A program made the position numbers and the translations under genes. From Fictibacillus nanhaiensis (GTDB lineage Bacteria > Bacillota > Bacilli > Bacillales > Fictibacillaceae): a stretch of DNA of 64,000 bases. Shown one piece after another: positions 1 through 64,000 of this stretch. Positions within the stretch are counted from its first letter, which is position 1, and the number at the start of each line of letters is the position of its first letter. The notes under the pieces were generated by a model, which saw only the letters and a list, made by a program, of their open reading frames with translations, was not told the origin of the DNA and searched no databases. The stretch is from NCBI GenBank assembly GCA_016401345.1, contig JAEACG010000004.1, positions 1 to 64,000 on the forward strand, read 5' to 3'.

Positions 1-78
1 AAAAAGAATAATGGGAAAATAATTATAATATTTATGCTTACATTCTTTCGAGATAAAAGCAGGAATGAGGGAAGTAGT

Positions 79-441
79 TTGAGTAATGAACAATTAGTAA
101 ATGAAACATTGATTTCACTTAAAGAATTTTTACCTAATGTTATAAAGGAAACAAATAACACAGCGGAATTATTTCATTCTGACCGGGAGAATATGGCTTT
201 AGCAAAATTGGTCCAGTTAATTGATGCTTACTCATGGATTATAGATGCCGCAAGTGGAGTACAAAAACTAGGTTATTTACAGCTATTGGAACTGGAGAGT
301 ATAACCAATTATTTGAAAGAGATTGAACAAGCTATGGCTATTCAAGATTTCGTAGCTGTAAGTGACATTTTGGAATATGAAATTGCTGAGATGTTAGAAA
401 ACTGGAATAAAGAATTCAATGAAGGAATCGGTGTAAATTAG
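79..441 (+). CDS. Helical orphan protein, function unknown
   Basis: This is a small, acidic, soluble and probably all-helical protein of about 120 residues. I see no signal peptide, membrane segment or catalytic motif and do not recognise the family. The frame is open from an ATG at 34, but that ATG has no good ribosome binding site. A TTG at 79 sits six bases after AGGGA (68-72), so I prefer it. The size and helical character recall small flagellar or secretion chaperones, and a motility-type peptide gene follows 550 bp downstream. That is only a contextual hint. Confidence 0.55.
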   Translation: MSNEQLVNETLISLKEFLPNVIKETNNTAELFHSDRENMALAKLVQLIDAYSWIIDAASGVQKLGYLQLLELESITNYLKEIEQAMAIQDFVAVSDILEYEIAEMLENWNKEFNEGIGVN

Positions 442-554
442 ATTCAAATGGTCATTACAAAGTAACAAAAAGCGGAGACGAAAGTTTCATGTGTAAATAT
501 CGTGTTATGCAATATGAAAAAGATGATGAAGCAACAATGGTTGTGAAAAAGTGA
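441..554 (+). pseudogene. Possible gene remnant after the first ORF
   Basis: The frame starting at 441 reads about 37 protein-like codons (DSNGHYKVTKSG, then CKYRVMQYEKDDE) up to a TGA at 552-554. It has no start codon with a ribosome binding site, and stops lie just upstream in the same frame (408-410 and 420-422). The composition is coding-like, so it may be the decayed tail of a lost gene. It could also be chance. Confidence 0.3.
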
Positions 555-601
555 TTACTAGTAAGCTATTAATAGAACTGATCAAATTAGAGTAAAGGTT
601 A

Positions 602-647
602 AAGATAACAGCTGAGAAAAGAAATCGATTAACCTGTTATTTTTTTG
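602..647 (+). terminator. Weak terminator-like hairpin
   Basis: The arms ATAACAG (605-611) and CTGTTAT (634-640) are followed by a run of T. The loop is long at 22 nt, so support is modest. From here to 930 I see no gene. Confidence 0.35.
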
Positions 648-932
648 TGAGTTTTAGATCTAACCACATTAGTCATCACTTAAATAGACTGCCAAATATT
701 AATTATGTTGTAAATATAAGGTTCTAACTCTGTAAAATTACGTAGTACCACTGTTTACTCATTTTGGATTTAAATTCTTAATAAATTGTTATTGTTTTTG
801 TTGTTTAAATATACCTTACTTATTAAACTGACAGTTTTATTTTTACAAGATAATTAGTATATTCAAGGGGAGAATTTTTTATACTCCAATTTCAGTATTA
901 CAATACAGTTATTAAAAAGTAAATTCATACAA

Positions 933-958
933 TTAATCATTAATTACATAGCCATATT
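933..958 (+). promoter_or_regulatory. Candidate sigma-D promoter of the yjfB-like gene
   Basis: TTAA (933-936), 14 bp, then GCCATATT (951-958) resembles the sigma-D pattern TAAA-N15-GCCGATAT. It lies 32 bp before a YjfB-family gene, a family that is sigma-D controlled in B. subtilis. The -10 match is imperfect. Confidence 0.35.
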
Positions 959-990
959 AAAAGTAATTAATTAAAGATAGAGGTGAATGT

Positions 991-1167
991 ATGGATATCC
1001 CAGCGCTATCAATAGCTATAAATCAAACCCAAATTCAGCACCAAGCAAGCATCACCGTCATGAAAATGGCCATGAACACAGCTCAACAAAATAGTTCTGA
1101 TTTTATTAAGATGCTTGAACAATCTGTTCAGCCACACTTAGGCAGTTCTGTAGATATTAAGTTGTAG
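991..1167 (+). CDS. yjfB: YjfB-family putative motility peptide
   Basis: The 58-residue product starts MDIPALSIAINQ and carries the amphipathic helix, Gln-rich middle and SVDIKL end typical of the YjfB family. In B. subtilis this family belongs to the sigma-D motility regulon, but its molecular role is unknown. The ATG is preceded by an AGGTGA ribosome binding site (981-986). A strong terminator follows at once, so the gene is monocistronic. The sigma-D-like promoter upstream fits a motility role. The family call is from recall of its signature. Confidence 0.75.
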   Translation: MDIPALSIAINQTQIQHQASITVMKMAMNTAQQNSSDFIKMLEQSVQPHLGSSVDIKL

Positions 1168-1171
1168 CAAC

Positions 1172-1195
1172 GACCCATTGTGGGTCTTTTTTTTG
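1172..1195 (+). terminator. Rho-independent terminator of yjfB
   Basis: A perfect GACCCA/TGGGTC stem (1172-1177 with 1181-1186) is followed by eight or more T residues. Confidence 0.85.
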
Positions 1196-1275
1196 TAAAC
1201 TGTCGCAATCTGTCATCCATTTGTGAGCACAAACTATCGCCAATGTGGGTATACTCCTACTATGGAGGTGTTTGT

Positions 1276-1584
1276 ATGAAGGAATTTATGTGGCTGCAAC
1301 CTCAATTTTTGATATGCTTTGGTCTTGCGGTTCTTAACCTATTAGATGCTTTTATCACTCATATCCTGTTACAAAATGGTGCAAGTGAATTAAATCCTTT
1401 AATGAATAAAGCCTATGCTTACCATCCAACAGTGTTTCTAACCATTAAAATTATACTTTCTTTTCTTGTACTTTGGTGTGGAACATTCATTGTTCATAAG
1501 AGAATTAGAATACTGACCGTCTTTGCCTTTATCATCTATTCTTGTGTGGTGACTTGGCAGATTTTTCTGCTTTTCTCCATTTAA
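1276..1584 (+). CDS. Small DUF5658-like membrane protein
   Basis: This 102-residue integral membrane protein has three predicted helices. The first loop carries NGASELNPLM, the pattern of the DUF5658 family, whose function is unknown. The start is the ATG at 1276 because GGAGGTG lies at 1264-1270. A longer frame from a GTG at 1180 would begin inside the yjfB terminator and is rejected. A hairpin follows directly. Confidence 0.65.
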   Translation: MKEFMWLQPQFLICFGLAVLNLLDAFITHILLQNGASELNPLMNKAYAYHPTVFLTIKIILSFLVLWCGTFIVHKRIRILTVFAFIIYSCVVTWQIFLLFSI

Positions 1585-1620
1585 AAAGCCTTTCCTTATG
1601 TGGAAAAGCTTTGATTAGGT
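1585..1620. terminator. Hairpin between convergent genes
   Basis: AAAGCCTTTCC (1585-1595) pairs with GGAAAAGCTTT (1602-1612) with one mismatch. It lies between the stops of the plus-strand membrane protein gene and the minus-strand pilin gene, so it could serve both. Confidence 0.55.
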
Positions 1621-3420
1621 TTATTTTATTTTTCGTTCGACCGTTGAAACCGCTAGATCCTTGATCTTTGGTAAACCTTCTGGTGGATTTTCAATCAGGT
1701 CAGGGTTATACGTTATTTTTAATCTAGATTGTGAGGGTGAGAGGCTTGGTTGGTTTGCTGCATATATATCATCTCGATAACCAATGATGTAGCCTAAGAA
1801 ATATATAGGATCTCTTCTTACTACACCTTTCGTTGCATTTAAGACAATCTTTCTCCCAAAGATTCCTCCCTGGATCTCCAAGTGAGAGGCGACTCCGTAA
1901 ATTTCCATGAGTTCTTCTGAATAGAAAAATCCTCGAATAACATTAGGTTCATCTTTATACAGATTATTATTAGAAATCTGAATGGCACCTTTTCCGAAAA
2001 TAACCAAGGAGCTCTCAGTCTGACCTTGGTCAATTCCTTGAATTTTTGAGTAGTTGATGTTGGTTTCACCTGTTACAAAGATTGAAGAATTAAACTTTAC
2101 ATTTGCCCCATTTATCGTTAAATCTCCATTCACAAAAAGAGGTCCGTCAATTTGAAACTTTTCATAGTTATTAGGATTATTAGGATCCAGTGGTGATCTA
2201 GGTGTTTCTCCTATTGTCAGGTCACCACCGATGTAACCGCCATTTTTAAGTGAGAACACCATATCAGGCTTTGGTATTGTGTTTCGTAACGAAAGGGTTT
2301 GATTTTCCTTCAATAATACACTGAGCCGATTTAGTGTAACACTGTTGCTAAGCACAATAGTAGAATTGCCGTTACCGATAAGGGAACCATTCACAAATGC
2401 ATTCTTTGTGTCCTTTACGCCTATTAGTTCAGAAAGTGGGGTGGTGTTCGCTGAATCGAAGTAATAATCGTCCTTCTGAGCATCAATATCAATAGGAGCA
2501 AAGTTAGTGACTCTGCTTTCTAATATTGGTGTGAACTGTTTGTTTGGATCGGAATTATATTTCGTAAAGGCTTCGGTTACTTTTGAAGGAACAATTTCTT
2601 CATATGCATCACTACGATTAAATGTGTTTTGATTAATATTTTGATTATATGAGAGTTTGTCTGTGTTTAATTTATACAGTTTCTCACCTACGATTAAGCG
2701 GGCTTTCGAGCCGTTTTCACCCTCAATGCTGGGTAGATCGGATGGAATCCACGTAAAACCATTATTCTGGTAAGTAACTACACCGGTATTCTTTGTTACG
2801 AGGTTTCTCTCTACATATAAATCTCCCTTTATCGCAACTCCTCCATGAAGAAACATATTGCCATCATCTTTTTTTGAAACACATTTTGCTTCGTCTTTAC
2901 AAGGGTTATAAGCACCGACAGCATATTTTAAGGCGTCAGGTACTTTCTTTGCACCAAGGTGTATAGTGGAAATAATCGTTTTTGTTTTTCCTTTAACCGT
3001 AGCTTCACTATGTAATGTCATCGCTTGAGTAAGATCCTCTGTGCCCGGAGTAAGGTAGGAGCGGTTATATATCTTTACGTTTAATTTTTTATTGTTTTCA
3101 TCAATAAGCTTCCCAGCATTCTGGTGTATAGTGTTTTCATTGCTAACATAATACGTTTGAACGATACTAGCCATACGATTTTCAAAATCTCCTACCGGCA
3201 GACCAACTAGTGGTTTTGTTTCGGTTTCAAGGTAAGCCGTTAAAAAATCAATACCTTTTTCGGCAAGCTCTGTCACTTGAATATCTGATTCACGAACAGA
3301 GGTTCTTTTGACTCCGTTCATGGTCGTGGATAGAAGGGAAAGCCCCGCTACAGAAAAGATTACGATCATTATTAACACAATAATTAATGTATTACCATTT
3401 TCATTACGCAGCTTTTTCAT
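1621..3420 (-). CDS. Large minor pilin, PilX/GspK-like N-terminus with repeat-rich body
   Basis: The 599-residue product has a short basic leader ending in G, then NTLIIVLIMIVIF, a pilin-type hydrophobic helix. The Glu expected at mature position 5 is replaced by Ile, as in GspK-like tip pilins. The body, roughly residues 330-560, is rich in Gly, Asn and Val with recurring pieces such as FVNGSLIG, GGYIGGDLTI and FVNGDLTI. This suggests stacked beta strands like a beta-helix. It is the last gene of a three-gene minus-strand operon of prepilins and overlaps its upstream neighbour by 4 bp. I infer a pilus-tip or adhesin-like subunit. Confidence 0.7.
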   Translation of the reverse strand: MKKLRNENGNTLIIVLIMIVIFSVAGLSLLSTTMNGVKRTSVRESDIQVTELAEKGIDFLTAYLETETKPLVGLPVGDFENRMASIVQTYYVSNENTIHQNAGKLIDENNKKLNVKIYNRSYLTPGTEDLTQAMTLHSEATVKGKTKTIISTIHLGAKKVPDALKYAVGAYNPCKDEAKCVSKKDDGNMFLHGGVAIKGDLYVERNLVTKNTGVVTYQNNGFTWIPSDLPSIEGENGSKARLIVGEKLYKLNTDKLSYNQNINQNTFNRSDAYEEIVPSKVTEAFTKYNSDPNKQFTPILESRVTNFAPIDIDAQKDDYYFDSANTTPLSELIGVKDTKNAFVNGSLIGNGNSTIVLSNSVTLNRLSVLLKENQTLSLRNTIPKPDMVFSLKNGGYIGGDLTIGETPRSPLDPNNPNNYEKFQIDGPLFVNGDLTINGANVKFNSSIFVTGETNINYSKIQGIDQGQTESSLVIFGKGAIQISNNNLYKDEPNVIRGFFYSEELMEIYGVASHLEIQGGIFGRKIVLNATKGVVRRDPIYFLGYIIGYRDDIYAANQPSLSPSQSRLKITYNPDLIENPPEGLPKIKDLAVSTVERKIK

Positions 3421-3884
3421 TTTCCCCCTCCTAATAAACCAAACTGGCTATTAAGTGACAGCGGTTTGGCTTTTTCATTTTTAGTACTTCTTACTTTCAA
3501 GTAAATTCTAATACTGTTTCCTTCAATAGAAATTTTAGAACCGGTTAAGTCATAGGCATTGGTATGAAGAGCAGAGTTATTCATTTTCGCTTCTGACCCG
3601 ATAAAACCCACGGTTTTTATTATTCCTTCCTTCTCATAGGAAAGAATATTTTGTGTTTCATTGGATACGTCCTTAATTTTAGAAGAGGGAACCGTATAAA
3701 GGTCATTTATGATTTGTGACATGATTAAATCTGCTTCATCTCTTATTAAGGCTTCTGTATGTACACGTTTTTCGGTGTTAAGTCCGTTTAAGAGGAAAGA
3801 GTAAGCTACAGTTCCTATTATGGAAAACAGTACAATGGTGACGAGCATCTCAATAAGGGTTAAGCCTTTTTGGTTATTGATCAT
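3417..3884 (-). CDS. Minor pilin, PilW-like prepilin
   Basis: The 155-residue prepilin begins MINNQKG, then LTLIEMLVTIVLF, a class III signal with cleavage after G and the conserved Glu at +5. The start at 3884 is chosen because GAGGGG lies about 10 nt upstream; longer frames run into the previous gene without a better site. It is the middle gene of the three-gene prepilin operon and overlaps the upstream gene by 11 bp. Such pilins usually help start fibre assembly with PilX- and PilV-type partners. Processing needs a prepilin peptidase that is not in this window. Confidence 0.8.
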   Translation of the reverse strand: MINNQKGLTLIEMLVTIVLFSIIGTVAYSFLLNGLNTEKRVHTEALIRDEADLIMSQIINDLYTVPSSKIKDVSNETQNILSYEKEGIIKTVGFIGSEAKMNNSALHTNAYDLTGSKISIEGNSIRIYLKVRSTKNEKAKPLSLNSQFGLLGGGK

Positions 3885-4317
3885 AAGATACATACCCCTC
3901 GACAGATGAACCTTTCGTTCTTTCATTTACTCGATAAGACACTGTCACTGTTATAGGAAATAGTTTAGCGTTTACTTCCTTTGAATTACCTAGCTTTGTA
4001 TTTACATTGATGGAGTACTTCGTATTATTGATTATTGTTGTATAGAAATTACTGCATTCTTCTACTGTCAGAGCATGGCATTGCTCACTGCTATAAACAG
4101 TTTCCTGAATAGGTACTTTAATTCCATAATCGAGTGGCTTTTGCTGAATACGGTCTAGTGTCATCCGAGCAAGGTTTGTAGCGACTAGTTTTTGATTGTT
4201 GTTAGAAGATATTCCGTCTGCCTGTATAAAAAGATTGGAAAATGCTATGACAGAAACCGATAGAATACTAAGGGATACAAGTACTTCAATTAATGAAAAT
4301 CCTTTCTCTGAAAACAT
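3874..4317 (-). CDS. Minor pilin, PilV-like prepilin
   Basis: The 147-residue prepilin begins MFSEKG, then FSLIEVLVSLSIL, with a canonical G/F cleavage site and Glu at +5. Two cysteines in a short loop (QCHALTVEEC) could form a disulfide outside the cell. It is the first gene of the minus-strand prepilin operon, divergent from the pilus assembly operon across 168 bp. The whole set looks like the tip-initiation complex of the pilus encoded on the other strand. Confidence 0.8.
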   Translation of the reverse strand: MFSEKGFSLIEVLVSLSILSVSVIAFSNLFIQADGISSNNNQKLVATNLARMTLDRIQQKPLDYGIKVPIQETVYSSEQCHALTVEECSNFYTTIINNTKYSINVNTKLGNSKEVNAKLFPITVTVSYRVNERTKGSSVEGYVSYDQ

Positions 4318-4485
4318 AAAACATCATCCTAAATTTATAGTGTAATACGCAAACGTTTATCATTTATTTGTAGTATATAAGTAGTATACAATAATTCTCA
4401 TTAAATTTTGAATTTATTGGATGATTTTGTATAGTTTTGTAGTATTATAGTAAAAAAGATACAAATTACTGAATGGAGGGATAGT
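4318..4485. promoter_or_regulatory. Divergent control region of the two pilus operons
   Basis: The AT-rich 168 bp between the minus-strand prepilins and the plus-strand assembly operon must hold both promoters. TATAGT near 4446 is a plausible plus-strand -10, and the GGAGGG ribosome binding site is at 4475-4480. I cannot assign -35 boxes with confidence. Confidence 0.4.
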
Positions 4486-5703
4486 GTGTCCTATTTAATA
4501 ATGGCTGTAATATGTTCGTTGGTTGTGACGCCTATAATCCTTTATCTACCTATAAATCTATCAAAAAGAGAGAAGTTCATTCTAATTGGTATTTCTTTTG
4601 TTTTAGCAATAGGTGGTATGTTTACGATTGATTATTTGTCGTATTGGATATCAATCGCCATCATATTATGTCTAGCGTTTACAGCTGCATATGTTTCGGA
4701 AAAATGGGTTCCTAATCTTTCTACAAATGCTAGAGAAGAATTTGCTAGTGCTCTACATACAATTCAACCTCTATTCTCTAGGGACGATAATCGTATGGAG
4801 CAGCTAGAGGTCGAAGAAGTGTTAGCTCCAACTCTTGAAGAAACTGTTCAAGATAAAGAAGAGCTAAACGATGAAATACCTATTCAGTTAGAAGATTCCT
4901 TTTCATTAGAGGATGTATGGGTAGATGACTTAGAGGTAACTTCCGTTGATTTAGTACTCGAAGATGTTTCAGAGGAAGAGGTCGTTGTTGAAGATGACCT
5001 GTTATTGTCGCTTGAAGAACTGCAGAAGCAAGAGGATGAATTTGAGTTTCTAGAGATTAATAGATCTGAACTAATAGATTTGAACTCGGAGGAGAATTCT
5101 GAATTTGAGACGATCGATGAAATGATTCTGGAACGAGCAGAGTTATTTGAGGAGCTTGATGAAACAGAGCTTGAAACAGAGTTAGAAACGGAACGTGAAA
5201 TAGAGCTTGGAGAAGCAGCAGTAGATGAAATAGAGCGAGAAGAAGATAGTGTTATGGAATTAGAAGAGATTGAGCACTTAGATATATCTGATATTACACT
5301 AGAGGTTGTCGAAAATTCTATAGAGAAAGAACTAGTAATTTCTAAAGTTGAGCCGATAAATGATATAGAGATAATAATTGAGTCCGAAATCATCAGTGAA
5401 GAGCTGAACGTTGTTAGTCCTTTAGATATGGATTTTGCGGTTCAGGATATGCTTTTACATACGCTTAGTCATTATCAAGAGAAACAGGATTTTGACTCTT
5501 ATCACTCTATGTTATTGGCTATTTTAGAAGAGCCTCTATCAAACAAAGATTATTATCTTTTTGCAAAATTATTAGTAGAATCCTTTTTGGCAACAAATTA
5601 TGCTAAAGGAGCAAAAGCTATTCTACAAAGCATGGGTGAGAGATTGTCAGATTATCCTATCATTCAAGAAGAAATTAAACATTATTTATCTTCATTAGAT
5701 TAA
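4486..5703 (+). CDS. Membrane protein with long acidic linker, first gene of pilus operon
   Basis: The 405-residue protein starts with GTG behind GGAGGG. The first 75 residues form about three membrane helices. Residues ~95-320 are a strikingly acidic, Glu/Asp/Leu-rich, low-complexity stretch that is probably disordered or coiled. The last ~85 residues are an alpha-helical domain that looks TPR-like (HYQEKQDFDSYHSML). I do not recognise the family. Its position directly before the pilus genes suggests a scaffold role on the cytoplasmic face. The 169-residue serine-rich frame on the other strand is a shadow of the acidic codons. Confidence 0.7.
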   Translation: MSYLIMAVICSLVVTPIILYLPINLSKREKFILIGISFVLAIGGMFTIDYLSYWISIAIILCLAFTAAYVSEKWVPNLSTNAREEFASALHTIQPLFSRDDNRMEQLEVEEVLAPTLEETVQDKEELNDEIPIQLEDSFSLEDVWVDDLEVTSVDLVLEDVSEEEVVVEDDLLLSLEELQKQEDEFEFLEINRSELIDLNSEENSEFETIDEMILERAELFEELDETELETELETEREIELGEAAVDEIEREEDSVMELEEIEHLDISDITLEVVENSIEKELVISKVEPINDIEIIIESEIISEELNVVSPLDMDFAVQDMLLHTLSHYQEKQDFDSYHSMLLAILEEPLSNKDYYLFAKLLVESFLATNYAKGAKAILQSMGERLSDYPIIQEEIKHYLSSLD

Positions 5704-5733
5704 ATTACACATAAAGGAAAAGGTGAATCAAGA

Positions 5734-6447
5734 ATGAAAAAAAGCAACCAGTTTATCGGATTGCCGATAATTAGCATTCAAGATGGAACAGAAGTAGGAA
5801 GTGTAAAATCACTTGTAGTAAATTCTCAACAGCGTACAGTGGATTTTTTAACGGTTGAACATGAAGATTGGCAGATTAGTGTAAGAGCGATTCCATTTAA
5901 GAAGATAGCAGGGGTTGGAGAATTTGCTGTAATGATTGAAGATCGAAATTCAATCTTTGATTTAACAGAGATTCCTATTGCAAACGAACTAGTTCAGAAG
6001 AAGATTGGAATTGCAGGAGCAAAGATCATTGATCGGAAAGGCCAGTTAATTGGGGAAGCGACAGAATTCTTTATTGATGAAGATAATGGATCTATTCTAG
6101 GTATTGCCGTATCGGTTCAATCCAAAGAATTGGTTCTTGCTGCAGAATACGTAATTACCTATGGTCGTGATTTATTAGTTGTTAAAGAAGAATCCGAATT
6201 GAAATTTTTGGATCGAGCAGAATTGCTCCTTATGAAACAAGAAGATGCTGTATCAAATGAGCCTGATAGGATTAAAGAAAAGCAATATCAATTATTAACG
6301 GGCAGAACTACAACAAAAGACATTTTCTCTAGAAATGGTGTACTTCTTTTCCCAAATGGCACTCAGTTAAAAAAAGAAGACGTTGAAGCTGCACAAGAAC
6401 ACGGACCTGCAGTACTAGCTGAACTTTCTATGAATGTTGTCGGCTAA
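5734..6447 (+). CDS. PRC-barrel domain protein
   Basis: The 237-residue soluble protein has two PRC-barrel-like repeats, near residues 5-80 and 92-165. Each opens with a small beta segment (GLPIISIQDGTEVGSVKSL; GAKIIDRKGQLIGEATEF). PRC barrels occur in RimM, photosynthetic reaction centres and YrrD-like proteins and usually mediate protein contacts. The gene is 30 bp after the acidic membrane protein and 10 bp before the VanW-like gene, so it is within the operon. An adaptor role in pilus assembly is inference. Confidence 0.75.
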   Translation: MKKSNQFIGLPIISIQDGTEVGSVKSLVVNSQQRTVDFLTVEHEDWQISVRAIPFKKIAGVGEFAVMIEDRNSIFDLTEIPIANELVQKKIGIAGAKIIDRKGQLIGEATEFFIDEDNGSILGIAVSVQSKELVLAAEYVITYGRDLLVVKEESELKFLDRAELLLMKQEDAVSNEPDRIKEKQYQLLTGRTTTKDIFSRNGVLLFPNGTQLKKEDVEAAQEHGPAVLAELSMNVVG

Positions 6448-6457
6448 AGGATAGGCT

Positions 6458-7843
6458 ATGGCTAAAACAGAATTCAATCCAAGACGATTTCTATTATTAT
6501 TTGGAATGATTAGCCTAATGTCTTTTTTTATATTTTCCACAAGCCTTTTGTCTACGAATCTATACTCTAATTTATTCGCTGAAGAAACATTTGATAAGGG
6601 GGTTCAAGTAGCCTCAGTTTCACTGGAAGGACTCACCTACGAAGAAGCGGTTCAAAGAGTAAAAGATAGAACTAACAAGTGGAAGGAAGAAAGCCAAGTC
6701 GTCCTTCTTTATCAAAAGCAAAAGGTGACGATTAGTCCTGAATCTTGGGTGTTTCAGCCAGAGGATAGTGTGAAACAAGCGAACCAGAATAACGGAACTT
6801 TGATCGCTTCTTTAAATGGAGATCTAGTAAACGAAGGTTTAAATGAATGGAAGGATTCTGGACTTTTAGAAGTTCTAGATAAAGATTTGCTGTTTCTCCA
6901 GTTAAAGCAGATCGGACAATCCCTAAAAACAGGTACTACAGAAGTCGAGGTTAATGAATTTCTAACAACTGCAGGACAACCAGACGAAATCGTGAGCGAA
7001 AGTTCAATTGAGCTATCAGGTGAACTGCCATTGTTGGATGAATGGGTTGAGGCTTTAAATGGCTATGAAATTAAATCTGGTGGTTCCTTTTCTTTATTAG
7101 AGGCTATTGAGGAAAAAGGAATGACTGCACAAGATTCAATTGATATTAATGTCCTTGGAAGTGTTATCTATTCAGCTGTGTTAAAAACAAATTTTGAATT
7201 TACAGAACGTCACATTTCTAGACAGCTACCTGAATATGTAGAGCTTGGTTATGAGGCGTATGTGAATCCCATTGAAACGGATCTAGCATTTCAAAATCCT
7301 AATCCAACTCCTTATGCGTTAGAGCTTTTTATTCAGGATGGGAAGCTATTGGTTTCAGTTGTAGGGATACAGCTTCCTCAACCTTACAGAATAGTGGTTA
7401 AGAAAGAGGAGTTTGAACCGAAAACCATCATTCACTTTAACGAGAACCTTTCTTACTTTTCAAGCTCAGTTTTAGTAGAAGCGGGGAGAAAAGGTTACTT
7501 AGGAAAAGTGTATCGCGTCTCATATGACGAAGCAGGGAAAGAGTCTGCAAGAGTGAAACTGTTTGAAGACTTTTATCCTCCTAAACACCGTATAGAAGAA
7601 CGTGGTTATCCAGTGGAACCTACGGAAGGGGAAGAAATTGAAGATGGGATGCCAGTAGAGGGCATTCCGAATGATGGTACGATGCCACCTATGTATCCGT
7701 ATTATCCGTATCCTCAAAATCCGGCTAATCCAGATCCGTTCGCGCCGGTTCTTCCTAGTATTCCGACCCCGACGGACAAGGTGCCTAACGGAAAAGAGGG
7801 CGAGACATCTGAGGGGCAGCCACAAGGGAGTGTTTCTAAGTAA
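6458..7843 (+). CDS. VanW-like membrane-anchored protein
   Basis: The 461-residue protein has one N-terminal membrane anchor (residues ~12-32), an extracellular domain with the GVQVASVSLEGLTYEEA pattern often found before VanW domains, and a VanW-like region at ~200-300 (GGSFSLLEAIEEKG, then ISRQLPEYVELGYEAYV). The conserved GGGICQ segment of VanW is missing, so any original activity may be lost. A Pro/Tyr/Asn-rich tail fills residues ~385-461. Its stop overlaps the start of pilB by one base (TAATG). I infer a cell-wall-facing accessory of the pilus. Confidence 0.7.
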   Translation: MAKTEFNPRRFLLLFGMISLMSFFIFSTSLLSTNLYSNLFAEETFDKGVQVASVSLEGLTYEEAVQRVKDRTNKWKEESQVVLLYQKQKVTISPESWVFQPEDSVKQANQNNGTLIASLNGDLVNEGLNEWKDSGLLEVLDKDLLFLQLKQIGQSLKTGTTEVEVNEFLTTAGQPDEIVSESSIELSGELPLLDEWVEALNGYEIKSGGSFSLLEAIEEKGMTAQDSIDINVLGSVIYSAVLKTNFEFTERHISRQLPEYVELGYEAYVNPIETDLAFQNPNPTPYALELFIQDGKLLVSVVGIQLPQPYRIVVKKEEFEPKTIIHFNENLSYFSSSVLVEAGRKGYLGKVYRVSYDEAGKESARVKLFEDFYPPKHRIEERGYPVEPTEGEEIEDGMPVEGIPNDGTMPPMYPYYPYPQNPANPDPFAPVLPSIPTPTDKVPNGKEGETSEGQPQGSVSK

Positions 7844-9504
7844 TGATTGTAAAAAAACGTCTTGGCGATTTGTTAGTTGAATCGGGATTAATTACTGAGG
7901 AACTTCTTAACCAAACGTTACAGGACAAGAGAAAGAATCAGAAGCTTGGAGATGCACTCATTGAAAAAGGTTATCTATCCGAGCAGCAGTTAATTGAGGT
8001 TCTGGAGTTCCAGCTCGGTATTCCACATATCAGTTTGTATCGATATCCGATTGAAGAGCAAGCGATTGCCATCGTTCCACGAGAGTTTGCTAGAAGAAAC
8101 TTTTTGATCCCTATCAAGAAAGAGGGAGAAAAGCTTTTTGTGGCGATGGCAGATCCAATGGATTTCATGGTAATTGATGATCTTCGTTTAACGACAGGCT
8201 TCCAGATTGAGAGGGTCATTTCAGCAAAGGACGATATTATCCGTGCACAAAATAAATATTATGATGTGGATGATTCTATGAACGAACTGTTAGAGCTGTT
8301 GCCTCAAGGTACAGCTCTAACAGATGAGAGTCGGATCACTGAGGATGATTCTCCTATTGTTAAGCTCGTCAATCAAATTATCCAACAAGCGATTCAGCAA
8401 AAAGCGAGTGATATTCACTTTGATCCACACGAGACAAAGCTGCTCGTCAGGTTTAGGATAGACGGACTATTGAAGACGGAGCGAAGTTTGCCAAAGCATA
8501 TGCAGAACATGCTGACAGCTCGCATCAAAATCATGGCAAACCTGAACATCACGGAGAATCGTTTACCCCAAGATGGACGGATTAAAATTAACTTAGAGAT
8601 GCACCCAGTAGATCTGCGTGTATCGACCTTACCCGCCATTTTTGGTGAGAAGATTGTGCTGCGGATTCTGGATCTTGGAAGCACGTTAAACAACTTAGAT
8701 AATTTAGGATTTAATAAGCTGAATTACAAACGATTCACGACTCTTATTAAACAGCCTAACGGAATTATTTTAATAACTGGACCTACTGGTTCTGGTAAAT
8801 CTTCTACGCTTTATGCAGCATTAAATCGTTTGAACAGTGAGGAAGTAAACTTAGTAACGGTTGAAGACCCAGTTGAATATCAGCTTGAAGGCATCAACCA
8901 GATTCAGGTAAATGCAGCAGTTGGATTAACGTTTGCTAGTGGTCTGCGATCCATTCTGCGGCAAGACCCAGATGTCGTGATGGTAGGTGAGATTCGAGAT
9001 ACAGAAACCGCTGAAATTGCGGTTAGAGCCTCGTTAACGGGCCATCTCGTTCTTAGCACACTTCACACGAATGATTCCATCGGCACAATCGCTCGTTTAA
9101 CAGACATGGGTGTTGAACCGTTCCTTGTTGCAGCTTCTCTATCAGGTATAGTGGCACAACGTCTTGTTCGAAAAGTCTGTAGAGATTGTAAACAGACGTT
9201 TAAAGTGACGGAACGCGAGAAAGAAATCTTTTTAAAGCGTGGCATTAAAATTGAAGCTATTTCTCGTGGTAAAGGGTGCGGGATGTGTAACATGACCGGT
9301 TATAAAGGAAGGATTGCGATTCACGAAATATTGGTAGTGGACGAGCATATCCGACAGATGATTATGAACAACAAACCAATTCTTGAGATCCGAGAGTATG
9401 CCATGAAAAACGGAACGATCTTCCTCATTGATGATGGTCTGTTAAAAGTAAAACAAGGTTTAACCACTACTGAAGAAGTTCTAAGAGTAGCAATAAGTGA
9501 GTAG
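7843..9504 (+). CDS. pilB: Type IV pilus assembly ATPase PilB
   Basis: The 553-residue GspE/PilB hexameric ATPase drives pilin polymerisation at the inner face of the membrane. Residues 5-60 carry two MshEN-type motifs (RLGDLLVESGLI and KLGDALIEKGYL), the pattern that binds cyclic di-GMP in MshE-like ATPases. Walker A is GPTGSGKS at 313-320, and Walker B with the Asp box is DPDVVMVGEIRD at 375-386. A C-terminal tetracysteine zinc site (VCRDC, then CGMC) is intact. The gene is translationally coupled to the VanW-like gene. Competence ComGA proteins lack the long N-terminal domain, so this is a pilus, not a com, ATPase. Confidence 0.95.
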   Translation: MIVKKRLGDLLVESGLITEELLNQTLQDKRKNQKLGDALIEKGYLSEQQLIEVLEFQLGIPHISLYRYPIEEQAIAIVPREFARRNFLIPIKKEGEKLFVAMADPMDFMVIDDLRLTTGFQIERVISAKDDIIRAQNKYYDVDDSMNELLELLPQGTALTDESRITEDDSPIVKLVNQIIQQAIQQKASDIHFDPHETKLLVRFRIDGLLKTERSLPKHMQNMLTARIKIMANLNITENRLPQDGRIKINLEMHPVDLRVSTLPAIFGEKIVLRILDLGSTLNNLDNLGFNKLNYKRFTTLIKQPNGIILITGPTGSGKSSTLYAALNRLNSEEVNLVTVEDPVEYQLEGINQIQVNAAVGLTFASGLRSILRQDPDVVMVGEIRDTETAEIAVRASLTGHLVLSTLHTNDSIGTIARLTDMGVEPFLVAASLSGIVAQRLVRKVCRDCKQTFKVTEREKEIFLKRGIKIEAISRGKGCGMCNMTGYKGRIAIHEILVVDEHIRQMIMNNKPILEIREYAMKNGTIFLIDDGLLKVKQGLTTTEEVLRVAISE

Positions 9505-9513
9505 GTGGCAGAC

Positions 9514-10554
9514 ATGAAAGAAAAGCTAGAGCAGTGGCTACGAGCAGCATTTCAATTGAAGGCTTCGGATGTACATCTCTCTGTTGGAATGCCGCCTGTT
9601 TTTCGCATAAATGGTGCTCTTAAGCGGTATGGCAGTGAGTCGTTAAGACCAGATGATACATTAGGTATCGCTCAAACGGTGATTGATCCGAAATATTACT
9701 CAGCGTTTGAAGAGACGGGTGAGATCGATATTTCTTATGGCATTCAAGGACTGTCACGATTCCGAGTGAATGCATACAGACAACGCTCATGTGTTAGCTT
9801 AGCGATTAGAATTATACCGACTTCCATTCCTAGTCTAGAGGAGCTTTCTTTACCAGAGATTGTTCGTAAGATGGCTACCAAACATCAGGGACTCGTGCTT
9901 GTCACAGGTCCTACGGGAAGTGGAAAGTCGACTACCCTAGCCTCGATGATCGATTATATGAACCGGACAATGAGCCGGCACATTATTACGTTAGAGGACC
10001 CGATCGAATATTTGCACCGGCACCATACGTGTGTAATCGATCAGCGTGAAATTGGTTTTGACACCAATAATTTTGCAAACGGTCTCCGATCGGCTCTTCG
10101 TCAAGATCCTGATGTCATTCTTTTAGGTGAGATGAGAGATTTGGAGACAATCGCAACCGCCATCACAGCAGCAGAAACGGGTCACCTTGTATTAGGAACA
10201 CTTCATACATCGAACGCTCCTTCTACAGTTGATAGGATCGTAGACGTGTTTCCTCCAGAACAGCAAGGACAGGTACGTATTCAGCTAGCTTCCGTATTAG
10301 TAGGTGTTATGTCACAGCGGCTGCTTCCGACCATTAATGGTAAAGGGAGAAAAGCCATTACAGAAATTTTAGTGAATACACCAGCTGTCGCTAACTTAAT
10401 ACGTAACGAAAAGAACCATCAGTTGCAAAGTGTGATGCAGACAAGCAGAAGCGCGGGCATGCATACTTTTGAGATGTCAGTACGAGAAGCATATGAGAAA
10501 AATGAGATCTCAAAAGAATATGTAGAGCCCTACCTCCAGGAAACGGGGGGATAG
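9514..10554 (+). CDS. pilT: Type IV pilus retraction ATPase PilT
   Basis: The 346-residue PilT depolymerises the pilus for twitching or retraction. It shows the ASDVHLSVGMPP N-terminal motif, Walker A GPTGSGKS, the Asp box (DPDVILLGEMRD), and the LIRNEK helix that corresponds to the AIRNLIRE retraction motif. I place the start at ATG 9514 because AGGTGG lies at 9503-9508; a GTG at 9505 lies inside that ribosome binding site. Bacillus competence clusters have no PilT, so its presence says this pilus can retract. Confidence 0.93.
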   Translation: MKEKLEQWLRAAFQLKASDVHLSVGMPPVFRINGALKRYGSESLRPDDTLGIAQTVIDPKYYSAFEETGEIDISYGIQGLSRFRVNAYRQRSCVSLAIRIIPTSIPSLEELSLPEIVRKMATKHQGLVLVTGPTGSGKSTTLASMIDYMNRTMSRHIITLEDPIEYLHRHHTCVIDQREIGFDTNNFANGLRSALRQDPDVILLGEMRDLETIATAITAAETGHLVLGTLHTSNAPSTVDRIVDVFPPEQQGQVRIQLASVLVGVMSQRLLPTINGKGRKAITEILVNTPAVANLIRNEKNHQLQSVMQTSRSAGMHTFEMSVREAYEKNEISKEYVEPYLQETGG

Positions 10555-10557
10555 AAT

Positions 10558-11766
10558 ATGGCACAGTTTAGTTACGTAGGTCGTGACAGGAGCGGGAAGA
10601 GGCGTACAGGGCAAGTCCTTGGCCTTTCCAAAAGAGAAGCAGTGCTGAAGTTGAAAGAAAAGGGGATTGCTGTAACGGATGTTCAAGAAATGAAGCAAAC
10701 ATTCTTGAACAAAGAGATTTCCATTGGAAAGCAAGTAAAGTCACAGCAATTTGTCATTTTTCTTAGACAGTTCGCAACGCTTCTTCGAGCAGGAGTAACC
10801 GTGGTAGATGCAACTAGCATCCTGTCCGCTCAGACCGAAAGTAAAGCTCTTCAAAAAGTCTTGAGGGACATTGAAGAGGAGCTGCGACAAGGGAATCTAT
10901 TGTCAGTAGCGATGGGGAAGCACCGAGCGATCTTCCCTTCGATCGTCATCAACATGATTTCAGCAGGAGAAGTCAGTGGTAGTCTTGATGATACTCTTGA
11001 TCAGCTGGCAACGTATTTTGAGAAACAGCATTACACGAAGCAAAAGATTGTATCAGCGATGATGTATCCGATGATTGTGGGTGTAGTTGCTGTCTTCGTT
11101 GTTATTTTCTTGCTCGCAAAAGTTGTTCCTAGCTTTGCCGCGATGCTCGAGGATGCAGGTGGAGAGCTTCCTTTGATTACAAAGGTTGTTCTCAGTGCCA
11201 GTGATTTTGTACAAGTTTTTTGGTGGCTTTTTATTGTTTTGGGAGTGCTTTTTTACATAGCTATTATTTTTGTAAGGAGAAATCCCTCTAGCAAATTTTA
11301 CTTGGATTATACATTGTTGAAGATCCCGGTGTTCGGTAAAATTCTGCAAAAATCCGTTTTAGCCAGAATGACAAGGACTCTCAGCTCTTTGTTCTCAAGT
11401 TCTGTACCCATTCTTCAAGCCTTATCCATCGTTGAGAAGGTTGTAGAAAATGAGGTAGTTGCAAAAGTAATCCGTGATTCAAGAGACGCTTTAGAAAAAG
11501 GACAGCGGTTAACAGAGCCGATGAAAAAGCATTGGATTTTTCCACCACTTGTTACCCAAATGATATCTATAGGCGAGGAAACAGGATCACTCGATGAGAT
11601 GTTAGCAAAAGTAGCGGAGTTTTATGAAAAGGAAGTTGAAACGGCGACAGATCGGTTAAAGTCATTGATCGAACCAATCATGATTGTTGTATTGGCATCT
11701 GTTGTTGGAACAATTGTTATTGCCATTATTGTACCGATGTTTGAAGTCTATAAAACAATTGGATAA
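10558..11766 (+). CDS. pilC: Type IV pilus inner-membrane platform PilC
   Basis: The 402-residue protein has the duplicated T2SSF/GspF architecture. The N-terminal part (FSYVGRDRSGKRRTGQV) precedes a first cytoplasmic helical domain, then two membrane helices near residues 168-240, a second copy of the domain, and a final membrane helix at ~375-398. PilC is the platform on which PilB and PilT act. It begins 3 bp after pilT and is followed by the major pilin gene. Confidence 0.93.
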   Translation: MAQFSYVGRDRSGKRRTGQVLGLSKREAVLKLKEKGIAVTDVQEMKQTFLNKEISIGKQVKSQQFVIFLRQFATLLRAGVTVVDATSILSAQTESKALQKVLRDIEEELRQGNLLSVAMGKHRAIFPSIVINMISAGEVSGSLDDTLDQLATYFEKQHYTKQKIVSAMMYPMIVGVVAVFVVIFLLAKVVPSFAAMLEDAGGELPLITKVVLSASDFVQVFWWLFIVLGVLFYIAIIFVRRNPSSKFYLDYTLLKIPVFGKILQKSVLARMTRTLSSLFSSSVPILQALSIVEKVVENEVVAKVIRDSRDALEKGQRLTEPMKKHWIFPPLVTQMISIGEETGSLDEMLAKVAEFYEKEVETATDRLKSLIEPIMIVVLASVVGTIVIAIIVPMFEVYKTIG

Positions 11767-11793
11767 TACCAATTATAAGAGAGGAAAAATATT

Positions 11794-12246
11794 ATGTTAA
11801 ATCTATTAAAAAAACAATTAAAAAATGAAAAAGGCTTAACGTTGATTGAGCTATTGGTTGTTATCGTAATTTTAGGTATTATTGCTGCAATTGCTGTGGT
11901 GAGTATTGGAGGTCTATTAGATAACTCAAAGAAAGATGCTCATATTGCGAATGCTGAACAGTTAATTAACGCTGCAAGAATGGCTGTTGTAGCGGATAAT
12001 AATACTAGTGGCGGAAGTTACACAATGACGCAGCTAATTACATTAGGACATCTTGAATCTGAGCCAAAGGACCCTAGTGGTACAGCTTATGATAAAGATG
12101 CAAGTAAAGTGGTTGTTACAAAAGGTACAAATAATGGGAATTTAACGTACACAGTTACACTAGCTAAATCAAGTACGCTATTTTATATCAATGGAAAGAC
12201 CAAACCAGTAAGAGATGATGTTAAAGTTCCTGCTGCTGCAAATTAA
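11794..12246 (+). CDS. pilA: Major type IV pilin
   Basis: The 150-residue prepilin has a 14-residue charged leader ending in EKG, cleaved before LTLIELLVVIVILGI, with Glu at +5. A long hydrophobic helix and a compact Ser/Thr/Gly-rich globular domain follow. There are no cysteines. It is the only pilin on the plus strand, and its place between pilC and pilM makes it the likely main fibre subunit. The ribosome binding site GAGAGG lies upstream of ATG 11794. Confidence 0.9.
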   Translation: MLNLLKKQLKNEKGLTLIELLVVIVILGIIAAIAVVSIGGLLDNSKKDAHIANAEQLINAARMAVVADNNTSGGSYTMTQLITLGHLESEPKDPSGTAYDKDASKVVVTKGTNNGNLTYTVTLAKSSTLFYINGKTKPVRDDVKVPAAAN

Positions 12247-12276
12247 ATAACTGATATTAAATAAGGAGTTACAAAA

Positions 12277-13263
12277 ATGAATTTCGGTCGACTTGGGCTT
12301 TTTAACAAAAGAAGGATTAACTTAATCATTCAAGATCATGTCATACGCTTCGTAGAGATGAAGAATCCAGAACTCCTTGATGTTAAAAGCTCTGGTGAAC
12401 GCTATATTCCTGATGGTGTTATTCAGGACGGGACCATTGTCGACCGAGAATCTTTGTTTCTCATTTTAGAAGAATGTGTGGATGATTGGGAAATAAAAGG
12501 AAGAGAAGTACAGTTTTTAATTCCTGATAGCAAGCTTGTTATTCGTAAACAACATATACCCTCTGAGCTATTAGAAGAGGAAATTAAAGGCTATCTTTAT
12601 ATGGAATTAGGTAGCTCTATCCATCTACCTTTTGAAGATCCTCTATTTGATTATGTTCTGATAGATAAAGATGAGGCTGATAGAGATATTTTGCTATTTG
12701 CTGCCTCGGAACAATTGGTTGCTGAGTATACATCACTACTAGAGGACGTTAAATTAAAACCGGTTGTAGCTGATGCGTCCTCTGTAGCTTTATATCGTCT
12801 TTTATTTCTTAAACAACTAGTGAAACCAGAAGATCATACGCTTTGTTTACAATTTGATATACCGGCAGTTCAACTTAGTGTTTTTCACAATCATAAGCCT
12901 CTCTTTTTTAATCATATCAAGATGGAAAACGATATGACGGGTTGGAACTTCAATCATAGCACGCATGATATACAACTGATTAAATGGCAAGGTGAATTAG
13001 GTTTTGTTCACGGACTCATTGAGGATAAACTTGTAGAGATTGAACGCATTATCAACTATTACAAATTTACGATCAATCAAGGTCAGCAGGGAGTTACGAA
13101 AATTGTCTTAACTGGTGAACTTCCTGAGCTTACATATATACAAGAAAGATTAGAAGGAAAACTAGATGTTCCTGTTATACGAGTAGATTCTTCCGATCAT
13201 TCTTTACCCGCTCAGTTTAATGTTATGCTTGGCTTGAGTTTAAAAGAGGTGCAGTTATGTTAG
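12277..13263 (+). CDS. pilM: Pilus alignment protein PilM
   Basis: The 328-residue protein has the actin-like PilM fold. The start INLIIQDHVIRFVEMK, the IPDGVIQDGTIVDRE segment and a late glycine loop (KIVLTGELPEL) are diagnostic. PilM is cytoplasmic, binds nucleotide and the N-terminal peptide of PilN, and connects the assembly ATPase to the membrane subcomplex. The gene overlaps pilN by 7 bp. Confidence 0.88.
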   Translation: MNFGRLGLFNKRRINLIIQDHVIRFVEMKNPELLDVKSSGERYIPDGVIQDGTIVDRESLFLILEECVDDWEIKGREVQFLIPDSKLVIRKQHIPSELLEEEIKGYLYMELGSSIHLPFEDPLFDYVLIDKDEADRDILLFAASEQLVAEYTSLLEDVKLKPVVADASSVALYRLLFLKQLVKPEDHTLCLQFDIPAVQLSVFHNHKPLFFNHIKMENDMTGWNFNHSTHDIQLIKWQGELGFVHGLIEDKLVEIERIINYYKFTINQGQQGVTKIVLTGELPELTYIQERLEGKLDVPVIRVDSSDHSLPAQFNVMLGLSLKEVQLC

Positions 13264-13862
13264 TAGATATAAATCTGTTACCTCAAAAAGAGAAAAAATC
13301 GCTTCAATCACAGGTTCTAATTATCATTTTATTTATTCTTTTTGTAGGTGCAACTTCTTGGATTGGAATTGACTATTATTTAACTTCTTCAGAACTCGCA
13401 CAAAAGGAGACTGCTTTAGAACAAGAAAAAAAATTAGTTGAAGTACAACAACAGCAACTTCAAGGACAGAACAAAAATCAAACAACGATAGTTCCTTTAA
13501 TGGAGAAAATTGATTATGTTCGCGCAAAAGATATTGAAGCGGTGGCTTTACTTCAGCATATTGTAGCTTTACTCCCAGAACGGGGTTACTTTCTAAAATA
13601 TGAATACAAAGATCGTTCAACTATATCGATAGAAGCACGTTTTGATACTCTCGAAGAAACTTCTCATTATTTATATGAACTAACAAATTCGAAATATCTA
13701 ACACAAGCCTCCATTGAAAGTATGGAAACTACTAATTTTGAGGAGCTTGCAGCTGGAGAGGATATGACCCAGTTTGAAGGATTCCTACCAAGATATCATG
13801 CTCAATATAAATTAAAATTTAATCATGAGTTGATTAAAGAATTAAAAGGTGAAGACCAATGA
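13257..13862 (+). CDS. pilN: Pilus assembly protein PilN
   Basis: The 201-residue bitopic membrane protein begins MLVDINLLPQKEK, the signature INLLP peptide that docks into PilM. A single membrane helix (~20-42), a short coiled coil and an outer ferredoxin-like domain follow. The ATG at 13257 lies inside the pilM 3' end, and the stop overlaps pilO by four bases (ATGA), so the three proteins are made together. Confidence 0.87.
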   Translation: MLVDINLLPQKEKKSLQSQVLIIILFILFVGATSWIGIDYYLTSSELAQKETALEQEKKLVEVQQQQLQGQNKNQTTIVPLMEKIDYVRAKDIEAVALLQHIVALLPERGYFLKYEYKDRSTISIEARFDTLEETSHYLYELTNSKYLTQASIESMETTNFEELAAGEDMTQFEGFLPRYHAQYKLKFNHELIKELKGEDQ

Positions 13863-14683
13863 ACAAAGAAAAACTCGTTTCATTTATAGGTATTGGAACG
13901 CTTTTTCTTCTCATTATTTTCGGGGGATACGGGTATTTTGGCATCCTTTCACCACTCCATCAAAAAGTTGAAACTGTAGATTCACAGATTACACAACAAG
14001 CAACACTTTTGAAAAGCTTGGATGGTAAACCTCAGAATTCAGGTTCTACATTGCTTGAGAATACACACTCTCTGCAAGAAGAAGTCCCAGTAAAATCACT
14101 TGTTGATCAGCTTTTACTGCAATTTGAAAAAGCCGAAGTACTTTCTGATAGCTTAATTTTGACAATGAATTTTACAGATGGTGAAGCAACTGAGGACGAC
14201 AGAACTTTAGAAGGTGAAAGTCCAGAAGAGGCTTCTGCTCCTAAGGCACAATCGACAGATGATGCTAATAATGACTCACCTGATACTTCGGAGATGACTG
14301 ATGATAGTCAGAGTCCTGAAGAAGAACCAGTTACACCTGAAGAAAATGACACACCACCGGCACCAGAAGTTCTTCCAGAAGGCGTAAAGAAAATTACAGC
14401 TGAGATATCAGTTGTTTCTAAAGACTACGCAGGTTTAATTAAATTCTTGAAAACCATTCAAGAACAAAAGCGAATCACGATAATTGAAGCAATTTCATTT
14501 GCAGGAACTGATGAACTAGAGGTAGCCTCTGCTGATGCTGTGACTGATCAATTAAAATACGAAATCACCATTTCAGCCTATTATTTACCAGAACTTACGG
14601 ATTACTTAAAAGATCTTCCTAAAGGAGAATTTCCAGCTCCGAACGGAAAAGACAATCCTTTAATTAATAATGACGAAGAGTAG
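13859..14683 (+). CDS. pilO: Pilus assembly protein PilO-like
   Basis: The 274-residue bitopic protein has one N-terminal membrane helix (~9-30), a short coiled coil, a Glu/Asp/Pro/Ser-rich insertion (~95-170) and a C-terminal domain that starts GVKKITAEISVVSKDY, typical of PilO. It pairs with PilN outside the membrane. The acidic insertion is longer than in most PilO proteins. The operon ends here at a strong terminator. I see no PilP or PilQ, as expected for a bacterium without an outer membrane. Confidence 0.82.
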   Translation: MNKEKLVSFIGIGTLFLLIIFGGYGYFGILSPLHQKVETVDSQITQQATLLKSLDGKPQNSGSTLLENTHSLQEEVPVKSLVDQLLLQFEKAEVLSDSLILTMNFTDGEATEDDRTLEGESPEEASAPKAQSTDDANNDSPDTSEMTDDSQSPEEEPVTPEENDTPPAPEVLPEGVKKITAEISVVSKDYAGLIKFLKTIQEQKRITIIEAISFAGTDELEVASADAVTDQLKYEITISAYYLPELTDYLKDLPKGEFPAPNGKDNPLINNDEE

Positions 14684-14692
14684 ATATAGAAA

Positions 14693-14736
14693 AGCCAATC
14701 ACCCTATGTTTTCGGATGATTGGCTTCCTTTTTTAA
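14693..14736. terminator. Bidirectional terminator after pilO
   Basis: AGCCAATCA (14693-14701) pairs perfectly with TGATTGGCT (14717-14725), followed by a T-rich tract on the plus strand. The minus-strand acyltransferase gene ends nine bases beyond the stem. Confidence 0.85.
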
Positions 14737-16685
14737 TCAATATGTTTAATTAAGAATTCTGCATACTCTTTCGCACCAGTGAGCGTTAAATGCACGCCAT
14801 CGCTACCGATATATTCAGGATGTGACTCACTCATCTCAAACCAGTCCACAACTTTAACGTGTTTGTACTCTTTAGAAACAGTAGTAATCGTCTCATTCAC
14901 TTCCTGCTGCCAAGGCTTAGGAACACGTGCTGTAATCATATAAATATCTCGATCACCGATTAATTCAATTAAGTGATGCATTCTCTTTTCTGATAGTGGT
15001 CCGTTCGCTCCAAGCTCAATGACAACAATTTCTCCTAAGCTGCCGGAACTTTTCTTCTGCTGAACGAGATCTTCTGCTTCTCTAAACTGACGCCCGATCT
15101 TCGCGTCCACTTTCGCATTCGGAAATACTTCCTCTATGTGAGGCGTCACGTCAATCATGACGGAATCGCCAATGACTGAGAGTGAGCGTGTATCTTTAGC
15201 AGGTTGTTTCTCTTCATCTGTTTTTTCATCATTAGATGGTGATTCTTCAGAAGGCTTTTCTTCAGGTTTTTCTGCCGGCTTTTCGACTTCAGCACCATCA
15301 GGCTTCGGCTCTGGTCTCACCGTATTCTCTGGAGGTGGCTCTTCATTGCCAACTTTGTCTTGAATAGCAGAGATTACTTTACCTTTACTTAACGCTACTG
15401 AAGTTGTCGTGAAGCCGATCGCAGATACGCACATGAAAAGACCTAAGATACAAGCTGTTAACACAAACCGCCCAATAAACGACCGCTCACGTTTCCATTC
15501 ACCGCGTTTCACCACTCTACAGAATCTCGATAACGCACCTTTACGGATTGGGTTCTCGATGTATTTCCAAGACAGGTTAGCAAGCACGAAGATCAGTACA
15601 ATTTGAAATGTCGTTCTAAAAAAGCTTGGTGCATCCGCTCCCCATTGAGGGCTCGTCAGAACAATCACCGGGAAGTGCCATAAATAGATTCCGTAAGAAC
15701 GAACGCCGACCCAACGTAACGGTTTAAAGCTCAACCATGTGTTGAGTCTGCTTGATGGGTGAACCATTACGGCTACTACTAACAGAGCTGCAACAGATAT
15801 AGCGACCATTCCACCTTGGTAGAGGAAGTCTTGATATTGGTCCGTGCTTGCAAACATGTAAAAGATAAATGCGAGTGCAGATAGTCCGACAAAGTCTAGT
15901 TTCCAACGAATCTCAGGTGGTAGCGTGCTAGACAGTTTGCGGCTCGGCCAGATGACGGCAAGGCTTGCTCCTAGTAAAAGGGAGAACACGCGTGTATCTG
16001 TTCCGTAATAGACACGGCTCGGATCTGCACCTGGTTCGTACAGAATTGCCATGAGTGCTGCTGAAAGGAGTGCACCTACTAGCATCATAGAAAATAGGGA
16101 ACCTTCACGCACTTTCATTTTTAATAGGACGATAATGACCAATGGCCATAGGATATAAAATTGTTCTTCCACCGCTAAACTCCAAAAGTGAGTGAGTAGG
16201 GAAGGGGGTCCAAAGCTTTCGAAATACGAAAGATCTTGGAATATATACCACCAGTTGCTCACATAAAAAATCGCTGCAACGGTATCTTCTTCAAGTTTTT
16301 CAAGCATGGATGGTTCGAACAAGGTTACGTATGTGACGACGACGAGAAGCATCGTAAACATGGCTGGCAATAACCTTCGGGCTCGGCGGATCCAGAAGGT
16401 TTTAAAGTTGATCGAATTTGTTGTTACATATTCCGAGATTAATAGATCGGTTATTAAATATCCTGATAAAACAAAAAAGACAGTAACCCCTAGTAGACCG
16501 CCTGCCGCCCATTCAAAATTAAGATGATAGGCGATAACTGCAAGTACGGCGATGGCCCTTAGTCCATCGAGGCCAGTTATGTATCTGTTTCTGTGTAGAG
16601 GTTGTTCCATGGCTTTCGTTTGCTTAACGGTTGAGTTAGGCTGTTGGCTGCGTTTTCGTTGTTGCTTTGAGTGTCGGTGTTTCAT
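14733..16685 (-). CDS. OatA-like peptidoglycan O-acetyltransferase
   Basis: The 650-residue protein joins an acyltransferase-3 membrane domain (~36-400, about ten helices, starting YITGLDGLRAIAVLAVIAYH) to an extracellular SGNH esterase-like domain (~500-650). Catalytic blocks are visible as GDSVM and DGVHLT. A Pro/Glu/Lys-rich linker separates them. This is the OatA layout: acetyl groups cross the membrane and are placed on wall muramic acid, giving lysozyme resistance. The exact acceptor cannot be read from sequence. A GAGAGGA site precedes the ATG with somewhat long spacing. It is a single-gene unit convergent with the pilus operon. Confidence 0.85.
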   Translation of the reverse strand: MKHRHSKQQRKRSQQPNSTVKQTKAMEQPLHRNRYITGLDGLRAIAVLAVIAYHLNFEWAAGGLLGVTVFFVLSGYLITDLLISEYVTTNSINFKTFWIRRARRLLPAMFTMLLVVVTYVTLFEPSMLEKLEEDTVAAIFYVSNWWYIFQDLSYFESFGPPSLLTHFWSLAVEEQFYILWPLVIIVLLKMKVREGSLFSMMLVGALLSAALMAILYEPGADPSRVYYGTDTRVFSLLLGASLAVIWPSRKLSSTLPPEIRWKLDFVGLSALAFIFYMFASTDQYQDFLYQGGMVAISVAALLVVAVMVHPSSRLNTWLSFKPLRWVGVRSYGIYLWHFPVIVLTSPQWGADAPSFFRTTFQIVLIFVLANLSWKYIENPIRKGALSRFCRVVKRGEWKRERSFIGRFVLTACILGLFMCVSAIGFTTTSVALSKGKVISAIQDKVGNEEPPPENTVRPEPKPDGAEVEKPAEKPEEKPSEESPSNDEKTDEEKQPAKDTRSLSVIGDSVMIDVTPHIEEVFPNAKVDAKIGRQFREAEDLVQQKKSSGSLGEIVVIELGANGPLSEKRMHHLIELIGDRDIYMITARVPKPWQQEVNETITTVSKEYKHVKVVDWFEMSESHPEYIGSDGVHLTLTGAKEYAEFLIKHID

Positions 16686-16885
16686 TACTGCCAGAATCCT
16701 CTCGTTTTCAATTTTTCATTTTTTAGAGTATGTATTGCTACATGTAAATGCCGCAGACATTATTGGTCATTTTTCTACATTTTTTATGTTCCTAAGCAAC
16801 TATTTTACAATAAATAATTAGAAGATTGAGTAGTTTCATAGAATTGTAATAAATTTTTTTTCTAAGCTTCTTTCTTTACTCTTCC

Positions 16886-16912
16886 TCAACAATTTTTTTA
16901 TTAATCCGATAT
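16886..16912 (+). promoter_or_regulatory. Sigma-D promoter of the flaG-fliD-fliS-fliT operon
   Basis: TCAA (16886-16889), exactly 15 bp, then TCCGATAT (16905-16912) matches the sigma-D consensus (TAAA-N15-GCCGATAT) closely. It lies 26 bp before flaG, whose operon is sigma-D dependent in B. subtilis. Confidence 0.7.
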
Positions 16913-16938
16913 AAATTTTAGAGAAAATAAAAGGGGCG

Positions 16939-17283
16939 ATGAAGGTGGAACTGCAATCAATTAGTTCTCCTGTATTTCAAAAGTCTGAGCCTGTGCTTAA
17001 AAGCCAAAACCAACCAGAACAAACGACTCAAGCCGAAGCTTCAGTACAAGGGAAACCAACGAAAGAATCACTAGAAAAAGTGATTCATGCGATGAACGAT
17101 ATGTTAAAACCAACACACACTTCTTCAAAATTTGTGCTTCACGAAAAGTTGAACGATTATTACGTTCAAGTCGTGGATGAAGTAACACAAGAAGTGCTTA
17201 AGGAGATTCCAAACAAAAAGTTCCTTGATATGTATGCGGATATGATTGATTTTATGGGTATTTTTGTAGATAAAAAAATTTAG
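16939..17283 (+). CDS. flaG: Flagellar protein FlaG
   Basis: The 114-residue FlaG/YvyC family protein has a variable Gln-rich N-terminal half and a conserved C-terminal domain (KFVLHEKLNDYYVQVVD, then EVLKEIPNKKFLDMYADM). FlaG is linked to flagellar filament length and cap function. The ATG follows AAAAGGGG. It opens the flaG-fliD-fliS-fliT operon. Confidence 0.9.
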   Translation: MKVELQSISSPVFQKSEPVLKSQNQPEQTTQAEASVQGKPTKESLEKVIHAMNDMLKPTHTSSKFVLHEKLNDYYVQVVDEVTQEVLKEIPNKKFLDMYADMIDFMGIFVDKKI

Positions 17284-17298
17284 GGACGGTGATGAACC

Positions 17299-18822
17299 GT
17301 GAGTATGAGAATTGGCGGATTAGCCAGCGGAATGGACATCGATACGATTGTTGGCGACTTAATGAAGGCAGAGCGCATCCCGCTCGATAAACTGGCACAG
17401 AAAAAGACAACGCTAGAGTGGCAACGTGATGATTATCGTTCGATGAATAAGCTATTAACAGATCTCGATCGTTTCGTTCTAGATGGAATCGCTCTCCAAG
17501 GAACGTTCAATAAGAAGACCGTAACAAGCACGAATCCAAATGCGGTAACTGCGACTGCGGCGGGAAGTGCCTCTAATATTACGTCTAAGATTAAGGTTAC
17601 AGACCTAGCATCTGCAAGAACTTGGGTATCTGCGCCAATTTTAGATGCTGGCGTTAATGCAAAGGGTTCCGATTTATTAAAAGATGTGAGTGCATCATTT
17701 GGAACAACACCCATTGAACTGAAACTTAGAGTTCAGAAACCAGGGAATGCAACATTAGAAGTTGAGAAAACAATATCAATCGACCCCACAAAAGATACAT
17801 TAGAATCTGTTGCTAAGAAATTTTCAGAAGCAGGGCTTGAAATGTCTGCATTTTATGATGAATCTACGGGGAAATTTGCGATTTCAAATAACTTAACAGG
17901 TGAAGGTTCGAATCTTTCTCTTGAAAGTGCTGATACAGTAACATTCTTTTCTAATCTTGGTTTTTCAGTTGATGGAACAAAACTTGGGGCGTTAGGTTCT
18001 GATAACGGAACAAATGCTAAGTTTGATCTTAATGGGATTACTGGTATAGAACGTACATCCAACAACTTCACAATCAGTGGAGTTTCCTATTCATTAAAAG
18101 CAGTAGGAGAATCTACCATCAGCTCAACTACTGATACTGAAGGTGTAATCACTTCTATTAAAGATTTTGTGAAAAAATACAACGAAACGATTGAAGCAAT
18201 CAATAAAAAGACTGCTGAAACAAAGTACCGTGATTTTCCTCCTCTAACGGATGCACAGCGCAAAGACTTATCTGAAAAAGAAGCGGAACTGTGGGATGAG
18301 AAGGCGAAGAGCGGGATGCTGCGTGGAGATTCTATCCTCTCAAGTGGCTTGAACACAATGCGCTCGGTTTTATATGCTTCCGTTAACACAGGGGACACGA
18401 AATATGATCAGCTTTCTGAGATCGGAATCACAACTTCTCGTAACTATCTCGATAAAGGGAAACTGGAGATTGATGACAAGAAGTTAAGAGAAGCATTAGC
18501 GGCGAATCCGGAAGCTGTGATGAAAATGTTCACTGGCGATAGCACAAATAACGTGGAAGGCATTGCAAAAAAATTACGTGCCTCGATCGATCAGACTGTC
18601 GATAAAATCGAATTAAAAGCAGGAAACGCGCTTCGTACAAATGCTCAGTTCACTCTAGGGAAAGAGTTAACTGACGTAGACAAGCGTATCTCAGCTTTTG
18701 AAGATCGATTGAAGCAGGTGGAGGACCGCTATTGGCGTCAGTTCTCAGCCATGGAGTCAGCGATACAACGTTCCAACCAACAATCCATGTACTTAATGCA
18801 GCAGTTTGGCGGCGGACAGTAA
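17299..18822 (+). CDS. fliD: Flagellar filament cap protein FliD
   Basis: The 507-residue hook-associated protein 2 caps the filament and folds flagellin at the tip. The N-terminal IGGLASGMDIDTIVGDLM is the FliD signature. The C-terminal coiled segment ends with QSMYLMQQFGGG. The reading frame begins at GTG 17299 behind GGTGAT; an ATG two codons later (17305) is an equal alternative. No cysteines are evident, which is normal for exported flagellar proteins. Confidence 0.95.
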   Translation: MSMRIGGLASGMDIDTIVGDLMKAERIPLDKLAQKKTTLEWQRDDYRSMNKLLTDLDRFVLDGIALQGTFNKKTVTSTNPNAVTATAAGSASNITSKIKVTDLASARTWVSAPILDAGVNAKGSDLLKDVSASFGTTPIELKLRVQKPGNATLEVEKTISIDPTKDTLESVAKKFSEAGLEMSAFYDESTGKFAISNNLTGEGSNLSLESADTVTFFSNLGFSVDGTKLGALGSDNGTNAKFDLNGITGIERTSNNFTISGVSYSLKAVGESTISSTTDTEGVITSIKDFVKKYNETIEAINKKTAETKYRDFPPLTDAQRKDLSEKEAELWDEKAKSGMLRGDSILSSGLNTMRSVLYASVNTGDTKYDQLSEIGITTSRNYLDKGKLEIDDKKLREALAANPEAVMKMFTGDSTNNVEGIAKKLRASIDQTVDKIELKAGNALRTNAQFTLGKELTDVDKRISAFEDRLKQVEDRYWRQFSAMESAIQRSNQQSMYLMQQFGGGQ

Positions 18823-18852
18823 TTTTAAACCAAAAAGGAGTGTTACCTTTAC

Positions 18853-19254
18853 ATGTCCATACTTAACGCAAACAAGGCGTATCAAAATAACTCAGTCCAA
18901 ACGGCGTCTCCCGGCGAGTTGACGCTCATGCTCTATAACGGATGTTTAAAATTTATCGGTCTCGCACGAACGGGGATCGAGCTTAAGAATACAGAACAAA
19001 AGAATACGAATTTATTAAAAGCGCAAAAGATTATTCAAGAGTTAATGGTTACGCTGAACATGGACCTTGAAGTATCGAAGTCATTGATGACGATGTACGA
19101 TTACATCAATCGTCGTCTGATTGAAGCAAACATTCAAAATGACGTGAAGATTTTAGATGAAGTGGAAGACTATGTGCTAGATTTCCGCAATACGTGGAAA
19201 GAAGTGATCCAGATCAACCGCCGCATGCAGCATGGCGAAACAGGGCGCGTGTAA
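18853..19254 (+). CDS. fliS: Flagellin chaperone FliS
   Basis: The 133-residue four-helix export chaperone binds the flagellin C-terminus in the cytoplasm. The start (AYQNNSVQTASPGELTLMLY) and YINRRLIEANIQND are characteristic. The ribosome binding site AAAGGAG precedes the ATG. The stop overlaps fliT as TAATG. The hag flagellin gene is not in the window. Confidence 0.95.
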   Translation: MSILNANKAYQNNSVQTASPGELTLMLYNGCLKFIGLARTGIELKNTEQKNTNLLKAQKIIQELMVTLNMDLEVSKSLMTMYDYINRRLIEANIQNDVKILDEVEDYVLDFRNTWKEVIQINRRMQHGETGRV

Positions 19255-19604
19255 TGCCTGTCGTAAAAATTTTGCTCGAGATTACGAAGAACCTGTATGA
19301 TCATGTGAGCGCAGGTTTGCCGAAAGAAGAGCGCGAAATATATATCGAGCGGTTAAATGAATTGCTCGATCAGCGACAAGCGACCATTGGAAACTTACCT
19401 GCCACTTATTCCGAAGATGAACAGCGGATGGGGCGTTTGATCGTAAAGATGAATGAAACAATTGATCCACTGTTAGCGCGGCAGTTTGAAGAGATTAAGC
19501 ATAATCTTTCAACAATGAAGAAAAAGAAAGAAAAAAACACCCATTATGCGAATCCGTATCAGTCGGTTTCAGTGGATGGGATGTATTTTGATAAAAAGAA
19601 TTAA
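19254..19604 (+). CDS. fliT: FliT-like flagellar chaperone
   Basis: The 116-residue helical protein starts at the ATG that overlaps the fliS stop. B. subtilis has FliT in exactly this place, as an export chaperone for FliD. The sequence is highly charged with a poly-Lys stretch near residue 88 and ends YFDKKN. The call rests on position, size and helical content more than on strong motifs. Confidence 0.8.
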   Translation: MPVVKILLEITKNLYDHVSAGLPKEEREIYIERLNELLDQRQATIGNLPATYSEDEQRMGRLIVKMNETIDPLLARQFEEIKHNLSTMKKKKEKNTHYANPYQSVSVDGMYFDKKN

Positions 19605-19609
19605 GGTTG

Positions 19610-19645
19610 TTAGACCACGAGGGCTCTTCTCCTTGTGGTTATTTA
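19610..19645 (+). terminator. Hairpin after fliT
   Basis: ACCACGAGG pairs with CCTTGTGGT around a short loop just after the fliT stop, followed by a weak T-rich tract. It probably ends the flagellar operon. Confidence 0.5.
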
Positions 19646-19670
19646 TTGTTGATTTGTAAGTTGTTGCCCT

Positions 19671-19793
19671 CCGCTCCAGGTGTTTCGCTTTCCACGGGGC
19701 GTGCGGTGAGCCCACTTGCTGCTTTGCACCCTAAGTGGTCTCACCTGACCGCTCGTCCCGCAGGAGTCTCACACCTTACGCTCCAATCAACTT
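19671..19793 (+). repeat. Hairpin repeat element, copy A
   Basis: This is the first of three ~125-bp copies in the window (others at 33912-34044 and 50554-50685). Shared landmarks are GCTCCAGGTG at the left, CGGGGCGTGCGGTGAG, CTCACCTGACCGCT and GCTCCAATCAACT at the right. The middle folds as GGTGAG...CTCACC with an inner CCACTT/AAGTGG stem. The short frames that cross it are not genes. Confidence 0.85.
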
Positions 19794-19834
19794 ATCAAGC
19801 AGAAAATGAACAAAATCCACTAAAATTAATTCTT

Positions 19835-20620
19835 TCACAGATGCCTCAAATACCTCTCCGGACTTTCCAAAAAGTTTTTCGTAATCTGCACATGCTCTAA
19901 TTCTTCGTATGGAGTTGGAGCGGGTGGCAGGGAATCAAGACTGATGATTTCTGCACCGGGATAGGCCATTAAGATTGGTGAATGAGTCGCAATAATGAAC
20001 TGTGCGTTCTGTTGCTCCATCTCTTTTAACATTGAAATAAAACTTAACTGTTTCATAGGGGAAAGCGGAACTTCAGGCTCGTCGAGAATATATAAGCCGT
20101 TCGGGCGAAAGCGTGATTGAAAGAAATCTAGAAAGCGTTCTCCATGCGAACGAAACTCGAGACCATCATTATAAAGTTCTTTAAGTTCAGAGAGCGTTCG
20201 ATTGTGAGGAAGGGATGCAAGGCTTTTCGCATAAGCAGACTTGTCTTTGTACTCCACTTCGATGTTTGCTAATTCTTGTAGTGCGGTTTCCTTCATTTCC
20301 GCTGCACGCCTCACAAAGCTAACAAAGTCTTCTGCGTTAAGAAAGAATCCTTTTTTTGTTTTCACACTCCACGTCAACTTTAACTGTTTGGCCAATTTTT
20401 TGATGGCGGTGTTCTCTTTTTCTGTACGATTGATCTGAACAGAACCGGCTTGATCTGCGATTGCCTCGAGCAAAGTTGATTTCCCCGTACCATTTTCACC
20501 TACTAAGATGGTGACAGGTTTTTGAAAGTGAAGAGAATCAAACGATTGAAGAAGCGGTAGTTGAAAAGGATATCCTTCTTGTTTCTTCTCTTTTCTATAA
20601 ACAATTGATTTTAGAATCAC
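19835..20620 (-). CDS. AAA/ABC-type ATPase of the RecF/OLD-like class
   Basis: The 261-residue soluble protein has Walker A GENGTGKST near residue 42, a helical insertion, and a Walker B YILDEPEVPLSP followed by the H-loop ATHSPILM. This is the layout of small SMC/RecF-related ATPases (AAA_21-like, similar to YbjD/MutS-like helpers) whose cellular role is unclear. The start at GTG 20620 is preferred because AAGAGGTG lies eight bases upstream; a TTG at 20641 lies before that site. It stands alone between the fliT repeat and citA. Confidence 0.75.
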   Translation of the reverse strand: MILKSIVYRKEKKQEGYPFQLPLLQSFDSLHFQKPVTILVGENGTGKSTLLEAIADQAGSVQINRTEKENTAIKKLAKQLKLTWSVKTKKGFFLNAEDFVSFVRRAAEMKETALQELANIEVEYKDKSAYAKSLASLPHNRTLSELKELYNDGLEFRSHGERFLDFFQSRFRPNGLYILDEPEVPLSPMKQLSFISMLKEMEQQNAQFIIATHSPILMAYPGAEIISLDSLPPAPTPYEELEHVQITKNFLESPERYLRHL

Positions 20621-20697
20621 GAAAAAGCACCTCTTTCTCAAAGAGTTCTTACTTTCAATTCTACCACTGAGTTTAGAGATGCTTCTATATGGAATGG

Positions 20698-21804
20698 CTA
20701 TTCGTTAACTGTAACTTTATCGTGAAACTTCCCAGTATACACGGACTGTGGACGGTAAATCGTGTTGTCTTCTGCTTGTTCTAAAATGTGAGCGGTCCAT
20801 CCGACCATTCTGCTTGCTGTAAAGGTAGGGGTGAATAAAGCAGGATCTAGTTCGATTGCCTTCATAATCGCTGCGGCGTAAAATTCAACGTTCGTATACA
20901 ACGCTCTACCTGGTTTGTATTCCTGTAGCAAAGTTATCGCTGTTTTTTCTACTTCCAGCGCGAGATCTAACCACTCATCTTCACCGACTAACTCTAAAAG
21001 TTTTGCTTTTAGTGCAACTGCTCGTGGATCGTGTGTTTTATAAACACGGTGTCCGAATCCCATCAGCTTCTCACTATTCTCCAACTTCCCTCGTATCACT
21101 TGTTCAGCACTTCCAACTATTCTAATTTCGTCTAGCAAGTCAATGACCGCTGAAGGTGCTCCGCCATGAAGAGGTCCTTTCATCGTTCCAATCGCAGATG
21201 TTGCGGCTGAAACCATATCCGATTCGGTCGATGCTGTAACCCGAGCTGAAAAAGTGGAAGCGTTCATTCCGTGCTCGAGCGTTAAGATCATGTAGGTTTC
21301 AAGTGCTAGTGTATGGGCTTTACTCGGTATGTCACCTGTAAGCATATATAGGTAGTTTTCAACATGACTTAACTCGGTAGATGGCTCAACAAAAGGCTTA
21401 CCATTTAAAAGACGTGTCCAATAGCAAATGACGATCGGAACAAGACTCGTTAACCGAATGGCTTGTGAAACGGTTGGCTTCCAACCATAACTAGATACAC
21501 CTTCAGACGAAATAGCCGTTCGGATTACACTCATCAAATCCATGTCTTCAGGCAGGTGGTCTAAGATGCGTTTGATATGAAGAGGAAGCTCACGATTTCT
21601 TATAAGTTCGCTTGTGAGATTTTGTAATTGTTCATCGTTAGGAAGTTTACTGAACCAAAGAAGATGTGCCACTTCTTCAAACGAAAAACGTGAAGTAAGG
21701 TCACCAATCTCATAACCTCTATAAATAAGCATGCCCTCTGTACCATCAATATGGCTGATCGCTGTCTCCGCTGCAACGACTCCTTTAAGTCCTTTTTGTA
21801 TCAT
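20698..21804 (-). CDS. citA: Citrate synthase CitA-like
   Basis: The 368-residue citrate synthase condenses acetyl-CoA and oxaloacetate. Visible active-site blocks are GPLHGGAPSAV (His), GFGHRVYKTHDPRA (His) and the late RMVGWTAHILEQ stretch. The start is ATG 21804 with GGAGTG seven bases before; an ATG at 21822 overlaps that site. The divergent LysR gene reproduces the B. subtilis citA/citR pair, so this is probably the minor citrate synthase rather than the main TCA enzyme CitZ. Confidence 0.88.
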   Translation of the reverse strand: MIQKGLKGVVAAETAISHIDGTEGMLIYRGYEIGDLTSRFSFEEVAHLLWFSKLPNDEQLQNLTSELIRNRELPLHIKRILDHLPEDMDLMSVIRTAISSEGVSSYGWKPTVSQAIRLTSLVPIVICYWTRLLNGKPFVEPSTELSHVENYLYMLTGDIPSKAHTLALETYMILTLEHGMNASTFSARVTASTESDMVSAATSAIGTMKGPLHGGAPSAVIDLLDEIRIVGSAEQVIRGKLENSEKLMGFGHRVYKTHDPRAVALKAKLLELVGEDEWLDLALEVEKTAITLLQEYKPGRALYTNVEFYAAAIMKAIELDPALFTPTFTASRMVGWTAHILEQAEDNTIYRPQSVYTGKFHDKVTVNE

Positions 21805-21861
21805 GGTTTTCACTCCTTCCATTATTTAGTATCATTGTATAGAATAATATTGATTTAAGAT

Positions 21862-21881
21862 ATTAATTGTTTTTAATTAAT
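21862..21881. promoter_or_regulatory. Candidate CitR operator between citA and citR
   Basis: A perfect palindrome ATTAATT-N6-AATTAAT sits in the 114-bp divergent region. It contains the T-N11-A pattern used by LysR-type regulators, placed where a protein could act on both genes. Confidence 0.5.
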
Positions 21882-21918
21882 TTAATAAGAAAAGTTAATC
21901 AGAAGGGATTGAAGAAGG

Positions 21919-22797
21919 ATGGAGTTCTCTTGGCTACAAACTTTTATTACTGCGGCAGAATGCGAAAATTTTAGAAGAACGTCTGAAATTCTTCATGTTT
22001 CTCAGCCCTCTGTTTCTGTACATATTAAAATGTTGGAATCTGAATTAGGGATGTCACTATTTTTACGAGATGGTAGAAGAGTGAAGCTGACGGCTGAAGG
22101 GAGAAGGTACCTGCAGCATGCGAGAAAACTGATGGAAGTGTATGAAAGTGGACTTGAAGATCTAAATGCGTTCCAGCAAGGCTATGATACGAAGCTTTGT
22201 ATCGGAATCTCACCGCTCATTGCAGATACGATTCTGCCTTCTGTTTTGAAACGATATGTAAAAGCCAATCCCGATGTGGAGATTTCGATAAAAATCATTG
22301 ATTCAGAAGATATTGAGAGAGCGGTTTTAAACGAGGATGTAGACCTTGGGCTTTCTTGTCTAGGAAGTTCGCATGCTGAGATTACGAGTCAGATGCTTTA
22401 TCAAGACAAGATCATATTAGTGGCACCGCATGATGGGTTGGATTTTGAAGCAGCTCCTCCGCTAGATGAAAAAGAAGTGCTGCTCTCAAACTACCTATTG
22501 ACCCATAACCATCCAGGATATTGGGATGATCTTTGCAGACGTGTGAAATCCCGTTATCCCGGCGTTCGGATGATGAAGGTGTCTCAGATTCATATAACAA
22601 AACGATTTATTGCGGAAGGATTAGGAATCTCGTTCTTACCGTTATCAACCGTAAGAAGAGAGCTGTTAGAAGGACGATTGCTAGAGGTGGACTGTGACTC
22701 AGTGGACATTCCGGATGCTCATACCTATGCGTTAACGAAGTACAAACATGGTAAACAAAAAGAGTTTCTGACGTATTTGTCTGGGTATCGGTTTTAA
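21919..22797 (+). CDS. citR: LysR-family regulator CitR-like
   Basis: The 292-residue LysR-type regulator has an N-terminal winged helix-turn-helix (RRTSEILHVSQPSVSVHIKMLE, residues ~18-40) and a periplasmic-binding-protein-like effector domain from ~90. In B. subtilis CitR represses citA. The same divergent arrangement here supports that role. The ATG at 21919 follows GAAGAAGG. Confidence 0.85.
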   Translation: MEFSWLQTFITAAECENFRRTSEILHVSQPSVSVHIKMLESELGMSLFLRDGRRVKLTAEGRRYLQHARKLMEVYESGLEDLNAFQQGYDTKLCIGISPLIADTILPSVLKRYVKANPDVEISIKIIDSEDIERAVLNEDVDLGLSCLGSSHAEITSQMLYQDKIILVAPHDGLDFEAAPPLDEKEVLLSNYLLTHNHPGYWDDLCRRVKSRYPGVRMMKVSQIHITKRFIAEGLGISFLPLSTVRRELLEGRLLEVDCDSVDIPDAHTYALTKYKHGKQKEFLTYLSGYRF

Positions 22798-22813
22798 TTA
22801 TCTTATTCTTTAT

Positions 22814-23086
22814 TTATCTCTTGATCCCATAAACAATACAAACGACACCTAACATGATCCAGATCAAACTGCCGAACGACAGTTTCGTTGATAATCCATA
22901 GATCCCAAGCGTCATCGTCGAGAAAAAGATGATCGGCCCGATGATGGAAAGAAGGGAATTGATGACGAGTGCTCGTTCTACCGTATTATAGTGCAGCATG
23001 AATAGGGCTGCTGTAATTTCAAGGGTACCGGATAAAATACGAATGGCCGCCATAGCTAGTACGACTTTTTCAATCATTTGCAGCAA
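22814..23086 (-). CDS. DUF2619/YqhV-like small membrane protein
   Basis: The ~90-residue protein has three membrane helices. The pattern IRILSGTLEITAALFML and ALVINSLLSIIGP matches the YqhV/DUF2619 family, of unknown function. The start is taken as TTG 23086 because AAAGGAGG lies nine bases upstream and would fall inside the gene if the longer ATG frame (23110) were used. ATG 23077 is a second option. Confidence 0.7.
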   Translation of the reverse strand: MLQMIEKVVLAMAAIRILSGTLEITAALFMLHYNTVERALVINSLLSIIGPIIFFSTMTLGIYGLSTKLSFGSLIWIMLGVVCIVYGIKR

Positions 23087-23280
23087 CGTCCATTGCCTCC
23101 TTTTAAACAACTGTTTAATGTTCCTGTGCTGTATAGTGCATTATATGTGGCCAAGCTCCGATTAGAAGTGTAAAAAAAGTTGCCACTATTCCCACTCTTT
23201 GCAATTGAAGGACTATACAGGTAATGATGGTTTTTTAGTGTATACTGGTCACTTAAGTCTTTTTAAGGGGGAATAGGGAT

Positions 23281-24480
23281 ATGTTTGCAACATCAAACGG
23301 ACCGCTCATTCAGGAGCCGATGGCGATTTTTGCTTATCTAGTAGCACTAGTTGGCTTCGTATTCATCTTGGGCGAATCCAAAAACCACGTTCTACGGAAG
23401 TTTTTCCATTATGCGCCGCCACTGATCTGGACGTATTTTTTGCCGATGATTTCAACGACTCTTGGCATCATACCTTCAAGTTCTGATTTATACAGTTTTG
23501 TTTCCGCTTACATACTGCCGGTTGGATTGCTGTTACTGCTTTTATCTATCAATGTAAAAGCGACACTCAAGCTTGGACCGAAAGCGATCCTCATGTTCTT
23601 AGCGGGAACGGTAGGTGTAATCGTTGGTGGACCAATAGCGCTCGCGATCTTCCAGCCGTACTTACCAGAGGACGCTTGGACAGGTGTAGCTGCATTAGCT
23701 GGAAGCTGGATCGGGGGCTCTGCGAATATGGCTGCGCTCGTTGAAGCGGTGGACACACCAGAACACATTCTATCACCGATCATCGTTGTTGATACGGTTG
23801 TTGGATACAGCTGGATGGGAATCATGATTGCACTTGCGGGTTACCAAGCTCGTTTTGACAAGTGGAATAAAGCTGACAACCGCATCATTGGAGAAGTGAA
23901 CAAGCAGGTTGGTGAGCTTGAGAAAAAGAATGCTCGTCCGATCGCCGTACCTCAATTGCTTGCAATTCTTGGTCTTGGTTTTGGTCTAGCGTTTATCGTC
24001 GGGAAGTTTTCCGAGAAGCTGCCACAAGGAGATATTCTAAACACTGCTACTTGGACAATCATGATCATCTCTGCGATTGGAATCGTTCTATCCTTTACAA
24101 AAGTTCGTGAACTTGAAAATTACGGAGCGAGTAAAGTAGGGTACGCAGGAATCTATCTATTGCTTGCTACAATCGGGGCAAAAGCGAATCTGATCTATGT
24201 CGTAGAAGCACCTCAATATATCTTAATGGGAATCGTATGGCTTGCCATTCATATTCTTTTCTTGTTCGCGGCAGCTAAGTTATTGCGTTCTCCTATGTTT
24301 TTCGTTGCGGTTGGCTCACAAGGAAACATCGGTGGGACAAGCTCTGCACCTGTTGTAGCTTCTGTTTTCCAACCAGCGCTTGCACCAGTCGGCCTTTTAA
24401 TGGGGTTACTCGGTAACATCGTTGGAACGTATGGCGCAATTGTTTGTGCAAAGCTCGCACAGATGGTTTCACAGATGTAG
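23281..24480 (+). CDS. DUF819 family membrane protein (YjcL-like)
   Basis: The 399-residue protein has about ten membrane helices and two similar halves, each with a Gly/Ser-rich reentrant-like loop (GSWIGGSANMAALVEA; GSQGNIGGTSSAPVVAS). These repeats resemble the inverted-repeat transporters of the gluconate/keto-deoxy and bile-acid superfamilies. DUF819 substrates are not established. The start ATG 23281 follows AAGGGGGAATAGGG. A terminator follows. Confidence 0.85.
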   Translation: MFATSNGPLIQEPMAIFAYLVALVGFVFILGESKNHVLRKFFHYAPPLIWTYFLPMISTTLGIIPSSSDLYSFVSAYILPVGLLLLLLSINVKATLKLGPKAILMFLAGTVGVIVGGPIALAIFQPYLPEDAWTGVAALAGSWIGGSANMAALVEAVDTPEHILSPIIVVDTVVGYSWMGIMIALAGYQARFDKWNKADNRIIGEVNKQVGELEKKNARPIAVPQLLAILGLGFGLAFIVGKFSEKLPQGDILNTATWTIMIISAIGIVLSFTKVRELENYGASKVGYAGIYLLLATIGAKANLIYVVEAPQYILMGIVWLAIHILFLFAAAKLLRSPMFFVAVGSQGNIGGTSSAPVVASVFQPALAPVGLLMGLLGNIVGTYGAIVCAKLAQMVSQM

Positions 24481-24489
24481 ACTCTTTAA

Positions 24490-24517
24490 GAACCGGTCGA
24501 TTTGATCGGTTCTTTTT
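24490..24517 (+). terminator. Terminator of the DUF819 gene
   Basis: GAACCGGTC and GATCGGTTC form a stem around GATTT, followed by TTTTTT. Confidence 0.85.
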
Positions 24518-24619
24518 TGTGAAAAGATTGCATAAATTAAGTTTTATATGTATTTTTATGCGTTTTTGACAATTGATATTTTTCGACAAAACTTCTTATT
24601 TTTCGCCAATCTTAAGCCT

Positions 24620-24649
24620 TTGACAACTTTTTTGGGTATATGTCATACT
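24620..24649 (+). promoter_or_regulatory. Sigma-A promoter of the first csp gene
   Basis: A consensus TTGACA (24620-24625) is spaced 18 bp from CATACT (24644-24649). The transcript would have a leader of about 50 nt before ATG 24705; csp leaders usually help cold induction. Confidence 0.55.
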
Positions 24650-24704
24650 ATAAAGTGTATAGAAGATCTATACAAAGATTCGCATGATGAAGGGATTGTG
24701 AAAC

Positions 24705-24902
24705 ATGTTAGGAAAAGTAAAATGGTTTAACGCAGAAAAAGGTTTTGGATTTATCGAGCGCGAAGACGGAGACGATGTGTTCGTACATTTCTCTGCAATC
24801 AACACGGACGGATTCAAGAGCCTAGATGAAGGTCAGCAAGTCGAGTTTGATATTGTAGATGGAGCTCGTGGGCCTCAAGCGGCTAACGTAACTAAACTAT
24901 AA
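24705..24902 (+). CDS. Cold-shock protein, CspB-like, copy 1
   Basis: The 65-residue cold-shock domain protein carries both RNA-binding motifs KGFGFIE and VFVHF. It binds single-stranded RNA and DNA and keeps mRNA unfolded in the cold. It is nearly identical to the product at 25143-25343; differences are concentrated near the end ([13 protein letters not shown]). The ATG follows AAGGGATTG. Confidence 0.95.
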
Positions 24903-24930
24903 TTCCAGGCAATATGACCATACTTTTAAT

Positions 24931-24957
24931 CCCGTCTGTTCAGGCAGGCGGGTTTTT
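24931..24957 (+). terminator. Terminator of csp copy 1
   Basis: CCCGTCTG pairs with CAGGCGGG (one GU pair) and is followed by TTTTT. Confidence 0.8.
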
Positions 24958-25142
24958 AATTCTAGAAAATATTTCATAATATGAATGATTAGTTTGCATC
25001 ATAAGGCAATCACTGTTATGATGGTGATAGATTATTTTTGTTCGGCGTAAAAGATTGTATGAGTTTCGACTTTTCTTCTTTAGCAATACTTTGGGCAAGA
25101 GTAGCAATATATCGTGTGGTAACGCACTAGGAGGCAACAAAC

Positions 25143-25343
25143 ATGGAACAAGGTACAGTAAAATGGTTTAACGCAGAAAAAGGTTTCGGATTCATCGAGC
25201 GCGAAAACGGAGACGATGTATTCGTACATTTCTCAGCTATCCAAACTGATGGTTTCAAATCTTTAGACGAAGGTCAAAAAGTAACTTTCGAAGTTGAGCA
25301 AGGTGCTCGTGGCGCTCAAGCTGCTAACGTTCAAAAAGCATAA
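25143..25343 (+). CDS. Cold-shock protein, CspB-like, copy 2
   Basis: The 66-residue cold-shock domain protein is a tandem paralogue of the gene 240 bp upstream. It has KGFGFIE and VFVHFSAI and ends [16 protein letters not shown]. Its own leader and ribosome binding site (AGGAGG, then CAACAAAC, then ATG) and its own terminator make it an independent unit. Strong codon use suggests high expression. Confidence 0.95.
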
Positions 25344-25357
25344 GCTTCGTTATATGA

Positions 25358-25387
25358 AAACAGGTTCTCTTTAGAGCCTGTTTTTTT
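25358..25387 (+). terminator. Terminator of csp copy 2
   Basis: AACAGGTTCT pairs with AGAGCCTGTT, followed by TTTTTTT. Confidence 0.85.
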
Positions 25388-25410
25388 GTTGTGTTTAAAA
25401 AAGTTTACAT

Positions 25411-25441
25411 AAAAAAACCCCCACTCAAGGATCGAGTGGGG
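25411..25441 (-). terminator. Orphan minus-strand terminator
   Basis: Read on the minus strand, CCCCACTC pairs with GAGTGGGG around a 7-nt loop, then seven T residues follow (plus-strand A run at 25411-25417). No minus-strand gene lies to its right before plus-strand hpf. It may end a small RNA from 25.45-25.53 kb. Confidence 0.6.
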
Positions 25442-25701
25442 TGATGGAACAGGTTTTGTAAAATGTTTTAAGCTTTAAAGGTTAATTCCTAGTATACCAC
25501 ATAGTTTGAAACTTACAGAATGTATGTCAAATTTATTTTTTGCATCAAAACTGAATTGGTAAATATAGAAACGGAAATTTTGTTTCATAAAAATATTTTT
25601 TTGAATCGTGGCTGATTGGATCTTTTCCCGGTCTCATAAGGTTTGTAGCCATTGTAAAGAATTTGTCGATAGTGTAAAAATATTGTCAAAATATTTTAAA
25701 T

Positions 25702-25735
25702 GTTACGGAGGAATTCTTTTGGGGTATATCGAAAT
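25702..25735 (+). promoter_or_regulatory. Overlapping sigma-B and sigma-H candidate promoters of hpf
   Basis: GTTACG-N14-GGGTAT (25702-25727) resembles a sigma-B promoter (GTTTAA-N12..15-GGGTAT). AGGAATT (25709-25715), 12 bp, then ATCGAAAT resembles a sigma-H promoter. B. subtilis hpf (yvyD) is known to use both factors, which makes the double match meaningful. Confidence 0.5.
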
Positions 25736-25767
25736 ATATATACATCACCGAAAGGAGGAGTTAAGTT

Positions 25768-26322
25768 ATGCATTTTAACATTCGTGGAGAAAACATCGAG
25801 GTGACAGAAGCCATTAGGGCTTACGTTGAGAAAAAGGTGACGAAACTCACAAAATACTTTAACGAAACTCCAAACTCTGAAGTACACGTCAATCTAAAGG
25901 TGTACAATAATGAACAATCCATTGAGGTTACGATACCGATGAAGGGCCTACTGCTTCGTGCAGAGGAACGTCATTTGGATTTATACGCTGCGATTGATTT
26001 GGTGGTAGAAAAATTAGAGCGTCAAATTCGAAAACACAAAACAAAAGTAAACCGTAAATTTAGAAATGCTGAAGGCACAAAGCACATGTTTGCTAACGGT
26101 ACAGAAGGCGTATCAACGGCACTGTTAGAGGAAGAGGACGATTTCGAGATCGTACGTGAAAAACGATTCGATCTGAAACCGATGGACACGGAGGAAGCCA
26201 TTCTCCAAATGGGATTACTCGGCCATAACTTCTTCGTTTACAACAACGCTGAATCTGGTGAGATGAACGTCGTGTACAGACGTAAAGACGGCAAATATGG
26301 CCTGATTGCAGGAACGAACTAA
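25768..26322 (+). CDS. hpf: Ribosome hibernation promoting factor, long form
   Basis: The 184-residue long HPF has the N-terminal S30Ae/RaiA domain (residues ~1-105, MHFNIRGENIEVTEAIRAYVEKK) that sits in the decoding centre. A linker leads to the C-terminal dimerisation domain (~125-184, FDLKPMDTEEAILQMGLLGH) that pairs ribosomes into 100S dimers. The ribosome binding site AAAGGAGGAG precedes the ATG. In B. subtilis hpf lies directly before secA; here three genes are inserted between them. Confidence 0.95.
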   Translation: MHFNIRGENIEVTEAIRAYVEKKVTKLTKYFNETPNSEVHVNLKVYNNEQSIEVTIPMKGLLLRAEERHLDLYAAIDLVVEKLERQIRKHKTKVNRKFRNAEGTKHMFANGTEGVSTALLEEEDDFEIVREKRFDLKPMDTEEAILQMGLLGHNFFVYNNAESGEMNVVYRRKDGKYGLIAGTN

Positions 26323-26340
26323 CATATACCAAACTAGACT

Positions 26341-26372
26341 ACACACCCCATGATCCTTCTGGGGTGTGTTTT
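26341..26372 (+). terminator. Terminator of hpf
   Basis: ACACACCCC pairs with GGGGTGTGT, followed by a T run. Confidence 0.85.
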
Positions 26373-26392
26373 ATGTTTTAGGAAGAAAGGTT

Positions 26393-26505
26393 GCCGATAT
26401 AATCTAGAACTCGTCGATATAATTGAAAACTCGCCGATATAAGTGGATTCTTGCCGATATATTCTAAATCTCGCCGATAAAAGGTAATTCTTGCTGATAT
26501 TTTCT
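26393..26505. repeat. 20-bp periodic array, GCCGATAT core, six units
   Basis: Cores start at 26393, 26413, 26433, 26453, 26473 and 26493, exactly 20 bp apart. They read GCCGATAT, GTCGATAT, GCCGATAT, GCCGATAT, GCCGATAA and GCTGATAT. The 12-bp gaps vary in sequence. The array ends about 12 bp before the dinB-like ribosome binding site. Confidence 0.85.
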
Positions 26506-26525
26506 CAATAAAGGAGCCACTAACC

Positions 26526-27008
26526 ATGAAAAACGATATCCTTTTAAAACAACTCACAGCTTTTCGTCACAACACTTTGAGTGCTGTGGAAGGACTGACT
26601 GAGGAGGAAGCGGATTTTATTCCTGAGGGTTTCAACAACAACATTCGCTGGAACTTGGGGCATATTTTTTTGGATCAGTACGATTGGCTGTATCATAAAA
26701 TCCGTGAAGATAATCCGGCACCGATTCATTATCGAGAGTTATTCGGGTTTGGAACGAAACCAGAGAATTGGCTGCAGACGCCTCCAACGCTTCAAGAACT
26801 TCGTCACCGTTTGATGGAGCAGGTTCAAGTGATTCAGGAGCAATTTGGTCATCGACTTCACCAGGAACTAGATGAACCAACTGAACTTGGAATGAATACT
26901 TTTGCGGAAGTGCTGCCACGAACGTTTTATCATGAAGGTCTTCATTTAGGTACGATCCTTGCTATAAAAAAAGCGATTCACCTACAAAAACAAACACAAG
27001 CAAAATAA
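26526..27008 (+). CDS. DinB/YfiT family protein
   Basis: The 160-residue four-helix DinB-like protein has conserved metal-site histidines in NLGHIFLDQYDW and in YHEGLHLG. Members are metal-dependent transferases, often thiol-S-transferases with bacillithiol, but many have no assigned substrate. It is a single gene between the 20-bp array and a strong terminator. AAAGGAG precedes the ATG. Confidence 0.85.
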   Translation: MKNDILLKQLTAFRHNTLSAVEGLTEEEADFIPEGFNNNIRWNLGHIFLDQYDWLYHKIREDNPAPIHYRELFGFGTKPENWLQTPPTLQELRHRLMEQVQVIQEQFGHRLHQELDEPTELGMNTFAEVLPRTFYHEGLHLGTILAIKKAIHLQKQTQAK

Positions 27009-27039
27009 AAAAAGTGCAGACTCCACGTCTACACTTTTT
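27009..27039. terminator. Terminator of the DinB-like gene
   Basis: AAAAAGTGCAGAC pairs with GTCTACACTTTTT around TCCAC, so it can work in both directions. Confidence 0.85.
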
Positions 27040-27236
27040 CTGCTTTCCATACAGATACATCTCTCATTTTTTTGCTCGTTACTACTTCTATTATTGTAAA
27101 TGTAACGCAAATTCACGATGATCTTTCAAACTTTTTTCAGCTTTGAAATATTTTTCGTGTTTTTCTGCGTTTTGTTCAACTCTAATCTGTTTTAACAGCA
27201 GGATTTTGAAGTAGGTAAGGGGAACTAGTGAGTAAC

Positions 27237-27251
27237 AAGAAAACGCTTACA
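27237..27251. promoter_or_regulatory. cre site (CcpA operator) before the acyl-CoA ligase
   Basis: AAGAAAACGCTTACA matches 14 of 15 positions of the cre pattern WTGNAARCGNWWWCA (position 2 differs). It lies 40 bp before the start codon. Fatty-acid degradation genes of Bacillus are commonly under catabolite repression, so repression by CcpA is likely. Confidence 0.55.
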
Positions 27252-27290
27252 CTAATGACTATGTTTACTATTTAAGGAGGAGAAGTAGTT

Positions 27291-28919
27291 ATGATGATGA
27301 ATGTGCCTTTTCGAGTTACAAGTATGCTAGAACATGCGGAGCGGTATTTTGCTAAAAAAGAAGTAACGAGCCGCACGATGTCCGGGATCAGGAAGTTCAG
27401 TTACCGGGAGATTGGTGAGCGAACACGCAGGCTTTCGAGCGCGCTAAAACACCTTGGTGTTCAAAAAGGTGAGCGGGTTGGAACACTTGCATGGAACCAC
27501 CATCGTCATCTAGAAGCTTATTTCGCCATTCCTGGTGTTGAAGCTGTACTTCACACGATCAATATCCGACTTTCCCCTCAGCATATTGCATACATTATCA
27601 ATCACGCCGATGACCAGATTTTATTCGTAGATCAGGACATTCTACCTCTTGTTGAAGCTCTTAAAGACCATATTCCAAATGTAAAAGCGTATATATTGAT
27701 GACGGATGAAGACGAGCTGCCGCAATCGCCGCTTCAACCTCTCTATCATTATGAAAAACTATTAGAAACGGGTGATCCAGCTTACGAATTTCCACAGGAT
27801 ATCGATGAAAACGACCCTGTTGGCATGTGCTATACGTCAGCTACGACAGGAAACCCAAAAGGCGTAACGTACACGCACCGTTCGACCGTGCTTCACTCAA
27901 TGTCACTAGGACTTGCTGATGGCGGTTCTGTATCAGAAAGTGATGTTCTTATGCCAGTTGTGCCGATGTTCCACGTAAATGCTTGGGGACTTCCCTATGC
28001 GGCAACCTGGTTCGGTTCGAAGCAAGTGATGCCTGGACCGCGATTCACGCCACAGCTTTTAGCGGAACTGATTGAGATGGAAAAAGTAACCTTTGCTGCT
28101 GGTGTACCAACGATCTGGATGGGGCTCCTTCAAGAACTCGAACAGAATAGTTATGATACTTCTAGTCTTCGAGCGGTTATTTGCGGAGGATCTGCTGCAC
28201 CTAAAGGGATGATAAAAACGTTCGAAGAAAAACATAACATTCCGTTTATGCATGCTTATGGTATGACGGAAACGAGTCCACTTGTAATCGCAACGCGACT
28301 GAAAACGTATCAAGAGGGTCTGGACGAAGAAACGAAATTTGATTACAAAGCAAAACAAGGTTATGTCGTGCAAGGTGTTGAGATGAAAGTGATCGGTGCG
28401 AACGGAGAAGTGAAGTGGGACAGTCACGAGATGGGTGAGCTGTTGCTGCGTTCAAACTGGATCGCGGACGAATATTATAACGATGACCGGACGGAAGGGA
28501 CGTTCAACGATGGCTGGCTTCATACCGGGGATGTCGTTACGGTGGATGAAGAAGGATTCGTGAAGATCGTCGACCGGACGAAGGACCTCATCAAGAGCGG
28601 GGGTGAGTGGATATCGTCCGTTGATTTAGAGAATGCAATCATGGCGTTTCCAGATGTTTTCGAAGCGTCTGTTATCGCCGTCCCTCATCCAGAATGGCAG
28701 GAGCGACCACTCGCATGTGTCGTGTTGAAGCCTGAGGCAAAAGGAAAAGTGCCAAAAGAAGATATTGTAGAGTTTTTGAGGCCGCAGTTTGCGAAGTGGT
28801 GGATTCCAGACGATATCGTGTTCATGGATGAGATCCCGAAAACGTCGGTTGGTAAGTTCCTAAAGCGGACATTGCGCGATCAGTTGAAAGATCATTATAT
28901 GACGACTGCAAAATCGTAA
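27291..28919 (+). CDS. Fatty acid-CoA ligase, AMP-forming
   Basis: The 542-residue ANL-family ligase activates a carboxylic acid to its CoA thioester through an acyl-AMP. Motifs in order are the P-loop-like YTSATTGNPKGV, HAYGMTETSPL, WLHTGDV, VDRTKDLIKSGGEWIS and the C-terminal KTSVGKFLKR with the catalytic Lys. The RLSPQHIAYIINHADDQILF region places it with medium/long-chain ligases of the AlkK/FadD13 type. Chain length cannot be read. Start ATG 27291 follows AAGGAGGAG; the next two codons are also Met. Confidence 0.9.
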   Translation: MMMNVPFRVTSMLEHAERYFAKKEVTSRTMSGIRKFSYREIGERTRRLSSALKHLGVQKGERVGTLAWNHHRHLEAYFAIPGVEAVLHTINIRLSPQHIAYIINHADDQILFVDQDILPLVEALKDHIPNVKAYILMTDEDELPQSPLQPLYHYEKLLETGDPAYEFPQDIDENDPVGMCYTSATTGNPKGVTYTHRSTVLHSMSLGLADGGSVSESDVLMPVVPMFHVNAWGLPYAATWFGSKQVMPGPRFTPQLLAELIEMEKVTFAAGVPTIWMGLLQELEQNSYDTSSLRAVICGGSAAPKGMIKTFEEKHNIPFMHAYGMTETSPLVIATRLKTYQEGLDEETKFDYKAKQGYVVQGVEMKVIGANGEVKWDSHEMGELLLRSNWIADEYYNDDRTEGTFNDGWLHTGDVVTVDEEGFVKIVDRTKDLIKSGGEWISSVDLENAIMAFPDVFEASVIAVPHPEWQERPLACVVLKPEAKGKVPKEDIVEFLRPQFAKWWIPDDIVFMDEIPKTSVGKFLKRTLRDQLKDHYMTTAKS

Positions 28920-28931
28920 AAATGTTTGCAG

Positions 28932-28965
28932 AGAACTTCTCAAAAATTGAGAAGTTCTTTTTTAT
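28932..28965 (+). terminator. Terminator of the acyl-CoA ligase gene
   Basis: AGAACTTCTCAA pairs perfectly with TTGAGAAGTTCT, followed by six T residues. Confidence 0.9.
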
Positions 28966-29071
28966 GCGCAGAGGGAAGAGAATAATTCACTATAAATTTG
29001 TGAGCTATAGGAAAAAGTACGTATCTGATGGACACAAAGTCATTATGTCTCCCTCAAAAATACACCATGAA

Positions 29072-29176
29072 ATATATTCACGGATAACTGCTTTTTATTC
29101 ACGGTAATTTGCAATATATTCACGTATAACAGCAATAATTTCACGGATAAAATTATTTATCGAAAGTTCGACAAAG
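29072..29176. repeat. 21-bp periodic array, TTCACGG core, four units
   Basis: TTCACG cores start at 29077, 29098, 29119 and 29140, exactly 21 bp apart, and read TTCACGGATAA, TTCACGGTAAT, TTCACGTATAA and TTCACGGATAA. The tail AAGTTCGACAAA is shared with the array at 44337. The 366-bp gap between genes here holds only the terminator and this array. Confidence 0.85.
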
Positions 29177-29286
29177 CTCACTATCTATCTCCTGGATCCT
29201 TCAGTCGAATCAACACTCAAATGACTCGATTTAACAAACAAAAAAACACCACCCTCTGCAAACCACGAGAACAGTGCCCAATCTAC

Positions 29287-29910
29287 CTACTCTTCTATTT
29301 CTTTCTCAATCCATTTACCCGTTTCCGTCACGTCCCAATAATCACTTGCTTTGTAGTTGTTCAACGACATATCAAGATCATGAAAGATGCGGTGAACACC
29401 TTTTAACGGCTCTACACTCTCAGAAGTCATACTTTTCTCAATCTTGCTAAGCGCATTCTCGATGTCTGCCTTTAATGGACCCGCTACATAAGGCAGAATC
29501 TTATTTCGTATATCAATCTCTATTTCTTTTAATACCGGTGTATGTGTGTCTATGTTATATTTCGACCATTTATCATAGCCGAGCTCACCGTTCCAAAATT
29601 CGTGAATCACATTGATTCGTCTTTGGATCTCGGTCTTTGGAACTTCCATGGTTGGCTTGAAAAGAGCAGTGCCGCTCGATTTTTCAGCCTCCGTTAATTC
29701 CTCATCAGACGGTGCATCTACACTCGCTGCAGAATTTGGTCCGAACAGTGAATAATATCCCCAAGTGCCAAGGCCTCCGATGATGAAGAAGCTGAGAACG
29801 AGGGTGAGAATGATCGTTTTGCTTTTTTCACTTCGCTGTTTCTTTTGCTGCAGCTGCGCTTTTTGTACTTGCCCAGCGTTATGTGTCCTGTCTAGATCTG
29901 TGTTTTCCAT
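29287..29910 (-). CDS. Membrane-anchored extracytoplasmic protein, function unknown
   Basis: The 207-residue protein has a Gln/Lys-rich cytoplasmic N-terminus, one membrane helix (~32-54) and a helical outer domain with IQRRINVIHEFWNGELGYDKWSKYN split over the middle. I recall related Bacillaceae proteins filed as a domain of unknown function (possibly DUF6241), but I cannot confirm it. The start ATG is preceded by GGGGGAGG. It is transcribed toward the acyl-CoA ligase gene and away from secA. Confidence 0.7.
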   Translation of the reverse strand: MENTDLDRTHNAGQVQKAQLQQKKQRSEKSKTIILTLVLSFFIIGGLGTWGYYSLFGPNSAASVDAPSDEELTEAEKSSGTALFKPTMEVPKTEIQRRINVIHEFWNGELGYDKWSKYNIDTHTPVLKEIEIDIRNKILPYVAGPLKADIENALSKIEKSMTSESVEPLKGVHRIFHDLDMSLNNYKASDYWDVTETGKWIEKEIEE

Positions 29911-30122
29911 TCAGAACCTCCCCCATCTATCTTTATATTATTTTACCAAAATTTAGGTCTGCAGTCTCTATGAAAGTATCAAATTTTTCACATATATAGG
30001 AAGTTTCTTTACGATGAATGCTACAATTCCGATGAAAAGATTTGGGATTTCTTGTGGCTCGTTTCACAAACTGGTAGAATAGAAGTGGTATATAATTTTC
30101 GAGAACAGGGAGCGTTATTCGG

Positions 30123-32642
30123 ATGATTAGCATTTTGAAAAAGATTTTTCCAAGTTCCAATGACCGAACGTTGAATAGATACGAAAGAGTTGCGGAAAAA
30201 GTGGAAACGTTAGCTGAAGAGTTTAAGGCTTTAAATGATGAAGCTTTGGCGAACAAAACGGCTGAGTTCAAGAGCCGTATCGAAAAAGGGGAATCTCTGG
30301 ATGACCTTCTCCCTGAAGCGTTTGCGACTGTGCGTGAAGCATCAGCTCGTGTATTGAACATGCGTCACTATCCTGTACAGATTATGGGTGCGGTTGCGCT
30401 TCATGAAGGTAACATTGCAGAAATGAAAACCGGTGAAGGTAAAACACTAGTTGCGACAATGCCTATTTATTTGAATGCACTAGATGGAAAAGGTACTCAC
30501 GTTGTTACAGTCAATGAATATTTGGCTCGTCGTGACTCTGAGATCATGGCACCACTATACAATTTCTTAGGTTTAAGTGTTGGATTGAACGTATCTGACC
30601 TTTCGAAAGAAGAGAAGCGTGATGCATACGCAGCTGACATCACTTACGGTACGAACAATGAGTTCGGCTTCGATTATCTGCGTGACAACATGGTGGTTTA
30701 TAAAGAACAGATGGTTCAGCGCCGTAACTATGCGATCGTCGATGAGGTTGACTCGATTTTAATTGACGAAGCGCGTACACCGTTGATCATTTCAGGTTCT
30801 GCTCAAAAATCAACACAACTTTATCAGATGGCGAACATGTTCGTGCGTCAGCTGAAAAAAGAAACAGATTATACAGTAGATGAAAAGACGAAGAACGTTC
30901 AGCTTTCTGAAGAAGGTATCAACCGAGCGGAGCAGATGTTCTCGATCGATAACTTATATGATTATCAGCACGTAACATTGAATCACCATATTAACCAAGC
31001 GTTAAAAGCGAACATCATCATGCAGCGTGATGTGGATTATGTCGTTCAAGACGGCGAGATCGTTATTGTTGACCCATTTACGGGACGTCTGATGGCTGGT
31101 CGTCGTTACAGCGATGGTCTTCACCAAGCGATCGAAGCGAAGGAAGGTTTGGAGATTCAGCGTGAGAGCATGACACTCGCGACGATTACGTTCCAGAACT
31201 ACTTCCGTATGTACAATAAGCTTGCTGGTATGACCGGTACAGCGAAAACGGAAGAAGAGGAATTCCGCAACATCTACAACATGGATGTTATCTGTATTCC
31301 GACGAACCGTCCGATCGCGCGTGATGACAGAGCAGATCTTATTTATAAAACGATGCAAGGCAAGTTCAAAGCGATTGCGGCTGAAATCGAAGAGCGTCAT
31401 AAAACAGGACAGCCGATCCTTGTTGGTACGGTTGCTGTTGAAACATCTGAACTACTTTCACAGCTTTTAACGAAGCGTAAGATCAAGCATAATGTGTTGA
31501 ACGCGAAAAACCATGAGCGTGAAGCGGAGATCATCGAAAATGCCGGTCAGCTTGGTATGGTAACGATCGCAACGAACATGGCCGGTCGTGGTACGGATAT
31601 CAAGCTTGGTGAAGGAGTTCTTGATGTTGGCGGACTGCACATCCTTGGTACAGAGCGTCACGAATCACGCCGTATCGATAATCAGTTGCGTGGTCGTGCG
31701 GGTCGTCAAGGAGATCCAGGTTCGTCCCGTTTCTACATCTCGATGGAAGATGAATTGATGCGTCGATTCGGTTCTGACAACTTGATGACGATGATGGAGC
31801 GTCTTGGCATGGATGAAGAGACGCCGATCGAGTCTAAAATGGTTACGAAAGCTGTTGAATCTGCACAAAAACGTGTAGAGGGATCAAACTTTGATGCTCG
31901 TAAACAGCTTCTACAATATGACGATGTAATGCGTCAACAGCGTGAGATCATCTATGCACAGCGTCAAGAAGTTCTAGATGCGGAGAACTTAAGTGATATC
32001 GTTCTTCGCATGATCGATTCTACACTTGAGCGAATCGTTACGGTTCATACACCAGAAGCGGAAGTTCAAGAAGAGTGGAACACGAAAGAAATCGCGGATT
32101 ATGTAAATGCGGTTATGTTCACAGAGCCGACGTTCACAGAAAAAGATCTATTCGGTCTAGACCGTGAAGAAATCATAGAGAAGATTCAAGCGAAAGTACA
32201 CGCGGCGTTTGCTGAAAAAGAAACACAGCTTCCTGCTGAACAGATTGCTGAGTTCGAAAAAGCAGTAATCCTACGTTCTGTTGATAGCAAATGGATGGAT
32301 CATATCGACCAGATGGAACAGCTTCGTCAAGGTATCCATCTTCGTGCTTACGGTCAGAACGATCCGTTGCGTGAATACCAGTTTGAAGGCTTCGAGATGT
32401 TTGAAGCGATGGTTGCGGCGATCGAGGAAGAAGTTACAACTTATATCTTAAAATCGCAGATCGAGCAAAACATGCAGCGTGAACAAGTGGCTGAAGGTAA
32501 AGCCGTTGTCCCGAGCGATAAAGAAGATACATCGAAAAAGAAGAAACCGGTTCGTAAAGCACAAGACATCAAGCGTAATGATCCTTGTCCATGCGGAAGC
32601 GGAAAGAAATACAAGCAATGTCACGGAGCTGAACAAGAATAG
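30123..32642 (+). CDS. secA: Preprotein translocase ATPase SecA
   Basis: The 839-residue SecA motor pushes unfolded preproteins through SecYEG. Walker A MKTGEGKT lies near residue 102, the [13 protein letters not shown] box near 210, and the second RecA fold contains [13 protein letters not shown]. The C-terminus ends in the zinc-binding [13 protein letters not shown] motif that contacts lipids and SecB-like partners. Length is normal for Bacillus SecA. ATG 30123 follows GGGAGCG. prfB follows as in other Bacilli. Confidence 0.98.
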
Positions 32643-32772
32643 AAAGTTGCGTGAGTGAAGAGAGTCTTTTAATAGGCTCTCTTTGCGCTTGTAATCAGAT
32701 GTGAAAAAGGATTATTTTGAACAGCGTTCGCATATTTTAAAGATGGAACAACTATAAGATGAGGTGCAAACT

Positions 32773-33871
32773 ATGGATTTAGTAGAAGTAAAACAGGAAT
32801 TAAACGTGATTGAAAAACGTATCAACGACTTTAGGGGGTCTCTTTGACCTCGATACAAAGAAAGCGCGTATCGCAGAACTAGATGAAGAGATGAGTGCAC
32901 CAACGTTTTGGGATGATCAGAACGCAGCACAAGTCGTGATTAATGAAGCGAACGGATTAAAAGAACAAGTGAACGAGTTTGAAGAACTTGCTTCTGCTTA
33001 TGAAGATCTAGAGATCGCGCACGAGCTTGTAAAGGAAGAAGCGGATGAAGATCTTCAGAAAGAACTTGTAAAAGATTTAAAAACCTTAATCACGAAGCTG
33101 AATGATTTTGAGCTTCAGCTTTTATTGAACGAACCGTATGATAAAAACAACGCGATCTTAGAACTTCACCCAGGTGCGGGTGGTACAGAGTCTCAAGACT
33201 GGGCGTCGATGCTGCTTCGTATGTACACGCGTTATGCGGAGCGCCAAGGCTATAAAGTAGAAACGCTTGATTATTTACCTGGTGATGAAGCTGGAGTTAA
33301 ATCCGTAACACTTAGCATTAAAGGACATAATGCTTATGGCTATTTGAAGGCTGAAAAAGGGGTTCACCGCCTTGTTCGTATTTCACCGTTTGATTCTTCA
33401 GGCCGCCGTCACACGTCATTCGTTTCGTGTGAAGTGATGCCCGAGATCACAGATGATACTGAGATCGAGATTCGTACAGAAGATCTTAAGATTGATACGT
33501 ACCGTGCGTCTGGAGCAGGTGGTCAGCACGTTAACACGACTGACTCTGCTGTTCGTATGACACATATCCCAACGAACACGGTCGTTTCGTGTCAAACGGA
33601 GCGTTCACAGATCAAGAACCGTGAGCGTGCGATGAAGATGATGATGGCGAAATTGGTGCAGCGTCGTTTGGAAGAGCAGCAGGCGCAGTTGAATGAAATT
33701 CGTGGTGAGCAGAAGGAGATCGGGTGGGGAAGTCAGATTCGCTCTTATGTTTTCCATCCGTATAGTCTTGTGAAGGATCACCGGACGAATACAGAGGTTG
33801 GTAATGTGCAGTCTGTTATGGATGGCGAGATCACGCCGTTTATTGATTCTTATTTGCGGTCTAAGTTGTAA
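32773..33871 (+). CDS. prfB: Peptide chain release factor 2, programmed +1 frameshift
   Basis: RF2 releases peptides at UGA and UAA. The gene starts at ATG 32773 (GAGGTG upstream) and reads 24 codons to CTT at 32842-32844. An in-frame TGA follows at 32845-32847. The ribosome must skip T 32845 and continue GAC from 32846, so the coding path is 32773-32844 joined to 32846-33871, 365 residues. The internal Shine-Dalgarno AGGGGG lies at 32833-32838, 3 nt before CTT. The GGQ motif is present as [15 protein letters not shown], and the SPF stop-recognition tripeptide occurs as [11 protein letters not shown]. Confidence 0.97.
32833..32848 (+). promoter_or_regulatory. prfB autoregulatory frameshift site
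   Basis: AGGGGG-TCT-CTT-TGA-C is the recoding site. The usual form has TAT in place of TCT. Low RF2 slows release at TGA, which allows slippage into +1 and production of RF2, giving feedback control. Confidence 0.95.
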
Positions 33872-33911
33872 AAAAACCTCATTTTGTTTTTGCTTCGAGG
33901 TATTTGAGAGA

Positions 33912-34044
33912 GTTTGATCTGCGCTTCAGGTGCTTCGCTTTCCGCGGGGCAGGCGGTGAGCCACTTGCCGCTTCGCGCCTTTAAGTGTCTCACCTGACCG
34001 CTAGTCCTAGCCGAGAGTCTGCGCACCTTCCGCTCCAATCAACT
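33912..34044 (+). repeat. Hairpin repeat element, copy B
   Basis: This is the second copy of the ~125-bp element, 40 bp after prfB and in the same orientation. It contains CAGGTGCTTCGC, CGGGGCAGGCGGTGAG, AAGTGTCTCACC and GCTCCAATCAACTT. The stem base GGTGC/GCACC differs from GGTGT/ACACC in copy A while pairing is kept. Confidence 0.85.
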
Positions 34045-34151
34045 TTTCGAGGGTGTTAAAAACCAAAAACTTTCTAGTACTTAGAGATTGCAAGTAAGCT
34101 TCCATTACAAACCATGAAACACAAACAACAAAAATGAACCGAAACAAAAAC

Positions 34152-34187
34152 AAAACTTCCGGGCTAATTGCTTCCGGAAGTTTTTTT
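34152..34187. terminator. Bidirectional hairpin terminator
   Basis: AAACTTCCGG pairs with CCGGAAGTTT, with T tracts on both strands. It ends the minus-strand 50-residue gene and any read-through from prfB. Confidence 0.8.
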
Positions 34188-34338
34188 ATCGTATGTGTGT
34201 GAGATCTCCCTCTTGTACGAGTTCGATCTTTCTATGTTGTCCGTCTGTTACAATCTCAACGTTTCCATTGTCATAAATCCAAACGACTTGATACTCCTGG
34301 CCGTTATAAATGACGAAACTCCCCACTTCTATCTGCAT
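34186..34338 (-). CDS. Small conserved-looking protein, 50 residues
   Basis: The frame encodes 50 residues beginning MQIEVGSFVIYNGQEYQVVW and ending THIR. It has the beta-rich look of a KOW/Tudor-like or barrel mini-domain (short strands joined by Gly/Asn turns). GGAGTG lies five bases before the ATG and a terminator follows, which supports a real gene. I do not recognise a named family. From 34339 to 34600 I see no further gene. Confidence 0.65.
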   Translation of the reverse strand: MQIEVGSFVIYNGQEYQVVWIYDNGNVEIVTDGQHRKIELVQEGDLTHIR

Positions 34339-34604
34339 GGCTTCACTCCTAATAAAGCTCTCTAGTTAATTATACCTATCTAAGATGGAATGTATATTGG
34401 GAAAAAACATGGACATCTGTCTTCTTTAGTATAAAGGAAATTGCCCTATTTTCCCAACTTATATTTTCTATAGCAGAAATCTTCACCTGTTAAAAGGTTT
34501 GATGAGGTAATTATCAATTCCTTTTGACTCTATCGTTAGCCATGTTCATTTTATGTCGGCAAACATCGTAACTTTATAAAAAACAAAAAATTCTTAAACG
34601 TTTG

Positions 34605-34632
34605 TTTAAATCCTCTACATAGTGGCTTAACA
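34605..34632 (+). promoter_or_regulatory. Possible PhoP box of the PhoX-like gene
   Basis: TTTAAA (34605), TCTACA (34614) and TTAACA (34627) resemble the TT(A/C/T)ACA repeats bound by PhoP. Spacing is irregular (9 and 13 bp, with about 11 expected). It lies 58 bp upstream of a phosphatase-type gene, so phosphate control is plausible but weakly supported. Confidence 0.3.
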
Positions 34633-34689
34633 TTTCGACCGTATTCTTATAGATGCAACATCAATTTTATAGGTCTAGGGGGAAATGAC

Positions 34690-36321
34690 ATGGAAAAGAA
34701 GCCATTGGATAGAAGAACCTTTTTAACATATTTGGGTACAGGCGCAACGGCACTTGCTGCAGCTACGACAGGATTAGGCGCTTTATCAGACACAGCTAAC
34801 GCTCAATCAGACAGCTTGATGCGCATGAAACCTCGTAAAAAAGGGTTTAAGTTTCACCCGATCGCACCAACGGACAAAGATGATCTTGTTTTGCCAAAAG
34901 GATATAAATATGAAGTGATTGCATCTTATGGTGATGTGATTAATAAAAATGGTGACACGTTTGGATTCAATAATGATTTTACGATGTACTTTCCGATCGA
35001 CAAATCAAGTGAACATGGCTTGCTTTGGGTGAACCATGAATACACGAACCCATTATATGTGGAAGGTGAAAAAGTAAACGATAAATATACTTCTGCTCAG
35101 ATTGAAAAGATGCTCTACAATCAAGGCGGTTCTATTATTGAAGTGAAAGTGAAGAACGGCAAATGGGTAATGGATAAAAATTCGATATACGCTCGACGAG
35201 TAACAGGACTCACACCATTCGCACTGACTGGACCAGCGAAAGGAACGGCAGCTGTAAATGGTGCAACAAAGGCACAAGGAACGTTTGCGAACTGTTCTGG
35301 CGGACGTACACCATGGAACACGGTTTTATCTTGTGAAGAAAACTTTGAAGATACATCAAAAGCGGCTAATCTGGATCAAACCCATTATGGCTGGGTGATT
35401 GAAGTCGATCCTTTTAATCCGAACTTCAAAGTTAGAAAGCACACAGCTCTTGGACGCTTTAACCATGAAAATGCTAGCGTTGGAATTTCGAACGATGGAC
35501 GAGTCGTTGTTTATATGGGAGATGACAAAAAGGATGCATGTGTGTACAAGTTTGTGAGTAAAGGCAAATATGCCGCTGCAAAAGGGAAAGACAACAGCAA
35601 ACTTTTAGAAGAAGGAACACTTTATGCAGCAGATCTTGCAAACGGAAAATGGCTTCCATTAACGATTGAAGCTGTTCGTGAAAAAGCAGCTGGCAAAGCG
35701 GACCTTTTAGAAAAGTTCCAAACACAAGGTGATGTAGTGGTTAACGCACATGATGCGGCCATCCTTCTAGGCGCGACACCGACAGATCGCCCGGAAGATG
35801 TGGAGATTTCACCACTGGATGGGACAGTATTCATCGCACACACGAACAACGACAAGCACGGTAACATTCATGGCCATATCACACGCTTTTTTGAAAAAGA
35901 CGAAGATCATGGTGCAGAAAGCTTTGAGTTTGAGATCTTTGCAGCAGGCGGTCGTCAAAGTGGATTCAGTGCGCCTGACAACCTAACGTTCGATTCAAAT
36001 GCAAACCTATGGACGGTGACAGATATTTCATCAAGTAAGCTGAATTCTGGTGCGTGGACAAGCTTTGGTAACAACGGCATGTTCATGATTCCTACGATCG
36101 GTCGTGAAAAAGGAGAGGCGTTCCAGTTTGCATCTGCTCCAAAAGAAGCAGAGTTAACAGGACCATCTTTTACACCGAACGAAAAAACGTTGTTCTTAAG
36201 TATTCAGCACCCTGGTGAGGAAACGGAAGATAAAGCTAATCCTACCAGCACGTGGCCGCAAGTACGAGGTGGCAACACACCGCGTCCATCTGTTGTAGCC
36301 ATTACTGGTTTCAGATTCTAA
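34690..36321 (+). CDS. PhoX-like (DUF839) Tat-exported phosphatase
   Basis: The 543-residue exported protein has a twin-arginine signal (DRRTFLTYLGTGATAL, cleavage likely after ANA near residue 38). The mature part carries PhoX/DUF839 hallmarks: WVNHEYTNP, NCSGGRTPWNTVLSCEENF, LGRFNHENASV, YMGDD and FAPDNLTF-like SAPDNLTFDSN. PhoX enzymes are calcium- and iron-dependent alkaline phosphatases folded before Tat export. tatA and tatC follow directly, so it is probably the main cargo of this Tat pair, as PhoD is for TatAd-TatCd in B. subtilis. Activity is inferred from family. Confidence 0.88.
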   Translation: MEKKPLDRRTFLTYLGTGATALAAATTGLGALSDTANAQSDSLMRMKPRKKGFKFHPIAPTDKDDLVLPKGYKYEVIASYGDVINKNGDTFGFNNDFTMYFPIDKSSEHGLLWVNHEYTNPLYVEGEKVNDKYTSAQIEKMLYNQGGSIIEVKVKNGKWVMDKNSIYARRVTGLTPFALTGPAKGTAAVNGATKAQGTFANCSGGRTPWNTVLSCEENFEDTSKAANLDQTHYGWVIEVDPFNPNFKVRKHTALGRFNHENASVGISNDGRVVVYMGDDKKDACVYKFVSKGKYAAAKGKDNSKLLEEGTLYAADLANGKWLPLTIEAVREKAAGKADLLEKFQTQGDVVVNAHDAAILLGATPTDRPEDVEISPLDGTVFIAHTNNDKHGNIHGHITRFFEKDEDHGAESFEFEIFAAGGRQSGFSAPDNLTFDSNANLWTVTDISSSKLNSGAWTSFGNNGMFMIPTIGREKGEAFQFASAPKEAELTGPSFTPNEKTLFLSIQHPGEETEDKANPTSTWPQVRGGNTPRPSVVAITGFRF

Positions 36322-36377
36322 TATTTCGCAGCACGTCATATAACAATTGATCACCAAAATTTGAGGAGGCGATCTAC

Positions 36378-36563
36378 ATGGGTTTCACAAACATCGGAGT
36401 ACCAGGATTGATCTTGATCTTAATCATTGCTCTTATCATTTTCGGACCTTCTAAGCTGCCAGAGATCGGACGAGCATTCGGAAGCACGCTTCGCGAATTC
36501 AAGCACTCAGCAAAAGACCTCATGTCTTCGGATGAAAAAGAAGAAAAGCCGCAGTCAAAATAA
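36378..36563 (+). CDS. tatA: Sec-independent translocase subunit TatA
   Basis: The 61-residue protein has the single TatA membrane helix ([17 protein letters not shown]), the [14 protein letters not shown] hinge and a charged amphipathic helix and tail. It oligomerises to form the Tat passage. The ribosome binding site GAGGAGG precedes the ATG. A terminator and a short periodic repeat separate it from tatC. Confidence 0.95.
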
Positions 36564-36575
36564 AGAAAAGTGTAA

Positions 36576-36609
36576 GATGCGGGCGCGGTTAAAGTCCGCA
36601 TCTTTTTTC
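36576..36609 (+). terminator. Terminator after tatA
   Basis: GATGCGG pairs with CCGCATC around a 13-nt loop, followed by TTTTTT. It may reduce tatC expression relative to tatA. Confidence 0.8.
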
Positions 36610-36632
36610 TTTATAGCTGTTGCAATTTTAAA

Positions 36633-36696
36633 CTCGTGGATTGAAAGCCTAAACTTCTGGATTGAACTCCAATACACATGAATCTAGAGTCCAAAC
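36633..36696. repeat. 21-bp periodic array, TGGATTGAA core, about three units
   Basis: TGGATTGAA occurs at 36637 and 36658, and a degenerate ATGAATCTA unit sits at 36678, keeping a 21-bp step. It lies between the tatA terminator and the tatC ribosome binding site. Confidence 0.6.
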
Positions 36697-36750
36697 ACGG
36701 CACAACAAATTAAAAATGAACCGCTATTTAAAGAAAGGAGGCTGTATAGG

Positions 36751-37515
36751 ATGAAAGCTGAAGAAATGTTTTTCGTTGAACACCTTGGTGAGCTTAGAAA
36801 ACGCATTATTATCACGCTCGCGGTATTCATAACCGTTCTTTCTGTTTCCTTTTTCTACGTTCAGCCGATTTACGACTGGCTGATTCGAGATCTTGATCAG
36901 CAGCTTGCCGTTCTTGGACCAAGCGAGATATTATGGGTGTATTTTATGATATCCGGTGTCATCGCGATTGCGTTCACCATTCCAGTTGCCGCGCATCAGA
37001 CGTGGATGTTCATCAAACCGGCATTAAGTAACAGAGAGCAGAAGGTAACGCTGTCTTATATTCCAGCACTATTCTTCTTATTCGTACTTGGTTTAGCGTT
37101 CGGTTATTTTATCGTGTACCCAATGGTTCTAAATTTCCTGCTAGGTTTATCGGAAGGGCATTTCCAAACATTCTTCACCTCAGAAAAATACTTTAAGTTC
37201 ATGATGAATCTAACGCTTCCGTTCGGCTTTTTGTTTGAGATTCCGTTAGTGGTGATGTTCCTAACGTCGCTTGGTATCTTAAATCCGCACGTCTTAACGA
37301 AAGCAAGAAAAGTCTCGTATTTCGGACTTGTTGTCGTTGCCGTATTGATCACACCGCCAGATTTAGTATCAGATTTTCTAGTCGTCATCCCACTTCTCGT
37401 CCTTTATGAGATTAGCATCATGCTGTCACGCGTGGTCTATAAGAAGAAGCTCGCGAAAGAACAGCTCGCCATGGAAGAAGAAAATAAGGTCGTGGAGATG
37501 AAACGTCCTTCATAA
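36751..37515 (+). CDS. tatC: Sec-independent translocase subunit TatC
   Basis: The 254-residue protein with six membrane helices recognises twin-arginine signals. The start (FFVEHLGELRKRIIITL) and the LPFGFLFEIPLVVMFL and ITPPDLVSDFLVVIPLL segments are typical. AAAGGAGG precedes the ATG. Together with tatA it forms a minimal TatAC system for the PhoX-like neighbour. Confidence 0.95.
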   Translation: MKAEEMFFVEHLGELRKRIIITLAVFITVLSVSFFYVQPIYDWLIRDLDQQLAVLGPSEILWVYFMISGVIAIAFTIPVAAHQTWMFIKPALSNREQKVTLSYIPALFFLFVLGLAFGYFIVYPMVLNFLLGLSEGHFQTFFTSEKYFKFMMNLTLPFGFLFEIPLVVMFLTSLGILNPHVLTKARKVSYFGLVVVAVLITPPDLVSDFLVVIPLLVLYEISIMLSRVVYKKKLAKEQLAMEEENKVVEMKRPS

Positions 37516-37524
37516 ATAATTTGA

Positions 37525-37554
37525 AAAGGAAGCCAATTTCGGCTTCCTTTCTTT
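37525..37554. terminator. Bidirectional terminator between tatC and the RRNPP gene
   Basis: AAAGGAAGCC pairs perfectly with GGCTTCCTTT, with T-rich tracts on both sides. It leaves no room for a pheromone gene downstream of the regulator. Confidence 0.85.
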
Positions 37555-37555
37555 A

Positions 37556-38800
37556 TCAAACAAACTGATTCGAACGGCGGTTTTTGTCCGCTATATATTG
37601 TGCGTACATATTTGCTTTTTCTAAATTTACGTTTCGATTATAAAAATCAAACAGCTTGATCTCATAGTGTTCAGCGGGTAATACATAGCCCTGCTTTTTT
37701 AAATGTGGGTACAATTCTGTTTCAAGATAGTGAAAATAAAGATCGTCTTGCTTTTTCAATCGATAGATATGCATGTGGAAGAAGTGAACAAATGTCGTGC
37801 TGCCAGTTTCTTGCGCTGTTTTCAATCCTTTTTGTGCAAGTTGAACAATGGTTGTAACAGGTTCTTTTCCAAGAAGAGTAGCTGCGTTTACGTATCCTTC
37901 AAGAGACCCTAAGTAATTTGAAGTGCTAGGATCTTTTAGCTGCATCGATTCTTTGTAGTGCCGGCACGCATCTTCAAAATGTCCATGAAGAATCGAATGA
38001 TAGCCAAAGTTGTGAAGAAGAAGCGCCTTTTGTTTCTCCAAGCCAAAGTTCTCACACATTTCGATAAGTTCTTGATATTTTTCGCTTTGAGGTCCGCTTG
38101 TTTGCTCTTGTTCGATTTGAATCAGCATCAGCATCTCAGTTTCAATCACTCTTACATAGCAATGGGATTTTTCAAAATAGTTAAGTGCTTTGCTAGCGTA
38201 ATAGTATGACAGAACGCGTGAATTGGTAGAGTGATACGCGACAGCCATATGATAATAATATTCCGGGTTGTTGTAGTAGGTAGGGTCTACCTGTTTCAAG
38301 AGATCGATCGCTTCGTAGTAATCATGTTTCATTTGAAGTCCGTAGATTCCTTTAATATGCAGAAGCATGCTTAGTTCACGATGTGAGAGTTCAGTCCACT
38401 TTTCCATCTCTTGTAGAAGGGTTTCTGTCTTTTTTCTTTGTTCGGTAAGTATGTAATAACGTGTTAACAAAAGGGTGTGAGTGCGATAAAAATCTGGAAT
38501 CTGCAACAAAGGAATCTGTTCGAGTTGCTTTTTGATGGTTTCTGTTTTGACATCCAGCTTCATGATGATTGCTTCTTCCCACTTTCTTAAGAGAAGTTCC
38601 ACGTTTCTGTACAAATTCATCTCATTTTGAATATCGATCTGTAGTCGGTCGGCTAAAAACTGGATCGTTTCGCTGGAAACCTCAGTCAGTCCTCGTTCGA
38701 TCTTACTCACATGTGTACCTGAACAAATACCGTCTCCGAGCTCTTTTTGTGTCATATTTCTAAGTTCACGATAGAATTTTATGATTTTTCCTTCAAGCAT
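37556..38800 (-). CDS. RRNPP-type HTH-TPR regulator
   Basis: The 414-residue protein has an N-terminal Xre-type helix-turn-helix (residues ~6-60, MTQKELGDGICSGTHVSKIE) and a long TPR array to the end (repeated Y/A/L patterns such as YYHMAVAYHS, LLHNFGYHSILHG). This is the build of peptide-sensing regulators NprR, PlcR and AimR. The neighbouring divergent gene is a secreted protease, as NprR controls nprA. No small signal-peptide gene is visible next to it, so the ligand is unknown. ATG 38800 follows AGGGGGT. Confidence 0.8.
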   Translation of the reverse strand: MLEGKIIKFYRELRNMTQKELGDGICSGTHVSKIERGLTEVSSETIQFLADRLQIDIQNEMNLYRNVELLLRKWEEAIIMKLDVKTETIKKQLEQIPLLQIPDFYRTHTLLLTRYYILTEQRKKTETLLQEMEKWTELSHRELSMLLHIKGIYGLQMKHDYYEAIDLLKQVDPTYYNNPEYYYHMAVAYHSTNSRVLSYYYASKALNYFEKSHCYVRVIETEMLMLIQIEQEQTSGPQSEKYQELIEMCENFGLEKQKALLLHNFGYHSILHGHFEDACRHYKESMQLKDPSTSNYLGSLEGYVNAATLLGKEPVTTIVQLAQKGLKTAQETGSTTFVHFFHMHIYRLKKQDDLYFHYLETELYPHLKKQGYVLPAEHYEIKLFDFYNRNVNLEKANMYAQYIADKNRRSNQFV

Positions 38801-39147
38801 GAGCTGACCCCCTATCTCTTTTAAGAAATTCTCTACTTTTTCTATTCTACTAAAGAAAACCCCAAATCAGTTAGACGTTTTTTAAGTCCATATCCCTATT
38901 TCTCACCTCGTTTTCAAACGAAAATCTATTAAGTTCTAATTTGAAATAGGTATGGAGTCATGTGGAAAACCCCGATAGCGGCAAGGCGTTCTTGCACTTA
39001 CAATTACATTTAAATCTACAAAAAATTCAAAAAATAGAAAGGAGGATACAACTTTTATTGTTTTTCTAGGAAAATTTTAACATCTAAGAGTTTCATATAT
39101 AAATAACCGCTTGAAAAATCATTAATACCAAAGAAAGCAGGGAAACG
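38801..39147. promoter_or_regulatory. Divergent region between regulator and protease
   Basis: These 347 bp hold the control signals for both genes. A tiny frame at 38960-39013 (17 codons, MWKTPIAARRS start, GGAG upstream) and an unused AAAGGAGGAT ribosome-binding-like site at about 39039 suggest a leader region or small transcript. I cannot assign promoters firmly. Confidence 0.4.
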
Positions 39148-42100
39148 ATGAAAAAGATATCTTTTATTAAAAAGTCTACTGCCCTTACCTTAGCCGCTGG
39201 ATTACTGCTATCTCCAAACACATCGATGTATACACAAAAAACAAGTGCGGCTCCTTTTAAAGCCGAGGATATTCTAGCATCACTTACCGCTAAACAAAGA
39301 GAAGCATTAAAACAGCTCGAACTAACAGATGTTGAAGGTCTTCAAGGCTTTAAAAAAGAAGAACTGCAGAGTGAAAAAGAGATCTCCGTTATCGTTCAAT
39401 TTCAATCAAAGCCTGGACAAGCTGCAGTGTTAGAAGCTCAATTAAAAGGGAAAAAGATCTCACGTCAACAAGCTGACAGCAAAGTAGATCAAGAGCATGC
39501 TCAATTTAAGAGAGATGTTGAGAAACTCATTCCATTTGTTGCACCCATGACAAAAAAATCAACGCACAGAATTACATCCACATACAAAACCGTATATAAC
39601 GGTGTGGCGATCAAACTGCCTGCCAATCAGGTAGAAGCGCTTCTACAATCAGAATCTGTAAAGGCGATTTATAAGGATGTAACGTTTAAAGTGGATCCAA
39701 TCGCGATGGGCGAAGAAAAAGCTGTGAATAGCAACAGTGCAGGAACATCAGTTGAGAGCATTCCTTACTTGAAGATTGATCAGCTACATAATGAGGGCAT
39801 CACTGGTGAAGGTGTTAAGGTGGGAATCTTAGACACAGGGATCGACTACAATCATCCAGATTTAAAAGAAGTGTATAAAGGCGGATATGATTTTGTTGAT
39901 AATGACAGCGATCCGATGGAAACGACGTATAAAAACTGGCAAGACTCTAAAAAGCCAGAGTTTAACGGCAACGCCTATTACACGTCGCATGGGACACATG
40001 TTGCCGGAACGATCGCTGGTCAAGGCAAGAACCCGAATGTATCCGTTCAAGGTGTAGCGCCAGATGCTGATATCTATGCGTATCGTGTGTTAGGACCTTA
40101 CGGGACTGGTTCTTCTGAAGGCATTATCGCGGGGATCGAGAAAGCAGTTAAAGACGGGATGGACGTGATCAACCTTTCGTTAGGTGCTGGTATTAACGAC
40201 CCGTATTATCCGACTAGTACTGCGATCAACTATGCGGTTCTTAATGACGTGACAGCTGTCGTATCAGCTGGAAATTCAGGTCCGAACGCATACACACTAG
40301 GTTCTCCTGGTGCTGCTGCATTAGCACTTACGATCGGAGCGAGTGACGTACCGATGACGGTCGCTTCTTATACAGGATCAGTGGGGAGTGAGAGTGGACT
40401 TCAACTCACTGGACTCGCTCGTCATTATGCTGATCATTTAAACGAACTACAAGGCAAATCATATGATCTTGTTGATGTGGGTCTAGGTAAGGCTACTGAT
40501 TACACGGGTAAAGATGTAAATGGAAAGATTGCTCTCATCGCTCGCGGTGAAACGACACTGAACGAAAAAGTGATACTCGCTAAACAAAACGGTGCGGTTG
40601 CAGTTCTTCTATATAACAACGTAGATGGAGTTATCGAGGCGAATCTTGGTGAGTCGACAACATTTATTCCATCATTCTCCTTAACAAAAGCAGCGGGTGA
40701 AAAGATTAAAACTCAGATCGCTGCAGGTAAATCCAGTTTTACGTTTGGAAAGTATGATGAAGTTCAAACAGAAGGCGATCGCTTAGCCGCTTTCAGTTCG
40801 AGAGGTCCAGCGAGACAGACGTACGACATGAAACCAGAAGTTACAGCACCTGGTGTTGCTGTTCTTTCAACGGTTCCATCATACATGGTAAATCCAGCGA
40901 ACCAAACAAACTATGATTACGCATATTCCAGATATTCCGGAACATCAATGGCTGCTCCGCACACAACAGGAATCGCAGCTCTGATGCTCGATGCTAACCC
41001 TAACTTAGAACCTGAAGATGTTAAAACCATCTTAATGAACACAGCTGATCCGCTCAACGGAGATTATTCAGTATTTGAAGTAGGAGCAGGGCGTGTTGAT
41101 CCTTATCAAGCTGTGTACAGTGGTACGAGTTTTCAAGTAAACGATGAAACGTTGATTCCTAGTTCTACGAATCTGGTTAAAATTAAAGAACGTACTGGTG
41201 GAATCGCATATGGAAGTCATTATGCCGGCAAAAAGCTGGCACTAAAGAAGTCCATTACGGTTGAGAACAACGAAAAAGTGAAGAAGACGTTCAAGGTAGA
41301 AGTAGAAGAAACAAAAGGTTCACCAAGCTTGAAGAAGAACGGAATCGAGATCTCTATTCCAGAAGAAATCAAGATTGCCGGAGACGATTTTAAAAAGGTA
41401 TCAGCGGGTATAGAAGTTCCGAAAAAGGCAAAAGAGGGCATTTACGAAGGGTACATCACGCTGACGAATCAATCGAAAGCAGCTGAACACTACAGAATTC
41501 CATTCAGTATTCGCATTACGGAGGAAGGCTACAACAAACTAGAGCTTTCAACACCAGCCATCGCTCCGAACTATTTAAATACGGGAGGATTCTTCAATTA
41601 CCGTGCGATTTATACACCGATGGAATTCAACTTTAAGTCTCCGATGGAGAAGATGGAAGTCGTCCTTCAAGACGGAAAGTCAGGGAAAGATCTGGGCTTA
41701 ATCGGGACTATGAATTTAAAAGGTCGTAACGAAAACCAAAGCTATTACGTGTTAAACGCATTTAATGGCATGTACAACAAATTTACGGGGGATAAAACAG
41801 AACCTGTTGATTCCGAGATTTCCTTTGCACCAGCTGGTTACTATAAACTGAAATTTATTTCAACAACAGCCACTGGCAAACAACTAATAGATTACCGACA
41901 TATATTCATCGATATTGATGAACCAACGTTTGAAAGCTCACTTGACGGTGATTCACCTTTCTTAGAATACAAACCAGGTCAAGAGACGTATCCATTTGAC
42001 ATCAAAATCAACGATCCTTTAGTAGATGAGATGAAGAAAGTCGGCTTGAACGTCGATCAATCATCAAACTCGATGATCTACTATTGGAACACGCCTTTCC

Positions 42101-43215
42101 CATCTACTCCGATCAAGATGGATAAAGAAGGCAGATTTGTTGAAGAGATCGCGATGAACGAAAACGTAACGACACTTAACTTCCGCATGGATGGTTTCGA
42201 TCTGGCAGGTAACCCGGCTGTGCAGAAGAATTACTATTTTGTAAAAGAGGGCACACCTGTTTCCTATACGAAGAGTAAAAAAGCTCCTTTGAAAACTGGA
42301 GAAACGGTAAAAGCCACACTTGTATTGGATAACTTAAATGATCTGACCAAAGCGGAATGGAACTTTAACAATAGTAGCTTTGGCGCGGTGTCTCTTGTTG
42401 ATGCTAAACTAACAGACGCTTTTAAAGACAAAGCAACTATCGAAGTAAAAGATGGTCTCGTAACTGTTGGGTTCAATAATAGTAACGAAACGCTAGATCA
42501 CGCCGAGCTAGTAGAAGTGACGTTAAAAGTAAGTGATGATTATTATGCAACACGAGCTGCAGTAGCACCAATTGTAAAAGTAACAGATAACAATGCTAAA
42601 ACATCAACAGTCCTGCAAGCTCAGTTAAGTTGGAAAGTAAAACCGCAGTTCTCTACTGCAAACGGTTATGTAACGCCTGAAGGCTTTCAGAACGAGGAGG
42701 GAACAGTGACAGAGAGACGCGATTGGACGAAGGTAGGAGGCTCTGTAGAAATTATCGATAGAGAAGGTAATGCACATGCACCATCAACACGCATCGCTGA
42801 TAACGGTCAGTACAAGTACGACAAGCTTCCATTGCAAAAAGAAGCGTTCACTGTTGAAATGAGAGTGCCAGGACATTTCCTAACAAAAGACGAACTATTC
42901 ATTGGTTTTGAGCACAATGGTGAATTATATGCACAAAGCCGTTTCATTACTGCGCTTGATGTGAAGGCGGGAGACGTGAACCAAGACAACGTGATCGATA
43001 TTCTTGATGCGATCGAGATTCAAAATGCGTGGGGAACAGGAAAACGTGCCGCGGATATTAACTTTGACGGAAAGGTAGATGCAAAAGATATGAAATTCGT
43101 ACAAAGAAACTATCTCCTACAAAACCAGCATGTTGACGATACACCATCACCAAGAAAGAAATACAAAGGAAAAACACTAGAAACGATCTTAGTAGAACTA
43201 GGCATTCAGCAATAA
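39148..43215 (+). CDS. Giant secreted subtilisin-family protease with PA and dockerin domains
   Basis: The 1355-residue Vpr-like S8 protease has a Sec signal (1-35) and an inhibitor-type propeptide (~75-185). The catalytic domain has Asp229 (ILDTGIDYNHP), His281 (SHGTHVAGT) and Ser600 (GTSMAAPH). A protease-associated domain is inserted at ~410-530. Fibronectin-like regions follow, then a type I dockerin at ~1276-1325 (DVNQDNVIDILDAI and DINFDGKVDAKD, both calcium loops intact). Dockerins bind cohesins; none is visible here. ATG 39148 has a modest site (GCAGGG). The divergent RRNPP regulator may control it. Confidence 0.92.
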   Translation: MKKISFIKKSTALTLAAGLLLSPNTSMYTQKTSAAPFKAEDILASLTAKQREALKQLELTDVEGLQGFKKEELQSEKEISVIVQFQSKPGQAAVLEAQLKGKKISRQQADSKVDQEHAQFKRDVEKLIPFVAPMTKKSTHRITSTYKTVYNGVAIKLPANQVEALLQSESVKAIYKDVTFKVDPIAMGEEKAVNSNSAGTSVESIPYLKIDQLHNEGITGEGVKVGILDTGIDYNHPDLKEVYKGGYDFVDNDSDPMETTYKNWQDSKKPEFNGNAYYTSHGTHVAGTIAGQGKNPNVSVQGVAPDADIYAYRVLGPYGTGSSEGIIAGIEKAVKDGMDVINLSLGAGINDPYYPTSTAINYAVLNDVTAVVSAGNSGPNAYTLGSPGAAALALTIGASDVPMTVASYTGSVGSESGLQLTGLARHYADHLNELQGKSYDLVDVGLGKATDYTGKDVNGKIALIARGETTLNEKVILAKQNGAVAVLLYNNVDGVIEANLGESTTFIPSFSLTKAAGEKIKTQIAAGKSSFTFGKYDEVQTEGDRLAAFSSRGPARQTYDMKPEVTAPGVAVLSTVPSYMVNPANQTNYDYAYSRYSGTSMAAPHTTGIAALMLDANPNLEPEDVKTILMNTADPLNGDYSVFEVGAGRVDPYQAVYSGTSFQVNDETLIPSSTNLVKIKERTGGIAYGSHYAGKKLALKKSITVENNEKVKKTFKVEVEETKGSPSLKKNGIEISIPEEIKIAGDDFKKVSAGIEVPKKAKEGIYEGYITLTNQSKAAEHYRIPFSIRITEEGYNKLELSTPAIAPNYLNTGGFFNYRAIYTPMEFNFKSPMEKMEVVLQDGKSGKDLGLIGTMNLKGRNENQSYYVLNAFNGMYNKFTGDKTEPVDSEISFAPAGYYKLKFISTTATGKQLIDYRHIFIDIDEPTFESSLDGDSPFLEYKPGQETYPFDIKINDPLVDEMKKVGLNVDQSSNSMIYYWNTPFPSTPIKMDKEGRFVEEIAMNENVTTLNFRMDGFDLAGNPAVQKNYYFVKEGTPVSYTKSKKAPLKTGETVKATLVLDNLNDLTKAEWNFNNSSFGAVSLVDAKLTDAFKDKATIEVKDGLVTVGFNNSNETLDHAELVEVTLKVSDDYYATRAAVAPIVKVTDNNAKTSTVLQAQLSWKVKPQFSTANGYVTPEGFQNEEGTVTERRDWTKVGGSVEIIDREGNAHAPSTRIADNGQYKYDKLPLQKEAFTVEMRVPGHFLTKDELFIGFEHNGELYAQSRFITALDVKAGDVNQDNVIDILDAIEIQNAWGTGKRAADINFDGKVDAKDMKFVQRNYLLQNQHVDDTPSPRKKYKGKTLETILVELGIQQ

Positions 43216-43230
43216 CGGTGATTACATCTG

Positions 43231-43274
43231 AACAACCTTTAAGGAGAAGCATCTTCCTTAGAGGTTGTTTTTTT
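43231..43274. terminator. Terminator of the protease gene
   Basis: AACAACCTTTAAGGA pairs with TCCTTAGAGGTTGTT with one mismatch, followed by a T run. The stop of the convergent NERD gene lies inside it. Confidence 0.85.
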
Positions 43275-44240
43275 AACTAGATCCTCGAGATGGTAGACGC
43301 GGGATTTTCGATTGCCTGTGAAGGGGAGGTTTAGCGACTGGAGCAGGTGATATGATTGGCTTGTTGATGTAAGGTTCAAAAATTGTTTACAGGACTTATT
43401 GGAATTGGTGTTGGAGATTAGCAGAGCGTAATCTACTAATGCAGCTTCATGAGCCTTGTTATAGTTGTTTTTACAAGACGCACAATACCATGTTCTCCTA
43501 CGGCGTTGTAAAAATTCTGCCTCGCAACTAGGACAAAACACACCACTTAGTAAATGATTTGGATTGATTTGATACTTGCTGCAAACGTCTGGATTATCTG
43601 GAGTGTGTATTTTTATCAGGTTTTTACTAATTTTTTTACTATCTTTAGGTAAGATTATTTCTTTTCGATGCTTATTGCTCAACTCTTCAAACTTGGCTAC
43701 TAAACCAGAACTCTTGACTACTTTCATGCGAGCTTCTTTGTAAGCAGGAGAAAATTCTGTTATTGCCTTTGGATTAGTCATTACTACAAGACATTCGATT
43801 GGTAAGTGGGGGACTTTGAAGTTATTTAAAATGGCCACTAAGTGATAGAATTGTCTTTTTACTTGTTCAACGGGATTGTCAAAAGCTTCTTGTTGATTAT
43901 TTAATGTACGGATCATTGGATCGTATGCACTTTCAAAAAAGAGATGTCCTGCAATGTTCTTACTTTCAATAATAAGTAAGAAGTGCGGTGTGATCATAAG
44001 GGTGTCAATTTGAAAGTAGTAGTCTTCATGTGAAATTCTAAGACCATGAAGTAAAATAAGGTTAGTTTGAGGGAGATAACGATAAAAATAGTCCAGTGAC
44101 TGTTCACCACGATATCCAGATATATGTTTTCTTAAAACACGATGTATTTCATCTTGTTTCGCATCATTTAGTAGTGCTCTTTTCAAAAGGGATTGTAACT
44201 TATCAATGATAATTGGCCGTGTTCGATGTTTTTTAATCAA
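43239..44240 (-). CDS. NERD-domain nuclease-related protein
   Basis: The ~333-residue protein has a NERD domain (~40-165): GYRGEQSLDYFYRYLP, LLHGLRISHEDYYFQIDTL and FLLIIESKNIAGHLFF give the Glu, Asp and ESK residues of a restriction-like nuclease fold. A C-terminal zinc ribbon (CPSCEAEF...WYCASCKNNY) follows. NERD proteins of Bacillaceae have no firm role, though the fold points to nucleic acid processing. I choose TTG 44240 because AGGTGG lies six bases upstream and falls inside the longer frame (44261). Confidence 0.8.
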   Translation of the reverse strand: MIKKHRTRPIIIDKLQSLLKRALLNDAKQDEIHRVLRKHISGYRGEQSLDYFYRYLPQTNLILLHGLRISHEDYYFQIDTLMITPHFLLIIESKNIAGHLFFESAYDPMIRTLNNQQEAFDNPVEQVKRQFYHLVAILNNFKVPHLPIECLVVMTNPKAITEFSPAYKEARMKVVKSSGLVAKFEELSNKHRKEIILPKDSKKISKNLIKIHTPDNPDVCSKYQINPNHLLSGVFCPSCEAEFLQRRRRTWYCASCKNNYNKAHEAALVDYALLISNTNSNKSCKQFLNLTSTSQSYHLLQSLNLPFTGNRKSRVYHLEDLVKKTTSKEDASP

Positions 44241-44331
44241 AAGTGACCACCTCATACACATTTTCTATATAATGATGGCTTTTGCAGAGTAATGCAAAGT
44301 ACTAAATGAAGAAAAATGAAAATATGCGTCA

Positions 44332-44436
44332 TTAATTTCACGGTAATCCTCCATATATTCACGGTAAATACAATTATATTCACGTATAAAAACAATAATT
44401 TCACGGATAAAATTTTTTATCCGAAGTTCGACAAAC
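44332..44436. repeat. 21-bp periodic array, TTCACGG core, second copy
   Basis: TTCACG cores start at 44337, 44358, 44379 and 44400, exactly 21 bp apart. The last unit and tail (TTCACGGATAAAATT, then AAGTTCGACAAA) are almost identical to the array at 29140-29176, although the loci are 15 kb apart. Confidence 0.85.
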
Positions 44437-44583
44437 TACAACATATTCTGACAAATGCACAAACCAAAATACTATCTCTTTCATATGTCCATACTAACCA
44501 CATCTAGCTCCCACACACAGAATCTCACCAAAACAACTGCTTTCAACCACACTTCACCTCATCACCGCGGCACTAAGGTCTCA

Positions 44584-44613
44584 TTTACAAGGGTATACTG
44601 TGATTGGTATACT
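44584..44613 (+). promoter_or_regulatory. Sigma-A promoter of the yvjA-like gene
   Basis: TTTACA (44584-44589), 18 bp, TATACT (44608-44613), about 50 bp before the start codon. Confidence 0.6.
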
Positions 44614-44665
44614 TTTTCTCGGTTTAAAGAAATTCCTTATGAAAGTTTGAGGGTTAAAGACAGCA

Positions 44666-45538
44666 ATGATGATGGCTATGCGCAAACGACGGGGGATCTT
44701 GCACCCGACCGTCGAACTCATTTTAGAATATGTATATGTTGTGATTGGATCAGGACTAGTAGCACTTGCATTCTCGGTATTCCTGCTGCCGAACCAGATC
44801 GCCTCTGGCGGAGTGAGCGGGATATCGACGATTTTATATGGACTCTTTCAATGGAAACCTTCTATTGTACAGTGGAGTTTAAACATTCCGCTCTTCTTTG
44901 CGGGATTGTTCTTCCTCGGCCGACGTTTCGGCGCGAAAACACTTGTAGGTACAGTCGTGCTTCCGTTCTTTGTCTTTATTTTTGAAGGTTGGGGAGCTGC
45001 TACAGAAGATCCTTTACTTGGCGCGATTTTCGGTGGACTAGGAATCGGAGCTGGTCTTGGGATCGTGTTCCGCGGAAAAGCCTCTACGGGTGGAGTAGAT
45101 CTGCTCGCACAGATCGTCCATAAGTATACGGGTGCTTCACTCGGATCAATCATCCTTCTCATAGACGGAACGATCGTTACGTCGTCCGCTCTATTTTTCG
45201 GGATCGAACAAGCTCTATATGCACTTATTGCTATGTTCATTACGGCAAAAACGATCGATGTCGTACAGATCGGGCTAGGGACGACGAAGATGGCGCTGAT
45301 CATCTCAGATAAAGAAGATGAGCTTCGCCAAGGCATACTGACTCACATTTATCGTGGCGTTACGAAAATCAATGCCTTCGGCGGTTATACGCAAGATGAA
45401 CGGCCTATGTTGATGGTCGTTGTTGCTCAATATGAAGTAACAAAATTGAAACAATACGTAAAAGGTGTCGATCCAGATGCTTTCGTAATCGTAGTTAATG
45501 CAAACGAAGTATTAGGAGAAGGCTTTAAACGAGGATAA
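44666..45538 (+). CDS. yvjA: YitT/DUF161 family membrane protein, YvjA-like
   Basis: The 290-residue protein has five to six membrane helices (VVIGSGLVALAFSVFLLP and so on), two Gly-rich DUF161 segments (IASGGVSGISTILYG; GKASTGGVDLLAQIV) and a C-terminal DUF2179 cytoplasmic domain (VTKINAFGGYTQDERPMLMVVV). YvjA occupies this place after prfB and before ftsE in B. subtilis. Its biochemical role is unknown. Several ATG codons cluster at the start; the first at 44666 has a rather distant GAGGG. Confidence 0.88.
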   Translation: MMMAMRKRRGILHPTVELILEYVYVVIGSGLVALAFSVFLLPNQIASGGVSGISTILYGLFQWKPSIVQWSLNIPLFFAGLFFLGRRFGAKTLVGTVVLPFFVFIFEGWGAATEDPLLGAIFGGLGIGAGLGIVFRGKASTGGVDLLAQIVHKYTGASLGSIILLIDGTIVTSSALFFGIEQALYALIAMFITAKTIDVVQIGLGTTKMALIISDKEDELRQGILTHIYRGVTKINAFGGYTQDERPMLMVVVAQYEVTKLKQYVKGVDPDAFVIVVNANEVLGEGFKRG

Positions 45539-45553
45539 ACGATCAGAAATGTA

Positions 45554-45590
45554 GCCAGTTGGGACTCATCCCGACTGGTTTTCTTTTGTT
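45554..45590 (+). terminator. Terminator of yvjA
   Basis: CCAGTTGGGA pairs with TCCCGACTGG around CTCA-like loop bases, followed by TTTTCTTTT. Confidence 0.8.
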
Positions 45591-45991
45591 CACTAGTACT
45601 TTTCGCATAGAGGAGCCCTTTTTACTAGAATTAGCAATTATACATTGAAAAAACTCTAGCAATACCAGGTCAAAAGACCCGAAATCCCACGGCAATGGTC
45701 GGTTTTATCGCACCTGTGTCGAAAAGTCTCCCTGCAGGTTTTTATGAGATATGAAGGATTTCAGCGAATTGTGTCGTATTTTAAGTACTACGGAATCTCG
45801 AAAACATGACCATGGTCCCTTGTCTGAGGGAAGATGAAACACAACTGTAATAAAATTGTCAGTGCAAGATGTTATAATAGTTATTGCGGAAAAAAACTGA
45901 CATATATCGCGTATTTGTCGAAAGACCTTTATATAGAACTTGTTGATTGATCAGGGAAATATTTTTTGGGGTAGTAAGGAAGTGATTTTGC
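45591..45991. promoter_or_regulatory. Region before ftsE with extended -10 promoter
   Basis: TGTTATAAT (45870-45878) is an extended -10 element and the best ftsE promoter candidate. The stretch 45640-45840 has higher GC content and short frames (for example 45751-45837) without ribosome binding sites. It looks like a non-coding repeat or leader rather than a gene. cccB, which lies near here in B. subtilis, is absent. Confidence 0.45.
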
Positions 45992-46678
45992 TTGATAGAA
46001 ATGGTTGATGTATGGAAAACATACCCGAACGGTGTTATGGCACTTAACGGGATTGACGTCTACATAGAAAAAGGTGAATTTGTTTATGTAGTCGGACCAA
46101 GTGGAGCAGGTAAATCCACGTTTATAAAATGTATGTATCGTGAAGAGAAACCCACACAAGGTTCAATTATCATTAATGGAACAAACCTTGCAAAAGTAAA
46201 AGAAAGACAGATTCCTAAAGTACGAAGAAAGATTGGGGTTATCTTCCAAGACTTTAAACTGTTGCCGCGTTTAACGGTATACGAAAACGTAGCTTTTGCA
46301 CTTGAAGTTATTGAAGAGTCGCCAAAAGTGATCAGAGAACGTGTTATGGAAGTTCTTGATCTTGTAAAACTAAAAAACAAAGCGCGCATGTTCCCAGACG
46401 AGCTATCAGGTGGAGAGCAGCAGCGTGTATCTATCGCACGTTCGATTGTGAACCATCCTCCAGTTGTTATCGCGGATGAGCCGACAGGTAACCTTGATCC
46501 AGAAACAGCGTGGGAGATCATGGAGATCTTCAAAGAGATCAACGCTCGTGGAACGACAGTTGTTATGGCAACTCATAATAAAGAAATCGTAAATACAATC
46601 ACAAAGCGCGTAATTGCCATAGAAGGCGGCCGAATTGTACGTGATGAGGCGAAGGGGGATTACGGCTATGAAGATTAG
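45992..46678 (+). CDS. ftsE: Cell division ABC transporter ATPase FtsE
   Basis: The 228-residue ABC ATPase has Walker A GPSGAGKST, signature LSGGEQQR, Walker B VVIADEPTGNLD and the H-loop ATHNKE. With FtsX it uses ATP to switch on cell-wall hydrolases. The start is TTG 45992, read MIEMVDVWKTYPNG, with GGAAGTG upstream. The gene overlaps ftsX by 11 bp. Confidence 0.95.
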   Translation: MIEMVDVWKTYPNGVMALNGIDVYIEKGEFVYVVGPSGAGKSTFIKCMYREEKPTQGSIIINGTNLAKVKERQIPKVRRKIGVIFQDFKLLPRLTVYENVAFALEVIEESPKVIRERVMEVLDLVKLKNKARMFPDELSGGEQQRVSIARSIVNHPPVVIADEPTGNLDPETAWEIMEIFKEINARGTTVVMATHNKEIVNTITKRVIAIEGGRIVRDEAKGDYGYED

Positions 46679-47561
46679 AACATTAAAGCGTCATTTCGTT
46701 GAAGCATTCAAGAGCATGGGAAGAAACGGCTGGATGTCCTTTGCTTCCATCTCTGCGGTAACGGTAACATTGCTATTAGTAAGTGTGTTCTTAGCAATTC
46801 TCTTGAACATTAACTTTATTGCAAGTCAGATCGAAGACGATGTACAGATCAGAGCGTATATCGAACGAACGGAAAAGCCGGAAAGATACGATGCTTACAA
46901 ACAAGAGCTTGAAAAGCTTGGTAAGGTAAAAACGGTAGAGTATCAATCTAAAGAAGAAGGTCTTGATGAACTGATTGAAAGTCTAGGAGATGAAGGAGAA
47001 GCGTTCTCATCCCTTAAGAATGAAAATCCATTACGAGATGCGTTCATCATCTACACAGAAAAGCCGCAAGATACGGCTGCTGTAGCAAAAGAAGTTGAGA
47101 AATTTAAATTTGTAAACAAAGTTGAGTACGGACAAGGGACCGTCGAGAAACTCTTTAAAGTGACTGATGTTGCCCGCAACGTTGGGATCGTCCTCGTATT
47201 AGGACTTGTATTCACAGCGATGTTCCTTATCTCAAATACTATAAAATTAACGATCGTAACACGACGACGCGAGATTGAAATTATGAAACTCGTTGGTGCG
47301 ACGAATGGATTTATCCGCTGGCCGTTCTTCATTGAAGGTTTTGCATTAGGTGTAGCGGGTGCTATACTACCAATCGTTGTCATCTCAGTTGGTTATCAAG
47401 CAATTTTTGATATCGTTAATCAAAAATTAGGAACAGTGTTCATTGAGCTATTGCCAGTAACACCACTTATCCCGCAGCTAGCGCTGTTGATGATTCTGAT
47501 CGGTGGAGTGATCGGCGTTTGGGGAAGCTTAACGTCTGTTCGTAAGTTCTTGAAGATTTAG
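46668..47561 (+). CDS. ftsX: Cell division ABC transporter permease FtsX
   Basis: The 297-residue protein has four membrane helices and a large outer loop between the first two (~45-170), which contacts the hydrolase activator. The start MKIRTLKRHFVEAFKSMGRNGW at ATG 46668 (AGGGGG upstream) lies inside ftsE. It is followed within 70 bp by an M23 coiled-coil protein, its likely partner. Confidence 0.94.
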   Translation: MKIRTLKRHFVEAFKSMGRNGWMSFASISAVTVTLLLVSVFLAILLNINFIASQIEDDVQIRAYIERTEKPERYDAYKQELEKLGKVKTVEYQSKEEGLDELIESLGDEGEAFSSLKNENPLRDAFIIYTEKPQDTAAVAKEVEKFKFVNKVEYGQGTVEKLFKVTDVARNVGIVLVLGLVFTAMFLISNTIKLTIVTRRREIEIMKLVGATNGFIRWPFFIEGFALGVAGAILPIVVISVGYQAIFDIVNQKLGTVFIELLPVTPLIPQLALLMILIGGVIGVWGSLTSVRKFLKI

Positions 47562-47629
47562 TAAAGATAGCAGAAATAAAGAGATCCAAGAAAAACGAAA
47601 CAATTAATTGGGGTTAGGGAGGAAAACGA

Positions 47630-48847
47630 ATGAAAAGGAAAGTGGTTGGTACAGTGCTTTCATTAAGTTTAGCACTGGGCGCCTTTACTGTGTATCACTC
47701 TGAATCCGTCGTTCACGCGGAATCTTTATCAAGCATCAAGAAAAAACAACAAGAAAATGCAAAGAAAGCGGAGGCTGCAAAATCAAAGCTGGACAAGAAC
47801 AAAAGCAGCCAAGCAGCGATTGAAGCAGAAGTAGCAAGAATCGATAAGCTTTCTTCTGAAACAGATCTGAAAGTACAAGCCAAACAAACAGATATTAAAG
47901 AAACAAAAGAAGAGATCGACGTGTTAAAAGGTGAGATCGCTGTTGTTCAAAAGCGAATCGATAAGCGCGATGCTCTACTAAAAGAACGAGTTAACTCTAT
48001 GTATGAATCTGGCGGAGCTGTTTCTTACTTAGAAGTTGTTCTTGGTTCAAAAGATTTTGGTGATTTTCTTGACCGTGTTCTTGCATTGAACATGATCGCA
48101 GAACAAGATCGTCAGCTTTTAGAAGAACAAAAGAAAGATAAAGAGCTTCTAGAGAAAAAGATGGCAGCTGTTGAGAAAAAACTAGTTAACCTACAAAACG
48201 CAATGAAAGAGTTACAAGTATTGCAAAAGCAATTAAAAGCTCAAATGGATGAAAAAACTCGTCTTATGGCTTCTCTTAAGAAAGAAGAAGACTCATTGCA
48301 TGCTGAAGCACACAAGATTGAAAACGAAGGTGCACTTCTAAAATCTCAAGAAGATGCGTTCCGTGCTGAACAAGCTCGTGCAGCTGCACGTGAAAAAGCT
48401 GCTCGTGAATCATCGTCTTCAGGTGGATCAGCTCCTTCAATGGGACCTGTTTCAGGTAACGGTATGATCATCAAACCTGCTGCTGGAAGAATTTCTTCTG
48501 GATTTGGTAACAGAAGCAGCGGTATGCATGAAGGAATCGACATCGCTCAAGGTGGAACCGTTCCGATCTATGCAGCTGCAGATGGAACAGTTATCCGTTC
48601 TGAGTATTCATCATCATATGGAAACGTTGTATATATCTCTCACTCGATCGGTGGGCAGCAATGGACAACGGTCTACGCTCACATGAGTAGCCGCGCTGTA
48701 TCAGGCGGATCTGTTTCAAAAGGGCAGTTCCTAGGTAACATGGGGAACACTGGACATTCATTTGGTCAGCATTTACACTTTGAGCTTCACAAAGGACCTT
48801 GGAATGCAGGAAAAACAAATGCTGTAAATCCTGCGGCTTACTGGTAA
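47630..48847 (+). CDS. EnvC-like murein hydrolase activator, coiled coil plus M23
   Basis: The 405-residue secreted protein has a signal peptide (1-28), a long coiled coil (~30-250, Lys/Glu/Ala-rich) and a C-terminal LytM/M23 domain (~280-405). The zinc ligands look intact (HEGID, then HLHFE). This is the EnvC/PcsB layout. Lying directly after ftsEX it is probably the wall hydrolase or activator driven by FtsEX, a role CwlO plays in B. subtilis with a different catalytic domain. GGGAGG precedes the ATG. Confidence 0.88.
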   Translation: MKRKVVGTVLSLSLALGAFTVYHSESVVHAESLSSIKKKQQENAKKAEAAKSKLDKNKSSQAAIEAEVARIDKLSSETDLKVQAKQTDIKETKEEIDVLKGEIAVVQKRIDKRDALLKERVNSMYESGGAVSYLEVVLGSKDFGDFLDRVLALNMIAEQDRQLLEEQKKDKELLEKKMAAVEKKLVNLQNAMKELQVLQKQLKAQMDEKTRLMASLKKEEDSLHAEAHKIENEGALLKSQEDAFRAEQARAAAREKAARESSSSGGSAPSMGPVSGNGMIIKPAAGRISSGFGNRSSGMHEGIDIAQGGTVPIYAAADGTVIRSEYSSSYGNVVYISHSIGGQQWTTVYAHMSSRAVSGGSVSKGQFLGNMGNTGHSFGQHLHFELHKGPWNAGKTNAVNPAAYW

Positions 48848-48924
48848 AATAAACACATAAAGTAAACAAGCTATTCATATAGTGAAGTAGGAGACAGGCT
48901 GTTGCCTAAAGACTCTTACAATGG

Positions 48925-48959
48925 AAGGCATCGCACTTTGCAGGGTGTGATGCCTTTTC
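48925..48959 (+). terminator. Hairpin between the M23 gene and ctpB
   Basis: AAGGCATCGCAC pairs with GTGTGATGCCTT around an 8-nt loop, followed by a short T tract. It acts as a terminator or attenuator just 23 bp before ctpB. Confidence 0.75.
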
Positions 48960-48981
48960 CTGCAAAAACGAGGTGAGCAGA

Positions 48982-50442
48982 ATGAACGTAAATAAAAAAA
49001 TGTTGGCCCTGCTGATTGTTCTTTCCTTGCTTGTTGGTGCCGGTGGCATGTATGGTTCGATGGCACTGTTTGGAAACGATTCGAAGTATGTTCAGAACGG
49101 TGAAGTAAACGATCTTCCGAAGACCGCAACGAAAGTCGACAACGACGAAGAGTTTGCGAAGCTTCAGAAGACGTATGAGATCATCTCTTCTCGTTATGTA
49201 GAAGATGTTGATCGTGACAAACTCCTTGAAGGTGCCATTCAAGGAATGGTCAAAACGTTAAAAGATCCATATTCGGTTTATATGGATGAAGAAACAGCAA
49301 GTCAGTTTTCACAGTCACTCGATTCTTCTTTTGAAGGAATTGGGGCAGAAGTGAGCATGGTAGACGGTAAAGTTACGATCGTCGCACCGTTCAAAGATTC
49401 ACCTGCTGAAAAAGCAGGACTCAAGCCAAACGATCAAATCATTACGATCGACGGTAAAAGCGTTGAAGGACTCGATCTCTATAAAGCCGTATTAAAAATC
49501 CGCGGTGAAAAAGGATCTGTCGTAACACTTGGTGTAAAACGTACAGGCGTTAACGATGTAATGCCAGTCAAAGTTACACGGGATGAGATTCCGATCGAGA
49601 CGGTTTACTCTGATATTGAAGAAGTAAAAGGTAAGAAGATCGGTGTACTTGAAATCACCTCTTTCTCGGAAAAAACGGGAGCTGATTTCAAGAAACAGCT
49701 AACAGAATTAGAAAAAGAAAAGATTGATGGTCTAGTTATTGACGTTCGTGGTAATCCAGGAGGCTATCTAGAAGCGGTTGACAGCATTCTTCGTCAGATC
49801 ATTCCTGAGAAAAAGCCATTCGTTCAGATCGAAGACCGCAAAGGAAACAAAGAACGTTATGTTTCGACGTTAAAAGAAAAGAAAGATTACCCGATCATTG
49901 GTTTGATTGACAAAGGTAGTGCGTCAGCATCTGAAATTTTAGCTGCTGCTCTAAAAGAAGCAGGAAACTATGACTTAGTTGGTGAGAAGTCATTCGGTAA
50001 AGGTACCGTTCAACAATCGATCGATCTTGGTGATGGATCGAACATCAAGCTGACACTGTTTAAGTGGCTGACGCCGGATGGAAACTGGATTCACAAAAAA
50101 GGGGTAAAGCCTACTTTTGAAGTGAAGCAGCCAGACTACTTCTACACAAACCCAATTACGGTTGAGAAAAAAGCGTTAGAGTTTGATATGAACAACGAGC
50201 AAGTGAAGAACGCTCAAGTAATGCTGAACGGTTTAGGGTTCCAAACGGGTAGAGAAGATGGATACTTTGATGAAAAGACGCAAGCTGCGGTAACCGCGTT
50301 CCAGCGTGCGAACAACTTGCCAGCAACAGGGAAAGTAGATACGAAGACAGCTGGTAAGATGGAGTCAAAAGTGATCGATTCAATCCGTGATGACAAGAAC
50401 GATGTTCAGCGTAAAACGGCGATTGAATTGCTTGCAAAATAA
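48982..50442 (+). CDS. ctpB: C-terminal processing protease CtpB, S41 family
   Basis: The 486-residue protein has an N-terminal membrane anchor, a PDZ domain (~88-165, DSPAEKAGLKPNDQIITIDG) and an S41 core with the catalytic Ser in GSASASEILAAAL and Lys in GEKSFGKGTVQQS. A peptidoglycan-binding domain lies at ~400-460 (VMLNGLGFQTGREDGYFD). In B. subtilis CtpB cleaves SpoIVFA during sporulation. ATG 48982 is used; the GTG at 48973 overlaps the GAGGTG ribosome binding site. Confidence 0.93.
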   Translation: MNVNKKMLALLIVLSLLVGAGGMYGSMALFGNDSKYVQNGEVNDLPKTATKVDNDEEFAKLQKTYEIISSRYVEDVDRDKLLEGAIQGMVKTLKDPYSVYMDEETASQFSQSLDSSFEGIGAEVSMVDGKVTIVAPFKDSPAEKAGLKPNDQIITIDGKSVEGLDLYKAVLKIRGEKGSVVTLGVKRTGVNDVMPVKVTRDEIPIETVYSDIEEVKGKKIGVLEITSFSEKTGADFKKQLTELEKEKIDGLVIDVRGNPGGYLEAVDSILRQIIPEKKPFVQIEDRKGNKERYVSTLKEKKDYPIIGLIDKGSASASEILAAALKEAGNYDLVGEKSFGKGTVQQSIDLGDGSNIKLTLFKWLTPDGNWIHKKGVKPTFEVKQPDYFYTNPITVEKKALEFDMNNEQVKNAQVMLNGLGFQTGREDGYFDEKTQAAVTAFQRANNLPATGKVDTKTAGKMESKVIDSIRDDKNDVQRKTAIELLAK

Positions 50443-50483
50443 GGGATTATGGCAGGAAAAAACAACTGAAACACGAATACTAT

Positions 50484-50516
50484 CCGTAGAGGAAATTATT
50501 CTCTACGGTTTTTTTT
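50484..50516 (+). terminator. Terminator of ctpB
   Basis: CCGTAGAG pairs with CTCTACGG around a 9-nt loop, followed by eight T residues. Confidence 0.9.
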
Positions 50517-50553
50517 GTAAGCATGTTTAGATAGAGTAAATTACATATGGGAG

Positions 50554-50685
50554 AGGTTGATTTCCGCTCCAGGTTGCTCGCTTTCCGCGGGGCAGGCGGT
50601 GAGCCACATTCGTACGTTTCACGTATAAGTGTCTCACCTGCCGGCCTGTCCCGCAGGAGTCTCGCACCTTGCGCTCCAATCAACT
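50554..50685 (+). repeat. Hairpin repeat element, copy C
   Basis: The third copy is 40 bp after the ctpB terminator, in the same orientation. It contains GGTTGATTTCCGCTCCAGG, CGGGGCAGGCGGTGAG, CTCACCTGCCGGCCTGTCC and GCGCTCCAATCAACT. The CAGG/CCTG pairing here replaces CGTG/CTCG of copy A. Confidence 0.85.
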
Positions 50686-50811
50686 ATTCATAGAAGTATT
50701 AACGAAAAATAAGTAAAATCCTTGAGTAATTTCTATGGTGGGTATTAAATAAAACAAAATCAATGGATCTAAAAGATAAAATCCTTTGTCATGCTTAAAG
50801 GGGTAGACAAT

Positions 50812-50991
50812 ATGCAGTCATTGAATGTTGGAGATGTTCTTTATCAGCTGGTAATGTTTTTAATTCTGATTGCCATCATCGTTGGAGTTGGTTTATTAGT
50901 GAAGCGAGCTGTGAGTACGGATAGAAGATTGAAACGTATTGAAGAAAAAGTGGATGAATTAAAAGTTGAGAAAGGAAGAGACCGCACATGA
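50812..50991 (+). CDS. Small DUF4083-like membrane protein
   Basis: The 59-residue protein has one membrane helix (QLVMFLILIAIIVGVGLLV) and a charged coiled-coil tail (RLKRIEEKVDELK), a DUF4083-like pattern. ATG 50812 follows AAAGGGG; the longer frame from 50791 starts before that site. The stop overlaps the minJ start (ATGA). Co-translation with MinJ suggests a division-related partner, which is inference. Confidence 0.7.
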   Translation: MQSLNVGDVLYQLVMFLILIAIIVGVGLLVKRAVSTDRRLKRIEEKVDELKVEKGRDRT

Positions 50992-52187
50992 CAGACACCT
51001 TTGTGAAAGAATTACTTCAGGGCATGCTGCTGCTTTTTTTACACCCGCTTTTTTATGGTTTTATTCTTGTTGCTTTCTTAATTGGATTAAAACGTGTGAA
51101 ACGAGAGAGAAAAGAATTTAAAGTGCGCGTGCATCCCGTTATTGATAATTTAATATTTTCATTGCTACCAGGCATTTTGATTGGACTCATCGGTTCAGTA
51201 ATCTTTGTGGCAGCTGGTATCACATTGCCGCTTGGAATGATTGCTTTAATCGGTGTTGTATATGTGGCTTTAGGCTTAACGTTTAAAACAAGGTTTATGA
51301 ATCCTGCATACGCTGTGAGTTTGGCGGCAGTTGTTGGTTTGTTGCTTCCAAAATTTCAACTCGGAATTTCTTTTCTAGATCGTTGGATTGTTGATGTTCA
51401 AAAAACCCCGCTTGATTCATTAGCGGTCATTATTGGTGTTCTTTTGATTCAAGAAGGGATACTGGTCATCTGGAAAGGTGCAGATCGCACTTCTCCCCGG
51501 CTGTTCAAAGGAAAACGAGGACATTACATCGGTGCACATGAAGCTACGAGATTTTGGATTGTTCCTCAGTTTTTAGTTTTACCTGTAGGCTCAATTCCTG
51601 TTTTAGATTGGTGGCCGTTGTTTCCGATGGGTGCGGTAGGATTCTCATTTTTCCTCGTACCGTTTGCCATTGGGTATCGCCAGCTGGTTACACATACACT
51701 GCCGGAAGAAGCAATTAAACATCTAGGCAGACAAGTTTTGATTTTAGGATTTATCGTAACAGGCATTGCAGCAGTAGGTCATTTTTATAATTTACCGCTT
51801 CTAATTGCTATAGCAATCGCAGCCGGTCTTGCTGGGCGCGAGCTCATCACACTCGTGACGAGCCAACGTGATGATACGAGACCATCTCATTTTGTTCCAA
51901 GAGATCAGGGAGTTATGATTCTTTCAGTCGTACCAGGGACACCCGCTGCAAAGATGGGATTAAAGATTGGCGAAGTCATTGTAAAAGTAAATGGAGTCAC
52001 ACTTTCACACGAATCAAGTTTGTACCGAGCCCTGCAAATTAACGCTGCTTACTGCAAACTGGAAGTTCTTAATCTGAATGGTGAGATTCGTTTCGTTCAA
52101 GGATCACTCTATCAAAATGAACACCACCAACTAGGTGTACTCCTCGTCCATGATGTAGTAGATCGGAATGCTGCTGTTGGGGATTGA
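50988..52187 (+). CDS. minJ: MinJ-like polytopic PDZ protein
   Basis: The 399-residue protein has about eight membrane helices and a C-terminal PDZ domain (~305-390, VPGTPAAKMGLKIGEVIVKVNG). MinJ links DivIVA to MinD at cell poles and septa in Bacilli and lies in the same ctpB neighbourhood in B. subtilis. It overlaps the small DUF4083-like gene by 4 bp. It is the last backbone gene before the accessory island. Confidence 0.85.
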   Translation: MTDTFVKELLQGMLLLFLHPLFYGFILVAFLIGLKRVKRERKEFKVRVHPVIDNLIFSLLPGILIGLIGSVIFVAAGITLPLGMIALIGVVYVALGLTFKTRFMNPAYAVSLAAVVGLLLPKFQLGISFLDRWIVDVQKTPLDSLAVIIGVLLIQEGILVIWKGADRTSPRLFKGKRGHYIGAHEATRFWIVPQFLVLPVGSIPVLDWWPLFPMGAVGFSFFLVPFAIGYRQLVTHTLPEEAIKHLGRQVLILGFIVTGIAAVGHFYNLPLLIAIAIAAGLAGRELITLVTSQRDDTRPSHFVPRDQGVMILSVVPGTPAAKMGLKIGEVIVKVNGVTLSHESSLYRALQINAAYCKLEVLNLNGEIRFVQGSLYQNEHHQLGVLLVHDVVDRNAAVGD

Positions 52188-52206
52188 TGTGATTTTTCAT
52201 AATTAA

Positions 52207-52256
52207 CCGGAATCTGTTCAAAATTCGCCGGAATGATTTCATAATTTATCGGAATT
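52207..52256. repeat. 21-bp periodic array, CCGGAAT core, three units
   Basis: CCGGAAT, CCGGAAT and TCGGAAT start at 52207, 52228 and 52249, exactly 21 bp apart, just after the minJ stop. Confidence 0.75.
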
Positions 52257-52308
52257 TCATAATTGTTATATAGAGGGCTCATTTAACGTGAGTCCTTTTA
52301 AATTTTTG

Positions 52309-52340
52309 TTATTCCACAAACGGGCCAGATTGTGGAATAA
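52309..52340. repeat. Palindromic hairpin element, best copy
   Basis: TTATTCCACAA and TTGTGGAATAA form a perfect 11-bp inverted repeat around ACGGGCCAGA. Degenerate relatives lie at 55407-55440, 56425-56452 and 57813-57850. The rest of 52260-52578 shows no gene. Confidence 0.8.
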
Positions 52341-52578
52341 GTTATTGTAAGTTGTAGATAAATTAAAAGTTTTTTGATTAATGCTAGTTACTGGAATTAA
52401 CCGCTGGTAAAATAATAGTAATAGACTACATGATAGTTTCATTATCATAATTCGGTAACTGTTTAATAAATGGACAACCTTTTCAACTCGTCTGCATAAT
52501 CTATTTTAATTTTTACATTCCTTAATTATGTATATTTATTAAGGAATGCTAGGACAATTTTAAAATGAGGTGAACAAC

Positions 52579-53310
52579 TTGGAAGGATTTTTAAGTACTT
52601 TTGTATTTATTTTACCTGGAATTATGGCCTATTTTTGGTTACAAGTTTTTGGGCTAAACCCAACGATTAAACACACTGCACCAGAACTTTCTGGAATTTC
52701 AGCATTACTATGGTTACCTGTAAGTTTTAGTACTCTTCTATTATTAAATTTATGGAGTAATATTAATAAAATTGATTACTTTATAGTGGATAATGTAAAG
52801 ACAATTACTGATCTGAACAAAGCCACTTCAGATATAAGGTATATTGCGCTATTTTTACTAGTAAGCCTAGTGGTAAGTTACTATATTTGTTGGTTTTGGT
52901 GTTTATGGGGTAATGAATTTTTAAGAAGTAGAATTAATAATGTCAGAAAATCAAGAGGTATTGCCTTGCTTTCTTCTAGTGCTTCAGTGTGGGAAGAGTT
53001 TTTTATAAAAATAAATAATGATAATGCTAAAGAAGAGAAGGAATGCGAAAATGTTCAGAGTAAGAAAGCAGTCCTAATAGTTTATAAGATAGATAAACCT
53101 GAGGAATTTGTTGCAGGATCTATGACAAAGGCTTCAAGGCCTTTTGAATTAGATAAAAGCTTAGTATTAGAAGACACTCAAGAATGGGTAGATTCTATAA
53201 ATAATGATTATGATTATGATGTTAAAAGAGTATATGTTGATATTAAATCAGGAATGGTTGTTAAAGAGCTAAATTATGAAAATCCTAAAGATAAACTTAA
53301 TAAAAAATAA
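52579..53310 (+). CDS. DUF6338-like membrane protein
   Basis: The ~243-residue protein has an N-terminal membrane helix ending in a conserved-looking PGIMAYFWL, two further helices (~40-60 and ~90-115) and a cytoplasmic domain with SVWEEFF and FVAGSMTKASRPFELDKSL, features of the DUF6338 family. No function is established. TTG 52579 is preferred because GAGGTG (52567-52572) lies six bases upstream; the GTG at 52570 overlaps it. Codons are AT-rich compared with the backbone. It converges on two tiny peptide genes. Confidence 0.65.
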   Translation: MEGFLSTFVFILPGIMAYFWLQVFGLNPTIKHTAPELSGISALLWLPVSFSTLLLLNLWSNINKIDYFIVDNVKTITDLNKATSDIRYIALFLLVSLVVSYYICWFWCLWGNEFLRSRINNVRKSRGIALLSSSASVWEEFFIKINNDNAKEEKECENVQSKKAVLIVYKIDKPEEFVAGSMTKASRPFELDKSLVLEDTQEWVDSINNDYDYDVKRVYVDIKSGMVVKELNYENPKDKLNKK

Positions 53311-53312
53311 AT

Positions 53313-53340
53313 AAAAAAGGGTAGGGGTTACCCTTTTTTT
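53313..53340. terminator. Terminator shared by convergent island genes
   Basis: AAAAAAGGGTA pairs with TACCCTTTTTT. It ends the DUF6338-like gene on the plus strand; the stop of peptide 1 (minus strand) is inside it. Confidence 0.75.
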
Positions 53341-53450
53341 GGTGGTGGAGAAACCTTTATACTATCAACTGACCCATTTACTTTACCACCAGGAGCCTTA
53401 GATGTAGGTAAGCCATGAGTTTTATGTGATTTTGGTTGTTTCTTTGACAC
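53328..53450 (-). CDS. Tiny proline-rich peptide 1, 40 residues
   Basis: The frame starts at GTG 53450 with GGAGTG six bases upstream and ends at a TAA inside the terminator. The product is basic, begins MSKKQPKSHKTHG and ends SVDSIKVSPPPKKG. The second tiny gene upstream ends with the same pattern (SIEGIKISPPPPP), which argues that both are real and related. There is no signal peptide or membrane helix. I do not recognise a family. Confidence 0.6.
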   Translation of the reverse strand: MSKKQPKSHKTHGLPTSKAPGGKVNGSVDSIKVSPPPKKG

Positions 53451-53486
53451 ATACAACACTCCGTTCTTTTAGTTATGTATTTATTT

Positions 53487-53591
53487 TTATTTACGAGGAC
53501 TTGGTGGAGGAGGAGGAGAGATTTTAATACCTTCTATCGATCTTTCTTCGTGCTGCGGTGGATTTGAATTATTATCATAGACATTGCTCAT
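53487..53591 (-). CDS. Tiny proline-rich peptide 2, 34 residues
   Basis: The frame starts at ATG 53591 with AAGGAG eight bases upstream. The product is MSNVYDNNSNPPQHEER followed by SIEGIKISPPPPPSPRK. The last 12-14 residues match the end of peptide 1 (S-V/I-D/E-S/G-IK-V/I-SPPP). It lies 36 bp upstream of peptide 1, so the two may form one operon. The role is unknown; candidates are a partner of the DUF6338 protein, a signal peptide or a toxin/antitoxin-like pair. Confidence 0.6.
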   Translation of the reverse strand: MSNVYDNNSNPPQHEERSIEGIKISPPPPPSPRK

Positions 53592-53767
53592 ATAATAATC
53601 TCCTTTTAACTTTTGTATGTGAACATTAATTATTTCTACAAATGTAATTGAAATTCCTTTTCGAAACTAAAAATTAATTAAGGTGCTTAATTTAGTGAAG
53701 GATTTTGTCATAAAAGCGAGAATTATACCATTAAATGTAAAATAAAATCTTAGGTTGGAGTGATAAT

Positions 53768-54673
53768 ATGACAATACCTTCATCTGTACTAGAATCTTGG
53801 TCTAATCAGGGTGCAACAACTACTCCAAAATTGTTGAGAGAAAAAATTGAAAAAAAATTATTAGGAGAGAACTCAAAAATTCAACGTAAAAATGAGCTTG
53901 ATATATATATACAAGGTTCTTATCGAAACAATACTAACATTTATGGAAATAGTGATGTAGATATCGTGGTACAACATGATGCCACTTTTTTTAGTGACTT
54001 GTCTGCATTAGATACGTATGAAAAAAATATTTATGAGAGCGCTTTTGCTGATGCCACATATCGATGGGATGAGTTTAAAAGGGACGTTATTAAAACTCTA
54101 GAGGATGCTTTTGGTAAAGGTAATGTTGAGATAGGAAATAAATCTATAAGAATTGATGATGGAAGTTACGAGGCAGATGTAGTACCTTGTTTTGAGTATA
54201 GAAAATATACTTCTTTTGGAACATCTGAATATGAAAGACAGTATATTAGGGGAATAAAATTTTTTACAACAAACGAACGTAGATCAGTTGTTAATTATCC
54301 AAAAGAACACTATGCAAACGGAGCGAATAAGAATCAGAAGGTAAATACTCGTTTCAAACCAACTATAAGAATATTTAAGAATATGAAAAAGAAATTAGTT
54401 GATAAGAATATGTTAACAAAAGAAGAAGCACCGTCATATTTCTTAGAAAATTTACTATATAACGTACCAGACAATTATTTTAATAACAGTGATGTTGCTA
54501 ATCGAGTTTATAATATTCTTAAGTGGCTTGGTGACAACAGAAATTCTTTATCTGAATTTGTCTGTCAGAATGAACAAATTTACTTGTTTGGTCCTAGTCA
54601 AGAACAATGGAATGAAACGGATGCTAAAAATTTTATCGATCAAGTAATCAACCTTTGGAATGAGTGGGTATAA
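53768..54673 (+). CDS. CBASS CD-NTase (cyclic oligonucleotide synthase)
   Basis: The 301-residue nucleotidyltransferase of the OAS/cGAS-like class has the activation loop GSYRNNTNIYGNSDVDIVV (GS at 50-51, catalytic Asp63 and Asp65) and the third Asp at 137 (EADVVP). These are the marks of SMODS/CD-NTases that make cyclic di- or trinucleotides when phage infect. The product cannot be read from sequence. The stop overlaps the downstream effector gene (TAATG), giving a two-gene unit. GGAGTG precedes the ATG. Confidence 0.88.
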   Translation: MTIPSSVLESWSNQGATTTPKLLREKIEKKLLGENSKIQRKNELDIYIQGSYRNNTNIYGNSDVDIVVQHDATFFSDLSALDTYEKNIYESAFADATYRWDEFKRDVIKTLEDAFGKGNVEIGNKSIRIDDGSYEADVVPCFEYRKYTSFGTSEYERQYIRGIKFFTTNERRSVVNYPKEHYANGANKNQKVNTRFKPTIRIFKNMKKKLVDKNMLTKEEAPSYFLENLLYNVPDNYFNNSDVANRVYNILKWLGDNRNSLSEFVCQNEQIYLFGPSQEQWNETDAKNFIDQVINLWNEWV

Positions 54674-55275
54674 TGCATGAATATAGTATAGATGTGGATC
54701 ATAGTAAAATAATTTTTTACCTAGCAGTTTTATCAGTAGGGTTATCAACAGTTATAACTAAACTCCTTACATTTTTCTTTAATACACTTCCAGATATGGA
54801 ATTCACTATTTCACTCACAGCTATCTCTATCTTCGGTTTACTTTACAAACTCTTTGATAAGTTTTTCTGGAAATGGAAATGGTTTAGAAAAATAGGGATC
54901 GTACAAACACCTGATTTAAATGGTACTTGGAAGGGAGAATTTGTTTCATCTTTTTATAATTGGAAAGGAAAATATCCTGCAGAACTTGAAATTGAACAAA
55001 CATGGACTGAAATTTGTATTAGTGGGAAATTTAACAATTCAACTTCATCTAGTTATACCACTGCTATTAAAGTTAGGGATGGCGGGGGAATAAAGATTTT
55101 TTATTCCTATAGAAACGATAAAAAGCCTGAGAAATCAAATGCAAGCTACTCTGATCATAAAGGATATACTTCTCTAATATTGAATAAAGAAGAACAATCT
55201 TTTGAAGGTCAATATTTTAATAATCCATCCAATAACAAAAATCACGGTACTTTACATTTAAAAAGAATTACATGA
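54673..55275 (+). CDS. cap15: Cap15-type CBASS effector, 2TM plus beta-barrel
   Basis: The 200-residue protein has two N-terminal membrane helices (~12-36 and ~42-60), a Trp/Lys-rich juxtamembrane segment and a beta-rich domain from ~78 (TPDLNGTWKGEF, then AELEIEQTWTEICISGKF) that ends with a hydrophobic GTLHLKRI strand. This is the Cap15 layout. Cap15 binds the cyclic nucleotide, oligomerises and disrupts the inner membrane to abort infection. It starts at the ATG overlapping the CD-NTase stop. No Cap2/Cap3 or HORMA/TRIP13 genes are present, so it is a minimal type I CBASS. Confidence 0.83.
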   Translation: MHEYSIDVDHSKIIFYLAVLSVGLSTVITKLLTFFFNTLPDMEFTISLTAISIFGLLYKLFDKFFWKWKWFRKIGIVQTPDLNGTWKGEFVSSFYNWKGKYPAELEIEQTWTEICISGKFNNSTSSSYTTAIKVRDGGGIKIFYSYRNDKKPEKSNASYSDHKGYTSLILNKEEQSFEGQYFNNPSNNKNHGTLHLKRIT

Positions 55276-55406
55276 AATTAAATCTTCCTTTTTAAAGTTA
55301 TTTCTGCAGCCTTATTTTTATTGTATTAACAAAATTTTTATTTGTTTTTTTGTATTCAACAATCCGATGCGTTGATCCAAGAAGGATTAACGCCTTTATT
55401 ATGGAA

Positions 55407-55440
55407 CTTATTGAACAAACGAGCAGGATTGTGGAATAAG
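55407..55440. repeat. Palindromic hairpin element, degenerate copy
   Basis: CTTATTGAACAA and TTGTGGAATAAG form an inverted repeat with two mismatches. The centre ACGAGCAGGA is shared with the copy near 57813. Confidence 0.6.
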
Positions 55441-55496
55441 ATGAATATAAAAAGAGTGTTTTGTTAAATGTTTATGTTGATATAGGGGGGATTAGA

Positions 55497-55916
55497 TTGG
55501 ATAAGGAGAAAGAGAAAATAATTGTAAAATCATTTTTCACCAAAAGGCTCCAAGACAGGGTTCTCTTCGAATTGTCTTCAACTAAGAAACGCAAAGATGC
55601 TCTAGACCGTCTTTGTCATTCTTATAGGACAACTCTTCGTGAAAAGTATCTATTTGATATTCCAAAGCCAAATTCAGACCCCGAAGAAATAGCTATGTTG
55701 TTGAAACAAAATGGTGCTGGAGACTCCTGTTATGTCATATCCTGGGATGAAGGAATTGATGGCAAGGAGCTACCACCATTATTAGTAGCCTTAGAAAATG
55801 CTGTTGGGATGGGGATGCCATCAATCATATCCTGTATACCAGATAAACTCGCTTATTTTGAAGCTGAACAAGAAGTTCTTCCTTCACCAAGATTTTTATT
55901 AAAAAGGCAGCAATAA
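55497..55916 (+). CDS. Orphan soluble protein in the island
   Basis: The ~139-residue soluble protein starts at TTG 55497, six bases after GGGGGG. Segments such as TKRLQDRVLFELSSTKKRKDAL divided by GAGDSCYVISWDEGIDGKEL and PSIISCIPDKLAYFE are well formed, so it is probably functional. I recall similar short proteins in Bacillaceae polymorphic-toxin and defence neighbourhoods but cannot name the family. An immunity-like role is a guess. Confidence 0.6.
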   Translation: MDKEKEKIIVKSFFTKRLQDRVLFELSSTKKRKDALDRLCHSYRTTLREKYLFDIPKPNSDPEEIAMLLKQNGAGDSCYVISWDEGIDGKELPPLLVALENAVGMGMPSIISCIPDKLAYFEAEQEVLPSPRFLLKRQQ

Positions 55917-55987
55917 ATTAATTGATACAAGAATAGGACTTCTGCTAACATAGTTATTCCATTAAAGTGTGCGTTACTTGAAGATCC

Positions 55988-56012
55988 AAGGAGCTGGTAT
56001 AGCTCTTTTTTC
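55988..56012 (+). terminator. Hairpin terminator
   Basis: AGGAGCT pairs with AGCTCTT around a 4-nt loop, followed by a T run. It may end the orphan gene's transcript. Confidence 0.65.
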
Positions 56013-56110
56013 TTTTAAACTAACTTGTGGAATCATGGAGGAGGATTTTAAAATTTCCAGGTTGAATTATTAAAACATCCTAAGCTATATGAATTGGTTA
56101 GCAACCAGTT

Positions 56111-56353
56111 GTGAGAATATTGATCATCGAGATTGAAGGGTTCTTCCATCAAGTCCATTTAACAGGTAGAAAATGTACTCTATATGAACTAAAACAAAAG
56201 TATTTAGCTACAAAGGAGTTATGTTACAACATTACAGATCTTCCAGACCTCTTCTGTCGTATGCATAACTTTGATCGACTCCCTTATGATAAAAATTTAG
56301 AAGTCGATTTTGTTATTGATACAGATACCGATAGAATATATAGTCCTTCTTAA
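56111..56353 (+). CDS. Short orphan protein, possibly truncated
   Basis: The 80-residue frame starts with GTG and has no good ribosome binding site. The sequence is protein-like (RILIIEIEGFFHQVHLTGRK, then LEVDFVIDTDTDRIYSPS). It may be the remnant of a longer gene. No function is recognisable. Confidence 0.4.
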   Translation: MRILIIEIEGFFHQVHLTGRKCTLYELKQKYLATKELCYNITDLPDLFCRMHNFDRLPYDKNLEVDFVIDTDTDRIYSPS

Positions 56354-56544
56354 TAGAATCTTATAGATGAAAAGTTAATATATACTGTTTTTACATTTTC
56401 AACTGATAGGTTTAATAATTATTTAAGAAATGCACCCGATTGTGGAGTAACTATTTTAACGGTTTCGTGATGCGACCGATGCAGGTATAAAAGAGTAACC
56501 ACTGTAATCAGTGTTGCTCTTTAGACCTTTAAGGGCTCTACATA

Positions 56545-56674
56545 GAAGAAAGAAAGCTGCTTTCAAAGCAGCCTAACCCTGAACCACCAATTACGTCATA
56601 GCTACGCTACTAATATGATCAATAATGGAGCATCTCTTATATTTATACAGAGTTTATTAGGGCATGAGAAATAA
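56545..56674 (+). pseudogene. C-terminal remnant of a tyrosine recombinase (integrase)
   Basis: The frame ending at TAA 56672-56674 reads HQLRHSYATNM, then INNGAS, then FIQSLLGHEK. These are the HxxR box and LLGH box of XerC/phage-type integrases; the catalytic Tyr region and the whole N-terminus are lost. No start codon or ribosome binding site serves it. It marks past integration activity in the island. Confidence 0.8.
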
Positions 56675-56714
56675 ATAGGGGCTGATTCTGCGATCGAGAC
56701 CAATGTATCAGCTC

Positions 56715-57146
56715 CTATAAAATTAAATCATGCTCCCATAATCCTAGCTTTCCCTTAGCTGGAATAAACTCATCCAACATCTGCATGTCTTTAACTACCC
56801 AAGCATAACCTCCCACTATAAAGTCACCCATAAAATAGTCATTCCCTGATACGATTCGACCATCCTCCAGAATGGCCCATGTCTCATTGTTTTCATTTAC
56901 CTTCAAACAATCTACAAGTTTGCATACAGCAATGATCTGGCCAGTTGGAAGATTCTCTGGTGTGTATCCATGCTTACCAAGCAAAGACTTTATGGCTATA
57001 TGATTAGCGACGTCTTTATCATTTTTTTTACTTGTGTGAATGGCAAGTGGCCCCCGATAATTCGTTCTCCATGACCTTGTTTCATATGTTGCCTCTCTAA
57101 GGACAAAAAGGCTTGCCCATGGCTGGATCATTGATAAAACCTTCAT
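56715..57146 (-). CDS. ASCH-domain protein
   Basis: The 143-residue ASCH-fold protein begins MKVLSMIQPWASLFVLRE and has TRSWRTNYRGPLAIHTSK, the usual ASCH pattern (W-x-R...G-x-I-x-x-H). The fold is PUA-like and binds RNA; some members are nucleases or modified-base readers. The start ATG 57146 follows GGAGGG; the longer frame (57269) lacks a site. It stands alone in the decayed part of the island. Confidence 0.85.
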   Translation of the reverse strand: MKVLSMIQPWASLFVLREATYETRSWRTNYRGPLAIHTSKKNDKDVANHIAIKSLLGKHGYTPENLPTGQIIAVCKLVDCLKVNENNETWAILEDGRIVSGNDYFMGDFIVGGYAWVVKDMQMLDEFIPAKGKLGLWEHDLIL

Positions 57147-57312
57147 TTCAACACCCTCCAACCTATAGAAGTTTGATTTTGATAATAGAGTGTCCCTGCA
57201 AAGGGATATTATGATCAAAAGGCAGAATATCAGTTCACGGAGATCCATTTTATGTGAGGTATGAGTCATGACCAGTGATCATTATGTATTAATAAGGGAA
57301 CTATTTTTGTAG

Positions 57313-57429
57313 GGTTTTACAAACTCACTAGATGTGATTAGGCATGAACTTACACATGGAGTGACTCAGTTTTATGGTCATAAGACACAATCTAATTATT
57401 GTAAAATTGTGTTATTGTGTTACCTTTGA
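57313..57429 (+). pseudogene. Remnant with a zinc-protease HELTH motif
   Basis: The frame reads NSLDVIRHELTHGVTQFYGH and then runs into unlike sequence up to a TGA at 57427-57429. HExxH with the preceding hydrophobic helix suggests a fragment of a metallopeptidase. It has no start codon with a ribosome binding site, and a stop lies at 57310-57312. Confidence 0.4.
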
Positions 57430-57482
57430 ATTGAATGAGATTAGGCTTTGATATTTAAAATGAATATATTGGAGGGATATAC

Positions 57483-57633
57483 ATGACTAACGAGGAAGAA
57501 AAATTAAAAGCCAAGTTAAATGCTCAATTAGATCGTATTATCAGCAGCATGATATAGAAAAGATGAAACAACAAAGGTGTATGCACAACTTAGTGGCAAG
57601 TTAAGACATGATCTATATAGTAAATATTTTTAA
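57483..57633 (+). pseudogene. Frameshifted small gene
   Basis: GGAGGG precedes ATG 57483, which reads MTNEEEKLKAKLNAQLDRII and stops at 57557. Coding-like sequence continues in another frame (QQHDIEKMK) and then in a third (TTKVYAQLSGKLRHDLY, stop 57631-57633). At least one frameshift has broken an originally ~50-residue helical protein, unless the 24-residue product is itself real. Confidence 0.5.
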
Positions 57634-57812
57634 AAGCATTTTAAATGATATTCAATTTTGTATTGAAAATAGCGAAATAGCACAATAAAGTACAAAACTT
57701 CGTTTATAAATGACGAGGTTTTTTTGATGTAAACTTACTTGTTAATGTTACTTGCTCTTAAGGATTGTGCGGTATCCTTCTAGAATACAATTTAAGGATA
57801 AAATATTATGTT

Positions 57813-57850
57813 CTTATTCAACAAACGAGCAGGATTGTATGCGAATTATT
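57813..57850. repeat. Palindromic hairpin element, degenerate copy
   Basis: CTTATTCAACAAACGAGCAGGATTGT continues into a diverged right arm (CGAATTATT). Its core matches the copy at 55407. Read in pieces: CTTATTCAACAA, ACGAGCAGGA, TTGT. Confidence 0.55.
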
Positions 57851-57863
57851 GGAGGATAGATTG

Positions 57864-58019
57864 ATGACTAAAAGCAAACAAATTAACGAATTTTCCATTA
57901 CGGATTTTAATGAAAACCCTATATGGGAATGGGCAATAGATGAACGAAAAGTCTATCCTGTTGTTCCGCCAAAAAGTGGAATATTCATTGACCGAATTGT
58001 TCTTAAAAGAGGGGATTAA
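57864..58019 (+). CDS. Small orphan protein, 51 residues
   Basis: ATG 57864 follows GGAGG (57851-57855). The product has FNENPIWEWAIDE, a pattern I associate with longer immunity-like proteins, then VYPVVPPKSGIFIDRIVL. It may be a truncated form. A short palindrome (ACCACA/TGTGGT, 58022-58036) follows. A 17-codon frame at 58053-58106 has no clear signal and is not called. Confidence 0.5.
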   Translation: MTKSKQINEFSITDFNENPIWEWAIDERKVYPVVPPKSGIFIDRIVLKRGD

Positions 58020-58183
58020 AAACCACAAGCTGTGGTCTTGTTATTTGCAATGATCCAGTGCATAGAGGAAATTAAGGAGTACAATCTGGAAAAAGGTGAA
58101 TAATATTCCTGTGTTGTAAAGGATTTTAGCTGAACTGTTTTATAGTAAGGAATCAAGAATAATACATATTTAAAGGTGAGATG

Positions 58184-59044
58184 ATGAAAAAATTTCTTGA
58201 GTATGTTTTTTTAACTTTGGGGGCGTCAATCGTTGCTATGGGATTAGAAACGATGTTAGCACCAAACGGGCTAGTAGATGGTGGTGTAACTGCGTTATCA
58301 ATTATGGCCAATGCTTTATGGGGAATCCCAATTTATGTTGTATTTTTGGGCTTGAATATTCCTATCTTAATTTTTACAGCTAAAGAAGTGGGTAAAACCT
58401 TTGTCATTAGAACTCTATATGCAAATATCATTACTACCGTTGGTTTAGTATTATTTAAATCGATTCCTCCTATTACTCAATCTGAAGTATTAATTGTTTT
58501 ATACGGTGGGGTAATCTTAGGAGTTGGGATAGGAATCGTTGTAAAGTTTGGCGGTGCAATAGATGGCACTGAAATGCTGGCGATTTGGTTTAACCAACAC
58601 TATCGATTTCCGATTGCCTCATTTTTATTAGTCGTGAATGCTTTCATATTTACGATTGCAGCGCTTGTCTATTCATTGGAACAGGCCATGCTTTCTCTGG
58701 CGGTTTTTTATATAGTGACGAAAATGATTAATTATGTTTTAGATGGATTAAATCGTGGGAAATCTGTCATGATCATTTCAGAAAAACCGGATGAAGTTGG
58801 AGATAGTATTATTAATCATTTAAATATCAGCATCACATTTTTATATGGAGAAGGCGGTTTTTTAGGGGAAAGAAAGAAGGTTATTTATTGTATAACGAAC
58901 AGGTTTATTTTTTCCAAATTACAAAGTGTCGTTTTAGCAGCAGATCCATCAGCTATTTTGGAGGCATCCTATGTTTGTGAAACATCTGGTATAGATAGGT
59001 CGCTTATATTACCGAAAGCCCACCCTTCTAACAATAAATCGTAA
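58184..59044 (+). CDS. YitT/DUF161 family membrane protein, second copy
   Basis: The ~286-residue protein has five to six membrane helices and the DUF161 pattern (APNGLVDGGVTALSIMA; FGGAIDGTEMLAIWF), with a C-terminal DUF2179 domain (SITFLYGEGGFLGERKKVIYCI). It is a distant paralogue of the product at 44666-45538. ATG 58184 is chosen with AAAGGTGAG upstream; the adjacent ATG at 58181 is too close to that site. Role unknown. Confidence 0.82.
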   Translation: MKKFLEYVFLTLGASIVAMGLETMLAPNGLVDGGVTALSIMANALWGIPIYVVFLGLNIPILIFTAKEVGKTFVIRTLYANIITTVGLVLFKSIPPITQSEVLIVLYGGVILGVGIGIVVKFGGAIDGTEMLAIWFNQHYRFPIASFLLVVNAFIFTIAALVYSLEQAMLSLAVFYIVTKMINYVLDGLNRGKSVMIISEKPDEVGDSIINHLNISITFLYGEGGFLGERKKVIYCITNRFIFSKLQSVVLAADPSAILEASYVCETSGIDRSLILPKAHPSNNKS

Positions 59045-59260
59045 TATTGCCTACATTAGGATGACTGAAAGTGTCAGACTTATTGGCCATCCTCACTTCT
59101 TTGTTTTTTAGCACAGACGTAAGCAGAAATGGCCAAATAATGAAACATAGAAGGATTTTGTTGGTTGCGGAAATTCTAAATATATGCGTAGTTTATACGA
59201 AGAGACGTTAACCTTCTACTTCTAAGATACCCAAATACATAAAAGAAAGGTTCGAGCCTA

Positions 59261-60151
59261 ATGGATGAAAAGAAAAGAGCAGAAATTAAAAATGCATTTG
59301 CCAAACACGTGGTAACCCTGCCTGATGGCACTTCTTTACCTAGTTTAGGACAAGGAACATGGTACATGGGGGAAAATCCCGAAGTGAGAGACAAAGAAAT
59401 AAAAGCTTTGCAGCTCGGCTTAGAATTGGGTAAGAAACTTATTGACACTGCTGAAATGTACGGAAATGGCGACTCTGAACGTTTAGTTGGCGAAGCCATT
59501 AAAGGACGCAGAAATGAAGTCTTTTTAGTCTCAAAAGTGTATCCCCATCATGCAGGTTTAGATAAGATTTCAAAAGCATGTGAAAATAGCTTAAAACGAC
59601 TCGGAACAGACCACTTGGACTTATATCTTCTCCACTGGAGAGGACGTGTTCCTTTAGAAGAAACAATTGAAGGAATGGAAAAACTACGTGAAGAAGGGAA
59701 AATTTTAAGATGGGGCGTCTCTAACTTTGACACGGTTGATATGGAAGAGCTATGGAACACTACGAATGGGAAAAATTGTGTAACGAACCAAGTGCTATAC
59801 CATTTAGGTTCAAGAGGAATCGACTTCGATCTCTTACCATGGCAGCGTGAACATAACATGCCAATCATGGCCTACAGTCCCCTTGCTCAAGGAGGCTCTT
59901 TAAGAAGACAGCTTTTAAACGATCCAACTATTAATGATATTGCTGATAAATACAATGTCCAACCATTACAAATCGCTCTTGCTTGGACTATCCGTTCGAA
60001 TAACGTCATCGCTATTCCAAAAGCAGTTCAATATGAACATGTTTTAGCAAATGCTGAAGCAGCAACAATTGAGTTTACTGAAGAAGATCTCAGTAGAATT
60101 AATCAAGTATTTCCAAAACCTACAAGGAAAATGCCATTGGATATTATCTGA
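59261..60151 (+). CDS. Aldo/keto reductase
   Basis: The 296-residue NADPH-dependent reductase has a TIM-barrel. The catalytic tetrad is visible: Asp and Tyr in LIDTAEMYGNG, Lys in LVSKVYPHHA, His in LYLLHWRG. Substrate is not predictable. AAAGG lies about 11 bases before ATG 59261. It is not tightly linked to neighbours. Confidence 0.88.
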   Translation: MDEKKRAEIKNAFAKHVVTLPDGTSLPSLGQGTWYMGENPEVRDKEIKALQLGLELGKKLIDTAEMYGNGDSERLVGEAIKGRRNEVFLVSKVYPHHAGLDKISKACENSLKRLGTDHLDLYLLHWRGRVPLEETIEGMEKLREEGKILRWGVSNFDTVDMEELWNTTNGKNCVTNQVLYHLGSRGIDFDLLPWQREHNMPIMAYSPLAQGGSLRRQLLNDPTINDIADKYNVQPLQIALAWTIRSNNVIAIPKAVQYEHVLANAEAATIEFTEEDLSRINQVFPKPTRKMPLDII

Positions 60152-60225
60152 ATAATCTTTGATGTTAAGGTATAAATTAAACATTTGAAAAGCCCTCATA
60201 TTCTATAACTGTAAGGAGTGAGAGG

Positions 60226-60489
60226 ATGTTTGTAAAAGGGAACATTATTGCAGGTGAATTTGATTCGACTATCAATGAATTTTCCTTACAGAAAGTTAAG
60301 AATTTCGAAACAGAGTCCGTCCTTAATGAAGACCAGTTAAATAATATTTATCATTATTTAATAAAACATCAGCATGAAGAGGATGGTCAAATTATTACTT
60401 TATACGATCAAATGCTTGTACGCTTAGCACAGAATGAAGTTAACCAGTTAATTGTTGATTTAGAGAAAGTAATGTCCTTATATCACTGA
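60226..60489 (+). CDS. Small helical protein, function unknown
   Basis: The 87-residue protein begins MFVKGNIIAGEFDSTINEF and has a C-terminal helix with NQLIVDLEKVMSLYH. No membrane segment or known motif. AAGGAGTGAG precedes the ATG and a good terminator follows, so it is a likely real gene. Confidence 0.65.
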   Translation: MFVKGNIIAGEFDSTINEFSLQKVKNFETESVLNEDQLNNIYHYLIKHQHEEDGQIITLYDQMLVRLAQNEVNQLIVDLEKVMSLYH

Positions 60490-60519
60490 TGCGTATAAGA
60501 GTATTTTGTACAAACTAAA

Positions 60520-60554
60520 GAAGCAGACCCCACTGGATCTGCTTCGTTTTTTTA
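60520..60554. terminator. Bidirectional terminator
   Basis: GAAGCAGA pairs with TCTGCTTC around a 10-nt loop, with T runs on both strands, between the convergent small gene and the SDR gene. Confidence 0.85.
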
Positions 60555-61271
60555 TGATGGATTTGTTGACCATAATCCAGCTGTTTTAATGAATACTCTT
60601 GGATTGAATTTCAAACTAGCCACGACTAATTCTGCAAGGTCTTCTGGGTGCATCACGTTTTCTTCATTGCCTTTAACAAGATTTGTATCAATGGCTAAAT
60701 CTGTAACGACCGTACTTGGTGTTAATGCAGTAACACGGACATTATGTTTTCTTACTTCTAGCATAAGTGATTCTGTTAGCCCTAAAACAGCGAATTTAGA
60801 AGCACTGTATGCACTTGTAACAGGAGCACCTTTTTGGCCAGCAGATGAAGAGATATTGATAATATCTCCTGATTTTCTTTCAATCATTTCTGGTAATACT
60901 GCTCTTGTTACATTATACACACCCATTAAATTGACTTGGATGATTTTTTCCCATTCTTCTGGTGTTAGATCAAGGAACCCACCAAATTTAGCAACACCAG
61001 CATTGTTGATTAGGATATCAATTGGGCCTAGGTCTGATTTGATATGTTCAACAGCATGGGTAACAGATTCAAGGTCGGTCACATCTGCTGTTGCTGCAGA
61101 AACCTTTACATCAAATTGTGCTAGTTCAGCAGTTACCATTTCTAGATTAGACATATTTAAGCCGATTAGGCCTAAATGAACGCCTTCTTTTGCTAAAGCG
61201 ATAGCAGTAGCACGTCCAATGCCTCTTCCTGCGCCAGTAACTATTGCAGTTTTTCCATTTAAAGAAATCAT
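60552..61271 (-). CDS. Short-chain dehydrogenase/reductase, FabG-like
   Basis: The 239-residue SDR has the NADP-binding TGAGRGIG near residue 12, NNAG near 90, catalytic Ser in [10 protein letters not shown] and the YSASK pair (Tyr/Lys). It resembles 3-ketoacyl reductases, but many such SDRs act on other carbonyls. AGGAGTG precedes the ATG. Confidence 0.88.
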
Positions 61272-61320
61272 TTTATCACTCCTAAAATTATTACAAATTG
61301 AAGCAGTTCATTCTAACAGA

Positions 61321-61358
61321 AAGACCACAATCGTGCATGGAAACAGCTTGTGGTCTTT
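61321..61358 (-). terminator. Terminator of hxlA
   Basis: AAGACCACAA pairs perfectly with TTGTGGTCTT; on the minus strand a short T-rich tract follows. It lies 150 bp after the hxlA stop. Confidence 0.6.
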
Positions 61359-61506
61359 CCTATTTAGAACTCGAGGAATAATATATTTATTCTAAGTTGG
61401 TGTGTCTACCTTACATTTTATTGGATTCCAAACCTTTTTTCTCCCTGAATTCAGCCCCATGTGCATTATTCGCATAGCGAATGGAGATCTACCTTCAAGA
61501 ACCGAA

Positions 61507-62139
61507 TTACCCTTGATTAATCATTTGTTGCATTTTAGCAGCAACAGCTTTTTTATCAGCTTGTCCAGTAATCCCGCCACCTACAATAACAAGGTCTGGT
61601 TGTACTTTGATGACTTCTGGAAGTGTGTCTAACTTAATACCACCTGCGATTGCAGTTTTAGCATTTTTTACAACACCTTTGATGGTTTGTAAATCTTCAA
61701 AAGAGTTCTTTCCAACTGCTTGAAGATCGTAGCCAGTATGAACACAAATATAATCAACGCCCATAGCATCCACTTCTTTTGCACGTCCAGCAAGGTCTTT
61801 TACAGCAATCATATCAACAAGGATTTTTTTACCTTGTTTTTTCGCTTCTTCAACAGCACCTTTGATTGACATATCTTCAGCAGTTCCAAGAATTGTGACG
61901 ATATCGGCACCTGCTTCAGAAGCTTTCATTACTTCATAACCAGCTGCATCCATGATTTTTAGGTCTGCTAATACCTTTAAGTTAGGGAAAGCTTTTTTAA
62001 CTGCATTTACCGCATGAAGACCTTCATTGATTACAACCGGTGTACCGATTTCAACGATATCAATGTGGTCCTCCACTTCTTTAACTAACTCAATTGCTTC
62101 TGGGATATTTACTAAATCTAATGCTAATTGTAATTCCAT
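61507..62139 (-). CDS. hxlA: 3-hexulose-6-phosphate synthase HxlA
   Basis: The 210-residue enzyme fixes formaldehyde onto ribulose 5-phosphate. The start MELQLALDLVNIPEAIELV, IVEIGTPVVINEGL, LADLKIMDAAGYE and IAGGIKLDTLPEV are the HPS signature of the orotidine-decarboxylase-like fold, with Asp and Lys of the DxK motif in LADLK. HxlB, the partner isomerase, is not next to it, unlike in B. subtilis. GGAGTG precedes the ATG. A regulated promoter lies about 145 bp upstream. Confidence 0.93.
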   Translation of the reverse strand: MELQLALDLVNIPEAIELVKEVEDHIDIVEIGTPVVINEGLHAVNAVKKAFPNLKVLADLKIMDAAGYEVMKASEAGADIVTILGTAEDMSIKGAVEEAKKQGKKILVDMIAVKDLAGRAKEVDAMGVDYICVHTGYDLQAVGKNSFEDLQTIKGVVKNAKTAIAGGIKLDTLPEVIKVQPDLVIVGGGITGQADKKAVAAKMQQMINQG

Positions 62140-62289
62140 CTATATTCACTCCTATAATTTTTTTATTGTTGTACAGTGATAAAAGCTCTAAAGTGTAATA
62201 ATACTTTTTACAGTAATATAATCCTTATCGTGCTTTATCTGTACCTGCGAGCAATAAAGAAAATCATGTCCTCTCGCTGAACAATTGCA

Positions 62290-62337
62290 AGTATACAACG
62301 TATGGTTGAACATTAAAAGTACGCACTTTTATTTTAC
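62290..62337 (-). promoter_or_regulatory. Predicted regulated promoter of hxlA
   Basis: On the minus strand AAGTGCGTACTT (62328 to 62317) is followed by exactly 21 bp and TATACT (62295 to 62290). The near-palindrome sits where an activator would touch the -35 region. An HxlR-type regulator is the likely ligand; its gene is not in the window. Confidence 0.6.
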
Positions 62338-62582
62338 ATAGTGTTAAAAAGTATACTATAAAACAAAAAGCTTAATATAGTTGTCTTATTATTAACTGTA
62401 AAAGAAACAATGCACCATTCCGCATGGCCTATTTTCTGTATAAGTTGCTTGATCATTGCCCAAATTGTCATTGTTGATGTTGTTTGTAAAAATCTCTTAT
62501 TAATATAGAATGAATGAATAAATTTTTTAATTATATTCTTTTAAACTGTTCTCAACAAATTTGTATCACATATATTTTTGTC

Positions 62583-62613
62583 GCCAGGGAGATGATGCTC
62601 ACCCTGGCTTTTT
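62583..62613 (+). terminator. Orphan plus-strand terminator
   Basis: GCCAGGG pairs with CCCTGGC around a 12-nt loop, followed by TTTTT. No plus-strand gene precedes it within 400 bp, so it may end a small RNA or be left from a lost gene. The stretch 62140-62836 otherwise holds only the two promoters. Confidence 0.7.
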
Positions 62614-62691
62614 AGTTATTCAAAACAGAAATAGATGAGTTTATTTCCTACAGTATACATTTTGTTATTATGTTATTTTTTTATCACTATT

Positions 62692-62739
62692 TAAATAAAA
62701 AGTGCGTACTTCCATTTAAACAATGTAGGTAATATACTT
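62692..62739 (+). promoter_or_regulatory. Predicted regulated promoter of the zinc-ribbon/zwf unit
   Basis: AAGTGCGTACTT (62701-62712), exactly 21 bp, then TATACT (62734-62739). The layout is identical to the hxlA promoter on the other strand, and the flanking AAATAAA before the box is shared. Confidence 0.6.
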
Positions 62740-62836
62740 ACATCCTGTTGCAACATTGGATTCACTAAATACTGTGGTTATTGATCAGTCATCTGATTTT
62801 CCGCATTCAGTTTATTACATGGAAAGGGTGAATAGT

Positions 62837-63013
62837 ATGTTCGGGTTATATGCAAAGCATCACAAAGTTTGTTCAAGATGCCTAACCTTCACATCGAATA
62901 GTGGTTATTGTCCAAAATGTGGTCATTCGCATTTTAGGGACATCATAATTACGGTCCAAACTGGTTCAAATAAAAATATGGCTAAGCCAGGGATTGGCTA
63001 TCAAGAGATATAG
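62837..63013 (+). CDS. Small zinc-ribbon protein
   Basis: The 58-residue protein has VCSRC and YCPKCGHSH, four Cys in a rubredoxin-like zinc knuckle. ATG 62837 follows AAAGGGTGA; the longer TTG-started frame (62756) lacks a site. It is 52 bp before zwf and shares its promoter. A regulatory or accessory role in formaldehyde or sugar-phosphate metabolism is possible but unproved. Confidence 0.6.
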   Translation: MFGLYAKHHKVCSRCLTFTSNSGYCPKCGHSHFRDIIITVQTGSNKNMAKPGIGYQEI

Positions 63014-63065
63014 TAGTTTTTTTAGACAATCATATGTTAAATTTTTAATTTTGGAGGTATGTAAA

Positions 63066-64000
63066 ATGGAGGCAATGACCTTTGTCTTATTTGGGGCGAC
63101 AGGGGACTTAGCAAAAAGAAAAATCTTCCCGGCTCTTTATAATTTATTTTTGGATCAAAAATTACCTCTACCCATCTCAATTATTGGGGTGGGCAGAGGA
63201 GATTTATCAGATACAGATTTCCAAAACCATGTGGAAGATTCCTTAAAAACATTTTCTAGACGATCTCTAAATGACGATTCAAATTTTGAAGTGTTTATCC
63301 GTGCCTTTCGGTATAGGAATGTAGATGCTAGCAAGGCTGAAGGATATAAAGGATTACTTGAACTCGTTAAACAACGTGAAGAAGAATTGAATATTCCAGA
63401 AAATCGTATGTTCTACCTATCTGTAGCTCCAGAGTTTTTTAATGTAATTGCTTTCAACATTAAAGAGAGTGGTCTGGGTTCTACTAAAGGTTGGAATCGT
63501 CTAATTATCGAAAAACCGTTTGGACATAACTTAAAATCAGCTCAAGAATTAAACGAAAAACTAAGAAAAGCTTTTGATGAAGAAGAAATTTTTCGCATCG
63601 ACCACTATCTTGGAAAGCCGATGGTACAAAACCTGGAAGCATTAGGGTTTGCAAATCCAGTGCTTCAAGCATTATGGAACAACCAATACATTGCAAATGT
63701 GCAAATTACTGCAAGCGAAACTGTTGGGGTTGAAGAGAGAGCTGGTTATTATGATCAAGCTGGGGCTATTCGCGACATGTTTCAAAATCATATGCTGCAA
63801 ATGTTGATGATGACAGCAATGCAGCTGCCAAAACAAATTAGTGCAGAAGAGATTCGCAATGAAAAGAGAAAAGTAATAGAATCACTTCGTCCATTAAAGA
63901 AAGAAGATGTGGTGAATCATGTGATTCGAGGTCAATATGGCCCCGGTGAAATCCAAGGTAAACCAGTTGTTGGGTATACAGGAGAACCTGAAGTTGCTCC
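63066..64000 (+). CDS. zwf: Glucose-6-phosphate 1-dehydrogenase, 5' part
   Basis: The window holds the first ~311 codons of zwf. The N-terminal nucleotide fold has FGATGDLAKRKIFPALY, and the active-site block is RIDHYLGKP with the catalytic His. It makes 6-phosphogluconolactone and NADPH. The gene continues past the window end. ATG 63066 follows GGAGG. Coupled with hxlA it suggests a dissimilatory ribulose monophosphate cycle in which hexose phosphate is oxidised to CO2. Confidence 0.95.
   Translation, partial: MEAMTFVLFGATGDLAKRKIFPALYNLFLDQKLPLPISIIGVGRGDLSDTDFQNHVEDSLKTFSRRSLNDDSNFEVFIRAFRYRNVDASKAEGYKGLLELVKQREEELNIPENRMFYLSVAPEFFNVIAFNIKESGLGSTKGWNRLIIEKPFGHNLKSAQELNEKLRKAFDEEEIFRIDHYLGKPMVQNLEALGFANPVLQALWNNQYIANVQITASETVGVEERAGYYDQAGAIRDMFQNHMLQMLMMTAMQLPKQISAEEIRNEKRKVIESLRPLKKEDVVNHVIRGQYGPGEIQGKPVVGYTGEPEVA

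Follow-up and report, generated by a model that had tools for sequence, protein, structure and literature searches.

What could two tiny proline-rich peptides do that are encoded side by side between a DUF6338-like gene and a CBASS gene pair? This question is raised by a locus of Fictibacillus nanhaiensis, analysed here within a window of 64,000 nt (the whole stretch of DNA under study). An earlier note on this DNA had described two minus-strand frames of 40 and 34 codons, each with a ribosome-binding site, which converge on the DUF6338-like gene through a shared terminator and end in a common tail pattern, S-(V/I)-(D/E)-(S/G)-IK-(V/I)-SPPP. The likeness of the tails was held to exceed chance and to suggest an export, recognition or effector motif. 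The features concerned are the following:

52570-53310, plus strand: DUF6338-like gene (246 aa from the GTG at 52570; Pfam PF19865, E 5.6e-4)
53313-53339, minus strand: terminator-like stem of 11 pairs with a T-run, between the DUF6338-like gene and mini-gene 1 (consensus scan)
53323-53335, plus strand: terminator-like core of 5 pairs, followed by a T-run (consensus scan)
53328-53450, minus strand: mini-gene 1 (proximal), GTG start, 40 aa, MSKKQPKSHKTHGLPTSKAPGGKVNGSVDSIKVSPPPKKG, tail SVDSIKVSPPPKKG
53487-53591, minus strand: mini-gene 2 (distal), ATG start, 34 aa, MSNVYDNNSNPPQHEERSIEGIKISPPPPPSPRK, tail SIEGIKISPPPPPSPRK
53768-54673, plus strand: CBASS CD-NTase, an oligonucleotide cyclase (PADLOC Cyclase, E 1.2e-113)
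54664-55275, plus strand: CBASS Cap15-type effector (Pfam Cap15_CD_rec, E 2.1e-27, and Cap15_TM, E 3.4e-8; PADLOC 2TM effector, E 1.2e-64)

The Mini-Genes of the Window

Both frames and both ribosome-binding sites (GGAG for mini-gene 1 and AAAAGGAG for mini-gene 2, each ending 8 nt upstream of the start codon) are confirmed from the sequence, and the tail pattern is present exactly as claimed, in the forms SVDSIKVSPPP and SIEGIKISPPP. For mini-gene 1, the list of open reading frames also holds an alternative of 43 aa, which begins at an upstream GTG at 53459. Both mini-genes point toward the DUF6338-like gene without overlapping it, and a stem is found where the shared terminator had been proposed. 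As a consensus match, this terminator between the DUF6338-like gene and mini-gene 1 is putative; terminator-like sites number 5 within 52100-54000, as opposed to 0.7 in shuffles. The adjoining CD-NTase and Cap15 genes of CBASS are borne out by profile matches. Neither window peptide has a family in Pfam or PADLOC at E 0.1, and seven mini-proteins matched no family in PHROGs or NCBIfam at E 0.1.

A Predicted Membrane Protein as Neighbour

Homologues of the DUF6338-like protein favour a TTG start at 52579, corresponding to 243 aa. The protein matches positions 4-126 of the 205 profile positions of PF19865 with 20 bits, which lies under the gathering cut-off of 26.5, and the window's own genome yields no PF19865 match at E 0.001. 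Judged by these scores, it would be DUF6338-like in the sense of a distant subfamily or relative of PF19865. A 47-row alignment of DUF6338-like proteins exhibits 18 invariant columns, including F13, P16, G17, Y21, F22, W23, W48, P50, W141, G183, D224 and G228.

The AlphaFold2 model of the window protein (mean pLDDT 85.6) consists of helices at 2-27, 37-65 and 89-129, followed by a helix, strands and a further helix, and the hydrophobic peaks coincide with the three long helices. When the C-terminal domain is modelled alone (pLDDT 83.5), a helix, three strands, a helix and two strands are predicted. The models point to a membrane protein whose N-terminal part consists of three long helices and whose small C-terminal beta domain probably lies in the cytosol, as judged from the positive charges after helix 3. 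Searches against solved and viral structures returned no significant or convincing fold match for this protein, and no PADLOC model matches it or either window peptide.

Mini-Genes Beside DUF6338 Relatives

DUF6338-like relatives are scarce and occur in one of 34 genomes of the family (the window's own genome), in eight of 398 genomes of the class and in two plasmid records. An alignment query added 23 loci on genome contigs and 40 on viral contigs. On the 3' side of each locus, ORFs of 24-75 codons were sought, the only other demands being a start codon and a ribosome-binding site. The convergent short ORFs found in this way end between 46 nt before the DUF6338 stop and ~190 nt past it; in many Bacilli loci, up to about 47 nt are shared by mini-gene and DUF6338 gene. 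The collection of 68 distinct mini-proteins spans 31-64 aa, with a median net charge of +5 and 15% proline; MSQNKEAKSTPVIPVRETRSVDKPSARITPNQPKKK and MEKRPSFQTNVKPVGTGQGHQQNSVDKPSLTVKPSSTGVKPKK are typical examples. Of the 73 loci parsed, 17 were removed as redundant or truncated, which leaves a set of 56 Bacilli and prophage loci grouped into 27 clusters.

All six-frame ORFs of each locus were scored with a profile whose training set was confined to mini-proteins of loci with <60% DUF6338 identity. The top-scoring ORF lies at the expected place in 49 of the 56 loci, the misses being L005, L013, L014, L015, L016, L044 and L065; three of these, L013-L015, are closely related to the window and have a motif that departs from the other loci. 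Among the 1842 ORFs of the window, the mini-gene 1 peptide ranks first with a profile of this kind (E 0.16), and the mini-gene 2 peptide has no match; L013 and L015 have counterparts of mini-gene 2 in the same position by the 3'-side reading, as does L014 by profile. This first rank and these counterparts uphold the claim that the tails are more alike than chance would allow.

A full-family profile, which contains these very proteins, places at least one convergent mini-gene at the DUF6338 3' end in 55 of the 56 loci, with one copy in 34, two in 17, three in 3 and four in 1. At L065 (around 5699), DUF6338 is kept and the mini-gene is gone, with homology breaking just past the stop; the ligand proposed below would therefore not always be needed. 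When a 35-row mini-protein profile was run against the 398 whole genomes of the class, four matches were obtained, all adjacent to and convergent with DUF6338; these four were in the training set, so that the result of note is the lack of any match in the 390 genomes without DUF6338. The other four of the eight DUF6338 genomes fall below the profile threshold, among them L011, in which DUF6338 is broken.

Selection on the Peptides and Their Tails

In codon-blind DNA alignments of 74 mini-gene pairs, which are non-independent, first, second and third codon positions account for 724, 718 and 1206 changes, respectively, and 86 of 120 gaps are multiples of three. Mini-gene 1 differs at the three positions by 12/6/21 changes from L013, 8/8/18 from L014 and 14/7/21 from L015, with a dN/dS of 0.13-0.16 against these relatives (Nei-Gojobori, NG86). 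Homologues with conserved tail and frame have been found, and substitutions heed the codon position, with an excess at third positions. The mini-genes are real, paralogous and under protein-level selection, which confirms the initial observation.

Proximal and distal copies are both present in 17 loci, 16 of which were compared; L071 was left out, its proximal protein being the same as that of L019. In local alignments, proximal and distal copies score 45.6 on average within loci vs 34.7 between loci of different clusters (permutation p 4e-4, with related loci kept in the permutation and a scored segment that spans most of the protein in some loci), whereas the first 16 residues show no within-locus match across the same 16 loci (p 0.90). 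Proximal and distal copies overall have a pS of 0.77 and a pN of 0.39, and the tail of the window pair a pS of 0.92 and a pN of 0.16 over 11 codons. Since synonymous sites are mostly near saturation, recent duplication or conversion is a poor general explanation of the tail match. Recent conversion is possible at L013, where the copies have a pS of 0.27 (L026, 0.55), and in 4 of the 16 loci (L019, L052, L056 and L058) the locus's own copy does not rank near the top.

These patterns are fitted best by a locus-specific partner that would read the tail, most simply the single DUF6338 protein, to which binding is predicted. Among the three roles suggested for the motif, recognition is favoured because the paralogues match more within than between loci outside the N-terminus. 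Export finds no support, as the 68 mini-proteins contain no signal-like hydrophobic stretch (highest 15-residue mean hydropathy 0.73), although a leader without hydrophobicity is possible; cysteines in these proteins total 2.

The Arrangement Beyond Bacilli

The conserved tail takes the form SVDKPSxxI..PP..KK in most Bacilli, SxxxIKxSPPP in the window and GYxP, often with PPPKK, elsewhere. With L076, a Pfam-grade DUF6338 protein, as the query, 21 plasmid records and one phage record were retrieved, and 16 DUF6338 loci were examined among those 22 records. The usual arrangement on plasmids of Pseudomonadota and Actinomycetota consists of tiny same-strand neighbours of DUF6338 with GYxP; an example of a small ORF just downstream of DUF6338 on the same strand is MAEKKNDSKNNNQQVEKGYQPNVNGGYQPPKKVDNPSPPPKKP in L097. 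The motif G[YFW]xP is found just downstream of DUF6338 in 15 of 32 small ORFs preceded by a ribosome-binding site vs 4 of 327 in other parts of these loci, and a GYxP mini-ORF is present in 13 of the 16 plasmid or phage loci. GYxP and SVDKPS proteins are grouped here by arrangement and proline-richness, which does not imply common ancestry. Eight further DUF6338 loci from the class and the phylum were inspected by eye without a control, and six of them (L076, L078, L079, L080, L099 and L100) contain a proline-rich small ORF upstream of, convergent with or downstream of DUF6338; at the other two, the distant loci L077 and L098, no proline-rich small neighbour was found. A DUF6338 profile match also occurs in the genome of an archaeon, Haloferax volcanii.

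A comparable locus is on record in Pseudomonas stutzeri, for which the available text describes SEP1, SEP2 and SEP5 as proline-rich proteins of <50 aa encoded beside the DUF6338 protein Pstu14405_12030 (PMC10433244). According to the same text, all three were detected by mass spectrometry with 44-114 PSMs each, and the DUF6338 protein was undetected, with no membrane fraction analysed (PMC10433244). We infer that they are homologous to the mini-protein families identified here.

Defence Genes and Mobile DNA as Neighbours

In L013, one of the two closest relatives of the window (71% identity), a ThsB-like TIR gene and a caspase gene lie directly upstream, a pair that L014 and L015 lack. On a Proteus plasmid (L087), DUF6338, mini-gene, TIR and caspase follow in this order after Tn7-like genes, and on a Curtobacterium plasmid (L104) TIR and caspase are divergent from DUF6338, which is accompanied by a proline-rich small ORF without GYxP. 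With these three loci, TIR-caspase genes adjoin DUF6338 in three phyla. Furthermore, a cyclase and a 2TM effector immediately precede DUF6338 in L092, a caspase gene adjoins the mini-gene on the mini-gene's strand in L030, a caspase-like gene lies upstream in L016, and E1/JAB-type genes are nearby in L090 and L091. L086 contains a DUF4062 gene by annotation, with no PADLOC match; DUF4062 is presented as an antiphage TIR-like NADase in the accessible part of one report (PMC13174449).

Caspase relatives are found in 66 plasmid records, at least two of which also contain DUF6338, adjacent in both cases, where 0.02 would be expected if the two were independent; among the matches listed, caspase records mostly do not share a record with DUF6338. 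Close caspase relatives (E <1e-80) occur in six Bacilli genomes, and DUF6338 adjoins in one of the six. Among 141 Bacilli neighbour proteins, Prophage_tail (7) and integrase (5) outnumber caspase (3), the defence-neighbour counts being raw ones, uncorrected for background. Defence neighbours are present in several lineages, yet many DUF6338 copies look like plain prophage cargo. The link of the mini-genes is to DUF6338 and not to CBASS as such, since most relatives examined adjoin phage or other genes.

The window itself lies in a variable region, and the stretch after the PDZ gene differs from it in six of six congeners examined (50988-52187 and downstream). In one congener (G012), the position after the PDZ gene that corresponds to that of the window CBASS is occupied by genes for a CD-NTase (E 7e-112) and a 4TM effector (E 3e-86). 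This other CBASS pair indicates that the site takes up defence genes, and it is likely a defence hotspot.

Several further features were observed downstream. A repeat of ~100 bp at 55341-55442 has nine full or partial matches in the window's own genome, itself included, and recurs several times in the variable region of relatives (five times in L148, counting partial ones). The ORFs at 55461-55916 and 56111-56353 downstream of CBASS have no Pfam or PADLOC match at E 0.1. The gene at 58181-59044, which we take to be YitT-like, is 98% conserved in 2 of 17 congeners, reflecting variable content.

A Putative Module of Ligand and Membrane Protein

With about even confidence, DUF6338 and the mini-proteins are read here as a mobile module of ligand and membrane protein, most likely an accessory or effector arm of anti-phage defence. 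In this reading, the mini-proteins (31-64 residues in Bacilli), mostly basic and probably disordered, would be produced from one to four tandem genes and serve as cytosolic ligands. By its conserved tail, each would dock on the local DUF6338 protein and set the state or assembly of that protein at the membrane, as suggested by linkage and tails, and the module, carried by phages, plasmids and defence loci, would most likely act as an arm of anti-phage immunity at the membrane, as suggested by its neighbours. A broader proposal is offered tentatively, in which DUF6338 proteins across phyla are controlled by often multi-copy mini-proteins whose tails co-evolve with their partner, and the module serves as a plug-in that has been repeatedly recruited by CBASS, TIR-caspase and E1/JAB-linked loci as well as by prophages.

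A serious if unlikely alternative is prophage cargo for lysogenic conversion or superinfection exclusion that acts on the envelope, with defence neighbours resulting only from common mobile DNA. This would account for the 40 loci from the viral collection (by choice of that collection), for the Prophage_tail and integrase genes among the neighbours and for the position of the window in a variable region, but TIR-caspase genes as immediate neighbours in three phyla and CBASS genes as such neighbours in two loci argue against it, as do the plasmid records shared by caspase and DUF6338.

Also quite unlikely is a toxin-antitoxin or abortive infection system, in which DUF6338 harms the membrane and an abundant mini-protein restrains it until infection removes the latter, or in which the peptide is toxic and DUF6338 confers immunity. 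Classical toxin-antitoxin pairs are operons, whereas the Bacilli arrangement is convergent, and L065 keeps DUF6338 without a mini-gene. The mini-proteins may inhibit in the manner of an antitoxin, although L065 argues against a strict need for this. The mobile distribution and the regulated-death systems among some neighbours fit such a pair, as does the P. stutzeri proteome, in which, by the available text, the mini-proteins are detected and the DUF6338 protein is not, again with no membrane fraction analysed (PMC10433244).

It is improbable that the peptides are secreted, modified or antimicrobial, with DUF6338 as their exporter, modifier or immunity protein. They are small, mostly basic and proline-rich, and the P. 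stutzeri authors raise antimicrobial roles and biosynthetic clusters with DUF6338 in the text available (PMC10433244); however, the mini-proteins lack hydrophobic stretches and are nearly devoid of cysteine, and the neighbour families listed (25 of 68) include none that is obviously biosynthetic. Antisense RNA control of DUF6338 by convergent transcripts, with the peptides irrelevant, would fit the gene overlaps of many Bacilli loci, but is highly improbable given the amino-acid-level selection on the mini-genes, the same-strand arrangement in other phyla and the window genes, which do not overlap. Spurious ORFs that are alike by chance can practically be dismissed: the window peptides are weak against distant relatives (E 0.16; no match), but the linkage, codon-position, whole-genome and within-locus tail results contradict this idea, and comparable P. 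stutzeri genes are reported as detected proteins in the text at hand (PMC10433244).

If DUF6338 and its mini-proteins do form a module of ligand and membrane protein, an uncharacterised membrane domain of several bacterial phyla turns into a probable system of two parts, one of them a dedicated ligand. Should the module aid CBASS or TIR-caspase immunity, it would add a membrane component to those pathways.

Comparison With Known Systems

No family or system model tested claims the module, whose function is putative, and a similar arrangement has appeared once in print. The nearest family, PF19865 (DUF6338), is matched by the window protein over positions 4-126 of 205, with the difference that the match stays below the cut-off. 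CBASS systems with Cap15 or 2TM effectors are contiguous with DUF6338 in the window and in L092, but DUF6338 and the window peptides match no cyclase, effector or accessory model of PADLOC, whereas their neighbours match strongly. With toxin-antitoxin pairs that have small antitoxins, the module shares a small partner beside a larger protein and a mobile distribution; it differs in being convergent in Bacilli, in having one to four ligand genes and in tolerating the loss of the partner once (L065). Type IV Thoeris is described in the available text as a TIR protein with a caspase-like protease (PMC12847820), and such TIR-caspase pairs adjoin the DUF6338 modules of L013, L087 and L104, whereas the window carries CBASS instead.

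The closest likeness is the P. stutzeri locus, where tiny proline-rich proteins are likewise encoded beside a DUF6338 gene; it differs in being a predicted operon, and no motif, family or defence context is described in the available text (PMC10433244). Within the literature searched, DUF6338 is named only in that report, whose authors, as far as the text is accessible, detected no conservation outside P. stutzeri and suggested the evolution of new genes (PMC10433244). The present loci indicate that the arrangement reported there as species-specific is widespread, and a dedicated DUF6338 partner would account for the proline-rich mini-proteins detected by that proteome study and taken to be confined to one species.
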